Below, piece after piece: positions 1 through 55,144 of a DNA stretch of 55,144 nucleotides. Numbering within the stretch: position 1 is the stretch's first letter; every line of letters starts with the position of its first letter. The stretch spans positions 1-55,144 of the forward strand of contig CASFXA010000107.1 of the NCBI GenBank assembly GCA_949298535.1. The letters run 5' to 3'. A model generated the notes under the pieces. The model was given only the letters and a program-made list of their open reading frames with translations. It ran no database searches and was not told the DNA's origin. The position numbers were made by a program, and so were the translations under genes. Origin of the DNA: an uncultured Oscillospiraceae bacterium. GTDB taxonomy: Bacteria > Bacillota > Clostridia > Oscillospirales > Ruminococcaceae.

Positions 1-35
1 GGTATATTGAAAACTCTAATTCTCTCATTGCGATC

Positions 36-67
36 ACAGGCCGTCCTTCAGGCGGCCTGTTTTTTCT
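36..67 (+). terminator. Intrinsic terminator of a gene upstream of the window
   Basis: An 8-bp GC-rich stem (36-43 with 53-60) is followed by six T residues on the plus strand. No gene for it is visible, so it probably ends a transcript that begins before the window. Confidence 0.8.
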
Positions 68-154
68 GTATAATACAAAAGAAACATCCATTTCGGGTCT
101 TTCCGGGGAATAGTCGGTCCATTCAGATCGACTGGGACGCACGCGCGAATTTTC

Positions 155-197
155 AGAAAAAAGGGAAAAGGCCCGGAGCGCGAATGGCTCCAGGCCC
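155..197 (-). terminator. Terminator of tRNA-Ser transcript
   Basis: A 10-bp stem with one mismatch (170-179 with 187-196) lies directly downstream of the minus-strand tRNA. It is followed on that strand by a T-rich tail (complement of 155-169). Confidence 0.8.
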
Positions 198-205
198 TTG
201 CCTGG

Positions 206-297
206 TGGCGGAAAGAGAGGGATTCGAACCCTCGGTGCGCTATTAACGCACACACGATTTCCAGTCGTGCGCCTTAGACCAGCTCAGCCATCTTTCC
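206..297 (-). tRNA. tRNA-Ser (GGA anticodon)
   Basis: Read on the minus strand, the sequence folds as a class II tRNA. It has a 7-bp acceptor stem (GGAAAGA with TCTTTCC), discriminator G and an encoded CCA. The anticodon loop is CTGGAAA (anticodon GGA, reading UCC/UCU), the variable arm is long as in serine tRNAs, and the T arm carries GGTTCGAATCC. It is transcribed away from asnS from its own promoter and ends at the hairpin at 155-197. Confidence 0.97.
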
Positions 298-361
298 GAG
301 TGTGTCTAAAACGTTCCATACGTTTTATCCAGTTGTATGTCGGGGCACCCGACGAGTTATT

Positions 362-390
362 ATTATATCCGATGATTTTGGAAAAATCAA
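362..390 (-). promoter_or_regulatory. Promoter for tRNA-Ser
   Basis: On the minus strand, TTGATT (390-385) and TATAAT (367-362) are separated by 17 bp, which places transcription start about 60 nt upstream of the tRNA. A 6-bp GTCGGG/CCCGAC hairpin (339-353) lies in the predicted leader. Confidence 0.6.
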
Positions 391-511
391 CCCCTTTTTT
401 TCATTTTCTAAATTATTTTTTTCTTTTGTCCATTTTCCCTCCCTCAGCCCCGGTCAAAGGAATATCCACGCCGGAGATGACGGTTTTTCTTGCAGCTTCC
501 GGAAAAAGGGA

Positions 512-540
512 TTGCACAAAATCGCCTTCCATAATATAAT
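512..540 (+). promoter_or_regulatory. Promoter for asnS
   Basis: TTGCAC (512-517) and TATAAT (535-540) with a 17-bp spacer form a near-consensus sigma-A promoter. It lies about 100 bp before the asnS start codon. Confidence 0.8.
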
Positions 541-637
541 AAGTGTAACTGTCGGGCGTTCCCATTTTCAGGGAGCTTCCCCTGGGTTCCGGCGGAAAAG
601 CACCTCCGCCCATCATGTGGAAAGAAGGATTTTCAAA

Positions 638-2032
638 ATGCAGCATACCGAAATCAGGGCGCTGTTCGCCAGCGTAAACAACTACATTGATTCCGACGTC
701 ACCGTTTGCGGTTGGGTCAAAACCATCCGCAACTCCAAAGCGTTAGGCTTTATTGAGCTCAACGACGGCACCTATTTCCGGAATCTTCAGATCGTTTTTG
801 AGGACAGCAAGCTCCCCAATTTTGCTGAGATCGCCAAACAGAATGTGGGCGCCGCCCTGGTGGTTCGGGGAAACATCGTACTGACCCCCAACGCCAAACA
901 GCCCTTTGAAATCCATGCCGCCGAAATTCAGGTGGAAGGAACCTCCTCTCCTGAATATCCTCTTCAAAAAAAGAAACACAGCCTGGAATATCTGCGGACC
1001 ATTCAGCATCTCCGTCCCCGTACCAACACCTTCAGCGCGGTGTTCCGGGTTCGTTCCGTAGCCGCTTATGCCATCCATAAGTTCTTCAATGAGCGGGGAT
1101 TTGTCTACGCCCATACCCCCCTTATCACTGGCAGCGACTGTGAAGGCGCCGGCGAAATGTTCCGCCTGTCCGTACTGGATCCCGATAACCTGCCCCGTAC
1201 TCCCGATGGAAAGGTGGATTACAGCCAGGATTTCTTCGGCAAGCCCACCAATCTCACCGTTTCCGGCCAGCTGGAGGCGGAGTGCATGGCGATGGCCTTT
1301 TCCAAGGTCTACACCTTTGGGCCCACTTTCCGGGCGGAACGCTCCAATACCCCCCGTCACGCGGCGGAATTCTGGATGATTGAACCGGAGATCGCCTTTG
1401 CTGACCTGGAAGACAATATGCAGCTGGCTTCCGATATGATTAAATTCGTCCTGAAATATGTGATGGACAACTGCCCCGAGGAAATCGCTTTCTTCAACCA
1501 GTTCTATGACAAGGAACTGACCTCCCGCCTGACCAACATCATCGAATCCGACTTCGGGCGCATCACTTACACCGAAGCAGTGGAAAAGCTGGAGCAGGTG
1601 AAGGATCAGTTTGAGTATCCCGTCTATTGGGGCTGCGATCTCCAAACCGAGCACGAGCGGTATCTTACCGAGAAGATTTTCGGCAAGCCGGTTTTTGTCA
1701 CCGATTATCCCAAGGAGATCAAAGCCTTCTATATGCGGATGAACGACGACAACAAAACTGTTGCCGCTGTGGACCTGTTGGTTCCCGGCGTAGGCGAGAT
1801 TATCGGAGGTTCCCAGCGTGAGGAGCGTCTGGACCGTTTGATGGACCGCATCCACGAGTTGGGGCTACGGGAGGAGGACTACTGGTGGTATCTGGACCTG
1901 CGGCGTTTCGGCGGCACCAAACACGCCGGCTACGGTCTGGGCTTCGAGCGGCTGATTATGTATATCACCGGCATCACCAACATCCGGGACGTTCTCCCCT
2001 TCCCCAGAACCACCGGTTCCGCTGAATTCTAA
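638..2032 (+). CDS. asnS: Asparagine--tRNA ligase
   Basis: This is a cytoplasmic class II aminoacyl-tRNA synthetase that charges tRNA-Asn with asparagine using ATP. The 464-residue protein has an N-terminal OB-fold anticodon-binding domain (about residues 17-110, containing [12 protein letters not shown]). The catalytic core has motif 2 around FRAERSNT and motif 3 at the C terminus ([11 protein letters not shown], then [10 protein letters not shown]). Both the length and the C-terminal sequence are standard for AsnRS. The open frame extends back to 302, but that stretch has no family similarity and contains the promoter. ATG 638 is preceded by GAAGGA and gives the normal N terminus. The gene appears monocistronic, with a promoter at 512-540 and a terminator at 2082-2121. 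No T-box is visible in its leader. Confidence 0.97.
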
Positions 2033-2081
2033 AATATTTTTACCCGGCGGGCCTTTTGGATGGCCTGTCAGGCACAGACAG

Positions 2082-2121
2082 TAAAAAGCTCCTGTATCTT
2101 TCGGGATACAGGGGCTTTTTG
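2082..2121 (+). terminator. Bidirectional terminator between asnS and the convergent gene
   Basis: A 12-bp stem (2087-2098 with 2104-2115, one mismatch) is flanked by AAAAA on the left and TTTTT on the right. It can therefore end asnS on the plus strand and the small membrane-protein gene on the minus strand. Confidence 0.85.
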
Positions 2122-2215
2122 TCATCAAATACCATTTACTTTTAACGCAAAGCACCAGGCGTCTGCTTCCGTATCATTGGGTTTGTTCCTGTTCACAATG
2201 GATTTATCGGCTCCG

Positions 2216-2581
2216 TTACAGCACCACCCATTGGGAATAGCCTTCTTTAACCTGAAAATGGACCGTAGCCAGGAGATTTCCCTTTGCAAACACCCAGTCC
2301 TCTCCCACAGCCAGTTCAGGAACGCAGCTGTAGCCATTTTTCCGCATACATTGGATCAAATTTTTCTCCGCGCCGTCAGAACGGGCCACATAAACAGCCG
2401 GCTCCTGCTGAATCTGTTCGTAAGGAGAATCGGTCAGCATCACTTTGGCCAGCCCGATCCCCGCCGAGACGGGATTAGCCACCCCCAATTGTTGAATGGA
2501 AATACAGACTGACCACACCACTGCGGTGAGAATAATTGCCAGGATACAAATAAAAACCTTGCCGCTTCTCTGCTGCTGCAT
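2216..2581 (-). CDS. Hypothetical membrane-anchored protein (121 aa)
   Basis: I do not recognise a family. The protein has a short basic N terminus, then one strongly hydrophobic helix (about residues 8-28, VFICILAIILTAVVWSV). A roughly 90-residue domain follows that should lie outside the membrane and includes CMRKNGYSCV, in which two cysteines could form a disulfide. ATG 2581 is chosen because AAGGAG lies nine bases upstream; the frame could start ten codons earlier, but without such a site. It is a single gene converging on asnS and sharing its terminator. The coding nature is supported by the RBS, the coherent TM-plus-domain organisation and the terminator placement. Confidence 0.7.
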   Translation of the reverse strand: MQQQRSGKVFICILAIILTAVVWSVCISIQQLGVANPVSAGIGLAKVMLTDSPYEQIQQEPAVYVARSDGAEKNLIQCMRKNGYSCVPELAVGEDWVFAKGNLLATVHFQVKEGYSQWVVL

Positions 2582-2954
2582 ACCATTCGCTCCTTTTCCA
2601 ATATGGTTCAATTTATTTTTTCCTTCTGTTTATTACAACGCAAAAATGGGGCTGATTATTTCACTGATTGGCCATTGTTTTCAAATTATTCACATTCGTC
2701 CGCGAAGGAAGGAATCTTCCTGAATCCGCAAACTTCCTTTTCCATACTCACACCCAAGGGCGCGGGAGAAATCAAATGATCCTGTTTTCTGTATTTTATG
2801 ACGCTCAAGCAGAGAATACCCGGGCCAGGGGATTTTTCCTTTTATTGTTTTTTTCATTGTCATATTTTAGGGACTGTGCTACAATAGACACAAAATTTTC
2901 GGGAAATATCCGCTTAAGATACGGTTTGTTTGCCCATAAAACCGGAGGTTTATG
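2582..2954. other. Divergent intergenic region
   Basis: The spacer separates the divergent small membrane-protein and amidohydrolase genes. Apart from the amidohydrolase promoter (2857-2885) I see no RNA motif or plausible gene in it. Short open frames here lack ribosome-binding sites. Confidence 0.6.
2857..2885 (+). promoter_or_regulatory. Promoter for the amidohydrolase gene
   Basis: TTGTCA (2857-2862) and TACAAT (2880-2885) are spaced by exactly 17 bp. Transcription would start about 60 nt before the start codon. Confidence 0.8.
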
Positions 2955-3743
2955 ATGATTGTTGATTTCCATGCGCATCTTTTTCCTGATTCCCTCGCCC
3001 CCCGCACCATCGCCCATCTGGCAGGCATTTGCGGGCTGCCCCCTACGTCCGACGGCACTCAGAACGGCCTTCTGGAGCGGATGGAACACTGGGGGGTGGA
3101 TCTGGCAGTGGTTCAGCATATCGCCACCAAGCCCCATCAGCAGCAAACCATCAACGATTCTGCCGCCGCCATTCAGGGAGGGAAACTCCGCTGTTTTGGC
3201 ACTGTCCATCCGGACAGTCCCGATCCCGGAGCCGAAGTTTACCGCATCCATCAACTGGGCTTGAAAGGCGTTAAGCTCCATCCGGATTACCAGGGATTTT
3301 TTGCTGATGATCCCAAAGTGGACCCTATCTATGATGCCTGCCGGGCTTTGAAGCTGCCGGTATTGTTCCACGCAGGATGGGATTACATTTCCCCAGAGGT
3401 ATCCCATGGCAGTCCTAAGGCTATCGCCGCTGTATTGGAACGGTTTCCCGGACTGACCATTATCGCCGCCCATTTGGGGGGGATGCAGCGCTGTGAGGAA
3501 GCAGAGGAATATCTGATCGGAAAGCCAGTCTATATTGACACTTCCATGGCCTGGCATTTTGCCTCTCCACAACAGGCCAGGCGCCTGTTGCTGCGTCATG
3601 ATCCGGAGCGGATCCTTTATGGAAGCGATTGTCCCTGGGGTTCCATGGAAAAGGATCGGCCTTATTTGGAGAATTTGGGGTTGGGAGAAGAGCTGATGGA
3701 AAAGATTTGGTATCGTAACGCTCTTCGGCTGTTGGGAGAATAA
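2955..3743 (+). CDS. Amidohydrolase family 2 protein
   Basis: This is a metal-dependent hydrolase or decarboxylase of the Amidohydro_2 (TIM-barrel) type, and its substrate is unknown. The 262-residue protein opens with the metal-binding DFHAHLFP motif. It then has KGVKLHPDYQGF (a conserved Lys-Leu-His), FHAGWDY and AAHLGG, and ends with the YGSDCPWG aspartate motif, which are the landmarks of the family in order. GGAGG at 2944-2948 is six bases before ATG 2955; an ATG three bases earlier is also possible but too close. The gene has its own promoter and converges on the TetR gene. Relatives include ACMSD-like decarboxylases and uncharacterised hydrolases, and the context does not discriminate between them. 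Confidence 0.9.
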   Translation: MIVDFHAHLFPDSLAPRTIAHLAGICGLPPTSDGTQNGLLERMEHWGVDLAVVQHIATKPHQQQTINDSAAAIQGGKLRCFGTVHPDSPDPGAEVYRIHQLGLKGVKLHPDYQGFFADDPKVDPIYDACRALKLPVLFHAGWDYISPEVSHGSPKAIAAVLERFPGLTIIAAHLGGMQRCEEAEEYLIGKPVYIDTSMAWHFASPQQARRLLLRHDPERILYGSDCPWGSMEKDRPYLENLGLGEELMEKIWYRNALRLLGE

Positions 3744-3820
3744 GCAATCCCTTTTCGCTCCCCCCCTGGAGATCGGTTTGCGCCGAAATCAAAACAGAAT
3801 GTTGTCTGGACTCTTTAAAA

Positions 3821-3856
3821 GGGCAAGGGGCCGCCTAAAAAGGCGGCCCCTTGCCC
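3821..3856. terminator. Long perfect hairpin between convergent genes
   Basis: A perfect 15-bp GC-rich inverted repeat (3821-3835 with 3842-3856) has a six-base loop. Only the minus strand has a short T run (complement of AAAA at 3817-3820). It probably ends both the amidohydrolase and tetR transcripts. Confidence 0.65.
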
Positions 3857-3918
3857 CAATGTATTTCCTGCGTCTAAAGATTTCTTCACGCAGACGGAAC
3901 CATGCGTATTTTTTCCCT

Positions 3919-4539
3919 TTATCCCCGGAGAGAGGCGCTGCTCTTTTTCTGCTCCTCTTCCAAAAAGCCCACCCCTTTCCTGGTCATCTGTTCCATCATG
4001 GCCGCTACTTGTTCCGGCTGCTGTTTCATACCCTCATTGAGCCACCGATACATCACCCCTACACATCCTGAAACAATGTAGCTCCCACAATATTCCCTCT
4101 GCTGGGGAGTACTGTTTTTATAAAGACTCATCCAGTCAGTAACGCATTTATCCTGGAGCATCCCCTCCAGACGTTTATAAAAGTTCATATCCCCATTACG
4201 GCTAAGCAGCATCCGGCAAAGATCAGAATTTTCCTGGATGTATTGAACCATAGTCAAAAAAATGGAATATAACGACTTGGTCAATTCTTCCGCGGAAAAC
4301 CGATCCAGGATTTCCCGCACATCCGCTACGGTTTCTTCCTCAATCTGTTGGTACAGATCGTAAATATCCCGATAATGAACATAAAAGGTTGCCCGATGCA
4401 GGTCCACAAAATCGGTCAGCTCCCGCACAGAAATATCCTTCAGTTTCTTTTGAGTCAGCAGATAGGACAAGCCCTGACGCAGCATCTTTTTTGTTCTCCG
4501 AACCCGGCGATCTCCCTGATCTTCCTTTTTTTCATTCAT
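3919..4539 (-). CDS. TetR/AcrR-family transcriptional regulator
   Basis: This 206-residue protein has an N-terminal helix-turn-helix of TetR type (about residues 12-60). The helix region reads RRTKKMLRQGL, followed by ISVRELTDFVDLHRATFYVHYRD, where the recognition helix ends in the typical TFYxHY. The C-terminal half is helical and probably binds a ligand and forms the dimer, as in regulators with the TetR_C_8-type domain. ATG 4539 has AGGAGGT nine bases upstream; the frame extends 12 codons further without another site. The gene is divergent from the MMPL operon, and an inverted repeat at 4667-4685 sits at the operon's promoter. It is therefore inferred to repress that operon and possibly itself. 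Confidence 0.92.
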   Translation of the reverse strand: MNEKKEDQGDRRVRRTKKMLRQGLSYLLTQKKLKDISVRELTDFVDLHRATFYVHYRDIYDLYQQIEEETVADVREILDRFSAEELTKSLYSIFLTMVQYIQENSDLCRMLLSRNGDMNFYKRLEGMLQDKCVTDWMSLYKNSTPQQREYCGSYIVSGCVGVMYRWLNEGMKQQPEQVAAMMEQMTRKGVGFLEEEQKKSSASLRG

Positions 4540-4647
4540 AAAATGTTTACCTCCTCCGCCAAAGATAAACGACATTATTTTATTAAACGTCTATTAACTG
4601 TATATAATGGCGATTTATTGTTTATGGATTTTCATCATTAACTCTAT

Positions 4648-4653
4648 TATAAT
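4648..4653 (+). promoter_or_regulatory. Probable -10 element of the MMPL operon
   Basis: TATAAT lies about 65 bp before the TTG start codon, with no good -35 hexamer at 17 bp. A second TATAAT is at 4603-4608. A weak -35 would fit a regulated promoter. Confidence 0.5.
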
Positions 4654-4666
4654 ATCAACAGAACAG

Positions 4667-4685
4667 TTAGTCAACATTTGTCTAA
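4667..4685. promoter_or_regulatory. Candidate TetR operator (19-bp inverted repeat)
   Basis: TTAGTCAACATTTGTCTAA is an imperfect palindrome (TTAGTCAA and, on the other strand, TTAGACAA). It lies just downstream of the -10 at 4648-4653, where a bound repressor would block transcription of the MMPL operon. Its assignment to the adjacent TetR protein is an inference from position. Confidence 0.5.
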
Positions 4686-4716
4686 TAACTTTATTGCTAT
4701 TCAGGGAGTGACCCAC

Positions 4717-6795
4717 TTGCAAAAACTTACTACATGGATGCTGAAAGCCCGTTGTGGAATTGTAGCGTTCTTTCTGGCAGCAACCGTCCTATGCGGCATC
4801 TTAACCCTTCAGGTTTCCGTCAACTACGATATGGTGGATTATCTGCCTGACGAGGCTCCTTCCACCAACGCGCTGGACGTAATGGATGACGCCTATGAAA
4901 CAGCCGTCCCCAATCTTCGGGTTATGATACCGGACGTATCTATTCCTCAGGCCCTGGAATATAAGGAACAACTCTCCCAGGTGCCGGGGGTGGATGAGAT
5001 CCTCTGGCTGGACGATCAGGCGGATCTGACTGTTCCATTGGAAACCTTGGATCAAAAAACCATCTCCGACTGGTACGTTGACGGTTATGCCCTTTACTCC
5101 ATCACAGTGGAAGAGGAAGGACAGCTGGAAACCTTAAATGAAATCCGTCAAATCATCGGCGACGAAGGCGCCATGAGCGGAAATCCAGTGGATACGGTAA
5201 ACGCCCAGACAACCACCAGCAGCGAGGTCAAGCGGATGATGTCCTACATCATTCCCATTCTTTTTCTCATCCTGCTGCTAACCACCACCTCCTGGTTTGA
5301 GCCGGTGCTGTTTATGATTAACGTGGGCATCGCCATTGTGCTGAATATGGGAACCAACCTGTTGTTCGGGGAGATCTCCTTTATCACCCAAACCACCGGC
5401 GCTATCCTCCAGTTGGCCTGCTCCATGGATTACGCCATTTTTTTGCTGGATCGCTTTGAAGAAATTCGCCAGGAAAATGTTCCTCCCATGGAAGCAATGG
5501 CCCAGGCTGTGGTCAAATCGACCTCCTCTATTCTTTCCAGCGGCCTGACCACTGTGGTGGGTTTTGCAGCGTTAATTGCCATGCGCTTTAAAATCGGGCC
5601 GGATATGGGCTTCGTGCTGGCGAAGGGAATCTTTCTCTCCCTGGTTACCACCTTGATTTTCATGCCCTGTCTGACCATGTGCTGCTACCGCCTCATTGAC
5701 AAAACCATGCACCGCTCCTTCCTCCCCACCTTTGAACGGACAGCCAGAATCACCAGCAAAATCAAAAGTTTTGTTACCGTCATGGTGGTCGTGCTGCTGG
5801 TCCCCTGTTATTTGGCCCAGCAGAATCTCTCCTTCCAGTATGGAATGTCCGGAATGGCGGCGCCCGGTTCTCAGGTGGCCAATGATCGGGACGCCATCAA
5901 TGAAAAATTCGGAGAGTCCGCGTCCTTTGCCCTGATAGTCCCTCAGGGCAATTCCGCCTATGAAAAAGCGCTGAGCGAGGATATTCAGGCGCTCCCCCAG
6001 GTGGCAAGCCTTGTCTCCTACGCAGAAACCGTGGGCAGCTCCATTCCGGCTGAATATGTGCCTCCCACACAGCTTAAACAGCTGAATTCAGGGGGGTACA
6101 CCCGGATGGTCATTACCGCCCGGATCCCTCCTGAAAGCACGGAGACCTTTGCCTTTGTCAAAACACTGCGGGAAATCGCCCAACAGTATTATCCCGATTC
6201 CGCCCTGCTGGCCGGCGAGTGTTCCAACGTCTATGATATGAAGGAAACCATTACCGCCGACAGCGTTAAGGTCAACGCTATCGCTATCGGCGCCATCGCT
6301 ATGATTCTGGTATTTAATTTTCATTCCTTCATTCTGCCCATCTTTTTGCTGCTGACCATCGAATCCTCCGTTTTCATCAATATTGCCGTTCCCTACTTCA
6401 CCGGCAGTTCGATGAATTATATCGGATACCTCATCATCAGCTCGGTGCAGCTGGGCGCCACCGTGGATTACGCCATTCTCTTTACCAACCGCTATCTGGA
6501 AAACCGCAGCCAAATGCCCCGAAAACTTTGTCCCGCCAAAACCATTCAGGATACAGCCGGCAGCATCCTCACCTCCGGCGGTATTCTCACTGTAGCCGGC
6601 CTGATTCTGGGGCTGATCTCCACCAACGGCGTCATCAGCCAGCTGGGTATTCTGGTGGCCCGGGGCGCAATTCTCTCTTCCCTTTTGGTGCTGGTATTCC
6701 TGCCGACGCTGCTGACCACCTTTGAACCTTTGATCCTGCGCACCACCCGTAAGCTGCATTTTTATCAGGAGAAAGGAGCTGCTCCCACACCATGA
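4717..6795 (+). CDS. MMPL/RND-family membrane transporter
   Basis: This is a large cytoplasmic-membrane protein of the MMPL/RND superfamily, likely an exporter of lipids, drugs or envelope material driven by the ion gradient. In the 692 residues I see an N-terminal helix, an extracytoplasmic loop, and a first helix bundle with CSMDYAIFLLDRFEE. A second loop and a second bundle with LGATVDYAILFTNRYLE follow. This internal duplication, with an Asp-Tyr pair in helix 4 of each half, is the family signature. The length is near that of other Firmicute MMPL proteins. TTG 4717 is chosen because AGGGAG lies eight bases upstream. The stop codon overlaps the next start (ATGA), so the operon continues with two secreted proteins. 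The divergent TetR gene is the probable regulator. Confidence 0.9.
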   Translation: MQKLTTWMLKARCGIVAFFLAATVLCGILTLQVSVNYDMVDYLPDEAPSTNALDVMDDAYETAVPNLRVMIPDVSIPQALEYKEQLSQVPGVDEILWLDDQADLTVPLETLDQKTISDWYVDGYALYSITVEEEGQLETLNEIRQIIGDEGAMSGNPVDTVNAQTTTSSEVKRMMSYIIPILFLILLLTTTSWFEPVLFMINVGIAIVLNMGTNLLFGEISFITQTTGAILQLACSMDYAIFLLDRFEEIRQENVPPMEAMAQAVVKSTSSILSSGLTTVVGFAALIAMRFKIGPDMGFVLAKGIFLSLVTTLIFMPCLTMCCYRLIDKTMHRSFLPTFERTARITSKIKSFVTVMVVVLLVPCYLAQQNLSFQYGMSGMAAPGSQVANDRDAINEKFGESASFALIVPQGNSAYEKALSEDIQALPQVASLVSYAETVGSSIPAEYVPPTQLKQLNSGGYTRMVITARIPPESTETFAFVKTLREIAQQYYPDSALLAGECSNVYDMKETITADSVKVNAIAIGAIAMILVFNFHSFILPIFLLLTIESSVFINIAVPYFTGSSMNYIGYLIISSVQLGATVDYAILFTNRYLENRSQMPRKLCPAKTIQDTAGSILTSGGILTVAGLILGLISTNGVISQLGILVARGAILSSLLVLVFLPTLLTTFEPLILRTTRKLHFYQEKGAAPTP

Positions 6796-8372
6796 AACGT
6801 CTTTGTTCTCTCCTTTGCGCTTTAACCCTGATTTTCTGTTGCTCCATTGTTTCTTATGGCGCACAAGAGGAAGGAATCCCACAGCTTTTGGATGTGGTGA
6901 TTTACGAAAACACCGCTTTCCCCGGTCAAGATATTCCGGTTGGTCTGGACGCCAGTTTTTCCTCCACGCCGGAGCTGTTGGCAATCACTTTCGCCCAGGA
7001 GGGGGGCAGTTCTTCCCTCACCACAATCCTCCGTGTCACCTCTCCGGATTCCATTGTGGAACAGCAATATGGAGGGACCATTTCGCTGCCTGAGGACATC
7101 TCCCCTGGATGCTATCGTTTAAAAACCGTCACGCTGATGGACAGCCAGGGCCGCCGGATCCGCTATACCTCCAGCGAAGATGGAGAGGAGCTGCTCTCAG
7201 ATGTACTGGAGGAAATTCCCGCTTTTACCGTAGTTTCCGGCTCCGGACGTCCGTCACTGATGGGCTGCACCGTTTCTCCTTCCTCTCTGACCCCAGGGGA
7301 GGATGCCACCGTCATCCTGGAAACCTCCCTGGCCGCCAGGGAATTGGAACGGGCTTCCCTTTTGTTCCGCAACGAAAACAACGGCCATGTAATCGTCCTC
7401 ACCCTGGAGGAGGAGGACCGGATCGGAGAAGGGATCTACCAAAAGAGCCTGGAAATCCCCCCTTATGAAGATGCCGGTCTGTTTCAGCTGGTAAAAGTGA
7501 CCTTGAAAAACTCCTCCCAAGGAGAACAAACCTGGAGCCATCGCCTCCATCTGGAAGAGGAAGACGCCCCGGATCAGCTGCCTCTCCCCTTTTCCTGCAG
7601 CTTTCAGGTGATCGCTACCAATCGCAGCGACGCTGCGGCGCCATCCCTTTCCTCGGTCACGGTAGCTGATGTCCGACGAAAGATTGACAGCGGCGATCTG
7701 GAGTATCAGCTGGAGGCCCGGGCCACCGACGACCTCTCCGGTGTGGCCAGAATTACCCTGCTGTTCCGAAACAGCGCCAACGACCGCACTCTGTCCGCAG
7801 TTCTGTGGCCGGACGAGACGGATCCGCAACTGTTTACCGGCACCATGACCGTCAGCGCCTGGGAACCCGCAGGAGAATTTTTTCTGGAACAGGCAGGCGT
7901 CACCGATGAAGCAGGAAACTTTCAAAGCTACCGCAACGCCTGGGATCTGGGGCAGGCCGGCACCGATCTCCCCTTGTCCCAGAGCCTGACCATTCAGGTG
8001 AATACCGGCAGTCAAACCGCCGACGATACCGCCCCCATTCTGGAAAAAATATCGCTGGATCATCAAACCATTTCCAGGGGGGAACCCATCACCGTCACCG
8101 CTTGGGTGTCAGACGATCTCTCCGGCGTAGAGGATGTTTCTCTCCAGTTCCGCAGCCGCGGAGACAGCTCCCTTTCCCTGGTGCTTCATCAACAGGGAGA
8201 ATATTGGGTGGGGACCATCCGGGATACCGGGACGCTGGAACTGGGCGAATATCGTCTGACCCGGGTCACCGTCCGGGACGAGGCTGGCAACCGCCGGGGG
8301 TACTATGAATCTCCCGGCAGCTACAGCGAAGGGCTTCCCGTCTCCCTTTCCTTTGTGGTAGAGGCAGAGTAA
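6792..8372 (+). CDS. Secreted protein with four Ig-like repeats
   Basis: The 526-residue protein has a signal peptide (about residues 1-23, ending SYGA) and no later membrane helix, so it should be exported. The mature part consists of about four copies of a roughly 110-130-residue beta-sandwich-like repeat. Recurring landmarks are PxLxxV/ISL at the start, a Gly-rich turn, DDLSGV, L.FRN or L.FRS in the middle, GxYxxxxVTxxD late, and EAGNxxxY at the end. This is typical of bacterial Ig-like or cadherin-like domains used for binding or spacing. It overlaps the MMPL stop codon by four bases and is followed by the DG-repeat protein, so it probably works with the transporter outside the membrane. 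No catalytic motif is visible. The ligand is unknown. Confidence 0.85.
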   Translation: MKRLCSLLCALTLIFCCSIVSYGAQEEGIPQLLDVVIYENTAFPGQDIPVGLDASFSSTPELLAITFAQEGGSSSLTTILRVTSPDSIVEQQYGGTISLPEDISPGCYRLKTVTLMDSQGRRIRYTSSEDGEELLSDVLEEIPAFTVVSGSGRPSLMGCTVSPSSLTPGEDATVILETSLAARELERASLLFRNENNGHVIVLTLEEEDRIGEGIYQKSLEIPPYEDAGLFQLVKVTLKNSSQGEQTWSHRLHLEEEDAPDQLPLPFSCSFQVIATNRSDAAAPSLSSVTVADVRRKIDSGDLEYQLEARATDDLSGVARITLLFRNSANDRTLSAVLWPDETDPQLFTGTMTVSAWEPAGEFFLEQAGVTDEAGNFQSYRNAWDLGQAGTDLPLSQSLTIQVNTGSQTADDTAPILEKISLDHQTISRGEPITVTAWVSDDLSGVEDVSLQFRSRGDSSLSLVLHQQGEYWVGTIRDTGTLELGEYRLTRVTVRDEAGNRRGYYESPGSYSEGLPVSLSFVVEAE

Positions 8373-8481
8373 TTCTTCGCTGGCATCTTCTGCGCAGACC
8401 AGCGCATCGTCCTTTTCATGTAGAAAGGCACATTTTACTGTTCTTGCTGGTTTTATTCATTTATCAAAGGAGGAACCTTCC

Positions 8482-10293
8482 TTGTTCTGCAAACCTTTCC
8501 GCGCCTGCCTGTCCCTCACCCTGGCGGCGGCGTTGGCAGTAACCCCCATCACTGCTTGGGCTGACACCGCTCAGACAAATAACGTCCCCAAAGAAGAAGT
8601 GATTTATGTCAACCTCAACAGCGACGGTTCGGTGGATCAAATCTATGTGGTCAATCAATTCCAACTTACAGAAGAAACCACAGTGGAAGATTATGGCCAT
8701 TACAGCAGCGTGCGAAATCTCACCACCACCGATCCCATCACACTGGAAGGAGACCGGATCACCTTCCAGGCCCCCGCCGGGAAATTTTACTACCAGGGAA
8801 ACCTGGAAAGCAAAAACATTCCCTGGGACATTTCCGTTACCTATGCCCTGGACGGCAAACCGATAACGGGAGAGGAACTGGCAGGCGCCAACGGGCATCT
8901 GGAAATGACCCTCAGCTTCGCTCCTGCTCCCGGATCCGATCCCATCTACAGCGATCATTTTGCCCTGCAGGTGACAGTGACCATGGACAGCGAGCGCTGC
9001 ACCGGCATCTCCGCGCCCAACGCCACCCTGGCCAACGTAGGCAGCGACAAGCAGATGTCCTACATCATCCTTCCCGGCAAAAGTAAGAGCTATACCATCT
9101 CCGCTGATGTTACCGACTTTGAAATGAGCGGCATCCAGATAAACGGGATTCCCTTGCAGCTGGATATTGACGATCCTGATACCTCAGAGATCAAAGATAA
9201 AATCTATGAACTCCAGGATGGAGCGGTGGAACTGGATGACGGCGCGGTACGCCTGGATGACGGCGCGGCTGAGCTGTACGACGGAATCACCCAGCTGCAG
9301 GATGGCAGCGAAGACCTGACAGACGGGGCGGAAGAACTGTACGACGGCGCCAAGGATCTGCAAACAGCAGTCCGACAGCTGAGAAACGGCAGCGCTCAAA
9401 TCGCAGAAAAGGGCGGCGAACTCTCCGACGGCTTCGGTCAACTAATCCAAAATACGCCGGAGCTGAAAGAGGGAATTGCCTCCTTCCAGGATCAGACGGC
9501 GGGATTGCTGACTTTGGCCGGAGTCAGCGTTCAGCTTCCTCAAGCCCCTGAGGAGGATCCTTTGAACACACAGGTTCTGCTGCAGCGGGGCGCTGTGCTG
9601 GACCAGGCTCTGGAAAGCCTTTTGGAGCAGCTGTCCCGGCAGAAAACAGAACCCGTTCCGGGGGCCTCCCATCTGGCAGTGGGAGCTTCTTCCGTCGAAG
9701 GATCCTCTCGTTCCCTTCTGGACAGCCTGCTGCCTCAGCTTCTTTCTCAAATGCGTCAGCTGAACACGCTGCTGACCGGAACGCTCCAGTATGTCGCCGG
9801 CACTGAGGCGCTGGAAGCGGGATACCGTCAATTCTATCCTTTCCTGCTGGAACTGGACGGCGGTCTGGGACAGCTTTCCGGCGGCACCGGGGATTTAAAG
9901 AGCGGCTCCAAAAAGCTCTATGATGGTTCCTCGGAACTCAAAGACGGCGCCGATCAGCTGAAGGATGGGGCCGCCCTGTTGCGGGATGGAACCATCCAGC
10001 TGACCGACGGCACCCTGGAGCTGCGGGATCAATCCTTGGATATGGAAGATGAGGTGGACGATCGCATCGACGAAATACTGGATGAATACCGCACGGCTGA
10101 TTTCACTCCTGTCTCCTTTGTCAGCAGCAAAAACACCCAGGTTCAGGAAGTGCAGTTCGCGATGAAAACCCCGGATATTGAAAAGGAGGAGACTGCGGTT
10201 GAGGATGTCTCTGAGCAAACTCCCCAAACGCTGTGGGAACGAATTCTCAATCTGTTCGGCCTTTTCGATGGAAGCAAAAGGGAAGAAAAATAA
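8482..10293 (+). CDS. Secreted DG-heptad-repeat coiled-coil protein (YhgE/Pip-like)
   Basis: The 603-residue protein has a cleavable signal peptide (residues 1-27, ending AWAD) and an N-terminal globular domain of about 200 residues. Two blocks of near-perfect seven-residue repeats of the form LxDGaxe follow, at about residues 238-320 and 456-525, joined by a helical segment. Such Asp-Gly heptads characterise the extracytoplasmic part of YhgE/Pip and related proteins, where they form long rods. Unlike those proteins, I see no C-terminal membrane bundle and no lipobox, only the amphipathic end WERILNLFGLF. TTG 8482 is supported by AAAGGAGG eight bases upstream. It is the last gene of the MMPL operon and ends at the terminator at 10338. 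A role as a periplasm-like adaptor or tether for the MMPL protein is inferred. Confidence 0.85.
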   Translation: MFCKPFRACLSLTLAAALAVTPITAWADTAQTNNVPKEEVIYVNLNSDGSVDQIYVVNQFQLTEETTVEDYGHYSSVRNLTTTDPITLEGDRITFQAPAGKFYYQGNLESKNIPWDISVTYALDGKPITGEELAGANGHLEMTLSFAPAPGSDPIYSDHFALQVTVTMDSERCTGISAPNATLANVGSDKQMSYIILPGKSKSYTISADVTDFEMSGIQINGIPLQLDIDDPDTSEIKDKIYELQDGAVELDDGAVRLDDGAAELYDGITQLQDGSEDLTDGAEELYDGAKDLQTAVRQLRNGSAQIAEKGGELSDGFGQLIQNTPELKEGIASFQDQTAGLLTLAGVSVQLPQAPEEDPLNTQVLLQRGAVLDQALESLLEQLSRQKTEPVPGASHLAVGASSVEGSSRSLLDSLLPQLLSQMRQLNTLLTGTLQYVAGTEALEAGYRQFYPFLLELDGGLGQLSGGTGDLKSGSKKLYDGSSELKDGADQLKDGAALLRDGTIQLTDGTLELRDQSLDMEDEVDDRIDEILDEYRTADFTPVSFVSSKNTQVQEVQFAMKTPDIEKEETAVEDVSEQTPQTLWERILNLFGLFDGSKREEK

Positions 10294-10337
10294 TCTCCAA
10301 GAGGCGCGCTCCTGTGAGAAAATAATTTGATTGTCCC

Positions 10338-10376
10338 AGGACAGTATGGCTGAAAAGGTCATACTGTCCTGTTTTG
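10338..10376 (+). terminator. Terminator of the MMPL operon
   Basis: A perfect 11-bp stem (10338-10348 with 10360-10370) is followed by GTTTT, 44 bp after the DG-repeat gene. Confidence 0.85.
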
Positions 10377-10477
10377 CGGTTGCCGTTCCGCTTTTTGGAC
10401 AGAAAAGATCCCGGCAGATGAAACCGGGGCGCAAGAGATGGACCTTTCAAAAATATGTTCCATGGACGCGACAGAAA

Positions 10478-10533
10478 GGAGGAAAAGGCCGCCGGAGGTC
10501 TGTCCGGATTTGAACCCCTTGTCCGCTGAGAGT
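10478..10533 (+). repeat. Degenerate intergenic repeat, copy A
   Basis: Shared with copy B (10853-10919) are GGAGGAAAA, GCCGC, GGAGG, TCCGG, TTTG, and a final CTTG(T/C)CC(G/A)CTGAG. The similarity continues over about 55 bases with small gaps. Confidence 0.5.
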
Positions 10534-10721
10534 ACAGCCAGCTGAAGCCTGCGCGCATCCATCAACGTAAACACTGTAATGCTAAGCGGATCTGACTTCA
10601 CAACCATAAATGACGGGGCCCACGGCTTTAAAAAGCAGAGAAAAAAGAATTTTTTTGCAGCAGCCACATCTGGACGTTAGAAAATATGAGCAAAATCGGC
10701 TCTGGTTTCTCCACCTTTCCA

Positions 10722-10750
10722 TTGCATCCAACGTTTTTTTCCGATACAAT
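10722..10750 (+). promoter_or_regulatory. Promoter in the spacer before the pseudouridine synthase gene
   Basis: TTGCAT (10722-10727) and TACAAT (10745-10750) are 17 bp apart. Transcription would run through the repeat and reach the pseudouridine synthase gene after a leader of about 370 nt. Confidence 0.6.
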
Positions 10751-10785
10751 ACCCTCAGTGAACAAAGAGCCAAAGCGCCGGACGC
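10750..10785 (+). repeat. Repeat segment matching 39244-39279 in inverted orientation
   Basis: Beginning TACCCTCAGTGAACAAA and ending GCGCCGGACGC, this 36-base segment is almost identical to the reverse complement of 39244-39279, 28 kb away in another intergenic region. Confidence 0.65.
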
Positions 10786-10852
10786 AGAAACAACCGGCTC
10801 CGCCTGTGTTCCCGACCTTGGCATGCGTCAGCTTTCCTTGCCCGGAAGCCAG

Positions 10853-10919
10853 GGAGGAAAATGCCGCTGGAGGCAAATCCGGCTTTGGAATACCCTTGTG
10901 CCCCTTGCCCACTGAGGGG
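10853..10919 (+). repeat. Degenerate intergenic repeat, copy B
   Basis: This is the second copy of the element at 10478-10533. It ends in CTTGCCCACTGAGGGGA, and with the CCCTCAGTG at 10752-10760 it forms imperfect inverted ends about 165 bp apart. Confidence 0.5.
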
Positions 10920-11126
10920 ATCGTTGGCCTCAAACAGAAATGTTTCCGCCAAACCGATCCCATAAATTTCGGGTCGATACCCGCTGATAAAAGCAACCAG
11001 GAAAAACTTTTCCGCGCTGCAAAAGGGAAAAAGATTTTTGCTTGATCCCTTTGCATACACCCCATCGCCAGACACTTCATTTACTGTTGTCTGAAAAGCA
11101 GAAGGATGAAAGAAGGGTCAGAGTCC

Positions 11127-12104
11127 ATGCGGACTATAAAATATATCATTTCCGATGAAGACGCGGGAAAAAAGGTGGAAGAATTTCTGATGAAGAAGCA
11201 GGGATTTTCCCGCCGCGTTATCACCGCGCTGAAAAAGCTGCCGGAGGGGATGCTCCTCAATGGGGTTCATATACGAACAGTGGATGCGCTTCATGCCGGG
11301 GACCAATTGGAAGTAAACCTGCCGGAGACAGCCAAAAGGATGCCTTTGTGCCACATCCCGGTGGAGGTTCTTTTGGAAGACGAAGATGTGATTGTTTACA
11401 ATAAACCGGCCGGGATGCCGGTACACCAGTCCGGGGGACATATTTTCGGCACACTGGACGGCGTTTATGCTGCCCACTGCGCCGCGGCGGGCCAGGTGAC
11501 ACCCTTCCGCCCCATTAATCGTCTGGATAAGGACACCACAGGAGCGGTGGTGGCAGCCCGGAATCAAATTGCTGCGGGAAAGCTGTGGAAAGCGGTAACC
11601 AAACGGTATATAGCGGTGGTGGCGGGGATCCCCCGCTATCCCCGCCGCCTCATCCGGCTGCCTATAGAGCGGGAAAGACCCATGGAGCTGAAGCGGATTG
11701 TCACACCGGAGGGACAGGATGCCGTCACCTGGTATCGCGTATTGGGGGAGGGGCGGGATTGCGCCCTGCTGGAATTTCTGCTCTATACCGGAAGAACCCA
11801 TCAAATTCGGGTTCATATGGCCTGCCTGGGTCATCCCCTTTTGGGGGATCCCCTGTACGGTGTTCCCAGCGAAGAAATAGATCGGCAGGCGCTTCACTGC
11901 GCCCGGATTTCATTCCCCCACCCTCTCACCGGGGAGCAAACAACGGTGGACGCGCCGCCGCCAGAGGACTTTTTGAAGCTGCTGAAAAGGCGGGGGCTCA
12001 CCTGGGATTTTGACTGTCTGACCAAGGAACAGCCTCCTTTGGAGGAACTGGAGAAGGATTTTATTGTACCCAAAGGGGAAATTTTTTTGCCTCAGGACTC
12101 TTGA
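11127..12104 (+). CDS. RluA-family RNA pseudouridine synthase
   Basis: This enzyme isomerises specific uridines of rRNA or tRNA to pseudouridine. The 325-residue protein has an N-terminal S4 RNA-binding domain (about residues 1-65, including KKVEEFL and FSRRVI). The RluA catalytic domain follows, with PINRLDKDTTG, where the Asp is the catalytic nucleophile of the HRLDxxTSG motif. Later YTGRTHQIRVHMA and GHPLLGDPLYG are conserved in the family. ATG 11127 has AAGAAGGG about eight to nine bases upstream; ATG 11106 lacks a properly spaced site. Its stop codon overlaps the -35 box of the T-box operon promoter, so the two units are tightly packed but separately started. The target RNA cannot be told from the sequence. 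Confidence 0.93.
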   Translation: MRTIKYIISDEDAGKKVEEFLMKKQGFSRRVITALKKLPEGMLLNGVHIRTVDALHAGDQLEVNLPETAKRMPLCHIPVEVLLEDEDVIVYNKPAGMPVHQSGGHIFGTLDGVYAAHCAAAGQVTPFRPINRLDKDTTGAVVAARNQIAAGKLWKAVTKRYIAVVAGIPRYPRRLIRLPIERERPMELKRIVTPEGQDAVTWYRVLGEGRDCALLEFLLYTGRTHQIRVHMACLGHPLLGDPLYGVPSEEIDRQALHCARISFPHPLTGEQTTVDAPPPEDFLKLLKRRGLTWDFDCLTKEQPPLEELEKDFIVPKGEIFLPQDS

Positions 12105-12129
12105 CAACCGGAAACAAAGCTGATAAGAT
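12101..12129 (+). promoter_or_regulatory. Consensus promoter for the T-box operon
   Basis: TTGACA (12101-12106) and TAAGAT (12124-12129) are spaced by 17 bp. The -35 box overlaps the stop codon of the preceding gene. Transcription should start near 12136, at the beginning of the T-box leader. Confidence 0.85.
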
Positions 12130-12135
12130 AGGAGA

Positions 12136-12400
12136 AAATTAAAAAACAGAACACGATGACGGAGAGTAGTAGCACCCACGCGAAACCTTACAGAGAGCTG
12201 CGGCAGCTGAAAAGCAGCGGTATTCGGGGATGTGAACTGGCTCCCGAGTGGTCAACCGAACAAAGTAGGCTTGGACGCATCTCCAGCGTTAACGGGAGGC
12301 TGTGTTGTTGGACACAGACAGAGGGGGCGGTTTTTGCCGCCAACAGAAGTGGTACCGCGGAAGTTTATAGCTTTCGTCTTCTTTGCAGAGGACGAAGGCT
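12136..12400 (+). promoter_or_regulatory. T-box leader, leucine (CUG) specifier
   Basis: This leader RNA binds uncharged tRNA to prevent termination. Stem I begins GATGACGGAGAGTAGTA, which includes the AGUA loop-E strand, and contains AGAGAG. The opposite strand of the specifier loop reads GAA-CUG-G-CUCC, in which CUCC pairs with GGAG of the 5' strand. By the known layout (GAA, codon, purine, helix), the codon is CUG, leucine. The T-box core is AGTGGTACCGCGG (12348-12360), followed by a terminator hairpin at 12369-12390 with a T run to 12395. An alternative one-base shift would read UGG (Trp), but this leaves no purine before the helix. The first downstream gene is an acyl-CoA synthetase. Confidence 0.9.
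12369..12400 (+). terminator. T-box-controlled terminator
   Basis: The AGCTTTCGTC arm pairs with GACGAAGGCT (one G-U pair), followed by TTTTTGTTTT. The hairpin lies right after the T-box core, as expected for the terminator competing with the antiterminator. Confidence 0.85.
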
Positions 12401-12486
12401 TTTTTGTTTTCTCCTCTGCTTCCAGCCGTTGCCGCCTTCTTCCTTCGGGAAGGAGGAGGCGCACAAACAGATTGGAGGAAGAAACA

Positions 12487-14148
12487 ATGAGCAAGCAGGA
12501 ACTGATTTCAATTACCGTAGGCGATCTCCTGGAGCAGGTAGCCAATCGCTTTCCGGATAAGGAAGCGGTGAAATACACGGACCGGGATTACCGCCGCACC
12601 TGGCGGGAGTTTGACGATGAAGTGGATCGCATCGCCAAAGGCATGATGGCCCATGGGATTCAAAAGGGCGACAAGGTGGCTATCTGGGCCACCAACGTGC
12701 CGGAATGGCTGCTGACCTTCTTTGCGTCTGCCAAGGTGGGCGCCGTGCTGGTGACGGTGAATACCGCTTACAAAGTGTTTGAGCTGGAGTATTTGCTGCG
12801 GCAGTCGGATACCAAGATGCTGGTGATGATTGACCGCTTCAAGGACGCCGACTATGTGGAAATTGTTCAGAGCCTTTGCAAGGGTCTGGGCAAGGAGGGA
12901 CAGAAGCTCAATCCCATGCTGCCTTACTTGGAGGAGATCGTTTACGCCGGAGGCGGGGAATGTCCTGAGGGCATGACTCCCTGGAAACAGCTGGAGGCGG
13001 ATGGGGAGAAGATTTCCACGGCGGAATATGAAGCCCGGAAATATTCCATCGATCCCCAGGATGTGGTGAATATGCAGTACACTTCCGGCACCACCGGCTT
13101 CCCCAAAGGCGTGATGCTCACCCATTACAACATCGTCAACAATGGACGCAGCATCGGCGACTGCATGAAATTCACTGAGAATGACAAGCTGTGCATCGTG
13201 GTACCCTTCTTCCACTGCTTCGGCATGGTGCTGGCAGTGATGGCCTGCCTGACCCACAGCACTTCCATGGTGCCGGTGGATCTTTATTCCCCGGTGAAAG
13301 TGATGCACGCCATCACCTCCGAGCGGTGTACGGCATTTCATGGAGTGCCTACCATGTACATCGCCATGCTGGAGCATCCGGATTTCTCAAAATATGATTT
13401 CACCTGCCTGCGCACCGGCATCATGGCCGGATCCCCCTGTCCCATCAAGGTGATGCAGCAGGTGGTGGATCAGATGCACATGAAGGAAATCACCATCACC
13501 TATGGTCAGACAGAAGCCTCTCCCGCCACCACCATGACCACCACCGAGGACAGCATCGAGCTGCGGGTAAGCACAGTGGGGCGGTCCATGCCCTTTGTGG
13601 AAACCAAGATCATCGATCCTGAAACCGGCGAAACCCTGGGACCTGGCCAGCCTGGCGAATTTTGCTCCAGAGGCTACAACACCATGAAGGGATACTATAA
13701 AATGGAGGAAGCAACCCGTCAGGTTATCGATAAAGACGGCTGGCTTCACTCCGGAGACCTTGCAACTGTGGACGAAAAAGGGTATTATAAGATTACCGGA
13801 AGAATCAAGGATATGATTATCCGCGGTGGAGAGAATATCTATCCCAAGGAGATCGAGGAATTTCTGTATACCCTGCCTCAGGTCCAGGACGTTCAGGTAA
13901 TCGGCGTACCCAGCAAACAATATGGGGAAGAAGTGATGGCCTGCATCATCCTCAAGGAAAAGGGTTCCTGCACCGAAGATGAGATTAAGGCGGCTGTCAA
14001 AAGCCACATGGCGCGGCATAAAGTGCCTAAATACATCGCCTTTATGGACGAATTCCCCATGACCGCCAGCGGAAAGATTCAGAAATTCCGTTTGAGGGAA
14101 TGGGCGGTGGAACAGTTCGGCCTTGACGACTCCGTGGAAACTGCGTAA
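12487..14148 (+). CDS. Acyl-CoA synthetase (AMP-binding, YngI/ACSF2-like)
   Basis: This enzyme activates a carboxylic acid with ATP to an acyl-adenylate and then to acyl-CoA. The 553 residues show the P-loop-like YTSGTTGFPKG (about residue 198), then YGQTEAS, the SGDLA aspartate (about 421), GRIKDMIIRGGENIYP, and SGKIQK with the catalytic lysine near the C terminus. Overall it resembles the medium/short-chain ACSF2 group, which includes Bacillus YngI of a leucine/isovalerate gene cluster. ATG 12487 has GGAGGA seven bases before it; the frame upstream runs through the T-box and is not coding. It is the first gene behind a leucine-type T-box, which suggests a leucine-related substrate such as isovalerate. 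Long-chain fatty acids cannot be excluded. Confidence 0.93.
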   Translation: MSKQELISITVGDLLEQVANRFPDKEAVKYTDRDYRRTWREFDDEVDRIAKGMMAHGIQKGDKVAIWATNVPEWLLTFFASAKVGAVLVTVNTAYKVFELEYLLRQSDTKMLVMIDRFKDADYVEIVQSLCKGLGKEGQKLNPMLPYLEEIVYAGGGECPEGMTPWKQLEADGEKISTAEYEARKYSIDPQDVVNMQYTSGTTGFPKGVMLTHYNIVNNGRSIGDCMKFTENDKLCIVVPFFHCFGMVLAVMACLTHSTSMVPVDLYSPVKVMHAITSERCTAFHGVPTMYIAMLEHPDFSKYDFTCLRTGIMAGSPCPIKVMQQVVDQMHMKEITITYGQTEASPATTMTTTEDSIELRVSTVGRSMPFVETKIIDPETGETLGPGQPGEFCSRGYNTMKGYYKMEEATRQVIDKDGWLHSGDLATVDEKGYYKITGRIKDMIIRGGENIYPKEIEEFLYTLPQVQDVQVIGVPSKQYGEEVMACIILKEKGSCTEDEIKAAVKSHMARHKVPKYIAFMDEFPMTASGKIQKFRLREWAVEQFGLDDSVETA

Positions 14149-14175
14149 TGTAACGCTGAAATTGGAGTGAGGCGC

Positions 14176-15837
14176 ATGGACAAGACAAAAAAGCTCTGCA
14201 TGGGCTGTATGGCTCCGCTGGAAACCGGGGTTACAGTCTGTCCTCATTGCGCCCACGACAATCAGATTCCCAATCCCAAAGGCGCCCTGTCTGCCGGAAC
14301 AATACTGGCGGGAACCTATTTGGTTGGAACCGTGATCCATCAAAATGATTTGACGATTCTTTATCTGGGTTACCATTTGCAGAAGAATATCAGGGTATAT
14401 ATTGAGGAGTTCTTCCCCCAATCCCTGGCCTGCCGCCAAGAGGACGGCGCAGGGGTACAGGTGGAGGAACACAATCGGATTCGTTATGCTACCCTGTATT
14501 CGGATCTTTCTGATCGGTGGAAGCGCCTGGGACGAATGGACAGCCGTTGCTTGCTGAAAACCAGAGAACTGCTGCAATGGGGAGAAACGCAGTATCGGGT
14601 GACCTCCTATGTAGGGTGGCATACCCTGGAGGAATGGCTGGACGAGGAGGGGCCCATGACCTGGCCCCAGGCCCGCACAGCACTGATGCCGCTGATGACG
14701 CTGGTGTCCTCTCTGCACAATCAGGGAATGTTCCATTGCGGCATTGCCCCGGACAATATCCTTTTAAGCAAACGGGGGCATATGGTACTCACCGGCTTCT
14801 CTCTGCCGGAGGTGCGTACTGTGGGAAGCGGGCTGACGGCGGAGCTTTACGGAGGATACAGCGCCCCGGAACAGTATTCCAACAATCTCTGGCAGGGGGA
14901 ATGGACCGACGTCTACTCCCTGGGCGCGGTGCTGTACCGGATGCTGACAGGAAAGGAACCATTGCCCGCGCTTCAGCGGGAGCGTCGGGATCCTTTAAAG
15001 GATGCGGTGGAGGAGAATCCTACCATTCCTCAATATGTCTCTGACGCCATTGCCAAAGCTATGCGTCCTTCCAAGAAGGACCGCTATCAATCGGTGGACG
15101 AGTTTACGGCGGCATTGTTGGAGGAATCCTCCTCCAATACGGCGGTGTTTCATCCGGAGGTTCCGGAAACAAAATCATCCGACTCCCTCGCCAAAGAGGA
15201 AACGGGCAAACGGCGGAACAATTTCTGGCCCATCGCCTTGGCGGTCAGTGCCATTGTGAACCTGGTATTGTTGGGGCTGCTGTTTTCGGCGCCCGGAAGC
15301 GTAACGATGGAGCCTGAGGAACCTGACATGGAGCAGGAAGAAGAGGTTCCTTTGATGGAATATCAGCTGGTGGGAGTATATTATCCCTTTGTGCAGCAGA
15401 ATTTAAACTTATTCGGGAGCTTCTCCTACGAGGCTCAGTACGAATATAACGAAATTTATCCTGAAGATGTTATTTTTGAGCAGTCCGTCACCATAGGGCA
15501 ACCCTTGCCAGAGAATGAGACCATTCAGCTGAAGGTGAGCAAGGGTTCACAGTATGTAACAATGCCCTACCTGATCGGCAGTTCTCAGGATTTTGCCAGC
15601 CGGATTTTAACCAATCTGGAAGTGGACTATGAATTTGTCTATGACTTTAATTCTGAGAGCGATGGGATTCCTGGAACGGTGATTGCCTCCAATAAAGGCT
15701 ACAACGCCCGCATCTCCCGGGAAAAGGATCAGGTGATCCTGACCATCAAACAGATTCCGGAGGAGTCGGAAGATTCCGATGAGGAGGAGTCCTCTGTCGG
15801 TGGAGAATATTCCTACAGCAGACCGGAAAAAGATTGA
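14176..15837 (+). CDS. Zinc-ribbon pseudokinase with transmembrane helix and PASTA repeats
   Basis: The 553-residue protein has an N-terminal zinc ribbon (C8xxC11...C22xxC25) and a protein-kinase-like fold (about 40-320). One membrane helix (about 352-375) and two extracellular PASTA-like domains follow. It resembles Hanks-type PASTA kinases, but the catalytic residues are missing. The glycine loop is absent, the ATP lysine of VAIKE is Glu (VYIEE, residue 77), HRD is HCG (187-189), and DFG is TGF (206-208). Scaffold motifs such as PDNILL, SAPEQY and TDVYSLG remain. It is therefore probably a signalling pseudokinase that senses cell-wall material. ATG 14176 follows GGAG by eight bases. The gene lies 27 bp after the acyl-CoA synthetase and probably shares its T-box transcript. 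Confidence 0.88.
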   Translation: MDKTKKLCMGCMAPLETGVTVCPHCAHDNQIPNPKGALSAGTILAGTYLVGTVIHQNDLTILYLGYHLQKNIRVYIEEFFPQSLACRQEDGAGVQVEEHNRIRYATLYSDLSDRWKRLGRMDSRCLLKTRELLQWGETQYRVTSYVGWHTLEEWLDEEGPMTWPQARTALMPLMTLVSSLHNQGMFHCGIAPDNILLSKRGHMVLTGFSLPEVRTVGSGLTAELYGGYSAPEQYSNNLWQGEWTDVYSLGAVLYRMLTGKEPLPALQRERRDPLKDAVEENPTIPQYVSDAIAKAMRPSKKDRYQSVDEFTAALLEESSSNTAVFHPEVPETKSSDSLAKEETGKRRNNFWPIALAVSAIVNLVLLGLLFSAPGSVTMEPEEPDMEQEEEVPLMEYQLVGVYYPFVQQNLNLFGSFSYEAQYEYNEIYPEDVIFEQSVTIGQPLPENETIQLKVSKGSQYVTMPYLIGSSQDFASRILTNLEVDYEFVYDFNSESDGIPGTVIASNKGYNARISREKDQVILTIKQIPEESEDSDEEESSVGGEYSYSRPEKD

Positions 15838-15909
15838 TTGCCGCGGATAAAAGCTGTGTTGGAGAGAGATCGGACACTCATGCCACCAAGACAAAAGGAG
15901 TTGATTGCG

Positions 15910-16719
15910 ATGAAGTTTGCTTTTTCTACCATTGGGTGCCCCAACTGGACCTGGAAAGAAATTTTTGCCACTGCCAAGGATATGAAAATCGATGGAATAG
16001 AGATCCGGGGAATCGGAAAGGAGATCTATGCCCCCCGGGTCCCGGAGCTGAGTCCGGAGCAAGCCCCTGAGACCCTGCGGAGCTTAAAGGAAGCGGGGCT
16101 GGAGATCCCCACTCTCACCTCCGGAGCTGTAATCGGTTTTCCGGAGCAGCTGGAACAGGGGATGAAGGAGGCAAAAGATTATCTGGAGCTGGCGGGACGG
16201 CTGAAGGTACCCTATGTCCGGATCATGATTTCCCCTCAGCCCCAGCCGGAACCGGTGGATCTGGAGATGGCGAAGAAGGCGTATCTGGAGCTGGTGGATT
16301 ATGCCAAGGAAAAAGGGACCTGCGCGCTGATTGAAACCAACGGCGTTCTGGCTGATTCCACCACCATGGCCCGCTTTATGGAGGGAACCGATCCTCAGGC
16401 AGCCGGCGTATTGTGGGATTTCCATCATCCCTACCGGTTCTGCAACGAGGCCCCGGAGGTTACCTTTAAAAATATTGGCCGCTATGTCAAATATACCCAT
16501 GTGAAGGATTCGGTGTTCCACGATGGAAAGGTGGAATATCGGATGATGGGTTATGGCGATCTGCCGGTATTTGATATTCTTAAACTGCTGAAGTCCAACG
16601 GCTATGAAGGTTTCATTACCTTGGAGTGGGTCAAACGGTGGAACCAAGACCTGCAGGAACCCGGCATTGTCTTCTATCACTACAACACTTATATGAATTA
16701 CCTGATGGAGCAGATCTGA
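15910..16719 (+). CDS. Sugar phosphate isomerase/epimerase-like TIM-barrel protein
   Basis: The 269 residues fit the xylose-isomerase-like TIM-barrel superfamily (IolE/AP-endonuclease-2 fold). Landmarks are FSTIGCPNWTWKE at the N terminus, DGIEIRGIGKE on strand 2, ALIETNG, VLWDFHHPYRF, YTHVKDS and FITLEWV. The conserved Glu, Asp, His and Glu residues would coordinate a metal and act on a sugar or polyol. ATG 15910 has AAAAGGAG nine bases upstream. The gene is 72 bp after the pseudokinase and just before a strong terminator, so it is probably the last gene of the T-box operon. Members of this family have many substrates, and none can be assigned here. Confidence 0.88.
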   Translation: MKFAFSTIGCPNWTWKEIFATAKDMKIDGIEIRGIGKEIYAPRVPELSPEQAPETLRSLKEAGLEIPTLTSGAVIGFPEQLEQGMKEAKDYLELAGRLKVPYVRIMISPQPQPEPVDLEMAKKAYLELVDYAKEKGTCALIETNGVLADSTTMARFMEGTDPQAAGVLWDFHHPYRFCNEAPEVTFKNIGRYVKYTHVKDSVFHDGKVEYRMMGYGDLPVFDILKLLKSNGYEGFITLEWVKRWNQDLQEPGIVFYHYNTYMNYLMEQI

Positions 16720-16737
16720 TTTCCCTGCCCCTGATGG

Positions 16738-16784
16738 AAAGCCCCCGGCGGAGCCAGAAGAACGGTTCCGCCGGGGGCTTTTTG
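16738..16784 (+). terminator. Terminator of the acyl-CoA synthetase operon
   Basis: A 13-bp GC-rich stem (16740-16752 with 16767-16779) is followed by a T run. Confidence 0.9.
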
Positions 16785-16934
16785 TCAGCTTCAGCGCGAA
16801 AAACGCCGGCCTCGCTGGCAAGAATAAAAATCTTCCGGGAGCAGGATCCGACAGCGTTGGCCGGTCCCTTATTCCATCTTATCCATGCCTTGGACATAAC
16901 CGGGATAACGCTTTCTCTCCGGCTGCCACATACA

Positions 16935-16985
16935 AAACAGCCCTTCCTGAAAAATTTCTTCTTCAGAAAGGACTGTTTTTTATTT
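16935..16985 (-). terminator. Terminator of the ROK kinase gene (bidirectional)
   Basis: A hairpin with arms around AACAGCCCTTCCTGAA and TTCAGAAAGGACTGTT is flanked by AAAA on the left and TTTTT on the right. It lies just beyond the stop codon of the minus-strand ROK gene. Confidence 0.85.
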
Positions 16986-16993
16986 TCTCTTTC

Positions 16994-17932
16994 TCATTGC
17001 CGGGCAAACAATGCCGCGCCGATGATTCCCGCGTCATTGCCCAGCTGGCAGACTTCAATTCTTGTCACACGCCCATCCCCCATAGGGAACTGATCCGCCT
17101 GGACCAGTTTGCGCAAAGGCGCCAGCAGTATCTCCCCTGCCCCGCTGATTCCGCCGCCAACGCAAACCATCTCCGGCTGCACCAGGTTGACAATATTGGT
17201 AATACCGCAGGCCACATAATGGACATAGGCGTCAAACACCTCTTTGGCCGTGGCATCCCCCAGCGCCAAAGCATCGAACAAAGTTTTGCCCGCCACGTTT
17301 TCCAGCTCTCCGCCGCATACTTCCCACAGGCGGGATTGAGGGGCCTTGACCATAGCGATCTTGGTCTGGCGAATCAGGGCCGTGGCAGAAGCATAGGCCT
17401 CGAAACAGCCCTTCCGTCCACAGGTGCAGGGCTCGCCGTCGTAAACAATCACCATGTGTCCGCCTTCCCCAGGACGAATTACCCCCCCTGGAAGCACTAC
17501 GCCGCATCCCACTCCGGTGCCCAACGTAATGGTGACTGCAGAAGCGGCCCCTCTGGCGGCGCCTGCCACCACTTCGCCGTAAGCCGCCGCGTCGGCGTCA
17601 TTGAGGACAACTGTGTGCATTCCCAAACGCTTGCTCAGTTCCTCCGCCATGGGGGCGTTGCGCAAGCCCAGATTTCCCGCGAAAACAATCACACCATTGT
17701 CCATATCAATCTGACCGGGACTGCCCAGCCCCACGCCGGCCACCTCTGTTGGGGCCAACGTCATATCCTCCATCAGCTGCCGGCAAAGGGCGGCGATTGC
17801 TTCCGCCAGCTGTCCGCAAGGGACATTTTTGGGGGTAGGGGTGGACATCTTCCGCAGCAGTCGGGCTTCCTCATCCACAATGCCTACCGCGATATTGGTG
17901 CCGCCCAGGTCGATTCCCAGATAGTGCTTCAT
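16994..17932 (-). CDS. ROK-family sugar kinase (glucokinase-like)
   Basis: This cytoplasmic kinase phosphorylates a hexose, probably glucose, with ATP. The 312 residues start with the phosphate-binding LGIDLGGTNIAVG. They continue with LNDADAAAYGE (the catalytic Asp), TLGTGVGCGVV, GEGGHMV, the ROK zinc motif CTCGRKGCFE (one histidine and three cysteines bind zinc), and the adenine-binding CVGGGIS. ATG 17932 has TTGGAG eight bases upstream; a GTG three codons earlier would overlap that site. It is transcribed alone from a promoter at 18128-18156 with a leader of about 190 nt, and ends at 16935-16985. Glucokinase is the likeliest role; ManNAc or fructose kinases are alternatives. Confidence 0.93.
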   Translation of the reverse strand: MKHYLGIDLGGTNIAVGIVDEEARLLRKMSTPTPKNVPCGQLAEAIAALCRQLMEDMTLAPTEVAGVGLGSPGQIDMDNGVIVFAGNLGLRNAPMAEELSKRLGMHTVVLNDADAAAYGEVVAGAARGAASAVTITLGTGVGCGVVLPGGVIRPGEGGHMVIVYDGEPCTCGRKGCFEAYASATALIRQTKIAMVKAPQSRLWEVCGGELENVAGKTLFDALALGDATAKEVFDAYVHYVACGITNIVNLVQPEMVCVGGGISGAGEILLAPLRKLVQADQFPMGDGRVTRIEVCQLGNDAGIIGAALFARQ

Positions 17933-18127
17933 CTCTATCACTCCAACTTGTTCATGATCGGTATAAAGAGCGCCGCCACGCGCTCTGTATCACCTCAGCT
18001 GCAAGCAAGCCCCGTCACCCTATCGGCCAAAAGCGGACCTCTTCCGCTGAAGTTTCGCCAAAAAGGCCAACAGGGTCCGAAGGAAACAGCTGTCCGGGGC
18101 GACAAAATGTTTCCTTCATCCGGGCTT

Positions 18128-18156
18128 ATTATACCACAGTTTTCAGCCTCAGCCAA
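18128..18156 (-). promoter_or_regulatory. Promoter for the ROK kinase gene
   Basis: On the minus strand, TTGGCT (18156-18151) and TATAAT (18133-18128) are 17 bp apart. Confidence 0.7.
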
Positions 18157-18504
18157 CAGCGAAAGGCCATGAAGGCGCATTTTTCTCTTTTACAGAATAT
18201 CGTCCAAAATCACGGGGCTCAGGCTGTGTTGCACGATGTAAAAAACAGCGTCATTCTTGAGATTTTTTCTGCCTGCAGGTCTGTATGGAACCATCAGCCT
18301 CTGTTGCGCGCAGACCAGCGCCATTTCGTCCCTCGGGAGATCGTCATGCTGCTGGACGTCCTTATGCTCCTTCTTCCGGGAGGCACAGGGAAAAATCCCC
18401 CCCTTACATGGACCCTGTTTTCCATATTCATTTGGAATGGCCACTGATGGCGTCTGAAATTTCTGACGGTTTTTGCCCGCATTCCCAATCCATTTCCTCA
18501 AAGC

Positions 18505-18558
18505 CCAAAAAAGCGGAATCGCCTTTGCCATCTGCAAAAAACGACTCCGCTCTTTTTT
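18505..18558 (-). terminator. Terminator of the PfkB gene (bidirectional)
   Basis: AGCGGAATCG (18512-18521) pairs with CGACTCCGCT (18542-18551) with one mismatch. A six-base T run follows on both strands. It lies about 60 bp after the PfkB stop codon. Confidence 0.75.
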
Positions 18559-18620
18559 ATTGCTTGGGCAGACTAAAATCCTTACGGCGTTCCGGCTTGA
18601 GGAACAGTTTCCCCCAAAAC

Positions 18621-19568
18621 TCAATTCAGCTCCATTTCCCGCAGCTTCACCTGCTGGAGAATATTCGCCGTAGCCAGCTTGGCGGGAGGGTTGGTGCCAT
18701 CAGTAAGGCAGGCCGCGGTGCCGAAGGCGGCAGCCAGACGAACGCTGCTGTCCAGATCCCGCTCCTGCTGCAGCATCATAATAAAGCCAGCCAACGCGCT
18801 GTCCCCCGCTCCTACTGAGGATACCACATCAACTTCCGGCACTTCCGCCCGGATGGCGCGGCCTCCGCCCACATAGAGCAGCCCCTCCTGCCCCGCGCTG
18901 ACAATGCAATGCTCCACGCCATGGGCGTTCATTTCCCGGCCAATCTCAACCATTTCCTTCCAATTGACCCTCTTTTTGCCCACAATGCCGCAAAGCTCCG
19001 CATAATTGGGTTTAATCACCCAGGGTCTGATTTCATAAATATCCTCCCGCACCAGAGAGGAGGTGTCCAAAGCGATTTTTGCCCCCAGACCGCTGATATG
19101 AGCGCAGATTTCCTTAAACACCTTGGGATTGATCCCTTTGGGAAGGCTGCCGGAAATCGCCACCAGGCTGTTCTGTTCCACCGTCTCCGTAAGGACCTGA
19201 AGGATCTCATCCACCGCCTGATATTCCACATAAAACCCTTCCCGCATCAATCTGGTGACCGTGCGGTCCGGCTGGACAATACTGATATTTTCCCGGATAT
19301 ATCCATCGATGGTGATGATCCGGTAATGGACCCGTTCATTGCGCAGCTGCTGCTCATAGCGATGAAGATTATGACATCCCGCCAGCACAATGGCCAGATT
19401 ATCCACGTCATAATACCGAAGGGTGCGGGAAACATTCACCGCCTTGCCTGCGGCATCATACCGCTCATCCTGTACGACGTTGTCGCTATCCGGCATCAGG
19501 GTATCGGTCCACAGGGTCAAATCCAGGGCTGGATTCAGGGAAAGTGTGATAATTTTACTAAACATCAT
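18621..19568 (-). CDS. PfkB-family kinase (1-phosphofructokinase/tagatose-6-phosphate kinase type)
   Basis: This 315-residue kinase belongs to the ribokinase/PfkB family, in the FruK/LacC branch. It begins ITLSLNPALD, a hallmark of that branch, and has GKAVNVSRTLRYY (the substrate-binding GKGxNVA region). Further motifs are SGSLPKGINP, DTSSLV, KPNYAEL, and the catalytic VSSVGAGDSALAGF near the C terminus. The substrate is probably a phosphorylated hexose such as fructose 1-phosphate or tagatose 6-phosphate. ATG 19568 follows AGAGGA by about six bases; a second ATG is one codon later. No PTS permease or regulator accompanies it, so the pathway is not fixed by context. A TATAAT at 19664-19669 on the minus strand may be its -10. 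Confidence 0.9.
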   Translation of the reverse strand: MMFSKIITLSLNPALDLTLWTDTLMPDSDNVVQDERYDAAGKAVNVSRTLRYYDVDNLAIVLAGCHNLHRYEQQLRNERVHYRIITIDGYIRENISIVQPDRTVTRLMREGFYVEYQAVDEILQVLTETVEQNSLVAISGSLPKGINPKVFKEICAHISGLGAKIALDTSSLVREDIYEIRPWVIKPNYAELCGIVGKKRVNWKEMVEIGREMNAHGVEHCIVSAGQEGLLYVGGGRAIRAEVPEVDVVSSVGAGDSALAGFIMMLQQERDLDSSVRLAAAFGTAACLTDGTNPPAKLATANILQQVKLREMELN

Positions 19569-19805
19569 TCGCCATCCTCTGCATCTTATGGGGCAACTGA
19601 GCTGCCAGTCCGGTCTGAAAGGAATGGGCGGCCGCCTGGTCGCAGCCGCCAAAAGCTATTTCTATTATACAAAATTTGAGGGCATACTGCCTATCAGCAA
19701 ATCTGTCAAAGAAACTGAAAATTCTGGTGAAGTTATAGTAAAAAAGTCGGACTGATGCCGCTGGCAGAACACTTTTTCCAAGAAAAGCCGGCCTTTGTAC
19801 GCCTT

Positions 19806-20723
19806 TTAGAGGGTATTTTCGACAGGGAAAACCCCTTCCAGAGAGAAAGAGGGGGTATATTTCGCCGTAGCGGAGCTTTTTTCCTGCATATAGCCGGGCA
19901 TTCCCAATTCCGCGGCCCGGTTGACCACCTGGTTGTATTCATAGCTGCTCACCGGACGGGTCAATTCTTTCCAGGGGCCTTGGTAAAAAGACGGCGTATA
20001 CTGGCTCATCAAACTAAGCAAAACGGTTTGATTCCCAAAACGCTGATACAGCCATTCCACCGCCGTCGCTGAGTCCTTCCGTCCCCCGGGCAGTACCAAA
20101 TGGCGCACCACCACACCCCTTTGCAGCAGTCCGTCCTCCCCCATCTGAAAAGGACCAGTCTGGCGAACCATCTCCTGGATGGCGGCAGAAGCCACCTCAA
20201 AATAGTCCTCCGCCCCGGAATATTTTTTCCCCCGAAGGGCGTCAGCATACTTCAGGTCCGGCAGATAAATATCCACCGCCCCCTCCAGCATCCGCAGCGT
20301 CTCCACCCGTTCATAGCCGCCTGTATTGTACACAACGGGAATGGTCAGGCGGGGACGGGCCAGTTCCAGCGCTTCCAGAATCCAGGGAACGTACTGGGTG
20401 GGGCTGACCAAATTAATATTATGGGCACCCTGCTGCTCCAGCTCCAAAAAGATGTCCGCCAGCCGCCTGGTCGTCACCGCCGCGCCGAAATTTTCCCGGC
20501 TGATCTCCCTGTTCTGGCAAAAACAACACCGCAGCGGGCAGCCGGAAAAGAATACCGCACCGGATCCCCTGCTGCCGCTGATGCAGGGCTCCTCCCACTG
20601 ATGAAGGGCCGCCCTGGCAATGCGTATTTCACCGCCGCCGCCACAGAAGCCTGTGGTCCGGGTGCGGTCCGCCCCACACAGTCTGGGGCATAAATCACAA
20701 TGGACGGGAACCACCGATTCCAC
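19806..20723 (-). CDS. PflX-like radical SAM protein
   Basis: This is a radical SAM enzyme related to pyruvate formate-lyase activating proteins (COG1313, PflX group), whose target is unknown. The 305 residues have an N-terminal cysteine motif HCDLCPRLCGADR that could bind a second metal site. FFSGCPLRCCFCQN gives the CxxxCxxC cluster motif, and INLVSPTQYVPWI and YNTGGYE are conserved in this group. The start is GTG 20723, ten bases after AAGGAGG, a site that overlaps the stop codon of the preceding ECF gene. It is the third gene of an operon with an ACT-metallo-beta-lactamase fusion and an ECF S component. Confidence 0.9.
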   Translation of the reverse strand: MESVVPVHCDLCPRLCGADRTRTTGFCGGGGEIRIARAALHQWEEPCISGSRGSGAVFFSGCPLRCCFCQNREISRENFGAAVTTRRLADIFLELEQQGAHNINLVSPTQYVPWILEALELARPRLTIPVVYNTGGYERVETLRMLEGAVDIYLPDLKYADALRGKKYSGAEDYFEVASAAIQEMVRQTGPFQMGEDGLLQRGVVVRHLVLPGGRKDSATAVEWLYQRFGNQTVLLSLMSQYTPSFYQGPWKELTRPVSSYEYNQVVNRAAELGMPGYMQEKSSATAKYTPSFSLEGVFPVENTL

Positions 20724-20738
20724 CGGAGCAAAACCTCC

Positions 20739-21239
20739 TTACAGCTGGGAATGGAGCGCCCGATATACCAGCGCCGCCACCAGGGTGTTGGCGATGGCCC
20801 CCACCAGCAAGGAGGGAATATAGGCGAAATACAGCGGCCAGCCGCCCACCGGCAGCACCAGCAGCGCCGCCACGAAGCTGTTGCCAAAGGAAGCCAGCGC
20901 CACCGCTCCGCCCAAAGCGGGAACACTGCCCTTCTTGCCCACCAGGCGGAACAGCAGCGCCAGCAGCGCCATCACCAGCGCCAAGGCCAGGTGCATCGGC
21001 AAACTCATGGGAAAGCCGGAAAGGGCGGAGGTGAGCAGATGTCCCGCGGCGATGACCACCGCGCCCTGCCATCCGCCCATGGCCAGAGCGGCAAAAAATC
21101 CCGGGCAGGAATCAAAAGCTACGGTGCCGAAAGGGCTGGGAATTTTAATGAGGGCGCCCACTGCGCTCATCCCCACCAGCAGGCCCATCCATACCAGGGT
21201 CCGGGTGGCATTTTTGGTCATGTTTGCGGTTCTGTTCAT
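20739..21239 (-). CDS. ECF transporter S component
   Basis: This small, very hydrophobic protein (166 residues, about five or six membrane helices) matches substrate-binding S components of energy-coupling-factor vitamin transporters. The conserved stretch PSPFGTVAFDSCPGFFAALAMGG is typical of an S-component subgroup of uncertain substrate; corrinoid-related ligands have been proposed for similar proteins. ATG 21239 follows GGAGG by seven bases. It sits between the ACT-MBL fusion gene (23 bp gap) and the PflX-like gene (15 bp gap). No EcfA, EcfA' or EcfT genes are in the window, so it would use a shared energising module. Confidence 0.8.
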   Translation of the reverse strand: MNRTANMTKNATRTLVWMGLLVGMSAVGALIKIPSPFGTVAFDSCPGFFAALAMGGWQGAVVIAAGHLLTSALSGFPMSLPMHLALALVMALLALLFRLVGKKGSVPALGGAVALASFGNSFVAALLVLPVGGWPLYFAYIPSLLVGAIANTLVAALVYRALHSQL

Positions 21240-21262
21240 TGTTCATCCTCCATGTTGAATTT

Positions 21263-22753
21263 TTACTGTTCCTTCTGATCCATTTGCTCCAGAGGACGCA
21301 AAACGCCTTTCTCACACCAGGCCGCCGGACCATGGCCTCCACAGAGAAGCACCGGCTGCACCGACCCCCTTTGGAGCAGCTCCAGCACCGCCAGGCGCAT
21401 GGCCGTTGCCTTCCGGGAATCCAGATTTACACTGGTCATCAGCTCCGGAGCAAGCCTGCTGAACTGCCGCAGCTCCGGGGAAAAGCCGGCAATATTCACC
21501 ACAATATCTCCGGTGAAGGCCACTCCCCGATCCCGGCAGAAAAAGGCCATCTCCCCCGGCAGATGACCGCCGCTGCCCTCCCAGACCTGGAAGGTCATAT
21601 CCCCCACCTGAAAGGAGCCGATTTCCAGCAGCTGCTCATGTTCCCCCACGTCCTTTTCCTCAAAGTAGTGGAATCGCTCCGGCGCCGGGGGATGATACCA
21701 GGAGACAATGCGGCTCAGACGGCTGTAGCCCATACACTGTTCCTTTTCCTCCCGCTTGTCCGGCAGCCCCGCCGCCTGAAGGGCCAGCGCCTCCCCGCTT
21801 TTTCGGTTCAGCCAGATCTCTCCCTCCCCCAGCACCGACAAAAGTCCGCAATGATCCACATCCGCATGGGTAATCAGCAGACGCTTTTTCTGCTGCTGCC
21901 ACTGGGGAAACAGCTGACGCAGCAGGGCCAGCATCTCCTGGGCATAGACAGCAAAACCGCTGTCTATGAGGGTCAATCCCTCCGGGGATTCCAATACATA
22001 GGTATTGCTGCCGCAAGGAGGCTCAATGATGGTCATACGCACCTGGTCGGACAGGGAGACACAGGAGAGCCCCGCGTGAAAAGCGGCCCCCTTTCTGCTG
22101 TGGACAAAGGCGGCAAAGCGGCGCACATCCTCAAACACCCGCCGCTGTTTTTCCCCCCGGGCATCCAGCACCTGCAAAATACGGTCCGTCTCAGCAATAA
22201 ACTGAAGGGTGGCTTCCCGACTCAATCCCGCCGTTTTGGCCATCTCCCCGCCGAACCGGAGATAAAAAACGGTATTGTCCAGGGTGGTCTGGCTGTCGTC
22301 ATAATCCACCACCTCCACCGGGTAAAGGGCGTTCAGTTCCTCCAGCAAATGCCGCACCGCCTCCGGCTCATTAATCAGCAGTCCCATACGAAACCGTCGG
22401 TCCGGCGAACCGCCGGAATAATAATTCAGGTAAGAAATATTGATCCGATGCCGCTCCAGCACCTCCAAAGCCGGATAAAGCTCCCCCGGAGCGTCCGGAA
22501 TCTGAAGATCCACCACCAGCACCCGGGTCTGTTCTCCCGGATCGGTGAGATAGCCAATCTCCTCCAGCTGTCTGCGGATCTCCTCATGAGCCTCCGCCGT
22601 TGCGGTCACATCCAGAAAAATGGTGTGGGCGTCCACCGCCTTATTATAGCTGACCCGGGCCAAATTGCCGCCTCGGGCGGCAATGATTCCCGCCGCCGCT
22701 TTAAAAGCGCCCGCCCGATCCGGAGTTCTGGTGACATAGGTTCTGGTTTCCAT
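21263..22753 (-). CDS. ACT-ACT-metallo-beta-lactamase fusion protein
   Basis: The 496-residue protein joins two N-terminal ACT-like domains (about 1-75 and 76-150) to a linker and a C-terminal metallo-beta-lactamase-fold hydrolase (about 240-490). The first ACT has VTRTPDRAGAFKAAAGII. The second has VDLQIPDAPGELYPALEVL with INISYLNYYSG. The metal motif is THADVDHCG, so the usual HxHxDH is HxDxDH (H296, D298, D300, H301). Later GGHLPGE, FTGDIV and CGGHGP supply the remaining ligands. ACT domains usually bind amino acids, so the hydrolase may be controlled by one. ATG 22753 follows AAGGAGGG by about seven bases; the longer frame upstream lacks a site. It is the first gene of the operon with the ECF S component and PflX-like genes. 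Confidence 0.88.
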   Translation of the reverse strand: METRTYVTRTPDRAGAFKAAAGIIAARGGNLARVSYNKAVDAHTIFLDVTATAEAHEEIRRQLEEIGYLTDPGEQTRVLVVDLQIPDAPGELYPALEVLERHRINISYLNYYSGGSPDRRFRMGLLINEPEAVRHLLEELNALYPVEVVDYDDSQTTLDNTVFYLRFGGEMAKTAGLSREATLQFIAETDRILQVLDARGEKQRRVFEDVRRFAAFVHSRKGAAFHAGLSCVSLSDQVRMTIIEPPCGSNTYVLESPEGLTLIDSGFAVYAQEMLALLRQLFPQWQQQKKRLLITHADVDHCGLLSVLGEGEIWLNRKSGEALALQAAGLPDKREEKEQCMGYSRLSRIVSWYHPPAPERFHYFEEKDVGEHEQLLEIGSFQVGDMTFQVWEGSGGHLPGEMAFFCRDRGVAFTGDIVVNIAGFSPELRQFSRLAPELMTSVNLDSRKATAMRLAVLELLQRGSVQPVLLCGGHGPAAWCEKGVLRPLEQMDQKEQ

Positions 22754-23261
22754 CCTATCCCTCCTTCGGGAGAAGTTTTGCGCAGAAAACATTTGAAACG
22801 CTTCCGGATCAAGACGCCAAGAGCCTGTTTTGGAGAAGGTTCAGGCCATCCATTCTGGAAATCTCCGGATTTCAATCCGAAAAAGCCCCTCCCGCCGTCC
22901 GGCGCACCAAAAATTCAGGCCCGTCCATCCTTTCGGCCCCCGCCCCGCCGGAACACAACACCGGCACCGGTCATACAGAGAGGCCAAATTCATAAATCCA
23001 ACGTTCTTACAAACGATTCAAACTTTCTGACGTTCCAAAGGTCCTCGCTTTTCGGGACGTCTGTTTTAATATAGCACATTCTTCCCCCTTTTCGCAACGG
23101 AAAGCTCCCATCATTCTTTTTTGTGACGATTCTGTGATATTTTTGTCGGAACCGGCGCACAAATTCGTATATTTGTCCTGTTTTTCAGCTGAATCAAGGC
23201 AGAAAAAAGACAAAATGCAAAGAAATGTCAAAACGCTCTGGTATTTTTACCGATTTGCTTG

Positions 23262-23267
23262 TATAAT
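23262..23267 (+). promoter_or_regulatory. -10 element for the molybdenum cofactor operon
   Basis: TATAAT is placed so that transcription would begin at about 23274, just before the riboswitch. The -35 region (about 23239) is weak. Confidence 0.6.
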
Positions 23268-23280
23268 AAAAAGGAACAAA

Positions 23281-23442
23281 ATCCTCGAGCCAGTTTTCCT
23301 ACGGGACCGCCTATGGAAAACTGGCCGGATGGTTTTACCGCCGTCCAAAGGGTGTTCCGGGAAACCGGGGCGCCTTCCGTTTTGAAAAGGGGAGCGCAGC
23401 GGGCTTATTCTGCCTGTCCCGTCCCCGGGGCAGGTTTTTTTA
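23281..23442 (+). promoter_or_regulatory. Molybdenum cofactor (Moco) riboswitch candidate with terminator
   Basis: The leader begins CCTCGAGCC and has a 10-bp stem (CCAGTTTTCC with GGAAAACTGG). GGCCGGATGG and ACCGCCGTCC follow, then AAAGGGTGTTCCGGGAAACCGGGGCGCC, split here as AAAGGGTGTTCC and GGGAAACCGGGGCGCC. These match my recollection of the conserved Moco RNA motif, including its tetraloop arm. An 8-bp terminator stem (23413-23420 with 23427-23434) and seven T residues follow. All the genes behind it make molybdopterin or import molybdate, so cofactor-dependent termination is expected. A covariance-model search would settle the assignment. Confidence 0.8.
23413..23441 (+). terminator. Terminator of the Moco riboswitch
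   Basis: CCTGTCCC pairs with GGGGCAGG (one U-G pair), followed by TTTTTTT. It lies 70 bp before the first gene of the operon, as expected for an attenuator. Confidence 0.85.
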
Positions 23443-23510
23443 TGCCCGGAAAGCCCGCGTTCAAATCCAGCCGGAACCATCAGCCGGCAAAAAGAAAGGA
23501 AGCGACCCTG

Positions 23511-24536
23511 ATGAAATTGATTGAAACCACCAAAGCGGTAGGCCATGTCCTGTGTCATGACATCACTCAAATTATTCCCGGCGTCACCAAGGATGCTGTC
23601 TTCCGCAAGGGCCATGTGGTCACGGAGGAGGACATCCCGGTGCTGCTGTCGGTGGGCAAGGAGCATCTCTACGTCTGGGAAAAGGATGAAAATATGCTCC
23701 ATGAAAACGAGGCGGCCCAGATTCTTTATGAAGTCTGCAAAAACGATCATATGAGCCCCACCCCTGTCAAGGAGGGAAAAATCGAACTGATCGCCGACGT
23801 GGACGGCGTATTCAAGGTGGATGTGGAACGCCTGGAAGCGGTCAACAGCCTGGATGACATCATGATCGCCACCCGCCACAACAACTTTCCTGTCAAAAAA
23901 GGGGAAAAGCTGGCAGGGACCCGGATCATTCCGCTGGTGATTGAGAAGGCGCGGATGGAGCAGGTGCGCCGCGTCGCCGGGGACAAGCCTTTGCTGGCGC
24001 TGCTGCCTTATCAGCAGAAAAAGGTGGGGATCGTCACCACCGGCAGTGAAGTTTATCATGGCCGCATCAAGGATGCCTTTGGGCCTGTCATCCGCAGCAA
24101 GCTGGCGGAATATAACGCTCAGGTGCTGGGACAAACCATCGTGGACGACAATCAGGAAATGATTACCGGCGCCATCCGGTCCTGGCTGGAACAGGGGGCT
24201 GACATGGTGGTCTGCACCGGCGGTATGAGTGTGGATCCTGACGACCTGACTCCCAGCTCCATCAAGGCCCTGGGGGGAGAGATCGTCACCTACGGCGCTC
24301 CTGTTCTGCCCGGCGCGATGTTCCTGCTTTCCTATGTAAATGGGGACACTCCGGTGATGGGATTGCCCGGCTGCGTCATGTATGCCGCCCGCACCATTTT
24401 CGACCTGGTGCTGCCCCGCGTGATGGCGGGAGAACGGCTGACCAAGAAGGATCTGGTGAAGCTGGGCCACGGCGGGCTCTGTCTGGGCTGCAAGCCCTGC
24501 CACTATCCCTATTGCAGCTTCGGCAAAGGAGAGTAA
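23511..24536 (+). CDS. Molybdopterin-binding protein with cysteine-rich tail
   Basis: This 341-residue protein contains the MoCF-biosynthesis (MogA/MoeA) fold in its C-terminal half. IVTTGSEVYHGRI, VCTGGMSVDPDDLTPS and VMGLPGCVMYA are the molybdopterin-binding and glycine-rich motifs. The N-terminal part (VTKDAVFRKGHVV) resembles the MoeA N-terminal region. The end, CLGCKPCHYPYC, is a four-cysteine tail that could bind a metal or iron-sulfur centre. ATG 23511 follows AAAGGA by ten bases. It leads the riboswitch-controlled operon and is four to six bases from moeA. A role in a late step of cofactor maturation, perhaps handing the cofactor to a specific enzyme, is inferred. Confidence 0.88.
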   Translation: MKLIETTKAVGHVLCHDITQIIPGVTKDAVFRKGHVVTEEDIPVLLSVGKEHLYVWEKDENMLHENEAAQILYEVCKNDHMSPTPVKEGKIELIADVDGVFKVDVERLEAVNSLDDIMIATRHNNFPVKKGEKLAGTRIIPLVIEKARMEQVRRVAGDKPLLALLPYQQKKVGIVTTGSEVYHGRIKDAFGPVIRSKLAEYNAQVLGQTIVDDNQEMITGAIRSWLEQGADMVVCTGGMSVDPDDLTPSSIKALGGEIVTYGAPVLPGAMFLLSYVNGDTPVMGLPGCVMYAARTIFDLVLPRVMAGERLTKKDLVKLGHGGLCLGCKPCHYPYCSFGKGE

Positions 24537-24542
24537 GGAGCT

Positions 24543-25748
24543 ATGGAAACGCGCATTTCATTGGAGCGTGCCATTCAGCTGCTGCTGGAGCGCTTTCCTC
24601 CTGTTACCGATACCGTTCTGCTGCCTCTGGACGAGGCCAATGGCCGGATCCTCGCTCAGGACATCTCCTCCCCCATCGACCAGCCTCCTTTTGACCGCTC
24701 CCCCCTGGATGGGTATGCCTTGCGGTCAGAGGACATTGCCGGAGCCTCTCCCGACTCTCCCATTGTCCTTCAGGTCATTGGGGAAAATTGTGCCGGAGGA
24801 GTGTTTGAAGGCTCCGTAGCGTCCGGCCAGGCTCTGCGGATCATGACCGGCGCCTGCCTGCCTGAAGGCTGCGACTGTGTGATCCGTCAGGAGGATACCG
24901 ACGGCGGCGAGAAGACTGTAGCCGTGTACCGCCCCGTCCGCCATTATCAGAACTACTGCTTTGCCGGAGAAGATATGAAGCGGGGACAGCTGCTGATGCA
25001 GGCGGGCGAGAAGCTGAACTTCGCCCACCTGGGGGTGCTGGCTGCCGCCGGCATTGATCGGGTGCTGGTTCGCCGCCCTCTCCGCGTGGCGATCCTCAAT
25101 ACAGGGGACGAAGTGATGCTTCCCGGTCAACCCCTGCTCCCTGGTAAAATTTATAACGCCAATCGTCAGCTGCTGGCTTCCCGGCTCCGGGATTTGGGGA
25201 TGCTGCTGGTGGATGACCGCCAGGTGGGAGACGATCCGGAACTGGCCGCCTCCTTTCTCAAGGAGATGCTGCCTCAGGTGGATCTGATGCTCACCACCGG
25301 AGGGGTATCGGTGGGCAAAAAGGATATTATGCACCAGGTTCTGCCCCTCTGCGGCGCCGAGCAAATTTTCTGGCGGATCCAAATGAAGCCCGGCACCCCC
25401 ATGATGGGGGCTTGCCTGGAAGGAAAGCCGATCCTCTGTCTCTCCGGCAATCCTTTCGCCTCCATCGCCACCTTTGAGCTGGTGGCCAGGCCCCTGTTGG
25501 CCCAATTGGCGGCAGACCCATCCCTCTGCTGGCGGGAAACTGCCGGCATTCTGGCGGAGGGCTTTGAAAAGGAGAGCCAAGGCCGCCGTTTTATCCGGGC
25601 CCGGTATGAAAACGGCCTCCTGCACACCCAGGGAAGCCATTCCTCCGGGGTGCTGGCCTCTCTCATCGGCTGCAACGCTTTGGTGGATATTCCTGCCGGA
25701 AGCCCTCCCCTCCCCTCCGGCACTGAGGTCCGTACCATCCTTTTATAA
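24543..25748 (+). CDS. moeA: Molybdopterin molybdenumtransferase MoeA
   Basis: MoeA inserts molybdate into adenylylated molybdopterin to give active cofactor. The 401 residues show the domain order of MoeA. The N-terminal PPFDRSPLDGYALRS is followed by RIMTGACLPEGCDCVI, the MogA-like domain with ILNTGDEV, LTTGGVSVGKKDIM and CLSGNPFAS, and a C-terminal beta domain ending in EVRTILL. The length is standard. ATG 24543 is preceded by AAGGAG. It is closely packed between the MoeA-like cysteine-tail protein and moaC, in the same transcription unit. Confidence 0.96.
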   Translation: METRISLERAIQLLLERFPPVTDTVLLPLDEANGRILAQDISSPIDQPPFDRSPLDGYALRSEDIAGASPDSPIVLQVIGENCAGGVFEGSVASGQALRIMTGACLPEGCDCVIRQEDTDGGEKTVAVYRPVRHYQNYCFAGEDMKRGQLLMQAGEKLNFAHLGVLAAAGIDRVLVRRPLRVAILNTGDEVMLPGQPLLPGKIYNANRQLLASRLRDLGMLLVDDRQVGDDPELAASFLKEMLPQVDLMLTTGGVSVGKKDIMHQVLPLCGAEQIFWRIQMKPGTPMMGACLEGKPILCLSGNPFASIATFELVARPLLAQLAADPSLCWRETAGILAEGFEKESQGRRFIRARYENGLLHTQGSHSSGVLASLIGCNALVDIPAGSPPLPSGTEVRTILL

Positions 25749-25763
25749 GGAGTGTTTGTGTTT

Positions 25764-26273
25764 ATGGAACAAAAACTGACTCATTTCGACCAGCATGGCA
25801 ACGCCATCATGGTGGATGTTTCTGATAAAGAAGTAACCCAGCGCATCGCCACTGCCCGGGGATCCATTCACGTCAACCGTCCCACCTTCGAGGCCATTCG
25901 GGACGGCACCGCCAAAAAAGGCGACGTTCTGGGGGTGGCCCGTGTGGCTGGAATCATGGCCGCCAAGCGCACCTGGGAGCTGATCCCCATGTGCCATCCG
26001 CTGATGATTACCAAATGCACCGTGGATTTTGAGCTGCATGAGGAAGATCTCCGGGTGGACGCCTTCTGCACCGTCAAGGTGGGAGGACAAACCGGCGTGG
26101 AGATGGAGGCCCTCACCGGCGTCAATGTGGCGCTGCTGACCATCTATGATATGTGCAAAGCCATGGATCGGGCGATGGAGATCACCCAGGTCTATCTTTG
26201 CCACAAAGCCGGCGGAAAAAGCGGCGAGTTCATCTCCCCCCGCCTGCAGCAAACCGATCATTACCAAGAGTAA
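25764..26273 (+). CDS. moaC: Cyclic pyranopterin monophosphate synthase MoaC
   Basis: MoaC converts the 3',8-cyclo product of MoaA to cyclic pyranopterin monophosphate, the second step of molybdopterin synthesis. The 169 residues include [40 protein letters not shown] (with the conserved Cys-His) and CKAMDRAM, and end with [10 protein letters not shown], all family landmarks. ATG 25764 is chosen; GTG 25758 and GTG 25752 are also in frame, and AAGGAG at 25747-25752 could serve either of the later two starts. It lies 15 bp after moeA and 13 bp before moaA. Confidence 0.96.
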
Positions 26274-26286
26274 GGAGGCGGCCTGA

Positions 26287-27276
26287 TTGCTGGACCGTCA
26301 AAACAGAACCATCGATTATCTGCGCATATCCGTCACTGATAAATGCAATCTCCGCTGCACCTATTGTATGCCCGCAGACGGTGTGGAGGATCTGACCCAT
26401 GAGGAGGTTCTTTCCTTTGAGGAAATTCTCCGGGTGGTAAAGGCCATGGTGCCTCTGGGGGTCAAAAAAATCAAGCTCACCGGAGGCGAACCCTTGGTGC
26501 GGAAAAACCTGGTGTACCTGGTAGAACAGCTTCATCAGCTCCCCGGCATCGAGGACATCACCATGACCACCAACGGCCTGCTGCTGGAGGAAAATCTTCC
26601 CGCGCTTCTCAGCGCCGGCCTCACCGCTGTCAACATCAGTCTGGACACCCTGGATCCTGACCGTTTCCGGCAGATCACCCGCCGCGAGGGCCTGGATAAG
26701 GTGCTTTCCGCTTTGGACGCCGCTTCCCGGAGCCCCTTGCGCTCGGTGAAGGTCAACTGCCTGGCAGTGAAGGAATTTAATGAGGAAGAGCTGCCCCGTC
26801 TGGCCCTGCTGGCCAAAGACCGGGAAATTGAAGTGCGTTTCATTGAGCTGATGCCCATTGGTTTCGGCAAGACCCTCACCCCTATTCCCAATACACAGAT
26901 TCTGGAAACCCTGGAACAGGTATATGGCAAGTCCGTTCCTTACGAGGGACGTCTGGGCAACGGTCCCGCCGTCTACTATCAGCTTCCCGGCTTCCAGGGG
27001 AAAATCGGCTTTATCAGCGCTGTCAGCCACCGGTTTTGCAGCCAGTGCAACCGGGTGCGGCTGACTTCCAGCGGCTTTCTCAAGCTCTGCCTCCATTATA
27101 ATAACGGCATTGAGCTGCGGCCGCTCCTTCGGGGAGGCGTCAGTGACAGTCAACTGACCGAAACCCTTCGGGAGGCCATTTACAACAAACCCCTCCACCA
27201 TAGCTTTGACGGAGTCAAGCCGGAGGGGGAGGACGACCAGCTGGAGCTGAAAAATATGTCCCAAATCGGCGGTTGA
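26287..27276 (+). CDS. moaA: GTP 3',8-cyclase MoaA
   Basis: MoaA is a radical SAM enzyme that rearranges GTP to 3',8-cyclo-7,8-dihydro-GTP. In the 329 residues, CNLRCTYC (cysteines at 20, 24 and 27) holds the SAM cluster. KLTGGEPLVR and NISLDTLD follow, and a second cluster is formed by CSQCNRVRLTSSGFLKLCL near residue 255. The protein ends in Ile-Gly-Gly, the C-terminal Gly-Gly needed for catalysis in this family. The start is TTG 26287, seven bases after AAGGAGG. The gene is the fourth in the riboswitch operon. Confidence 0.97.
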   Translation: MLDRQNRTIDYLRISVTDKCNLRCTYCMPADGVEDLTHEEVLSFEEILRVVKAMVPLGVKKIKLTGGEPLVRKNLVYLVEQLHQLPGIEDITMTTNGLLLEENLPALLSAGLTAVNISLDTLDPDRFRQITRREGLDKVLSALDAASRSPLRSVKVNCLAVKEFNEEELPRLALLAKDREIEVRFIELMPIGFGKTLTPIPNTQILETLEQVYGKSVPYEGRLGNGPAVYYQLPGFQGKIGFISAVSHRFCSQCNRVRLTSSGFLKLCLHYNNGIELRPLLRGGVSDSQLTETLREAIYNKPLHHSFDGVKPEGEDDQLELKNMSQIGG

Positions 27277-27333
27277 AATCCGCCTCCGCCTCCAAACGCG
27301 GGGCTGGTAATTCATTTTCAAAAAGGAAGGTCC

Positions 27334-27789
27334 ATGATGGAACAGAAACAAGGCAAAGTGATCGCCGTTTGTCTCTCCAAGGAGACCGGCACCAATAAAG
27401 TCAACGTGGGCTCCGCCCGCTTGATCGAAAACTGGGGCGTGGAAAACGACGCCCACGGCGGCAACGGCCATCGTCAGGTAAGTCTGCTCAGCTACGACAA
27501 GGTGAAGGAATTCAACGCCCGGGGCGGCAACGTCAAGGATGGGGATTTCGGGGAAAATCTGGTGGTGGAAGGCTTCGACTTTAAAAGTTTCCCGGTGGGA
27601 ACCGTCTTTGCCTGCGGCGATGTGGTGCTGGAAATGACCCAGATCGGCAAAAAATGTCACCACCATTGCGCCATCTTTGACCGGATGGGAGACTGCATCA
27701 TGCCTCGGGAGGGGGTCTTCGCCAAGGTCCTCCACGGCGGGGTCATTTCCAATGGAGACGTGATGACATTGGTATCCATTCCCCAATAA
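27334..27789 (+). CDS. MOSC-domain protein
   Basis: The 151-residue protein is a single MOSC (molybdenum cofactor sulfurase C-terminal) domain, with GVENDAHGGNGHRQVSLLS, GDFGENLVVEGFD and IGKKCHHHCAIF. The cysteine in the last motif is the conserved candidate for carrying sulfur or binding the cofactor. Small MOSC proteins in Clostridia stand beside moaC/moaA/mogA and may deliver or sulfurate the cofactor. ATG 27334 and ATG 27337 are both possible behind AAGGAAGG. It sits 57 bp after moaA and 46 bp before mogA. Confidence 0.92.
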   Translation: MMEQKQGKVIAVCLSKETGTNKVNVGSARLIENWGVENDAHGGNGHRQVSLLSYDKVKEFNARGGNVKDGDFGENLVVEGFDFKSFPVGTVFACGDVVLEMTQIGKKCHHHCAIFDRMGDCIMPREGVFAKVLHGGVISNGDVMTLVSIPQ

Positions 27790-27835
27790 CAGGAATTTCC
27801 TTTTTGATTTTTTACCGAACAGGAGTGTATCATCC

Positions 27836-28330
27836 ATGTCTTTTCGTGTAGCAATCCTTACCTCCAGCGACAAAGGTTATGCCGGACAGCGGGAGGATGT
27901 CAGCGGAGCGGTCATTCGGGAAATTGTCGAAGCCGCCGGATATGAAGTGACAGCCTATAAAATTCTTCCTGACGAGCGGGATCAGCTGGCAGACCAGCTG
28001 CGGCTGTGGTGCGACGGGGATCAGGCGGATCTGATTCTCACCACCGGCGGCACCGGCTTCTCCCCCAGAGACTGTATGCCCGAGGCCACCATGGATGTGG
28101 TGGAACGGGCTGTTCCCGGCATCCCTGAGGCCATGCGCTGGGCCAGCCTCCAGATCACCAAGCGCGCCATGCTCTCCAGAGCAGCCGCCGGTATCCGGAA
28201 ACAGGCCCTGATCATCAATCTTCCCGGCAGCCCCAAGGCCGTTCGGGAGAATCTGGAGTTTATTATGGACAGCCTGCACCACGGACTGGAGATCCTCAAA
28301 GGCCAGACCGGGGAATGTGCCCGCAGCTGA
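27836..28330 (+). CDS. mogA: Molybdopterin adenylyltransferase MogA/MoaB family
   Basis: The 164-residue protein adenylylates molybdopterin before metal insertion. It has the small MoCF fold with AILTSSDKGYAGQREDVSG, the LTTGGTGFSPRDCMPEATM binding loop and INLPGSPKAVRENL, matching MogA/MoaB in order and length. ATG 27836 follows AGGAG by ten bases. It is the last cofactor gene of the operon; a terminator-like structure (28355-28418) separates it from modABC. Confidence 0.95.
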   Translation: MSFRVAILTSSDKGYAGQREDVSGAVIREIVEAAGYEVTAYKILPDERDQLADQLRLWCDGDQADLILTTGGTGFSPRDCMPEATMDVVERAVPGIPEAMRWASLQITKRAMLSRAAAGIRKQALIINLPGSPKAVRENLEFIMDSLHHGLEILKGQTGECARS

Positions 28331-28354
28331 TTTTTTCTTTGTCATCCATTCGGT

Positions 28355-28418
28355 GAAAAGCGTCCCCTTCCTTCTCTCTCCACGGCGCCAGGAGAGGGAT
28401 TGGTAAACGTCGCTTTTT
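28355..28418 (+). terminator. Two-part terminator between mogA and modA
   Basis: An outer stem (AAAAGCG with CGCTTTTT) encloses an inner CTCTCC/GGAGAG hairpin and ends in a T run. It may end the cofactor operon or attenuate reading into modA. Confidence 0.55.
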
Positions 28419-28487
28419 CATAAATAGAACCGCACTCCGTCTGCCATAGAGCACAGGGAGCGGGAAGAGAAAGGAACCTTTAAGTCA

Positions 28488-29342
28488 ATGAAAAGAATCA
28501 TTCCCTTTTGTTTGGCTGCCCTGCTGATTCTGGCGGGCTGCAGCAGTCAGTCTGCTTCTTCCACCGCGGAGTCCTCCAGCACCGCCGAAGCGGTTTCCAG
28601 TGAAGCCGCCGAAACCGCTTCCTCCAGCGAATCCGCCACCTCCGAGGAGCCTGTCACCATCCTGGTTGCGGCGGCAGCCAGCCTGGAATATTCCTTTGTG
28701 GACGAGTTGATTCCCATGTTCCAGGAGCAATACCCCTACATCACCGTGGAGGGGACCTATGACAGCTCCGGCAAGCTCCAGACCCAGATTGAGGAAGGGC
28801 TGGAGGCTGATGTCTTTATGTCCGCCGCCACCAAACAGATGAACGCCCTGAAGGATGAGAATCTGGTGGATGCCGACTCCATTGTAAATCTGCTGGAAAA
28901 CAAGATCGTTCTCATCACCGCCGCCGATTCCACCTCCCCTGTCACCACCTTTGAGGAAATCGGCAACGCGGAGTCCATCGCTCTGGGGGATCCTGCCAGC
29001 GTGCCGGTGGGACAGTACGCCCAGGAAGCCCTCACCACTCTGGGGCTTTGGGACGCCATTCAGCCGAAGGTAAGCCTGGGCACCAATGTCACAGAGGTTC
29101 TCAACTGGGTGGCTGAAGGCAGCGCCGATGCCGGTATTGTCTACGCCACCGACGCCGCTACCACCGACAAGGTGACCGTAGTGGCAGAGGCCCCTGAAGG
29201 GAGCCTGGCGGAAAAGGTCATCTATCCCGTAGGCGTGGTGTCCGCTTCCCAGCATCAGGATGCCGCTGCGCTGTTTGTGGAGTTTCTCCAAAGCCCGGAG
29301 GCCATGGCTGTCTTTGAGGCTTATGGCTTCTCCGCCGCCTGA
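28488..29342 (+). CDS. modA: Molybdate-binding lipoprotein ModA
   Basis: This is the extracellular substrate-binding protein of the molybdate (or tungstate) ABC transporter. The 284 residues start with a lipoprotein signal peptide whose lipobox is LILAGC (Cys18). A Ser/Ala/Glu-rich linker of about 40 residues reaches from the membrane. The binding domain begins ILVAAAASLEYSF and includes YDSSGKLQTQIEEG, ADVFMSAATKQM and ALGDPASVPVGQYAQEAL, typical of ModA. ATG 28488 has AAAGGA about ten bases upstream. The linker is unusually low in complexity, but such tethers are common in Gram-positive lipoproteins. Confidence 0.95.
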   Translation: MKRIIPFCLAALLILAGCSSQSASSTAESSSTAEAVSSEAAETASSSESATSEEPVTILVAAAASLEYSFVDELIPMFQEQYPYITVEGTYDSSGKLQTQIEEGLEADVFMSAATKQMNALKDENLVDADSIVNLLENKIVLITAADSTSPVTTFEEIGNAESIALGDPASVPVGQYAQEALTTLGLWDAIQPKVSLGTNVTEVLNWVAEGSADAGIVYATDAATTDKVTVVAEAPEGSLAEKVIYPVGVVSASQHQDAAALFVEFLQSPEAMAVFEAYGFSAA

Positions 29343-29468
29343 TCCCTGTTTCGTCCATGGGAGGGTGGGGGCCGTTTCAGCTGGTCCCCACCCTTGTTGA
29401 TTTCAGCGTTCTTTCTCCCTTTATTGCTCCCGCATTTTCATGATCCACCCATAGGAGGGATTTTCGCC

Positions 29469-30161
29469 ATGGATGTTTCCCCCATCCTCATTTCCATGAA
29501 AACTGCTTCCGTCACCATTGTCCTCACCTTTTTCCTGGGGGTGGCTGCCGCCCGCTGGGTAGTGGGACTGCAAAATAAAAATCTTCGGACCATATTGGAT
29601 GGTCTGCTCACCTTGCCCCTGGTGCTTCCCCCTACGGTGGCGGGATTTTTCCTGCTGTACATTTTCGGGGTCAAGCGCCCGGTGGGAGAATTTTTTCTCA
29701 ACTACTTTGGCTATAAGATCGCTTTTTCCTGGAGCGCTACCGTGCTGGCGGCCACTGTGGTCGCCTTTCCCCTGATGTACCGTTCCGCCCGGGGAGCCTT
29801 TGAACAGGTGGATGAAAATCTCATCTTCGCCGGAAGAACCCTGGGCCTGTCAGAGCGGGAAATCTTCTGGCGGATTATGATGCCCAACGCCGTGCCCGGC
29901 GTTCTCTCCGGCGGCGTGCTGGCCTTTGCCCGAGGACTGGGTGAATTTGGCGCCACCGCCATGATCGCCGGCAACATTGCCGGAAAAACCAGAACCCTCC
30001 CGCTGGCCATCTATTCCGCTGTGGCGGCAGGGGATATGGATAAGGCCTGGGATTATGTGGCCATTATTGTGGCCATTTCTTTCCTCGTAGTGGTGGGGAT
30101 GAACTATTTCTCCGGCAGGGAGAAAAAACAGGCCAAAAGGGGGGAACGTCATGTCACTTGA
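29469..30161 (+). CDS. modB: Molybdate ABC transporter permease ModB
   Basis: The 230-residue inner-membrane permease has about five or six hydrophobic helices. The cytoplasmic EAA loop reads ENLIFAGRTLGLSEREIFWRIMMPNAVPG, which docks to the ATPase. LPLVLPPTVAGFFLL and FARGLGEFGATAMIAGN are conserved in ModB. ATG 29469 follows AGGAGGG by about nine bases; an upstream extension of the frame has no such site. It overlaps modC by 11 bases, so the two are translationally coupled. Confidence 0.95.
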   Translation: MDVSPILISMKTASVTIVLTFFLGVAAARWVVGLQNKNLRTILDGLLTLPLVLPPTVAGFFLLYIFGVKRPVGEFFLNYFGYKIAFSWSATVLAATVVAFPLMYRSARGAFEQVDENLIFAGRTLGLSEREIFWRIMMPNAVPGVLSGGVLAFARGLGEFGATAMIAGNIAGKTRTLPLAIYSAVAAGDMDKAWDYVAIIVAISFLVVVGMNYFSGREKKQAKRGERHVT

Positions 30162-31230
30162 AGTAGCGCTGGAGAAAAAATTGAAGGGCTTTTCCCTGGA
30201 GATTGCCTTCCAGGTGACTTCCGGCTGCCTGGGGATTCTTGGCGCTTCCGGCTGCGGCAAGAGCATGACCCTCAAGTCCATTGCCGGTATCGTTCGGCCT
30301 GACCGCGGAAGAATCGCCCTGGGAGACCGGGTATTGTTGGACACGGAAAAGCGGATCGATCTGCCTCCCCAAAAGCGGAAGGTGGGCTATCTTTTTCAAA
30401 ATTACGCCTTGTTCCCCAATATGACAGTGGAGGAAAACGTGGGGATCGGTCTGCGTGGAACCCGCCAGGAAAAGGCCCCCATCGTGCAGCAGATGATCGC
30501 CCATTTTCGTTTGGACGGATTGGAGCAGCGATACCCTTGGCAGCTTTCCGGCGGACAGCAGCAACGGGTCGCTCTGGCGCGGATTTTGGCCTATCACCCT
30601 GACGTACTGCTGTTGGATGAGCCTTTCTCTGCGCTGGACGCCTACCTCAAAGAAGAATTGCAGATGGAACTGGCCCGGCTGCTGCGGGAATATGACGGTT
30701 TGGCGATTCTGGTGACGCACAACCGGGACGAGGTCTATAAGCTGTGCGGCAGCCTGATGACGATTCACCAGGGGCGGATGCTTTCCTTCGGGGATACCCG
30801 GGAAACTTTCCATTCCCCCGGCCATCCCCAAGTGGCTCGGTTGACCGGCTGCAAAAATCTCTCCCGGGCCAAAGCGGTGGGGACCCATCAAGTGTATGCC
30901 TTGGACTGGGGGGTAACCCTTCAGGTGGCCCAACCCATTCCGCCTCAGCTTACCCATATCGGAATCCGGGCCCATGATTTTTACCCCCTGGGGGAGGGAG
31001 AGGAAGCGGTCAATGCCATTCCTCTGCTGGAAGCGGAAATTTCCGAAGCGCCCTTTGAATGGAACATTCTGTTCAAGGCAGACCCTTCCTGCGGCGAGGC
31101 AGGACAGATCTGGTGGAAGCTCAATAAAGACATCTGGAGCGCCTATCTCCGGCAGCCGCCCACCCGTTTGGCCATCCGGCCGGAACATATCCTGCTTCTT
31201 TCGGAAAATATTTCCAATTCCCCTGTGTGA
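30151..31230 (+). CDS. modC: Molybdate ABC transporter ATP-binding protein ModC
   Basis: The 359-residue ATPase powers molybdate import. Walker A is GASGCGKS (about residues 31-38), the Q-loop lies in YLFQNYALFPNMTVEEN, the signature is LSGGQQQR, Walker B is VLLLDEPFSALD, and the H-loop is VTHNRDE. The last 120 residues form a TOBE/MOP-like domain that may bind molybdate, but it is not strongly conserved to my eye. ATG 30151 lies inside the end of modB behind GGGG. The gene ends the molybdate block; the next gene has its own promoter. Confidence 0.94.
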   Translation: MSLEVALEKKLKGFSLEIAFQVTSGCLGILGASGCGKSMTLKSIAGIVRPDRGRIALGDRVLLDTEKRIDLPPQKRKVGYLFQNYALFPNMTVEENVGIGLRGTRQEKAPIVQQMIAHFRLDGLEQRYPWQLSGGQQQRVALARILAYHPDVLLLDEPFSALDAYLKEELQMELARLLREYDGLAILVTHNRDEVYKLCGSLMTIHQGRMLSFGDTRETFHSPGHPQVARLTGCKNLSRAKAVGTHQVYALDWGVTLQVAQPIPPQLTHIGIRAHDFYPLGEGEEAVNAIPLLEAEISEAPFEWNILFKADPSCGEAGQIWWKLNKDIWSAYLRQPPTRLAIRPEHILLLSENISNSPV

Positions 31231-31232
31231 CC

Positions 31233-31261
31233 TTGTTTTCTCCCTTGTCCCATGCTACAAT
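31233..31261 (+). promoter_or_regulatory. Promoter for the small coiled-coil gene
   Basis: TTGTTT (31233-31238) and TACAAT (31256-31261) with a 17-bp spacer begin right after the modC stop codon. Confidence 0.7.
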
Positions 31262-31294
31262 GGACACAATTACATCAAACTGGGAGGGACCGTT

Positions 31295-31537
31295 ATGGAG
31301 GAGCAAGCGCTGCAAGCCTTATCTCAACTGTTGGAGAGCAAGTTTTCCCCCCTTTACAGCAAATTGGATCAACTGGACTCCTCCCTTTCCGGCCTCCGGC
31401 AGCGTCTGGACGCCCTGGAACAGGAAACCGGCTGCGTCCATCAGGACACCACCCAGATTCGGGATCAGTTGGACATTCTTTACAATTGGGTGGACGAGAT
31501 CGAGCTGCGCACCAAAGCCCTGGAACATACTGTTTGA
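31295..31537 (+). CDS. Small coiled-coil protein (80 aa)
   Basis: I do not recognise a named family. Nearly the whole protein is predicted helical, with heptad-like hydrophobic positions in LLESKFSPLYSKLDQLDSSL and LRQRLDALEQE. A short non-helical gap (CVHQDT) precedes a second helix, and there is no membrane segment or signal peptide. Such short coiled coils often act as dimeric adaptors. ATG 31295 follows GGGAGGG by six bases, and the gene has its own consensus promoter and a terminator, which argues for a real, separately controlled gene between modC and the MATE exporter. Confidence 0.75.
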   Translation: MEEQALQALSQLLESKFSPLYSKLDQLDSSLSGLRQRLDALEQETGCVHQDTTQIRDQLDILYNWVDEIELRTKALEHTV

Positions 31538-31564
31538 TTCTGTCATCATACCCGCTTGTGCAGC

Positions 31565-31604
31565 TTTGCCTCCTCCGGGGAGGCAAACTCCGGCGGGTTT
31601 TTTA
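31565..31604 (+). terminator. Terminator of the small coiled-coil gene
   Basis: TTTGCCTCC pairs with GGAGGCAAA; an alternative stem uses CCGGGG and CTCCGG. The hairpin is followed, after CGGCGGG, by six T residues. Confidence 0.7.
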
Positions 31605-31684
31605 CACATTTTTTACAAACATTTTTTCCATCCAATCCCTGTCCTTAGACTGTTTCGATAATTTTTTCCTTTTACTGACTTAGG

Positions 31685-31709
31685 AAGGCAAATTCCTCTT
31701 GCCTTTTTC
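31685..31709 (+). terminator. Second hairpin-T element
   Basis: AAGGCAA (31685-31691) pairs with TTGCCTT (31699-31705), followed by TTT. Confidence 0.6.
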
Positions 31710-31742
31710 GACGGAAAGGCGCAAAATAAACACGTTCGTTTT

Positions 31743-31777
31743 GCCGTATTCCCCTGGGAGACACGGCTTTTTTCTTT
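31743..31777 (+). terminator. Third hairpin-T element before the MATE gene
   Basis: GCCGT (31743-31747) pairs with ACGGC (31762-31766), with further pairing in between, followed by TTTTTTC. It may act as an attenuator of the MATE gene. Confidence 0.5.
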
Positions 31778-31826
31778 TTCGGGCCTTTGTCCCCCTGTTT
31801 TAATCGAAGGAGAGGATTATTCCGTC

Positions 31827-33158
31827 ATGATGTTCAGCCGAAAAGACCTGGTGCGCCTGATTTTACCTCTGGTGGTGGAGCAGCTGCTGGCTGTCACCAT
31901 CGGCCTGGCCGACACGGTGATGGTCTCCACCTGCGGAGAAGCCGCCATTTCCGGTATCTCCCAGGTGGATTCCATCAATGTACTGCTCATTAACGTTTTT
32001 TCCGCTCTGGCCACAGGCGGCGCCATCATTTCCGCCCAATATCTGGGCCGCAGCGAGGATGATAACGCCAGCATCGCCGCAAAGCAGCTGATCTATACCA
32101 CCGGTTTCTGCGCAGTGGTGGTGGCCCTGCTGTGTATCCTGGGGAACCGTTATATTCTGGCCGCTCTTTTTGGTCAGGTGGACGCGGCGGTGATGAGCAA
32201 TTCGGAGATCTATTTCTTTTGGTCCGCTCTCTCCTATCCTTTCCTGGCGCTCTATAACTGCGGAGCCGCTTTGTTTCGCTCCATGGGCAACTCCAAAATC
32301 TCCATGTTCGCTTCCCTGATTATGAACATCATCAACATCTCCGGCAACGCGATGCTCATCTACGGGGCAGGGCTGGGGGTAGCCGGCGCCGCTATCGCCT
32401 CCCTCACCTCCCGGATCTTCGGCGCTGTGGTGATGCTCAGACTGCTCCATCATCAGGGGAACCGCATCTACATCCAGGATATGCGCCATCCTCAGATTCA
32501 TCCTCAAATGATCCGCAATATCCTCCGTCTGGGAATTCCCAACGGTATGGAAAACGGAATGTTCCAGATCGGCAAGATCCTGGTGCAGGGGCTGATTGCC
32601 AGCTTCGGCACCGTTTCCATCGCCGCCAACGCCGTCGCCAACAGCGTCGCCACCATCCCCCAGATCAGCGGCGGCGCCATCGGCCTTGCCATGATTACTG
32701 TGGTGGGACAATGTGTGGGCGCGGGAGATTACAAGCAGGCGAAGCACTATATCATTCAGCTGACCGGCCTTGCCTATTTTTCCATGGGCTTGTTCCATCT
32801 GGCCATCTTCTTCACCGCCCCTTTCATCGTCTCCCTTTTCGGCACCCTTCAGGCGGAAACCGCCCAGCTGGCGGTTCTGCTGATCCGCAGCTTCAACCTG
32901 TTCGCCCTTCCCTTCTGGCCCGCTTCCTTTACCCTCCCCAATGGGCTGCGGGCTGCCAGCGATGTGAAATTTACCATGACTGTTTCCATCTTCAGTATGT
33001 GGGCCTTCCGCATCTGCTTCAGCTTCCTGTTGGCCCGTTACATGGGCCTGGGCGTCCTGGGGGTCTGGCTGGCGATGTACATTGACTGGATCTTCCGCCT
33101 CATCTGCTTCATTGGTCGCTTCGTCCGCGGCAAATGGCAGCATTTGCAGCTGGCATAA
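31827..33158 (+). CDS. MATE-family efflux protein
   Basis: This 443-residue multidrug and toxic-compound extrusion protein has about 12 membrane helices in two homologous halves. It opens with LVRLILPLVVEQLLAVTIGLADT, and contains ISGISQVDSIN and, in the second half, LGIPNGMENGMFQIGKILVQ and GGAIGLAMITVVGQCVGAGD. These match the conserved helices 1, 2, 7 and 8 of the NorM/DinF-like clade. ATG 31827 and the next ATG 31830 are both plausible behind GGAGAGG. The following gene encodes a MarR regulator with its own promoter, which suggests local control, possibly by the regulator acting on this exporter. The substrate is unknown. Confidence 0.93.
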   Translation: MMFSRKDLVRLILPLVVEQLLAVTIGLADTVMVSTCGEAAISGISQVDSINVLLINVFSALATGGAIISAQYLGRSEDDNASIAAKQLIYTTGFCAVVVALLCILGNRYILAALFGQVDAAVMSNSEIYFFWSALSYPFLALYNCGAALFRSMGNSKISMFASLIMNIINISGNAMLIYGAGLGVAGAAIASLTSRIFGAVVMLRLLHHQGNRIYIQDMRHPQIHPQMIRNILRLGIPNGMENGMFQIGKILVQGLIASFGTVSIAANAVANSVATIPQISGGAIGLAMITVVGQCVGAGDYKQAKHYIIQLTGLAYFSMGLFHLAIFFTAPFIVSLFGTLQAETAQLAVLLIRSFNLFALPFWPASFTLPNGLRAASDVKFTMTVSIFSMWAFRICFSFLLARYMGLGVLGVWLAMYIDWIFRLICFIGRFVRGKWQHLQLA

Positions 33159-33174
33159 GATTTCTGATTTCCCC

Positions 33175-33203
33175 TTGCGGCTCCGACGGCAAAGCATTAT
33201 AAT
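33175..33203 (+). promoter_or_regulatory. Promoter for the MarR gene
   Basis: TTGCGG (33175-33180) and TATAAT (33198-33203) are spaced by 17 bp, 17 bp after the MATE stop codon. Confidence 0.75.
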
Positions 33204-33238
33204 AAACAAAAACAGTATCGGCGAAGGGAGACGGACTC

Positions 33239-33682
33239 ATGGACACACAAAGCGTCACAAAAGAAATGATGGGTACCTTTCCTCTGCTGTTTAAACTGGT
33301 ATTTCAGCCCTGCGGCTGTGATACATCTCTCCCCACCACCCAGATGCAGGCGCTTTTATTGCTCAGCCTCCATGGGCCGATGAATATGACGCAGTTGGCC
33401 TCCAGACTGCTCATCTCCAAGCAGCAGCTGACTAAAGTCGCTGAGGCGCTGGTGGAAAAGGAACTGATCCGGCGCGTGGATCATCACGCCAACCGACGGA
33501 CCACATTTTTGGCCCTGACGGAAGAAGGGCATCTGTTTTTGCAGCATCAGCTGGATCAAAAAGCAGCTTCCCTTTCCGCTTTTCTGGGGATGCTTTCGGA
33601 ATCGGAACGGGAAACGGTTCTGGAGGCCTTTCAAATCTTACAGACTACCCTGAAAAGGATGAACATGGTCGGCACACCATGA
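33239..33682 (+). CDS. MarR-family transcriptional regulator
   Basis: The 147-residue protein has a MarR winged helix. MTQLASRLLISKQQLTKVAEALVEKELIRR covers the recognition helix (written here as two parts, MTQLASRLLISKQQLTK and VAEALVEKELIRR). The wing DHHANRRTTFLALTEEG is of the usual DRRxxxxxLTxxG form. The N- and C-terminal helices would form the dimer. ATG 33239 follows AGGGAG. It lies downstream of the MATE exporter with a separate consensus promoter, and a regulatory link to that exporter is likely but inferred. The transcript ends at a terminator shared with the convergent RlmA-like gene. Confidence 0.92.
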   Translation: MDTQSVTKEMMGTFPLLFKLVFQPCGCDTSLPTTQMQALLLLSLHGPMNMTQLASRLLISKQQLTKVAEALVEKELIRRVDHHANRRTTFLALTEEGHLFLQHQLDQKAASLSAFLGMLSESERETVLEAFQILQTTLKRMNMVGTP

Positions 33683-33717
33683 GGGAAAAAATCATTCTTC
33701 CCCTTCCTTAGCGGTCA

Positions 33718-33789
33718 AAAAACCGCGCCCACTGCCCCGGTATGTCACATCAGGACATCTCCGGATGGCAGAAGGCGCGGTCTTTTTTA
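33718..33789 (+). terminator. Convergent terminator between MarR and RlmA-like genes
   Basis: ACCGCGCC pairs with GGCGCGGT over a long loop that contains a second CTGCC/GGCAG stem. A T run follows on the plus strand and an A run precedes it, so it can work both ways. Confidence 0.7.
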
Positions 33790-34665
33790 CAGGGAAAGAC
33801 ATCGTTTAAAAAGCGGTTCCGCTCCAGCTTTCCCGCTCCCCTCCCGCTGATAAACAGTGAGAAGAAAGGCCCCTTTGGTGGTCAGCCGGTCCAGCGTTTC
33901 CAGCCGCTCCCGTCCCTCCTTGGGCGTTCGCCAGAAATAGGGGGTCATCTGGAACAAATCGGCGATCTGCTCCCGGCCTTCCAGCTGGATCATTTCCTCA
34001 ATGGTCAGCCGTTCTGTCTGTACGAACCCTTTCACCGGAATCGTCTGAACATCGTTGCGGTATGGATGGGGATAAAGAATCTCCTTCATCTCAAAAAGAT
34101 GCTCCGCCCCCGGCGTCACCGTCACCAAATAACCCCCCGGGCGGATCACCCGGGCAAATTCTTCTCCGGCCAAAGGGGCAAAGATGTTCACCGCCAAATC
34201 CGCCGAGGCGGTTTCCAGCGGCATATCAAAGATGGAGGCCACCGCCCAGGTGACGCCCCGCGCTTTTTTACCGGCGCTGCGCAAGGCAAATTTTGAAATA
34301 TCAAAGCCAAAAACCTCTCCCTGGGGATGCAGTTCCTTGATGCTTTTTTCGATGTCGCAGGTATAATATCCCTCGCCGCAGCCCGCATCCACCACTACAG
34401 GCCTTTCCTTGTCCTTCATCAGCCTGCAGCAAAGCGCCGATACTTCCCGCTGCAAAAATCCATAGGCGCCGCTGTGGAGAAATCGCTCCCTGGCCGCCAC
34501 CATCTCCTTGGAATCCCCCGGAACCGCCGTGTGCTTTTTGGAGGAGATCAACAGATTGACATATCCCTGGGCCGCCAGGTCGAAGGAGTGATTTTTTCCA
34601 CAGCGGTATTCCTTTTCTCCGCGCACCAGAGCTTCGCCGCAAACCGGGCATTTCATCATTGTCAT
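33787..34665 (-). CDS. RlmA-like 23S rRNA (guanine-N1) methyltransferase
   Basis: The protein of about 292 residues has an N-terminal zinc finger (CPVCGEAL...CGKNHSFDLAAQGYVNLL), a hallmark of RlmA. The SAM-binding Rossmann fold has VVDAGCGEGYYT and GFDISKFALRSAGK, and the late motif RVIRPGGYLVTVTPG. RlmA enzymes methylate a guanosine in hairpin 35 of 23S rRNA and can affect macrolide or tylosin binding. Several in-frame ATGs (34674, 34665, 34659, 34656) follow GGGAG; 34665 has the best spacing. The gene is monocistronic and convergent with the MarR gene. Whether it targets G745 or G748, or another site, is not visible. Confidence 0.88.
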   Translation of the reverse strand: MTMMKCPVCGEALVRGEKEYRCGKNHSFDLAAQGYVNLLISSKKHTAVPGDSKEMVAARERFLHSGAYGFLQREVSALCCRLMKDKERPVVVDAGCGEGYYTCDIEKSIKELHPQGEVFGFDISKFALRSAGKKARGVTWAVASIFDMPLETASADLAVNIFAPLAGEEFARVIRPGGYLVTVTPGAEHLFEMKEILYPHPYRNDVQTIPVKGFVQTERLTIEEMIQLEGREQIADLFQMTPYFWRTPKEGRERLETLDRLTTKGAFLLTVYQREGSGKAGAEPLFKRCLSL

Positions 34666-34695
34666 CCCATCCATCGCTCCCTTATACGTCAAAGG

Positions 34696-34731
34696 GGACC
34701 GAAGCAAGGCGCTTCGGTCCTCCGTTTTTTT
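34696..34731. terminator. Hairpin downstream of the SPFH gene
   Basis: A perfect 10-bp stem (34696-34705 with 34711-34720) has a T run on the plus strand only (34725-34731). By position it should end the minus-strand SPFH transcript, for which the T tail is weak. Confidence 0.55.
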
Positions 34732-34736
34732 ATTTT

Positions 34737-35702
34737 TCAGGCTTCAGGCAGTTGTTCCTCTTCCGGAACAACCACATCTTTTGGATCCGCGCCCATCAAC
34801 TCTTTCAGAGATACTGCCAGGCCAGCAATGGACTGAATCTCACTGGGAATGATGATCTTGGTGGCCTTGCCGTCCGCCACCTTCACCAGGCTCTCAAAGG
34901 CTTTGAGGGCAAGGACCTGATGGGAAGGACTGGCTTCGTTGAGCATTTGGATCGAATCCGCCAACGCCTTCTGTACCAACATGATGGCTTCCGCTTCGCC
35001 CTGGCCTTCCCGGATCTTCCGCTCCTTGACGGCATCCGCCAGCAGAATCGCCGCCTGCTTTTCCGCCTCGGCGTTGAGGATCTGGGATTCCTTATTGCCT
35101 TCCGCTACCAGGATCTGGCTGCGTTTTTCACCCTCTGCCCGAAGGATGGATTCACGGCGCTCCCGCTCCGCCTTCATTTGCTTCTCCATAGCGTCCTGAA
35201 TCTCTCTGGGCGGAATGATATTCTTCAGCTCCACCCGATTGACCTTGATGCCCCATTTATCAGTGGCCTGGTCCAGAGAAGAGGTGATACGGGTGTTGAT
35301 GACATCACGGGAGGTGAGGGTATGGTCCAGCTCCATCTCGCCGATGATATTCCGCAGCGTGGTGGCGCTCAGGCTCTCAATGGCCAGAATGGGCCGCTCC
35401 ACGCCATAGGTGTACAGCTTTGCGTCGGTCACCTGGTAGAACACGATGGTATCGATCTGAATGGTGACGTTATCCTTGGTAATCACCGGCTGGGGCGGGA
35501 AGTCCATCACCTGCTCCTTGAGGGAAATCCGTTTGGCCACCTTGTCAATGATGGGCACTTTGAAGTGGATTCCGGTCTCCCAGGTGGTGTAATAGGCGCC
35601 CAAACGCTCCACCACATAAACAGACGCCTGAGGAACAATGCGCACATTAAAAGCCAGAATCAAAATGACCAACAGCAGTAAAATCGCAAAAAAGTAAATC
35701 AT
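34737..35702 (-). CDS. SPFH/band 7 domain protein (paraslipin/QmcA-like)
   Basis: The 321-residue protein has a single N-terminal membrane helix (residues 2-20) and an SPFH (prohibitin-like) domain with VVERLGAYYTTWETGIHFKVP. A long charged coiled coil (QDAMEKQMKAERERRESILRAEG, shown here as QDAMEKQMKAERERR and ESILRAEG) follows, with Ala/Glu-rich repeats. Such proteins form oligomeric membrane scaffolds. ATG 35702 is preceded by GAGGAGG. It lies 27 bp after an NfeD-like gene, the classical partner of this family, so the two probably work together in membrane organisation or protein quality control. Confidence 0.93.
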   Translation of the reverse strand: MIYFFAILLLLVILILAFNVRIVPQASVYVVERLGAYYTTWETGIHFKVPIIDKVAKRISLKEQVMDFPPQPVITKDNVTIQIDTIVFYQVTDAKLYTYGVERPILAIESLSATTLRNIIGEMELDHTLTSRDVINTRITSSLDQATDKWGIKVNRVELKNIIPPREIQDAMEKQMKAERERRESILRAEGEKRSQILVAEGNKESQILNAEAEKQAAILLADAVKERKIREGQGEAEAIMLVQKALADSIQMLNEASPSHQVLALKAFESLVKVADGKATKIIIPSEIQSIAGLAVSLKELMGADPKDVVVPEEEQLPEA

Positions 35703-35729
35703 AATATGGCCTCCTCTTGTCTCCTCATC

Positions 35730-36188
35730 TTATTTCCGGGACACTACCAGTTTAACGCCGTCGATGCGCTCCACACTTACCGTTTCGCCAGCAGGAATTT
35801 TTTCTCCCCCAGCGCTTCGGGCGGTCCAGTCCAGGCCGTTGGCCCGAACCCGCCCTGTCTCCGCCAAGTTGTCAATAGTCTCCAATACAGTGCCAGTCTG
35901 TCCAATGACGCTGTCCGCATTGGTGGGCACCCGTTTGGTTTTCACGGAATTTCTGGCAGTTTTTCCCACCACCGCCAGCAGCACGCCGGAAATCACCACA
36001 AACACCACCAGCTGAACAGCGCTGCCCGCTCCCAAAATAGCGGCAATCGCCGCGGCCAACGCGCCTGCGGCAAACCAGATGCTCACCAGCTGGGTGGTCG
36101 CGGCCTCCACCACCACCAAAGCAACCATTGCCACCAGCCACAGAAGCGGGACCTGATATTCAGTCAGGAATGTAAACAATCCATCCAT
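35730..36188 (-). CDS. NfeD-like membrane protein
   Basis: The 152-residue protein has an N-terminal hydrophobic region of about three helices (residues 12-76), with VVEAATTQLVSIWFAAGALAA in the middle. A C-terminal OB-fold-like domain contains GQTGTVLETIDNLAETGRVRANGLDWTARS (two parts: GQTGTVLETI and GRVRANGLDWTARS). This is the short NfeD form that accompanies SPFH proteins. ATG 36188 follows GGGAGG. It is the first gene of a two-gene operon with the SPFH protein. Confidence 0.93.
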   Translation of the reverse strand: MDGLFTFLTEYQVPLLWLVAMVALVVVEAATTQLVSIWFAAGALAAAIAAILGAGSAVQLVVFVVISGVLLAVVGKTARNSVKTKRVPTNADSVIGQTGTVLETIDNLAETGRVRANGLDWTARSAGGEKIPAGETVSVERIDGVKLVVSRK

Positions 36189-36307
36189 AGTCTTCCCTCC
36201 TTCCCTGTGCTGAAAACAACATTCTTTGTTATTTTCGCCACAGCTTCAGTGTATCAAGAAAATTTGACCTCTGAAAAAGCAACCGGTGAACAAAAGGTGA
36301 ACTTCTG

Positions 36308-37765
36308 TCAATGACTGCCCATCTCTTCCAGCAATTGCTGCTTGACATCCCAAAGTTTCTGAGAAAGATCCACATAATACCGATGAGGATATTCAAAACG
36401 CTTGCTTTCATCCCAAAGGGTATCCAGCTGAGCGGCGCAGAAGCTGCGGATCTCCTCCACCGTAGGAGGCTGATAACACAGACGGCCATGGTCAAAAATC
36501 TGATGCAGCAGCTTTTCCGCCCGGAAATCATAAACCTGTTTGCGTTTCCACACCGCATTGGGATCAAAAATGGTCAGATCCTGCGTATCGTCCACTTCCT
36601 CCCCCCGGAGCGTGATATAATCTGCCAGAGCTTTGCCGTTTTCCCGGCTGTAGAGGCGGTAGACCTCCTTGAATCCAGGCGTGGTGATCTTTTCCACCGA
36701 TTCGCTGATTTTGATCTTGGGATGATAGTTTCCTTCGCTGTCCTGCACCGCCGCCAGCTTGTATACCCCGCCGAAAACCGGCTCCGATTTGCTGGTAATC
36801 AGGTTTTCACCCACGCCGAACAGATCCAGCTTTGCCCCCTGAAGCATCAGATCCCGCACGATATATTCGTCCAGGGAGTTGGACGCCATGATCTTGACAT
36901 CTCCATAGCCTGCTTCATCCAGCATCTTCCGGGCCTTTTTAGAGAGGTAAGCCAGGTCGCCGCTATCAATGCGCACCGCCTTTGGACGGAAGCCGGCGGG
37001 AACCACCACTTCATCAAACACCCGGATAGCGTTGGGAATACCGGAAGTCACCACATTGTAGGTGTCTACCAGCAGCGTGCAGTTGTCCGGATAGGTTTTG
37101 GCGTAAGCCTTAAACGCCTCGTACTCACTGTCAAACACCTGAACCCAGCTGTGGGCCATGGTGCCGGAGGCCGGGATGCCAAAATCCCGGTCCACAATGG
37201 AACACGCCGTTCCGGCGCAGCCGGCGATATAAGCCGCCCGGGCTCCCAATATGGCGGCATCGTAGCTCTGGGCCCGGCGGGAGCCGAACTCCACAACCCC
37301 CCGTCCCTCTGCCGCGCGAACAATCCGGTTGGCTTTGGTGGCCACCAGGGTTTGATAGTTGATGGTCAGCAACAGCATGGTTTCCACCATCTGAGCCTGG
37401 ATAAGCGGCCCACGCACCGTAACGATGGGCTCGTTGGGGAAAACCGGCGTTCCTTCCCGGATGCTCCAAACGTCGCACTGGAAATGGAAGTTTCTCAAAT
37501 ATTCCAGAAACTTTTCACTGAACTGTTTTTTGGAGCGGAAATACGCAATATCCTCCTCTGTGAAATGGAGATCCTGCATATAGGAAATCAGCTGATCCAG
37601 CCCCACGAAAATCGCGAAGCCGCCGCCGTCGGGAATCCTGCGGAAAAACATATCAAAAACCACAATTTCGTCCGAGATTCCGTTTTCCAGGTACCCATTG
37701 GCCATGGTAAATTCATAGAAATCCGCCAACATGGTCAAATTTCGCTGATGCTGTTCGATTGACAT
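36308..37765 (-). CDS. pncB: Nicotinate phosphoribosyltransferase
   Basis: This enzyme joins nicotinate to PRPP to make nicotinate mononucleotide for NAD salvage. The 485 residues begin MLADFYEFTMANGY, and show EFGSRRAQSYDAAILGARAAY with the conserved Arg-Arg and Asp. Further motifs are GTMAHSWVQ with the catalytic His, LLVDTYNV, VRIDSGDLAYLSKKARKMLD and GVGENLITS, in the order of the family. ATG 37765 follows GAGGG by eight bases; ATG 37771 is too close to that site. It lies downstream of an anchored acidic protein, with a gap of about 90 bp, and may or may not share its transcript. Confidence 0.95.
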   Translation of the reverse strand: MSIEQHQRNLTMLADFYEFTMANGYLENGISDEIVVFDMFFRRIPDGGGFAIFVGLDQLISYMQDLHFTEEDIAYFRSKKQFSEKFLEYLRNFHFQCDVWSIREGTPVFPNEPIVTVRGPLIQAQMVETMLLLTINYQTLVATKANRIVRAAEGRGVVEFGSRRAQSYDAAILGARAAYIAGCAGTACSIVDRDFGIPASGTMAHSWVQVFDSEYEAFKAYAKTYPDNCTLLVDTYNVVTSGIPNAIRVFDEVVVPAGFRPKAVRIDSGDLAYLSKKARKMLDEAGYGDVKIMASNSLDEYIVRDLMLQGAKLDLFGVGENLITSKSEPVFGGVYKLAAVQDSEGNYHPKIKISESVEKITTPGFKEVYRLYSRENGKALADYITLRGEEVDDTQDLTIFDPNAVWKRKQVYDFRAEKLLHQIFDHGRLCYQPPTVEEIRSFCAAQLDTLWDESKRFEYPHRYYVDLSQKLWDVKQQLLEEMGSH

Positions 37766-37852
37766 ATCCATTTCCCTCTTTTCAAAGGCCGTTCATACGG
37801 TTTTTTTATCATAAATTCCTTGTCGCCAAGGGCGAAGGAGCAAAAACAAAAC

Positions 37853-38626
37853 TCAAAAGATCCCCAGGAACTTTTTCCGCTTGACCTGAATGACAATTTC
37901 CTGCGCAAAGGTGGTAATGGCCTCCATGGACTGATCGTCATATACCGTCAATGTTGCCGTTACGTCATAAAAGCCTTGTTCCAGGGTGACCGACAGCCGA
38001 TCCCGCTGAATACTTTGACCCGGTTTCAAAACAGCTGAAGTATAAATCAACTCTCCTGTATCCGTCAAATGATATTGCAGCTGCATGGGATAAAGGTTGC
38101 CGGGGGTATTTTCCACCATGATGTCCCCTTCCCCTCCGGGCTCATCAAAGGTAACGCCGCTGTTGAGCAGATAATTGAAGGCGTCCGCATTGGTATTAAT
38201 TTCCTTGTCCTCGTAGCCCGGCAGACGGCCATCCACAACCGCATCCTCATTCCCGCCGGGATAACCGCCAACAGGAGCGTCAATCTGACTTCCACTTTGG
38301 TTATGGGCATCTTCCTCTTGCCGCTCCCCAGCATCCTCCTCATCGGAATCTTCCTCTGAGGCTGGCTGCGATGAATTCTCCTCGCCGGAGCCTTCCTGGG
38401 ACTCCGGTTCTGATGCCTCCTCCCCGGCTTCTGAATCAGATTCCTCATCCTGAGAGACGGAGACGTCTTCCTTCCCGGCTTCCTCCCGGGACTGGGAAGC
38501 GCTGCTTGTGGGGCCAACCAAGGCGCTCTCCGCCGGCGTCAATGCTGACAGCGCCGCTGCCAGGCCAACAGATGCCGCAATCACCAATATGGAAATAAGT
38601 GTCAGCTGAATCCCGCCCTTGTTCAC
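37853..38626 (-). CDS. Hypothetical membrane-anchored protein with acidic linker
   Basis: I do not recognise a family. The 257 residues begin with a membrane helix (about residues 7-28, TLISILVIAASVGLAAAL). A low-complexity stretch rich in Glu, Ser and Asp spans about residues 40-125. A roughly 130-residue extracellular domain follows with YPMQLQYHLTDTGELIYTS and DVTATLTVYDD, which looks like a beta sandwich. The start is taken as GTG 38626 with AGAGGAGG six bases upstream; TTG 38632 touches that site. The acidic linker probably crosses the cell wall. It precedes pncB on the same strand, but a functional link is not evident. Confidence 0.75.
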   Translation of the reverse strand: MNKGGIQLTLISILVIAASVGLAAALSALTPAESALVGPTSSASQSREEAGKEDVSVSQDEESDSEAGEEASEPESQEGSGEENSSQPASEEDSDEEDAGERQEEDAHNQSGSQIDAPVGGYPGGNEDAVVDGRLPGYEDKEINTNADAFNYLLNSGVTFDEPGGEGDIMVENTPGNLYPMQLQYHLTDTGELIYTSAVLKPGQSIQRDRLSVTLEQGFYDVTATLTVYDDQSMEAITTFAQEIVIQVKRKKFLGIF

Positions 38627-38933
38627 GTCCAACCTCCTCTTGATGGCAAAACCGAAAAAACGGTCTGCTGATATAACGACAGGCTATACTGAAAAATTTT
38701 ATCTTTCACCACAAAATTTATCCTTACTGGCCGTGGCAGAAATGCCTAAAAATGTATCGCTGAAGCCCGTGTGGATGAACCATATTATACACCATTTTGC
38801 CCGCTCTGACAATCTTTTGCCGTGTTTTCCCCAGCTCCTGGCCTCCTTCAATCCTTCCCCCCGCAAATTGGAGATATTTGCGTCACAAAAGGGATAAAAT
38901 ATTCGTAATATTGAAGAAAAAGTAAATTTTTAG

Positions 38934-38962
38934 TTTACAGACTGTAGAAATTATACTATAAT
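38934..38962 (+). promoter_or_regulatory. Promoter for the D,D-carboxypeptidase gene
   Basis: TTTACA (38934-38939) and TATAAT (38957-38962) are 17 bp apart. The -35 overlaps a short palindrome TACAGACTGTA that could be an operator. Confidence 0.75.
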
Positions 38963-39243
38963 GAATATAAATAGCCTGACGAAATCATCGTCTTTGTCCT
39001 GATCTGTCAAACGATCATCACCCTTTCCAGCGGTAAAATCAAATGGTTTTCGGGACACAACCGATTCCTGCTCTGCCGGCGGTTTCCCTCGCCTTTAGAG
39101 CAAAATTTTGCCGTTGCTCCTCTGGTCCCCCCTCCCTGGTGACCGGAAGAAAGCGCAATACCAGGGTGTTTGACAAAACCCGGAACCAGAGACAGCCCGG
39201 CGTCCGCCAGGGATGAGGACGGAAATATGGTCTGTTTTCCGCC

Positions 39244-39279
39244 GCGTCCGGCGCTTTGATCTTTTGTTCACTGAGGGTA
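39244..39279 (-). repeat. Repeat segment matching 10750-10785 (inverted)
   Basis: This segment is nearly the exact reverse complement of 10750-10785, with CCCTCAGTGAACAAA and GCGCCGGACGC shared. It lies in the leader of the carboxypeptidase gene. Confidence 0.65.
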
Positions 39280-39311
39280 AAACTCTTTGATGATAAAATG
39301 GAGAGAACAAC

Positions 39312-40895
39312 ATGGTGAGAAAAAAATTTTCCCGACTGCTGGCGGGAGTGGCTGCCGCTTTCATCATCACGGTTTCGCTGCCTGTCACCGCCTTTGGTCT
39401 GACTCCGGATTTGACCATTTATTCCGACGCCTATGTGGTGATGGACGCCGCGTCCGGTCAGGTGCTGATTGAGAAAAACATGAACAAGCAGAAGGCTCCT
39501 GCCAGCATCACCAAAATTATGACGCTGGCGCTGGCGCTGGAAAGATGCAACATGGACGACATCATCACCGTCAGCCAGGAAACGGTCAACTCCATTGAAG
39601 CCGGCAGCACCCACATCGCCTTGGTTCCCGGAGAACAGATCACTTTCCGGGACGCCGTGATGGGAACCCAATTGATTTCCGCCAATGACGCCGCCAATGT
39701 GGTGGCGGAACACGCAGGCGGTTCCATCAGCGCTTTCGTTGATTTGATGAACGCCAAGGTGGCGGAGCTGGGGCTGACGGGAACCCATTTTGTCAACCCC
39801 AACGGTCTGGATGCCACCGGACATTATGTCACCGCTTATGACATGGCTGCCATCACCCGGTATGCCATCTCTGTTCCAGGTTTTCGGGAAGTATTCGGAG
39901 AGACAGAATATCAAATGCCTCCCACCAACATCAAATCCAGAGATTATGTTTTTTACGCGCAAAACGCGGTGATGTTTCCGGAAAACGCCGAGTATTACGA
40001 GGGCATTGAGGGCAGCAAACTGGGATATACCTACAATGCCAACCACACCCTGGTGGCGCTGGCCAAACAAGGGAATATGGAACTGATTGTGGTTGCTTTG
40101 GATTCCACCGGCAAGGATCAGAAGTACGATGATATGGCGACGCTGCTGGATTATTGCTTCGCCCACTATGAAACCATGACCCTCCGGGCCAAAGAACTCC
40201 AAAGCATGGAAGTTCCAATCGCCAGCGTAGAACGGCCCACCGATATGGTGCAAATCGCTGCGGATGAAGATTATGTTTTTGTGGTTCCGTTGGGAACCAG
40301 CAAAAGCAGCCTGGAAATCCGCTACAATGTCCCGGAGCTTTATAAAAGCGAACGCACGGTGGATCCCACCTTTTCCGTTTACAGTCCAAACGGTGAACTG
40401 CTCTTTTCCGCCCCCTTGTCCTACACCATCCAGGCAGTGGAGCGGTCAGCAGAAGCTGCGCCTACCCAGTCCGTCCCCAAAGACGACCGCTTGCTGGCGC
40501 TGCTGATTCTGGCAATCAAATGCCTGTGCGTGCTGCTGGGTGTGCTGGTGGTGTTGTTGCTGACAGTTCGTACCTTTATCATGCTCAACTATCGCAAAAA
40601 GCAGAAGGAAATCCAGCGGAAGAAGCAAGAAGCCCTCGCCCGTCGTCAGCGTGCCTTGCAGCGTCAAAGAGATGAGCTGCGCCGCAGGGAAATTGCTGAA
40701 CTGGCAGAAAGCCGCACCATTCGGGGCGATCCCCGCTTTGAGACCCCTCCTCCTGTGCCAGGGCTGCCCAATAACGTCACCATCATTCATCCCAATCGTA
40801 AGCCGCCTCAGCAAAATCAGCAGCGCGGTCAAACCAATCCTCAAAAACAAGCGCAGCGCAAGCGGGTCTCCTCCGGACGCGGCGGCAGAGGGTGA
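39312..40895 (+). CDS. D-alanyl-D-alanine carboxypeptidase-like protein (S11)
   Basis: This is a penicillin-binding protein of the DacA/DacF type that trims the terminal D-Ala of peptidoglycan stem peptides. The 527 residues have a signal peptide (1-29), then the S11 domain with SITK (catalytic Ser65, Lys68) and SAND (Ser123, Asn125). Where the third motif KTG is expected, the sequence is KLG (Lys236-Leu237-Gly238) in GSKLGYTYNANH. After a C-terminal beta domain comes a membrane helix (about 395-420). An unusually long Arg/Lys/Gln-rich tail follows that should be cytoplasmic. ATG 39312 follows GGAG at 39300-39303. The leader from its promoter is about 340 nt. The KLG change may lower activity or alter specificity. 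Confidence 0.88.
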   Translation: MVRKKFSRLLAGVAAAFIITVSLPVTAFGLTPDLTIYSDAYVVMDAASGQVLIEKNMNKQKAPASITKIMTLALALERCNMDDIITVSQETVNSIEAGSTHIALVPGEQITFRDAVMGTQLISANDAANVVAEHAGGSISAFVDLMNAKVAELGLTGTHFVNPNGLDATGHYVTAYDMAAITRYAISVPGFREVFGETEYQMPPTNIKSRDYVFYAQNAVMFPENAEYYEGIEGSKLGYTYNANHTLVALAKQGNMELIVVALDSTGKDQKYDDMATLLDYCFAHYETMTLRAKELQSMEVPIASVERPTDMVQIAADEDYVFVVPLGTSKSSLEIRYNVPELYKSERTVDPTFSVYSPNGELLFSAPLSYTIQAVERSAEAAPTQSVPKDDRLLALLILAIKCLCVLLGVLVVLLLTVRTFIMLNYRKKQKEIQRKKQEALARRQRALQRQRDELRRREIAELAESRTIRGDPRFETPPPVPGLPNNVTIIHPNRKPPQQNQQRGQTNPQKQAQRKRVSSGRGGRG

Positions 40896-40957
40896 CACTC
40901 CGGAAATGGTTCCAGGACAAAGCGGAGTCGTTCTCCCAAAAGATGATCTATTTTTTC

Positions 40958-40994
40958 AGAATCCCCAGGGATACGCCCCGGGGATTCTTTTTTG
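40958..40994 (+). terminator. Terminator of the carboxypeptidase gene
   Basis: AATCCCC (40960-40966) pairs with GGGGATT (40980-40986), extended inward by further GC pairs, followed by CTTTTTT. Confidence 0.85.
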
Positions 40995-41225
40995 CAATAC
41001 TCTTGTCTCGCGAAAAAACCATTGGAGCGCTTGTTTTTTCCCTCTGCACCTATAGGTCAAAAGCGCGCTGAAGCATCCCGCGTTTTCCTTTTCAGATGGG
41101 GCGACGGGGCAATATGGAGGAAAGGCCGCGCGCGTTGCCATCCACTCTCTGCATCTTCCAATGGAATTCTCTTCCTGTTGTGGTCTCTTTTTTCCATGGC
41201 AGCGGCAGCCGCCTGAAAACAAAGG

Positions 41226-41254
41226 TTGCTTCCCGGCGCGGATTGTGCTAGACT
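41226..41254 (+). promoter_or_regulatory. Promoter for the small unknown gene
   Basis: TTGCTT (41226-41231) and TAGACT (41249-41254) are 17 bp apart, about 37 bp before the start codon. Confidence 0.6.
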
Positions 41255-41290
41255 GAAACAGGATTTTGACGAGATGGAGGATTTTTGAAG

Positions 41291-41620
41291 ATGAAAATCA
41301 TTCTTTGTGATGAGGATATGCCCCAGGTGAGCATTTTTATTACCGCGGCGGTAGACACCCAAACCGGTCTGGACATTTCCATGCTGGAGCAGGAAAACGA
41401 AGACTTTCCTGGCAGCCTGGGACGGGAATTTCATTATAAGCTCCATGTGGAACCGCAATACCTGGATTCTCTCACCCAAGCACTGATGGTCTCCTCTCAG
41501 CTGACCCGCTTGGAGGAACTGCTGCTGGAACGTTTCTCCGGGATCAACGCTCTGGCCCGCCTCCAGGCATTTTGTGAGGAAGCGGATATTCCTTTTTCCT
41601 GCACGGCTCCGGAGCTTTAA
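41291..41620 (+). CDS. Hypothetical cytoplasmic protein (109 aa)
   Basis: I do not recognise a family. The protein is soluble and acidic. It starts with a beta-strand-like KIILCDEDMPQVSIFITAA, has a DTQTGLDISMLEQ loop, and ends in helices (LTQALMVSSQLTRLEELLLER and a Cys-containing tail). ATG 41291 follows GGAGG by ten bases; TTG 41285 is in frame but only four bases from that site. It has its own promoter and a good terminator, so it is probably a real single gene. Confidence 0.72.
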   Translation: MKIILCDEDMPQVSIFITAAVDTQTGLDISMLEQENEDFPGSLGREFHYKLHVEPQYLDSLTQALMVSSQLTRLEELLLERFSGINALARLQAFCEEADIPFSCTAPEL

Positions 41621-41639
41621 ACAACCGAATTCCTACCTC

Positions 41640-41684
41640 AAATGGCCAGTTGAATTGCCGCAATTCGATTGGCCATTTGTTTTT
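41640..41684 (+). terminator. Terminator of the small unknown gene
   Basis: AAATGGCCA pairs with TGGCCATTT, extended inward by TTGAATT/AATTCGA pairing, followed by GTTTTT. It starts 20 bp after the stop codon. Confidence 0.85.
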
Positions 41685-41919
41685 CATTAAACAGGGCCCT
41701 AAAAAGGTCTCCTCTGATAAAGCAAACTGGATCAGGAGAAGAGCGATCTTGCTCCAGCAGTCCTGATGTCTCCTGGTTTTCCTTCTCCGTTTTTGGAAAA
41801 TGAAGCGCATTGCTCCAAAAAGAATCAGATTCTCTGCCTGAAAAATACGGCGGAAAGAATCGCTGGAATCCGCTCTGAGAAAAACTGTTTCCTTGTTAGC
41901 CGGGAGCTTTCTATGACAT

Positions 41920-41962
41920 AAAAAGCCGCTGCTGTGAAAAAGATCACGGCAGCGGCTTTTTA
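41920..41962 (-). terminator. Terminator of the YfcC/M20/M24 operon
   Basis: AAAAAGCCGCTGC (41920-41932) pairs with GCAGCGGCTTTTT (41949-41961). The minus-strand reading gives a T run about 90 bp after the M24 stop codon. The symmetric A/T flanks would allow either direction. Confidence 0.75.
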
Positions 41963-42048
41963 CAAAAACCGGTGAGAAGAAATATTGGATCAAGCATCAA
42001 TTGAGGAGATTGAAGCCCTCTCGCCCGGTTATGGACATTCTTTCAGCC

Positions 42049-43200
42049 TCAGCAGAAGGTCAGTTCCTCCGGCAGGCGTTTGAAGGGGGTGGTGTTCTCA
42101 TAACCGCCCTTGGTGATAATCAGGGTGTCAGAGTGCCGGAAACCGCCTACATCAGGGATGTAAATGCCAGGCTCCACGGTAAAGACCATATTTTCCTCCA
42201 GCACCAAATCGGAGTCATAAATCAGGAAAGGTTCCTCATGGCGACCCAATCCCTGACCGTGTCCAACCCGATGGATGGCATAATCGCCATAACCATACTT
42301 ATTGAGCACCTTTCTGGCAAGGGCATCCATCTCCCCGCCGGTAACGCCGGGGCGAATGGCATCCAGAACCGTCATTTGCGCTTCCACCATGGCAGAGAAG
42401 GCCCGTTTCGCCTTCTCATTGGGATGACCCACAAAGAAGGTGCGCTCCAGCTCTCCATGATAACCATTGATGGCGGGTTTCCGGACATGGATGACCATAT
42501 CGCCATCCTGGAACTGCCGCAAACCAGAAAAAACATGAGGCATATTGGTCCGCTTGATTCCAGAAGGAGTAAAGCAGGTGGGGGAAGAAAAGACATAAGG
42601 ATAATCATCCCCGGAAATCAGATTGTAAAGGGCGGTGGTACCGTACTGCTCAAATTCCAGTTCGCTGATGCCAGGACGAGCGTGTTCCAAAGAAACTCCC
42701 ATCGCATAGCTGCACAAACGGCCCGCTTCCCGGATGCAATCTTTTTCGTATTCATCCTTGATGGCACGCATCCGCACCAATGTAGCGGAAATATCCATCA
42801 GGCGGCATCCCCAGCTCTCCAGCATCTGGGCCTGGGCAAGGCTGAGAGAGCCTGCCTCTATTCCCACAGCAGGATTGCCGCCTTGAGAGGTAAGGATATT
42901 CTTCAGGATGGCAAACGCGCCGGGGTTTTCCCGAGCCTTGGGAGGATGCTCATAATAGATATGAAGATGATCCACCACAGTGGAATCCAATGTGGCGTGT
43001 TCCTCCTCCAGGGCAGGCACGATCAGATGGGTATCCTGACCGGTGACCACCAGACGGATCGGTCTGGTATAGGTGATGGCCTGAAAGCCGCTGAAATACT
43101 CCATATTCTCCGGACTGGAGAGAAGGCAGAAATCCAGCCCCTGGGCAGCCATAATGTGGCGGAGCTTTGCCGCTCGCTCACGGGAAGGAAATGGAACCAT
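42049..43200 (-). CDS. M24-fold hydrolase with altered metal site (creatinase-like)
   Basis: The 383 residues have a creatinase-type N-terminal domain (1-140) and a pita-bread C-terminal domain with YHGELERTFF, VGHGQGLGRHEEP, FTVEPGIY and GFRHSDT. In Xaa-Pro peptidases, two metals are held by Asp, Asp, His, Glu and Glu. Here the first Asp region reads IHV (about His238), the second is Glu250 (GELERT), the His and first Glu remain (314, 343), and the last Glu of RxED is Ser357. Metal-free creatinases show a similar LERT motif, so a hydrolase of a C-N bond in a small molecule is likelier than a peptidase. ATG 43200 follows AAAGGAG. It follows an M20 amidohydrolase and a YfcC transporter gene. 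Confidence 0.85.
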   Translation of the reverse strand: MVPFPSRERAAKLRHIMAAQGLDFCLLSSPENMEYFSGFQAITYTRPIRLVVTGQDTHLIVPALEEEHATLDSTVVDHLHIYYEHPPKARENPGAFAILKNILTSQGGNPAVGIEAGSLSLAQAQMLESWGCRLMDISATLVRMRAIKDEYEKDCIREAGRLCSYAMGVSLEHARPGISELEFEQYGTTALYNLISGDDYPYVFSSPTCFTPSGIKRTNMPHVFSGLRQFQDGDMVIHVRKPAINGYHGELERTFFVGHPNEKAKRAFSAMVEAQMTVLDAIRPGVTGGEMDALARKVLNKYGYGDYAIHRVGHGQGLGRHEEPFLIYDSDLVLEENMVFTVEPGIYIPDVGGFRHSDTLIITKGGYENTTPFKRLPEELTFC

Positions 43201-43253
43201 TACAAAACGCTCCTTTCTATTGACAATCTGCTGATCGGCGATCCTTTAAAACA

Positions 43254-44444
43254 TCAGACTTCAAAGCCCAGATAGTCCGCCGCCAGACCGATAATGGTCA
43301 GCATACCGGTGGGGAGGCACAGAGGATCGCTGTAGAAGGTGGAGGAATGAGCAGAGCCATAGGGGCCTCCGGGAGTACGGGAACCCAGACGGATAAAGAT
43401 GCCCGGCTTCTTCTCCTTGATATAGGCGAAGTCCTCGCCACCCATGGCAGCATAGGGCATAATTTTGACGTTGTCGGCGCCCAGCATCTTCTTGCTGGCT
43501 CTCAGCGCCCGGTCCACCCACTCATCTTCACAGACAAAGGGAGGCACGCCGCGGATATAATCCACCTCGGCGGTAACGCGATAGGCCTCGGCAATATCGG
43601 TGGCCACCCGCTTGAGGCTTTCTTCCACGCGGTCCCGGTCAGCAGGATTGAGGGTCCGCACAGTACCAGTCAGCTCCACGGTATCCGGAACAATATTGTG
43701 AGCCTTTCCGCCATGAATGGTGCAGACGGAAACCACGACAGAGTTGGCAGGATTGGTCTCTCTGGAAACCAGAGGCTGCAGCCCGGCCACAATGGCGCTG
43801 GCGGCGACGATGGGATCCCGAACGGTGTGGCAGTGGGCGCCATGGCCGCCCTTGCCCTTGACGGTGATCTTAAACTCATCGGCGCTGGCCAGAATAGCGC
43901 CATAACGCATTCCTACCGTTCCGGCATCCAGCTCGGCAGAGCAGTGGAGGGCGGCAACAGCGTCGATCTTATCGAAATCAATTTCCGGATCCTCCAGGAA
44001 CAGCTTGGCGCCGGCGAGAATCTCCTCGGCGGGCTGAATGAAGAAATAAATGGAGCCGGAGAACTGATCCTTGCACTGGCTGAGGATCTTGGCGGCGCCT
44101 ACATTGATGGTGCCATGGACGTCATGGCCGCAGGCGTGCATCACACCGGGAACCTTGCTGCAGGGGGACATGGAGGGATCTTCCTGGATGGGAAGGGCGT
44201 CAATATCTCCGCGGAAAACGATCACATGACCGGGGCCAGGCTTGGTGCCTTTGATTTCAAAGAAAAGGCCGGTCTCCCCCACCCGTTTGAGGCGGTCATA
44301 CTGGACGTTCTTCTTGACATATTCTTCCAGATAAGCACAGGTATTGTATTCCTTCATGCTCAGTTCCGGATACTCATGGATGTGGTTGCGCATTTCAGTG
44401 ATCTCAGGGGTAATATCCTTTACCGCTTGACGAACATCGATCAT
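43254..44444 (-). CDS. M20-family amidohydrolase/aminoacylase
   Basis: This 396-residue zinc hydrolase belongs to the M20D group (hippurate hydrolase, IAA-amino acid hydrolase, N-acyl amino acid deacylases). It opens with EMRNHIHEYPELSMKEY, and contains HACGHDVHGTINVGAA with metal-binding His/Asp, FIQPAEEILAGAK with the catalytic Glu pair, and DEFKITVKGKGGHGAHCH in the dimer domain. It ends with AMGGEDFAY and the His-rich PYGSAHSSTFY. ATG 44444 has AAGGAG nine bases upstream; ATG 44453 is directly adjacent to that site. It sits between YfcC and the creatinase-like gene, which suggests uptake and hydrolysis of an N-acylated or amidine-type compound. Confidence 0.93.
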   Translation of the reverse strand: MIDVRQAVKDITPEITEMRNHIHEYPELSMKEYNTCAYLEEYVKKNVQYDRLKRVGETGLFFEIKGTKPGPGHVIVFRGDIDALPIQEDPSMSPCSKVPGVMHACGHDVHGTINVGAAKILSQCKDQFSGSIYFFIQPAEEILAGAKLFLEDPEIDFDKIDAVAALHCSAELDAGTVGMRYGAILASADEFKITVKGKGGHGAHCHTVRDPIVAASAIVAGLQPLVSRETNPANSVVVSVCTIHGGKAHNIVPDTVELTGTVRTLNPADRDRVEESLKRVATDIAEAYRVTAEVDYIRGVPPFVCEDEWVDRALRASKKMLGADNVKIMPYAAMGGEDFAYIKEKKPGIFIRLGSRTPGGPYGSAHSSTFYSDPLCLPTGMLTIIGLAADYLGFEV

Positions 44445-44497
44445 GATAAGCATCTCCTTTTCTGTTTTATACCGGGGAAAAATTCCCCATGGAACAC

Positions 44498-44536
44498 AAA
44501 CGCCGGCCCCCTCACAGGGAAGAGGCCGGGCGTTTT
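44498..44536 (-). terminator. Hairpin between YfcC and M20 genes
   Basis: AAACGCCGGCC and GGCCGGGCGTTT-like arms form a strong stem, with only a short T tail on the minus strand. It may partly terminate transcription after yfcC, lowering expression of the hydrolases. Confidence 0.6.
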
Positions 44537-44552
44537 GGACTGAAAGAAAGAA

Positions 44553-45995
44553 TTAATAGCCAACCCAGCCGGCAGCCTGCAGGCCCATGGTCACCACAGC
44601 GGCGACAGCGATCTCAATGAGAATAAACTTGATCGCCCACTTGAAGTACTTGGGGAAGCTGACGCCTGCGATAGCCAGGCAGCCCATCAGAGGTCCATTG
44701 AGGGGAGTAGCCAGGTTGCTCAGACCATCACCGAACTGGAAGGCCTGCACAGCCACCTGACGGGTGATGCCAACCAGGTCCGCGATGGGGGTCATCAGAG
44801 GCATCACCACAGCGGCCTGACCGGAACCGGAGGGGATGAGGATGTTGATCAGGGCGTTGATAACCACCATGAAGCCAGCGCCGGCCACAGCACCCATCTG
44901 AGCCAGAGGAGCGCTCAGGGCGTTAACGATGGTATCCATAACCTGACCATTGGAGAGAATGAGAGCCACAGAGCTGGCAATACCAACGACGAAGGAAGCG
45001 GAAACCATGGGAGCGCAGTTCTTGATGAACTTCTTGGCGATGTCGTTCATATCAAAGCCGGAGAGGATACCAACGATCACAGCGGTGCCCAGGAACCAGG
45101 CGGAAATCTGCTTGGTGCCCCAGCTGTTGATGATGGTCAGAGCCACGCAGACCACAACAGCCACCAGGAAGAAGACCACAACAACAGCCTGTCTCTTGTT
45201 CAGCTTCAGTTTGCTGGGATCCTCAGCGTTGCCGCCGCTGCGGGCGTTGCCGATGTACTGATAAGGCTGCATACCAGGCTCGTAGTTCAGGCTGCGGGTG
45301 GGATCCTTCTGGATGCGCTTATAATAGAAGACAGTCACAACATACAGGAAGGCGATGTTGACCACGCAGCAGATCAGACGGGGCAGGGTACCGGAGAAGA
45401 TCGGAATCTCAGCGATCGTCTGAGCGACACCCAGGATGCCGGGGTTTGCAAAACCGATGGAGAAACCGGACATCAGGCCGAAATAGATAATCAGGAAGCC
45501 CAGGAAGTCGTCGCCGTTCATAGCACGGGCAAGATAAATGCCGATGGGGACAATGGCGATACCCAGGTTGCCGAACACGCCGGCGGAGTTACCAAGACCA
45601 AGGCCGAACATAATGACAGCCATGGAGAGAGCTTCCTTACCGCGGAGCTTGTTGGCCATCACGGTGAAGGCGGTGGAAAGGGACTTGCTCTCCTCCAGCA
45701 TACCGATTGCTGCGCCGCAGAAGAAGATCATGAAGATGGTGGAAGCGCTGTTAATGAATCCCTGATAAATACATTGGAGCATATCCCAGGGATTTTGAGG
45801 CACTCCATCGATGTAGCGGAAGCTGCCAGCCACCACGCGGTTGATGCTTCCTTCCGCCACACGGTCAAAAGCGCCGGCCGGGATAATCCAGGTCAGTACC
45901 ATCGCCGCGATGCACAGGATGAACAGCAGAGCGTATACATCCGGGAAGCGGTTCTTCTTTTTTTCCTTGACAACAGGTGCATTTTCGTTTGCCAT
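44553..45995 (-). CDS. YfcC-family membrane transporter
   Basis: The 480-residue protein has about 11-12 membrane helices and matches the YfcC/DcuC-like family. ALLFILCIAAMVLTWIIPAGAFDR at the N terminus (written here as ALLFILCIAAM and VLTWIIPAGAFDR), GLGLGNSAGVFGNLG, and the late ILIPSGSGQAAVVMPLMTPI are family landmarks. It is probably a carboxylate or peptide/amino-acid-derivative antiporter or symporter. ATG 45995 follows AAGGAGTG by about nine bases. It leads the operon with two hydrolases, whose substrates it may import. Its upstream region contains direct repeats at 46055-46160. Confidence 0.92.
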   Translation of the reverse strand: MANENAPVVKEKKKNRFPDVYALLFILCIAAMVLTWIIPAGAFDRVAEGSINRVVAGSFRYIDGVPQNPWDMLQCIYQGFINSASTIFMIFFCGAAIGMLEESKSLSTAFTVMANKLRGKEALSMAVIMFGLGLGNSAGVFGNLGIAIVPIGIYLARAMNGDDFLGFLIIYFGLMSGFSIGFANPGILGVAQTIAEIPIFSGTLPRLICCVVNIAFLYVVTVFYYKRIQKDPTRSLNYEPGMQPYQYIGNARSGGNAEDPSKLKLNKRQAVVVVFFLVAVVVCVALTIINSWGTKQISAWFLGTAVIVGILSGFDMNDIAKKFIKNCAPMVSASFVVGIASSVALILSNGQVMDTIVNALSAPLAQMGAVAGAGFMVVINALINILIPSGSGQAAVVMPLMTPIADLVGITRQVAVQAFQFGDGLSNLATPLNGPLMGCLAIAGVSFPKYFKWAIKFILIEIAVAAVVTMGLQAAGWVGY

Positions 45996-46054
45996 GTTTT
46001 ACTTCACTCCTTTAGTTGTTTGCGGCACAAAATCACCTGACAATACAATAACGA

Positions 46055-46114
46055 AAATAGGACATTTTGTCTGTAACGAAATGAACTTTGTATCATATGC
46101 TTCAAATAGGACAT
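46055..46114. repeat. Direct repeat AAATAGGACAT (two copies)
   Basis: Identical 11-mers lie at 46055-46065 and 46104-46114, 49 bp apart, upstream of yfcC. They could be binding sites of a regulator or promoter duplication. Confidence 0.5.
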
Positions 46115-46122
46115 ATAATACA

Positions 46123-46171
46123 TGAACTTTATTCTTTTTTGTTCATTAACTTTATTCTTTTTTTGTTCATT
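46123..46171. repeat. Tandem AT-rich repeat upstream of yfcC
   Basis: Two adjacent copies of about 23 bases share AACTTTATTC, a T run, and TTGTTCAT. They lie 130-180 bp before the yfcC start codon. Confidence 0.65.
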
Positions 46172-46621
46172 TTTTATAGTTGTTTGCAAGGATTTCAGGA
46201 ATGAAATGGAATAAAATGGAATTTTTCTCCTGCAATATTGTGCAAATCATATAAAAATATTGTCTCAAAATTGGAATTCAATCCAGGGGAAAAAAACAAC
46301 TTTCTGTCAGAAACAACCTTGTACAAAAATTCCGTCAGCGGCGGACTATCACCCATCTTTTTTCTTTTTTCGTCTAAAAAAGCAGGAATATCCCGCTATT
46401 CTCTCTGTTCCATCATCATTTTGACCAATTTTTCCACTTAAATTGCTCCCCCTCCGTCCGATCTCCCTTTTTCAGTCAGTTCTCCGATGGCTTATGGAGC
46501 TGCAAAAAAAGCATATGCCTTCTGACGGCACTGCTATATCAGGCGATTTTTACTTTTGTTCTCCTAAAAATTGGATTATTTTTCTGAACGGCTGCCGCCA
46601 CTCCCCCGTCAAAGAAAAAGG

Positions 46622-46650
46622 TTTACTTGTTCATAAAGGCCCGGTATAAT
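46622..46650 (+). promoter_or_regulatory. Promoter for the Smr-DUF3810 genes
   Basis: TTTACT (46622-46627) and TATAAT (46645-46650) are spaced by 17 bp. The leader before the Smr start codon is about 170 nt. Confidence 0.65.
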
Positions 46651-46828
46651 AAAAACAATTTCATGCGCCTTGTTATGCCATCGTTCTCCTGGTGAATACG
46701 TCCCCGTTTTCTCCTTCAACACCGCCCATGTTGGAAATGCAAATCCGGACTGATGGAATCGATGTGCCAAGGAATCATCTGACGAAAAAGAGAACATTCT
46801 TCATTCAGCGGAAAGGGGCGAGCCAAAA

Positions 46829-47164
46829 ATGATTGTTGTCAATCTGGAATCGGGAATGCCCACGGTGGAAGGAGCGATGATTCAGCTGCGGCAAACTCTC
46901 CTCACCGCGAAAAGCCGTCGGGTGAATATTGTCAAGCTCATCCACGGCTATGGCTCCTCCGGCAAAGGAGGGGCCATTCGGGGTGCTGTGCGGCGGGAGC
47001 TGGAACGGCGTCTGCAGGAAGGGAGCATCCGAGGCTATATCCCCGGGGAGGATTTTTCTCCTTTTGATGAAACCAGCCGCCGGGCAATCGCCCAATGTCC
47101 CCAGCTGGGGAAGGATCGGGACTACGCCCGAACCAATCATGGAATCACCATTGTTTTATTATAG
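46829..47164 (+). CDS. Smr-domain protein
   Basis: The 111-residue protein is a stand-alone Smr (small MutS-related) domain, with VNIVKLIHGYGSSGKGGAIRG as the HGxGxG-type loop and VRRELERR after it. Smr domains bind branched DNA or act as endoribonucleases on stalled ribosomes; MutS2 carries one at its C terminus. The N-terminal part starts VVNLESGMPTVEGA, like the Leu-Asp-Leu-His strand of the family but changed. ATG 46829 follows AAAGGGG by about nine to ten bases. It lies 11 bp before a DUF3810 gene, likely in one transcript. Confidence 0.82.
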   Translation: MIVVNLESGMPTVEGAMIQLRQTLLTAKSRRVNIVKLIHGYGSSGKGGAIRGAVRRELERRLQEGSIRGYIPGEDFSPFDETSRRAIAQCPQLGKDRDYARTNHGITIVLL

Positions 47165-47175
47165 GAGGAAATACA

Positions 47176-48336
47176 TTGAAGGGAACGGGAAAATTTTTTC
47201 TTCCTCTGAGACGCTGCCGGAAGGAATGGCTGTTCTGGGGGATCTGCTGGTTGCTGGGGATTCTCGCCCTGGGGCTGATCTGGTGGGCAAAAGGACATCC
47301 GGATTGGGTGGAGCAATCCTACAGTTTATGGTTTTATCCCCGCTGGGCAGGGCTGCTCAGCTCACTCACCACGCCCCTCCCCTTTTCCCTGGGAGAATGG
47401 GTGGTGATCGCGGCGGGAGGGACGGCACTGGTTTTTCTGTTTTGTTCCATCCGCGGAATTTTCCGGGGAAAGGGCAAACGCAAAAAGAGGCTGCTGCTCC
47501 TTCTTTATCGGAGCGGCGGGGCCGCCGCCCTGGTGCTGTTTCTGTTTACCTTGTCAGGGGGGCTGAACTATTATCGGTATTCCTTCACCGTCTACAGCGG
47601 CCTGGAAGTGCAGCCGTCCTCCGTTTCCCAATTGGCGCAGTTGTGCCAGGAACTGGCGGACACCGCCAACGAACTGAGGGAAAATCTGGCGGAGGACGCT
47701 CAGGGAGTTTACACCTATGCCCCCACCAGCCACTGGGAGCTGTCTGAGAAGGCGATGGAAAGCTATCAACAGCTGATGGAGGTATATCCTCAATGGGAGC
47801 CGCTACTGCGGTTGGCGGGTCAGGTGCGCCCCAAGCCGGTCTTCTTCTCCGAGGCCATGTCCTATATGCAGATTGTGGGGGTATTTTTCCCTTACACCAT
47901 GGAAGCTAATGTCAACATACATACTTCCGATATTGACATTCCTCACGCCATGTGCCATGAGCTGTGTCACATCGCTGGTTTTATGCGGGAGGACGAAGCT
48001 AATTTTATCGCCTATCTGGCCTGTCGGGAGAGTGAAAGCGATGATTTCCGTTACAGCGGCACCATGACTGCTCTCATCCATGCCACCAACGCCCTTTACA
48101 GCGCAGACCGGGAGCTGTACCAGCAGGTGATGTCCACCCTCTCTCCCCAGGTACAGAAGGACCTCCAGGCGGATTCTCTCTACTATCAGGCCCACAAAAG
48201 TCTGTTTGGAGATTTTTCCACCAAGGTCAACGACGTTTATCTCAAGGCGAACAGCCAAACTGACGGCGTAGCCAGTTATGGCCGGATGGTGGATCTGCTG
48301 CTGGCAGACTATCGCAGCCGTCACGGCGATACTTGA
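47176..48336 (+). CDS. DUF3810 membrane metallopeptidase-like protein
   Basis: The 386 residues show two or three N-terminal membrane helices (about residues 18-40, 75-95 and 112-132) and a large domain that probably faces outward. HAMCHELCHIAGFMREDEANFIAYLAC carries HExxH (HELCH) and a downstream Glu-Asp, the pattern of zinc peptidases (shown in parts: HAMCHELCHIAGF and REDEANFIAYLAC). This matches the uncharacterised DUF3810 family. The start is TTG 47176, about eight bases after AGGAGG; the frame runs further back through the Smr gene but is not coding there. The substrate is unknown. The transcript ends at 48493-48524. Confidence 0.85.
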   Translation: MKGTGKFFLPLRRCRKEWLFWGICWLLGILALGLIWWAKGHPDWVEQSYSLWFYPRWAGLLSSLTTPLPFSLGEWVVIAAGGTALVFLFCSIRGIFRGKGKRKKRLLLLLYRSGGAAALVLFLFTLSGGLNYYRYSFTVYSGLEVQPSSVSQLAQLCQELADTANELRENLAEDAQGVYTYAPTSHWELSEKAMESYQQLMEVYPQWEPLLRLAGQVRPKPVFFSEAMSYMQIVGVFFPYTMEANVNIHTSDIDIPHAMCHELCHIAGFMREDEANFIAYLACRESESDDFRYSGTMTALIHATNALYSADRELYQQVMSTLSPQVQKDLQADSLYYQAHKSLFGDFSTKVNDVYLKANSQTDGVASYGRMVDLLLADYRSRHGDT

Positions 48337-48492
48337 CAACTGTTCTTCCCTTCAGAAGGCCGGAACGTTTTCCTTTTCTTGCAGCACGGAACAAAAATGC
48401 CTCACCATTGGGAACGGCTTTCAGCGGAAACATCCTGAAAAATGAGGAGTTCCCTTTAAATCTCCGGAAGATCCGTCTCCCATAACAACAAC

Positions 48493-48524
48493 CCCCCGAC
48501 CAGCTTCCACTGGCCGGGGGTTTT
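48493..48524 (+). terminator. Terminator between DUF3810 and ilvE (convergent)
   Basis: CCCCCGACCAG pairs with CTGGCCGGGGG with one mismatch, followed by TTTT on the plus strand. Confidence 0.8.
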
Positions 48525-48553
48525 CATCTTTAAGGAAAAAGAAAGCGCCAAAA

Positions 48554-49633
48554 TCAGTCGGCGGGGCAGACCTTTACCACCCAGCCCATTTCATCGGGAA
48601 GATCGCCGTACTGGATGCCCGTCATGGTGTCGTACAGCTTCTGGGTAATGGGGCCGATCTTGCCGTCATTGAAGGTGAGAACCTCCCCTTCCCATTTCAG
48701 CTCCCCAATGGGGGAGACCACCGCCGCGGTACCAGTACCGAATGCCTCCTGGAGTTTGCCCGCCTTGTTGGCCTCAGACAGCTCCTCCATGGTGATCCGC
48801 CGCTCAGAAACCGGCAGACCCCACTTTTTCAGCAGCTCGATGGAGGACTTCCGGGTGATGCCGGGAAGGATGCTGCCGCTGAGCATGGGAGTGAGGACTT
48901 CACCGTCCACCACAAAGAAGACGTTCATAGCGCCCACTTCTTCGATGTACTTATGCTCCACGCCGTCCATCCACAGCACCTGGGAATAACCCTGATTGTG
49001 GGCCTCATCCTGGGCCGCCAGAGAAGCAGCATAGTTGCCGCCGGTCTTGGCCGCGCCGGTACCGCCGCGAACGGCGCGCACATACTCATCCTCCACATAG
49101 ATCTTCACCGGAGCCAGGCCGGAAGCATAGTAAGCGCCGGAGGGAGAGATGACAATAATAAAGAGGTATTCATCGCCGGGTTTAACCCCCAGCATGGGAT
49201 CCGTGGCGATGATGAAAGGACGAATGTACAGGGAGGTGCCCTCCTTCCGGGGCAGCCAAGCCTTATCCACTTCCACCAGTTCCTTGACCGCCTCCACACA
49301 CAGCTCCTCGTCGATGGCGGGGATGCACAGACGCTTGTTGGAAGCGTTGAGGCGCTTAAAATTCTCCTCCGGGCGGAACAGGCGAACGTTGCCGTCCTTG
49401 CCGTAGTAGGCCTTCATTCCTTCAAAAACGGTCTGGCCATAATGGAAGCACATGGCGGCGGGGCTGAGGGACAGATTCTCAAAAGGAACAATCCGTCCGT
49501 TGTGCCAGCCCTCGCCGGTCTTGTAATCCATGATGAACATATGGTCCGTAAAGAGCTTACCGAAACCCAAATGATCCGGATCCGTGGGTTTCGCCTTGGG
49601 GGCGGTGGTATAGGTTACAGGGAAACGAGCCAT
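48554..49633 (-). CDS. ilvE: Branched-chain amino acid aminotransferase
   Basis: This PLP enzyme transfers amino groups between glutamate and the 2-oxo acids of leucine, isoleucine and valine. The 359 residues are of the eukaryote-like/BCAT2 length class. They show HYGQTVFEGMKAYYG, RLFRPEENFKRLNAS, YIRPFIIATD, GTGAAKTGGNYAASL (the region around the PLP lysine, here Lys in AAKTGGNY) and EEVGAMNVFFV, and end with GTGTAAVVSPIGE. ATG 49633 follows AAAGGA by about ten bases; TTG 49636 precedes it by one codon. It is monocistronic on the minus strand, and its product would complete leucine synthesis from 4-methyl-2-oxopentanoate. Confidence 0.96.
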   Translation of the reverse strand: MARFPVTYTTAPKAKPTDPDHLGFGKLFTDHMFIMDYKTGEGWHNGRIVPFENLSLSPAAMCFHYGQTVFEGMKAYYGKDGNVRLFRPEENFKRLNASNKRLCIPAIDEELCVEAVKELVEVDKAWLPRKEGTSLYIRPFIIATDPMLGVKPGDEYLFIIVISPSGAYYASGLAPVKIYVEDEYVRAVRGGTGAAKTGGNYAASLAAQDEAHNQGYSQVLWMDGVEHKYIEEVGAMNVFFVVDGEVLTPMLSGSILPGITRKSSIELLKKWGLPVSERRITMEELSEANKAGKLQEAFGTGTAAVVSPIGELKWEGEVLTFNDGKIGPITQKLYDTMTGIQYGDLPDEMGWVVKVCPAD

Positions 49634-49820
49634 CAATCATCCATCCTTTCGGCGGGAAAAATCTCCCGCTCATCTTGAACGGTCCGCCTGTTCAGGCGCC
49701 GTTTTCTGTTATTGTAGCACTTTAACGCAGTTTGTCAATGAAGGGAGACAAAACGCCCCGGACAACTGCCCTCTGCTTCCGGCTATGGAACAACCGGCTT
49801 TTCTTCTTTTAACGCAAACA

Positions 49821-49842
49821 GCCCCCCGCAGAGCGGGAGGCC
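49821..49842 (-). terminator. Terminator of gdhA
   Basis: GCCCCCCGC (49821-49829) pairs with GCGGGAGGC (49833-49841) with one wobble pair. A weak T-rich tail follows on the minus strand. Confidence 0.6.
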
Positions 49843-49855
49843 GCTGACATCATTC

Positions 49856-51253
<1,398 letters not shown>

Positions 51254-51255
51254 CT

Positions 51256-51284
51256 ATTTTATCATCCCCTTCCTTTTATTGCAA
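51256..51284 (-). promoter_or_regulatory. Promoter for gdhA
   Basis: On the minus strand, TTGCAA (51284-51279) and TAAAAT (51261-51256) are spaced by 17 bp. Confidence 0.75.
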
Positions 51285-51416
51285 TATTTTTTCTTTCATT
51301 CCCACATAATTCTTATAAAATTTTCGATTTTAGGGAATAAACCCGGAATTTGTGCAGGAAAATCTATGGAAAACTGCACTTTTTCTTTTGCCAGCATAAA
51401 AAGAAGGATTTTTTTC

Positions 51417-51445
51417 TTGCCTGAATACCGCTGAAATGCTATAAT
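51417..51445 (+). promoter_or_regulatory. Promoter for RNase P RNA
   Basis: TTGCCT (51417-51422) and TATAAT (51440-51445) with a 17-bp spacer place transcription start at about 51453, the beginning of the P1 helix. Confidence 0.85.
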
Positions 51446-51453
51446 ATTTTTTT

Positions 51454-51796
51454 GAGTGGACCGGACAGCAGCGGGGGCAGCGCCGAAAGGCCGTCCATGA
51501 GGAAAGTCCGAGCTTCGCAGGGCAGGATAGCTGTTAACGGCAGCCGGAGGCGACTCCAGGGACAGTGCAACAGAGAGATACCGCCGGGCTTTCGGTCCGG
51601 CAAGGGTGGAAAGGCGGGGTAAGAGCCCACCAGCCTGCGGGAGACCGCAGGGCTATGTAAACCCTATCCGAAGCAACACCGCACAGGGACCAATACGGCG
51701 GCCCGTCGGGTCCCGATCAGGTGGCTTGAGCCATGGGGCGACCCATGGCCTAGATAGATTGTTGTCTAAAACAAAACTCGGCTTACAGGTCCACTC
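51454..51796 (+). ncRNA. rnpB: RNase P RNA (bacterial type A)
   Basis: This is the catalytic RNA of ribonuclease P, which removes 5' leaders of tRNA precursors. The ends GAGTGGAC and GTCCACTC form helix P1. Conserved blocks are GAGGAAAGTCCGAGCTTCGC, CAGGGACAGTGCAACAGAGA, GGTAAGAGCCCACC, GAAGCAACACC and the final AGATAGATTGTTGTC near P4. The length of about 343 nt and the P-helix order match the A-type architecture. It has its own promoter and terminator. Confidence 0.97.
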
Positions 51797-51810
51797 ACCC
51801 TGTAAACCTC

Positions 51811-51861
51811 AAACGGCGAGGATCTTCCCCTTCTGGCGGAGGATCCCGCCGTTTTTCCTTT
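51811..51861 (+). terminator. Terminator of rnpB
   Basis: AACGGCG and CGCCGTT arms, with an inner GGATC/GGATCC pairing, are followed by TTTTT. Confidence 0.8.
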
Positions 51862-51932
51862 CCAAGTCCTGCATAAAACCGGTCTATCCGCCCATAATCG
51901 CTGCATAAATTATGGTGGAGGAGGCTGAAATC

Positions 51933-52190
51933 ATGGAGGGAATTTCACTCGCTTGGACCAGCTCCGGAGGGGAGCTGAAGGAGCGGCAACAGCTCCGGAT
52001 GCTGCTGGAGCAGGTACGTCAGGACATCTGCCGCACCCAAGTCATGTTTGATTTGTCGGCAGACGACAGGTTAACCGATTCCCTGATCTACCGGTTAAAA
52101 TCTCTGGAGCTTTACCGGGATTATCTCCTCGGTCTGGCCCGGGAAACACCGGAGGAGCAGGTTCCGCAGGAGGTGGGGCTGATGGGGTAG
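51933..52190 (+). CDS. DUF2508-family protein
   Basis: This small cytoplasmic helical protein (85 residues) has the pattern of the DUF2508/YaaL family, with KERQQLRMLLEQVRQDIC and VMFDLSADDRLTDSLIYRL. Its function is unknown. In Bacillus, the homologue yaaL lies directly before bofA, and the same order is found here, with a gap of five bases. ATG 51933 follows GGAGGAGG by nine bases; ATG 51912 lies before that site. Confidence 0.85.
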   Translation: MEGISLAWTSSGGELKERQQLRMLLEQVRQDICRTQVMFDLSADDRLTDSLIYRLKSLELYRDYLLGLARETPEEQVPQEVGLMG

Positions 52191-52195
52191 AAACG

Positions 52196-52441
52196 ATGAC
52201 GGTGGCCGCCGGACTGGGGGTTCTGTTTCTCCTTGGGGCGCTGCTGCTGTTTCGTCTGCGGCGGCTGTTGAAGGCTTTTTTCTGTTCCGCTGTGGGAGGC
52301 GCAATCGCTTTGGCGGCGGTAAATCTCACCGGGATCATCACAGGAGTCACCCTTCCGCTGAACCTCTTCTCTCTGGGGGTATGCGGAATTCTGGGCGCTC
52401 CCGGAGTAATCAGTCTGTTGGTGATGCAGCTGTTCTGGTGA
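52196..52441 (+). CDS. bofA: Pro-sigma-K processing inhibitor BofA family protein
   Basis: The 81-residue membrane protein has two hydrophobic segments. It ends with the family hallmark around NLFSLGVCGILGAPGVISLL (conserved Gly-x-Pro-Gly). BofA inhibits the SpoIVFB protease in the forespore-engulfing membrane of Bacillus and delays sigma-K activation; it is a marker of endospore formers, though its role in Clostridia may differ. ATG 52196 is preceded by a weak GATGGGG site, and translation may be coupled to the DUF2508 gene just upstream. Confidence 0.88.
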   Translation: MTVAAGLGVLFLLGALLLFRLRRLLKAFFCSAVGGAIALAAVNLTGIITGVTLPLNLFSLGVCGILGAPGVISLLVMQLFW

Positions 52442-52578
52442 AAAGGCCGCGGAGGAACAGCCGGATTTCTTGCCAAAGCACAGGCCTCAACTTCTTCCGG
52501 CCTTCCACACCGATCAGCGCAGGCGGTGAATGTCAGGTCAGGCCCTTATCCTGATTTTGGGAAATGGGGCCGCTGACA

Positions 52579-52613
52579 AGCTGAGCCCGGCGGATTCTCC
52601 GCCGGGCTCAGCT
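52579..52613. terminator. Long perfect hairpin between bofA and mazF
   Basis: A 16-bp perfect inverted repeat (52579-52594 with 52598-52613) has a three-base loop and no T run on either side. It is placed between convergent genes, like the one at 3821-3856. Confidence 0.6.
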
Positions 52614-52649
52614 GTATTGGTGAGATTGGGGAAGGGAGGAACGGCCGCT

Positions 52650-53015
52650 TTATGTACGGCCATCCCTGCCGCCTCCCAGACCGAAACTGATGGAAAGAGC
52701 CCGGTCCACCTCTTCCATATAAGGCTCCTCCAAACGGCCCATCTTTTCTTTCAGGCGCTTTTTGTCGATGGTGCGAATCTGTTCCAGCAGCACAATGGAG
52801 TCCCGGGAAAGCCCGAAATCCCCCGAGTGAAGCTGGATATGGGTGGGCAAACGGGATTTATCCTTTTGGCTGGTGATAGCCGCCGCGATGACAGTGGGGC
52901 TGTACCGGTTGCCCACATCGTTCTGAACAATGAGAACCGGTCTCATCCCCCCCTGTTCCGACCCCACCACTGGGCTCAAATCCGCATAATAAATATCCCC
53001 CCGCCGGACGCTCAT
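52650..53015 (-). CDS. mazF: MazF/EndoA-type mRNA interferase
   Basis: This toxin-type endoribonuclease cleaves mRNA at a short recognition sequence. The 121 residues begin [21 protein letters not shown], followed by [19 protein letters not shown], the conserved binding and catalytic region with Arg, and [17 protein letters not shown], as in Bacillus EndoA (NdoA). ATG 53015 is behind AAGGAGCG, with spacing of about 13. No antitoxin gene is visible in the 380 bp upstream, so it is either unlinked, very short, or this MazF is controlled otherwise, as in other Clostridia. Confidence 0.93.
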
Positions 53016-53395
53016 GGCGACGCACGCTCCTTTAATTTTTCAGTCTTGCGCGGCGGTGACCGCAATTTTATTCTTCCCCTTCCCCACCCCATTTAATCAG
53101 CGGCGAAGAAAAGGAGCGGAAATTCCGGTTCGGTCTTCCGGTCCCGCTGTTCATCCTATGCCCTCATCCCCAAAGAAGACAGCGGGATTTCCGGAGGCAG
53201 TTGCCGAAGCCTGCGGCGAAAGCCTGCTTTTGCTGTAATCTCACAGCTGAAAAAAGGAGGAATCGTCCTGCTGGTTCTCAAAAAATTTCTTTGTTCCCCC
53301 ATGGACCCGAGAAAGGAACTATGCTATGATAACAGCATCCCGGCCAAGGCGCGCCGGATTTTCTCCCAACAATCAGCCTGACAGGGAGGGACACC
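53016..53395. other. Spacer upstream of mazF
   Basis: I see no antitoxin-like gene, RNA motif or clear promoter pair here. A TATGAT at 53324-53329 could be the -10 of the following plus-strand gene. Confidence 0.5.
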
Positions 53396-53986
53396 ATGGG
53401 ACTCAGTTGGAGCGGAGTGCGAAAAATATTGGAGCAGGATTTCCTTTGCCCGGCTCTGCAGGGGCGGGTACAGTATTTCTGCACCCATTATCACAGTGCG
53501 CCTGACCAGTATGGCCGGGTTTGCCTGCGGGTGGATGGCAAAGAATATGCAAAAGGAAACCCCTATTCCTATTATGTCAATAGTTATCACATCATGGAGC
53601 GGCAGCTGAAAACGGAACAATCCATTCCTTGCCGGGAATGGGCGGATGGCCGCTTTCTTTATGAGGAGGAAAACGCCGCGGCGGAACAGGTTGTGCGGCA
53701 AACCGCTATATGGGACGGCAATTTCGACATCTGCGATTTCACCCAAGCCCTGGAAATCTACCGAAACGCCCCTATTGGGGAAAGTCTCGCCTCTCCGGAG
53801 CCTTTGGTTCGGATGCTGGCGATTCTGGACCGGCGGGTGGGCAGAAGGACCCTCGAAAAACAGAAGGATCGACTGGCGGAGCAGCCTCCGTGGCTTCAGT
53901 TCTTCTATCGTCTGCGCCTGGAGGCGGAAGGAATGGATTGCCAACAGGACAATCCCCCAACCTCCAGCCAGGATTCAGGAAAATAG
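53396..53986 (+). CDS. SF0329-like protein of unknown function
   Basis: The 196-residue soluble protein resembles the uncharacterised SF0329 family. It has WSGVRKILEQDFLCPALQGRV near the N terminus (shown in parts: WSGVRKILEQDF and CPALQGRV), YFCTHYHSAPDQYGRVCLRVDGKE, and a second half with CDFTQALEIYRNAP and LVRMLAILDRRVGRRTL. No membrane segment or signal is seen. ATG 53396 follows GGGAGGG by about six bases. It is a single gene ending at the hairpin at 53999. The family match is from memory and moderate. Confidence 0.75.
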   Translation: MGLSWSGVRKILEQDFLCPALQGRVQYFCTHYHSAPDQYGRVCLRVDGKEYAKGNPYSYYVNSYHIMERQLKTEQSIPCREWADGRFLYEEENAAAEQVVRQTAIWDGNFDICDFTQALEIYRNAPIGESLASPEPLVRMLAILDRRVGRRTLEKQKDRLAEQPPWLQFFYRLRLEAEGMDCQQDNPPTSSQDSGK

Positions 53987-53998
53987 GGATGCAAAGCC

Positions 53999-54052
53999 AA
54001 GCCGGGCCGGGGCCTGCAAAAACGCAGACTTTCTTCCCGGCCCGCTCTTTCC
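53999..54052 (+). terminator. Terminator of the SF0329-like gene
   Basis: AGC-GGGCCGGG arms pair with CCCGGCCC-GCT over a long loop, followed by CTTTCC. Confidence 0.6.
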
Positions 54053-54140
54053 ATTTTTGTTTCCCGGGTGCATCAGCCCCGGAGTACTCTCACCAGGGCG
54101 CAGCGGGGAAACGCCCCAAAGAAGACAATATCAACAAACG

Positions 54141-54180
54141 AAGGACCCCTTTGCCATTTCAGCAAAAGGGTCCTTTTTCT
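54141..54180 (-). terminator. Terminator of the lipoprotein gene (bidirectional)
   Basis: AAGGACCCCTTTGC (54141-54154) pairs with GCAAAAGGGTCCTT (54162-54175) with one mismatch, followed by TTTTT. It lies about 100 bp beyond the minus-strand lipoprotein stop codon. Confidence 0.7.
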
Positions 54181-54269
54181 CTCCGAACAAATCTCCCGGT
54201 AACGGACAACAGGACAAATCATTTGGGACAGATGATCCCGGCGGCATCTTTCTGGAGGGGCGCCGCCGA

Positions 54270-54782
54270 TTACTGCCCCTGAGTGACAGAAAATACGGTG
54301 CCGTTTGCCGGAAAAGCGATGGTTTGCAGCACAACCGGTTCCCCTTCCCAGCACAGTTCCACCGGTTCCAGGCGCACTGTCCCTTCCGCCAGCAGCCGCT
54401 GGCCCTCCCATCGGGCCGCTGTCAGCCTTTGCTCTCCCTCCAGCAGGGTATCCCTCAGGATCAGCAGCGGAGACTGTTCCGGAATCTCCCGAAGCAAAAG
54501 CGGCAGTTTCATCTCCCGATAATCAATCTCCACCGTCTCTCCCTGGAAGCGTACCGTCAGTCCATCCAGATCTTCCGGCGCAGTGAACCTCAGCTCCAGC
54601 TGGTCCTCCTCCCACCGGGCGGACAGAAGAACCTCCTCCGCCAGCGCCTCTGATGTGACGGCGGCAGAAAAGGCGCCGGGGGTATCAAACCAATTTATCG
54701 CCGTCTCCATGGGGTCTGGTCGTTTCTCTTCGCAGCCAGCCAGCAGCAGCGCCAACACAAGCGCCGCGATCCATCCCTTCAT
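54270..54782 (-). CDS. Hypothetical lipoprotein (170 aa)
   Basis: I do not recognise a family. The protein starts with a short lipoprotein signal peptide with lipobox LLAGC (Cys17), so it should be anchored to the outer face of the membrane. The rest is rich in beta-strand-like stretches (LLSARWEEDQLELRFTAPED, TVEIDYREMKLPLLL, RWEGQRLLAEGTVRLEPVEL) without catalytic motifs. ATG 54782 has GAGGAAA a few bases upstream. Its first 98 bases overlap the end of the upstream carbohydrate-kinase-like gene in another frame, which suggests translational coupling. Confidence 0.75.
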   Translation of the reverse strand: MKGWIAALVLALLLAGCEEKRPDPMETAINWFDTPGAFSAAVTSEALAEEVLLSARWEEDQLELRFTAPEDLDGLTVRFQGETVEIDYREMKLPLLLREIPEQSPLLILRDTLLEGEQRLTAARWEGQRLLAEGTVRLEPVELCWEGEPVVLQTIAFPANGTVFSVTQGQ

Positions 54783-55144
54783 CGTTTCCTCTTTTCCCGG
54801 AACAGCCCGCTTCCAGGGTCAGAAAGGCTTCCCCCAAGCTGTCGATGACATCGGTGGGCAGCATCCCTTCCACCGACCACCGGCGGGAAGCGGCTTTTGC
54901 CGCCAATCCCTGGAGGGTCAGACCGCACCTGGCTGCCTCCCACAGGGAAAGGCCCCTAACGGCCATCGCCCCCAGGATTCCCGCCAGAACATCGCCGCTT
55001 CCACCCCGGGCCAAACCGCTGTTTCCCAAAAAAGAGGCGGTTTGTTCCCCATCTGGCCCGTAGAGCCAGGTGACCGCGCCCTTGAGCAGCAGCACCACCC
55101 CTGTCTCCCGGCTGAAAGCCGCAGCTGTATCCGCAAGTTCTTTC
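54685..55144 (-). CDS. nnrD: NAD(P)HX dehydratase (carbohydrate-kinase-like domain), partial
   Basis: The reading frame enters from beyond the window edge, so its 5' part is missing. The visible part has VVLLLKGAVTWLYGPDGEQ, ASFLGNSGLARGGSGDVLAGILGAMA with the conserved GSGDVL, and LQGLAAKAA, followed by GMLPTDVIDSLGEAF. This is the C-terminal half of ADP/ATP-dependent NAD(P)HX dehydratase, which repairs hydrated NAD(P)H and is often fused to the NnrE epimerase. The frame runs on for some 33 residues after the normal end of the family, through the start of the lipoprotein gene, so the true C terminus may be extended or a frame change may exist. Confidence 0.85.
   Translation of the reverse strand, partial: KELADTAAAFSRETGVVLLLKGAVTWLYGPDGEQTASFLGNSGLARGGSGDVLAGILGAMAVRGLSLWEAARCGLTLQGLAAKAASRRWSVEGMLPTDVIDSLGEAFLTLEAGCSGKRGNDEGMDRGACVGAAAGWLRRETTRPHGDGDKLV

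Follow-up and report, generated by a model that had tools for sequence, protein, structure and literature searches.

The window analyzed here is a 55,144-nt stretch of DNA from an uncultured Oscillospiraceae bacterium. It contains a T-box leader upstream of a gene for an AMP-binding acyl-CoA synthetase, P0001 (Table 1). The start codon of P0001, ATG at 12487, is preceded by GGAGG at 12474–12478. The protein matches PF00501 (324.4 bits) and PF13193 (66.5 bits), each over its cut-off; with AMP-binding and C-terminal domains both present, it is of the ANL superfamily, adenylate-forming type. The best NCBIfam model is PRK12583 (NF009233), matching residues 4–545 with 788.2 bits, under the cut-off of 832; this is a fatty acid CoA ligase family whose substrates are absent from the model description. 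A structure search with the predicted fold pointed to 4-coumarate-ligase-like enzymes only, which does not narrow the substrate. The initial annotation gave the unit as 12101–14148. That interval is too short: genes for a kinase-like protein and a TIM barrel follow on the same strand, and then a terminator-like site, although this last site is weak, since seven such sites were found against 5.9 expected.

Table 1. Features of the P0001 locus, in order along the window
Feature	Position	Strand	Basis or remark
Promoter-like TTGACA-17-TAAGAT	12101–12129	+	10/12 consensus matches; consensus match only
T-box leader (Leu), RF00230	12147–12384	+	Rfam, 110.2 bits (gathering score 93)
Stem I lower helix, GGAG / CUCC	12161–12164 / 12241–12244	+	Compensatory changes, 20-leader alignment
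Specifier CUG (Leu)	12237–12239	+	Sequence, script reading, conservation in relatives
UGGU of T-box bulge (tRNA acceptor end)	12350–12353	+	Sequence; inside RF00230 match
Intrinsic terminator hairpin, 14 pairs, then T-run	12369–12400	+	Site scan, RNA fold
AMP-binding acyl-CoA synthetase P0001, 553 aa	12487–14148	+	Proposed isovalerate-CoA ligase (putative substrate)
Ser/Thr kinase-like gene with PASTA domain	14167–15837	+	PF00069, 59.6 bits; PF03793, 40.3 bits
Xylose-isomerase-like TIM barrel	15910–16719	+	PF01261, 86.2 bits
Terminator-like site 3′ of TIM-barrel gene	16764–16779	+	Site scan

The leucine T-box leader

T-boxes switch genes on in shortage. The leader matches the full length of the RF00230 model (positions 1–219; E 1.6e-23), and its membership of this family is firm. 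RNA folding of 12342–12413 gives a z-score of −2.9, and the antiterminator that is the alternative to the terminator comes from the Rfam alignment of the leader. The specifier CUG lies in the framed internal loop of stem I, between GAA (12234–12236) and the covarying helix, with a single G (12240) separating it from the CUCC strand. The initial annotation had claimed a full T-box leader with a leucine specifier ahead of an acyl-CoA synthetase gene; the leader is borne out by an Rfam score over the gathering threshold, and the specifier by both the sequence and the script reading described below. The promoter-like sequence is the best of six such sites in 11900–17100; shuffled sequence yields 3.5, so the number of sites is itself no evidence.

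A script based on the TBDB rule, which takes bases 2–4 before the end of the bulge (PMC7778990), was used to read specifiers. For the window leader, the second reading was ACU (Thr), one base before CUG; it scored lower and was rejected. In a control on synthetase leaders of known amino acid from two genomes, the top reading was right in 8/14 cases (tyrS, valS, and thrS, 2/2 each; pheS and alaS, 1/2 each; serS and cysS, 0/2 each), and for serS the right codon ranked second. Given this rate, the readings reported here lean also on conservation and on inspection by eye. No tRNA-Leu was found in tRNA scans of the window and 15 loci; one tRNA-Ser was seen.

Conservation of the leader–gene pair

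A genome-contig scan gave 194 loci with relatives of P0001, the best 80 of which were surveyed. The nearest relative, from Angelakisella massiliensis, is 97% identical. A T-box is present in 33 of these best 80 loci: 24 were found by the core motif within 700 nt, eight by Rfam (L041, L049, L054–L057, L059, and L060), and one, L061, by the core motif within 1500 nt. At the gathering score, Rfam directly backs 28 of these loci and, by a search of its whole genome, also L018, with the core motif as the basis for L020, L036, L039, and L061; the Rfam search covered 57 of the 80 loci, plus L018 via its genome, and the other 22 were covered by motif scans only. A core match at L028, where there is no Rfam T-box, was judged to be chance, and no T-box was found at L052, L053, or L058 at E 0.01.

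The pairing of leader and gene noted at the window is thus kept in relatives, and conservation in 33 of the best 80 of 194 loci places the leader beyond chance. All 32 readable specifiers among the 33 T-box loci encode leucine (CUC in 24, CUG in 8), L036 being cut off; those of L041, L049, and L074 were read by eye, and CUC in L060 was the second choice of the script. When the window leader was aligned with those of 19 relatives, 35 of 54 consensus pairs showed compensatory changes; among the 20 sequences, G-C and A-U pairs replace each other in the helix that frames the specifier. On a tree of 62 enzymes, 33 of them with a T-box (the window and 32 relatives, L039 being omitted as partial), the T-box label requires at least seven changes, four of which are forced by well-supported branches. 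The T-box rows of the tree span several clostridial families and include Oscillospiraceae, Acutalibacteraceae, and Caldicoprobacter.

Four T-box–ligase units in one genome

The finding is confirmed to be wider than first noted: the genome holds four such units, not one. The assembly (180 contigs, 86% complete) contains 14 T-boxes at E 0.001, four of which precede genes for AMP-binding proteins, with the specifiers CUG, GUA, AUC, and UAC (Leu, Val, Ile, and Tyr). The Val unit (GUA) is on contig C24; the Ile unit (AUC), on C174, begins with a helix-turn-helix/cupin gene; and the Tyr unit (UAC), on C167, has a sodium:solute symporter gene behind it. If there are 20 ligases in 2400 genes, the probability of finding 4 of 14 T-boxes on ligases by chance is ~3e-6. 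The targets of the other ten, assigned by eye from their protein sequences, are tyrS, valS, pheS, alaS, cysS, thrS, a Met-type ABC system, a Trp-type ABC system, an asparagine-synthase-like gene, and a contig end. The counterpart of the contig-end T-box in A. massiliensis precedes serS. Among the 14 T-boxes, Leu and Ile specifiers occur on ligases only. A. massiliensis has the same 14 T-boxes and the same four ligase units. At the Tyr ligase of the window's genome, CUA (Leu) can also be read; UAC is kept in both genomes, whereas the CUA frame becomes AUA in A. massiliensis, and UAC was therefore taken.

The sister ligases were surveyed across 245 genomes of the order, and the 30 best loci of each were inspected for T-boxes. 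The Val ligase has matches in 160/245 genomes (1e-150). The five of its loci at ≥62% identity all carry a GUA T-box; in the other 25, at ≤57% identity, the core scan found none. The Ile ligase has matches in 126/245 genomes (1e-200), with T-boxes in 2/30 loci, both AUC. The Tyr ligase has matches in 89/245 genomes (1e-150), with T-boxes in 16/30 loci, 14 with UAC, of which three readings are less sure, and two with UUC; a symporter gene lies behind the ligase in 8/30. The less sure Tyr/Phe readings are those of L193, L195, and L200, where the top choice of the script was ACA, one base further along; specifiers read by eye were those of L152 (Ile) and L189, L191, L193, L195, L200, and L210 (Tyr/Phe). 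Matches resembling the core in L135 and L165 were put down to chance. The occurrence of UAC in L188 and UUC in L192, in similar loops, points to a putative switch between Tyr and Phe, and so to an aryl acid as the candidate substrate. For both the Val ligase (412.5 bits) and the Ile ligase (489 bits), the best NCBIfam model is MbcS (NF047394), each score being under the cut-off of 850.

Substrate and pathway

The best reading of the locus, to which we give a probability of roughly two-thirds, is a T-box-switched salvage of isovalerate to leucine. When tRNA-Leu is charged, the leader terminator would form and the genes behind it would stay off by transcription attenuation. When tRNA-Leu is uncharged, its anticodon would bind the CUG specifier and its 3′ end the UGGU bulge, the antiterminator would form, and the synthetase would be made. 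P0001 would then activate isovalerate to isovaleryl-CoA, a 2-oxoacid:ferredoxin oxidoreductase would carboxylate this to 2-oxoisocaproate, and a transaminase would yield leucine. By the same logic, the Val unit would probably act on isobutyrate, the Ile unit on 2-methylbutyrate, and the Tyr unit (Phe in some relatives) on an arylacetate, with the sodium:solute symporter gene behind it. The response to tRNA, the substrates, the direction of flow, and the shared logic of the four ligases are what we infer from these arrangements. Because T-boxes activate genes in shortage, a biosynthetic direction is likelier than a catabolic one.

Isovalerate, or a related branched acid, had been proposed as a possible substrate in the initial annotation. 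The leucine specifier and the conserved leader–gene pair speak for that proposal; the substrate itself is backed indirectly, by the sister Val, Ile, and Tyr units, by the set of pathway genes, and by a gene cluster at one relative's locus (L084). In the rumen, isovalerate serves as a precursor of Leu, 2-methylbutyrate of Ile, isobutyrate of Val, and phenylacetate of Phe (PMC7356843). No IlvD family match was found in the window's genome or in A. massiliensis, whereas 14/14 control genomes match. Each of the two genomes has one aconitase-family frame, of 767 and 778 aa, respectively; judged by length, a distinction of our own, these are too long for LeuC, and neither genome has a predicted LeuC-sized protein. 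The window's genome has a VOR-type oxidoreductase (VorB, 540.4 bits against a cut-off of 399), whose gene is not close to the ligase gene, and IorA, LeuA, and CimA also score over their curated cut-offs. VorB and IorA speak for the proposed route; the distance of VorB from the ligase and the presence of LeuA and CimA speak against it. Both Angelakisella genomes have prephenate dehydrogenase, as do 25 of the 31 genomes searched; the Tyr unit is therefore no replacement for a missing step.

Across 48 of the 80 genomes, many of them drafts, the T-box was not associated with the loss of either enzyme, a result that counts against the salvage model. IlvD is found in 16/33 genomes with a T-box and 10/15 without (p 0.35), and a LeuC-sized frame in 12/33 and 4/15, respectively (p 0.74), fragments at contig edges in G263 and G265 being counted as lacking LeuC. 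The ligase therefore does not just stand in for a pathway that has been lost. An apparent link between T-box and LeuC loss (LeuC-sized frame in 3/24 versus 13/24) was an artefact of the 700-nt scan, which missed the T-boxes of L041, L049, L054–L057, and L059–L061, later found by Rfam or the 1500-nt scan.

Gene neighbors were surveyed at 14 loci, L051 with a T-box and L047 and 12 others without. The synthetase gene lies next to an acyl-CoA dehydrogenase-like gene in four (L063, L068, L084, and L094), a carboxyltransferase-like gene lies nearby in L068 and L084, and L084 also has enoyl-CoA hydratase-like and HMG-CoA-lyase-like genes; the matches behind these identities are all under NCBIfam cut-offs. 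L084, which encodes a homologue without a T-box, looks like a candidate cluster for isovalerate/leucine degradation. In the other 10/14 loci, which lack a T-box or are distant, no isovalerate-type neighbors were found, which speaks against isovalerate as the substrate.

The TIM-barrel partner and other explanations

The TIM barrel and the kinase have no place in the isovalerate-to-leucine model, and this counts against it. The TIM barrel is a separate gene in 19 of 32 relatives' loci, directly 3′ of the synthetase gene in L030, L031, L033, and L038, and is fused to the N terminus of the synthetase in L052, L058, and L061. The kinase gene occurs in 16 of the 32 and, in the window, lies between the other two. 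In L054–L057, L059, and L060, which are near L061 in the tree, the T-box is ~950–1200 nt ahead of the synthetase homology, a distance that would be expected for a candidate TIM-barrel fusion. The likely metal ligands of the TIM barrel are invariant in 17 sequences, and the predicted structure (pLDDT 96) has sugar isomerases and epimerases as its nearest folds.

These observations would fit a different account, in which the synthetase activates another acid of a leucine-linked route and the TIM barrel has this acid, or the CoA ester formed from it, as its product or substrate: the two genes are neighbors or fused, the ligands are conserved, and the nearest folds are isomerases and epimerases. 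In the stretches read, however, the Val, Ile, and Tyr units are without a TIM barrel and have a symporter or helix-turn-helix/cupin gene in its place, and we know of no leucine route that uses such an enzyme. We consider this account unlikely. Marginally less likely still is that P0001 supplies isovaleryl-CoA to prime the synthesis of branched-chain fatty acids for the membrane, with leucine shortage sensed because such primers normally come from leucine. In Staphylococcus aureus, MbcS, whose model scored best for the Val and Ile ligases, does serve branched-chain fatty acid synthesis (PMC10026030), but a Tyr/Phe ligase would make no membrane primer, and separate switches for three branched acids suit amino acids better. 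That P0001 is a common fatty acid ligase for medium or long chains, its T-box having been captured with no metabolic link to leucine, as its generic fatty-acid-ligase models (all under cut-off) and a predicted fold that does not single out a substrate might suggest, is highly improbable given leucine specifiers in 32/32 readable leaders from several clostridial families and other, matching specifiers on the sister ligases.

With isovalerate-to-leucine salvage as the preferred reading, we also lean toward a broader proposal: that a T-box regulon of dedicated carboxylic acid:CoA ligases, one for each amino acid (Leu, Val, Ile, and Tyr or Phe), allows Oscillospirales to rebuild amino acids on demand from the fermentation acids of other microbes, and that the TIM barrel, as a neighbor or fusion partner, is a so far undescribed enzyme in the leucine branch. 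If so, the specifier codon would name a substrate to test for each ligase (isovalerate, isobutyrate, 2-methylbutyrate, or an arylacetate). This would aid annotation of an enzyme family that is large and carries vague names, and protein fermenters would be predicted to cross-feed Oscillospirales. To our knowledge, neither a gene nor a regulator has been established for the activation of branched-chain acids. A literature search, with most subscription papers outside its scope, found no report linking a T-box with an acyl-CoA ligase.

Relation to known systems

Leucine T-boxes are known from other genes, e.g., leuA in Geobacter (PMC2700814), and CUC is the commonest leucine specifier in TBDB (74%; PMC7778990). 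The leader described here differs from the leucine class of RF00230 in having an acyl-CoA synthetase as its target; CUG is the specifier in the window and CUC in most relatives. As described in PMC10026030, which does not contain the term “T-box”, MbcS of S. aureus is selective for 2-methylbutyrate and isobutyrate and acts poorly with isovalerate. This poor action on isovalerate would fit with leucine having an enzyme of its own; P0001 belongs to another branch than MbcS. Reports of branched-chain volatile fatty acids as growth factors for gut anaerobes, and as precursors of their amino acids, go back a long way (PMC7356843). The rumen route set out there draws on evidence from cultures, whereas the route proposed here draws on genes and RNA switches; the proposed chemistry is the same, with isovalerate carboxylated directly and then aminated to give leucine.

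Genes downstream of the synthetase

The acyl-CoA synthetase is accompanied by a xylose-isomerase-like TIM barrel. Among the relatives' loci, 19 carry this TIM barrel as a separate gene downstream of the synthetase, and three others encode the two as a fusion. A kinase-PASTA gene is present in half of the relatives' loci examined (16 of 32).

Features of the window (other RNAs included) and of relatives' loci
Feature	Location	Strand	Score or remark
Kinase-PASTA gene	window 14167-15837		between synthetase and TIM barrel
Xylose-isomerase-like TIM barrel	window 15910-16719
TIM barrel-synthetase fusion	L052:3137-5662
TIM barrel-synthetase fusion	L058:3200-5665
TIM barrel-synthetase fusion	L061:3140-5665
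Moco (molybdenum/tungsten) riboswitch match	window 23271-23408	+	77 bits
RNase P RNA	window 51453-51801	+	281 bits
tRNA-Ser(GGA)	window 206-297	-

RNAs at relatives' loci

At one relative's locus, a T-box scoring 81 bits, below the gathering threshold, lies downstream of the synthetase homologue (L045:8155-8406) and serves a different gene. In Caldicoprobacter algeriensis, a 6S RNA and two tRNAs (L051:2987-3460) are located immediately 5' of the T-box.

Leucine-route genes and the sister ligases

The window's genome encodes adjacent LeuA and CimA (L211:7989-11068, contig C44); neither an IlvD match nor a LeuC-sized protein was found in this genome. In the region L096:7231-9525 (contig C174), a helix-turn-helix/cupin gene lies upstream of its Ile ligase. 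Many relatives of the Ile ligase have open frames of ~750–850 aa around the ligase, which are perhaps fusions. The Val T-box of the Val ligase is similar to the valS T-box of the same genome (leaders L002 and L004, contigs C24 and C130) and may have been derived by copying of the latter.
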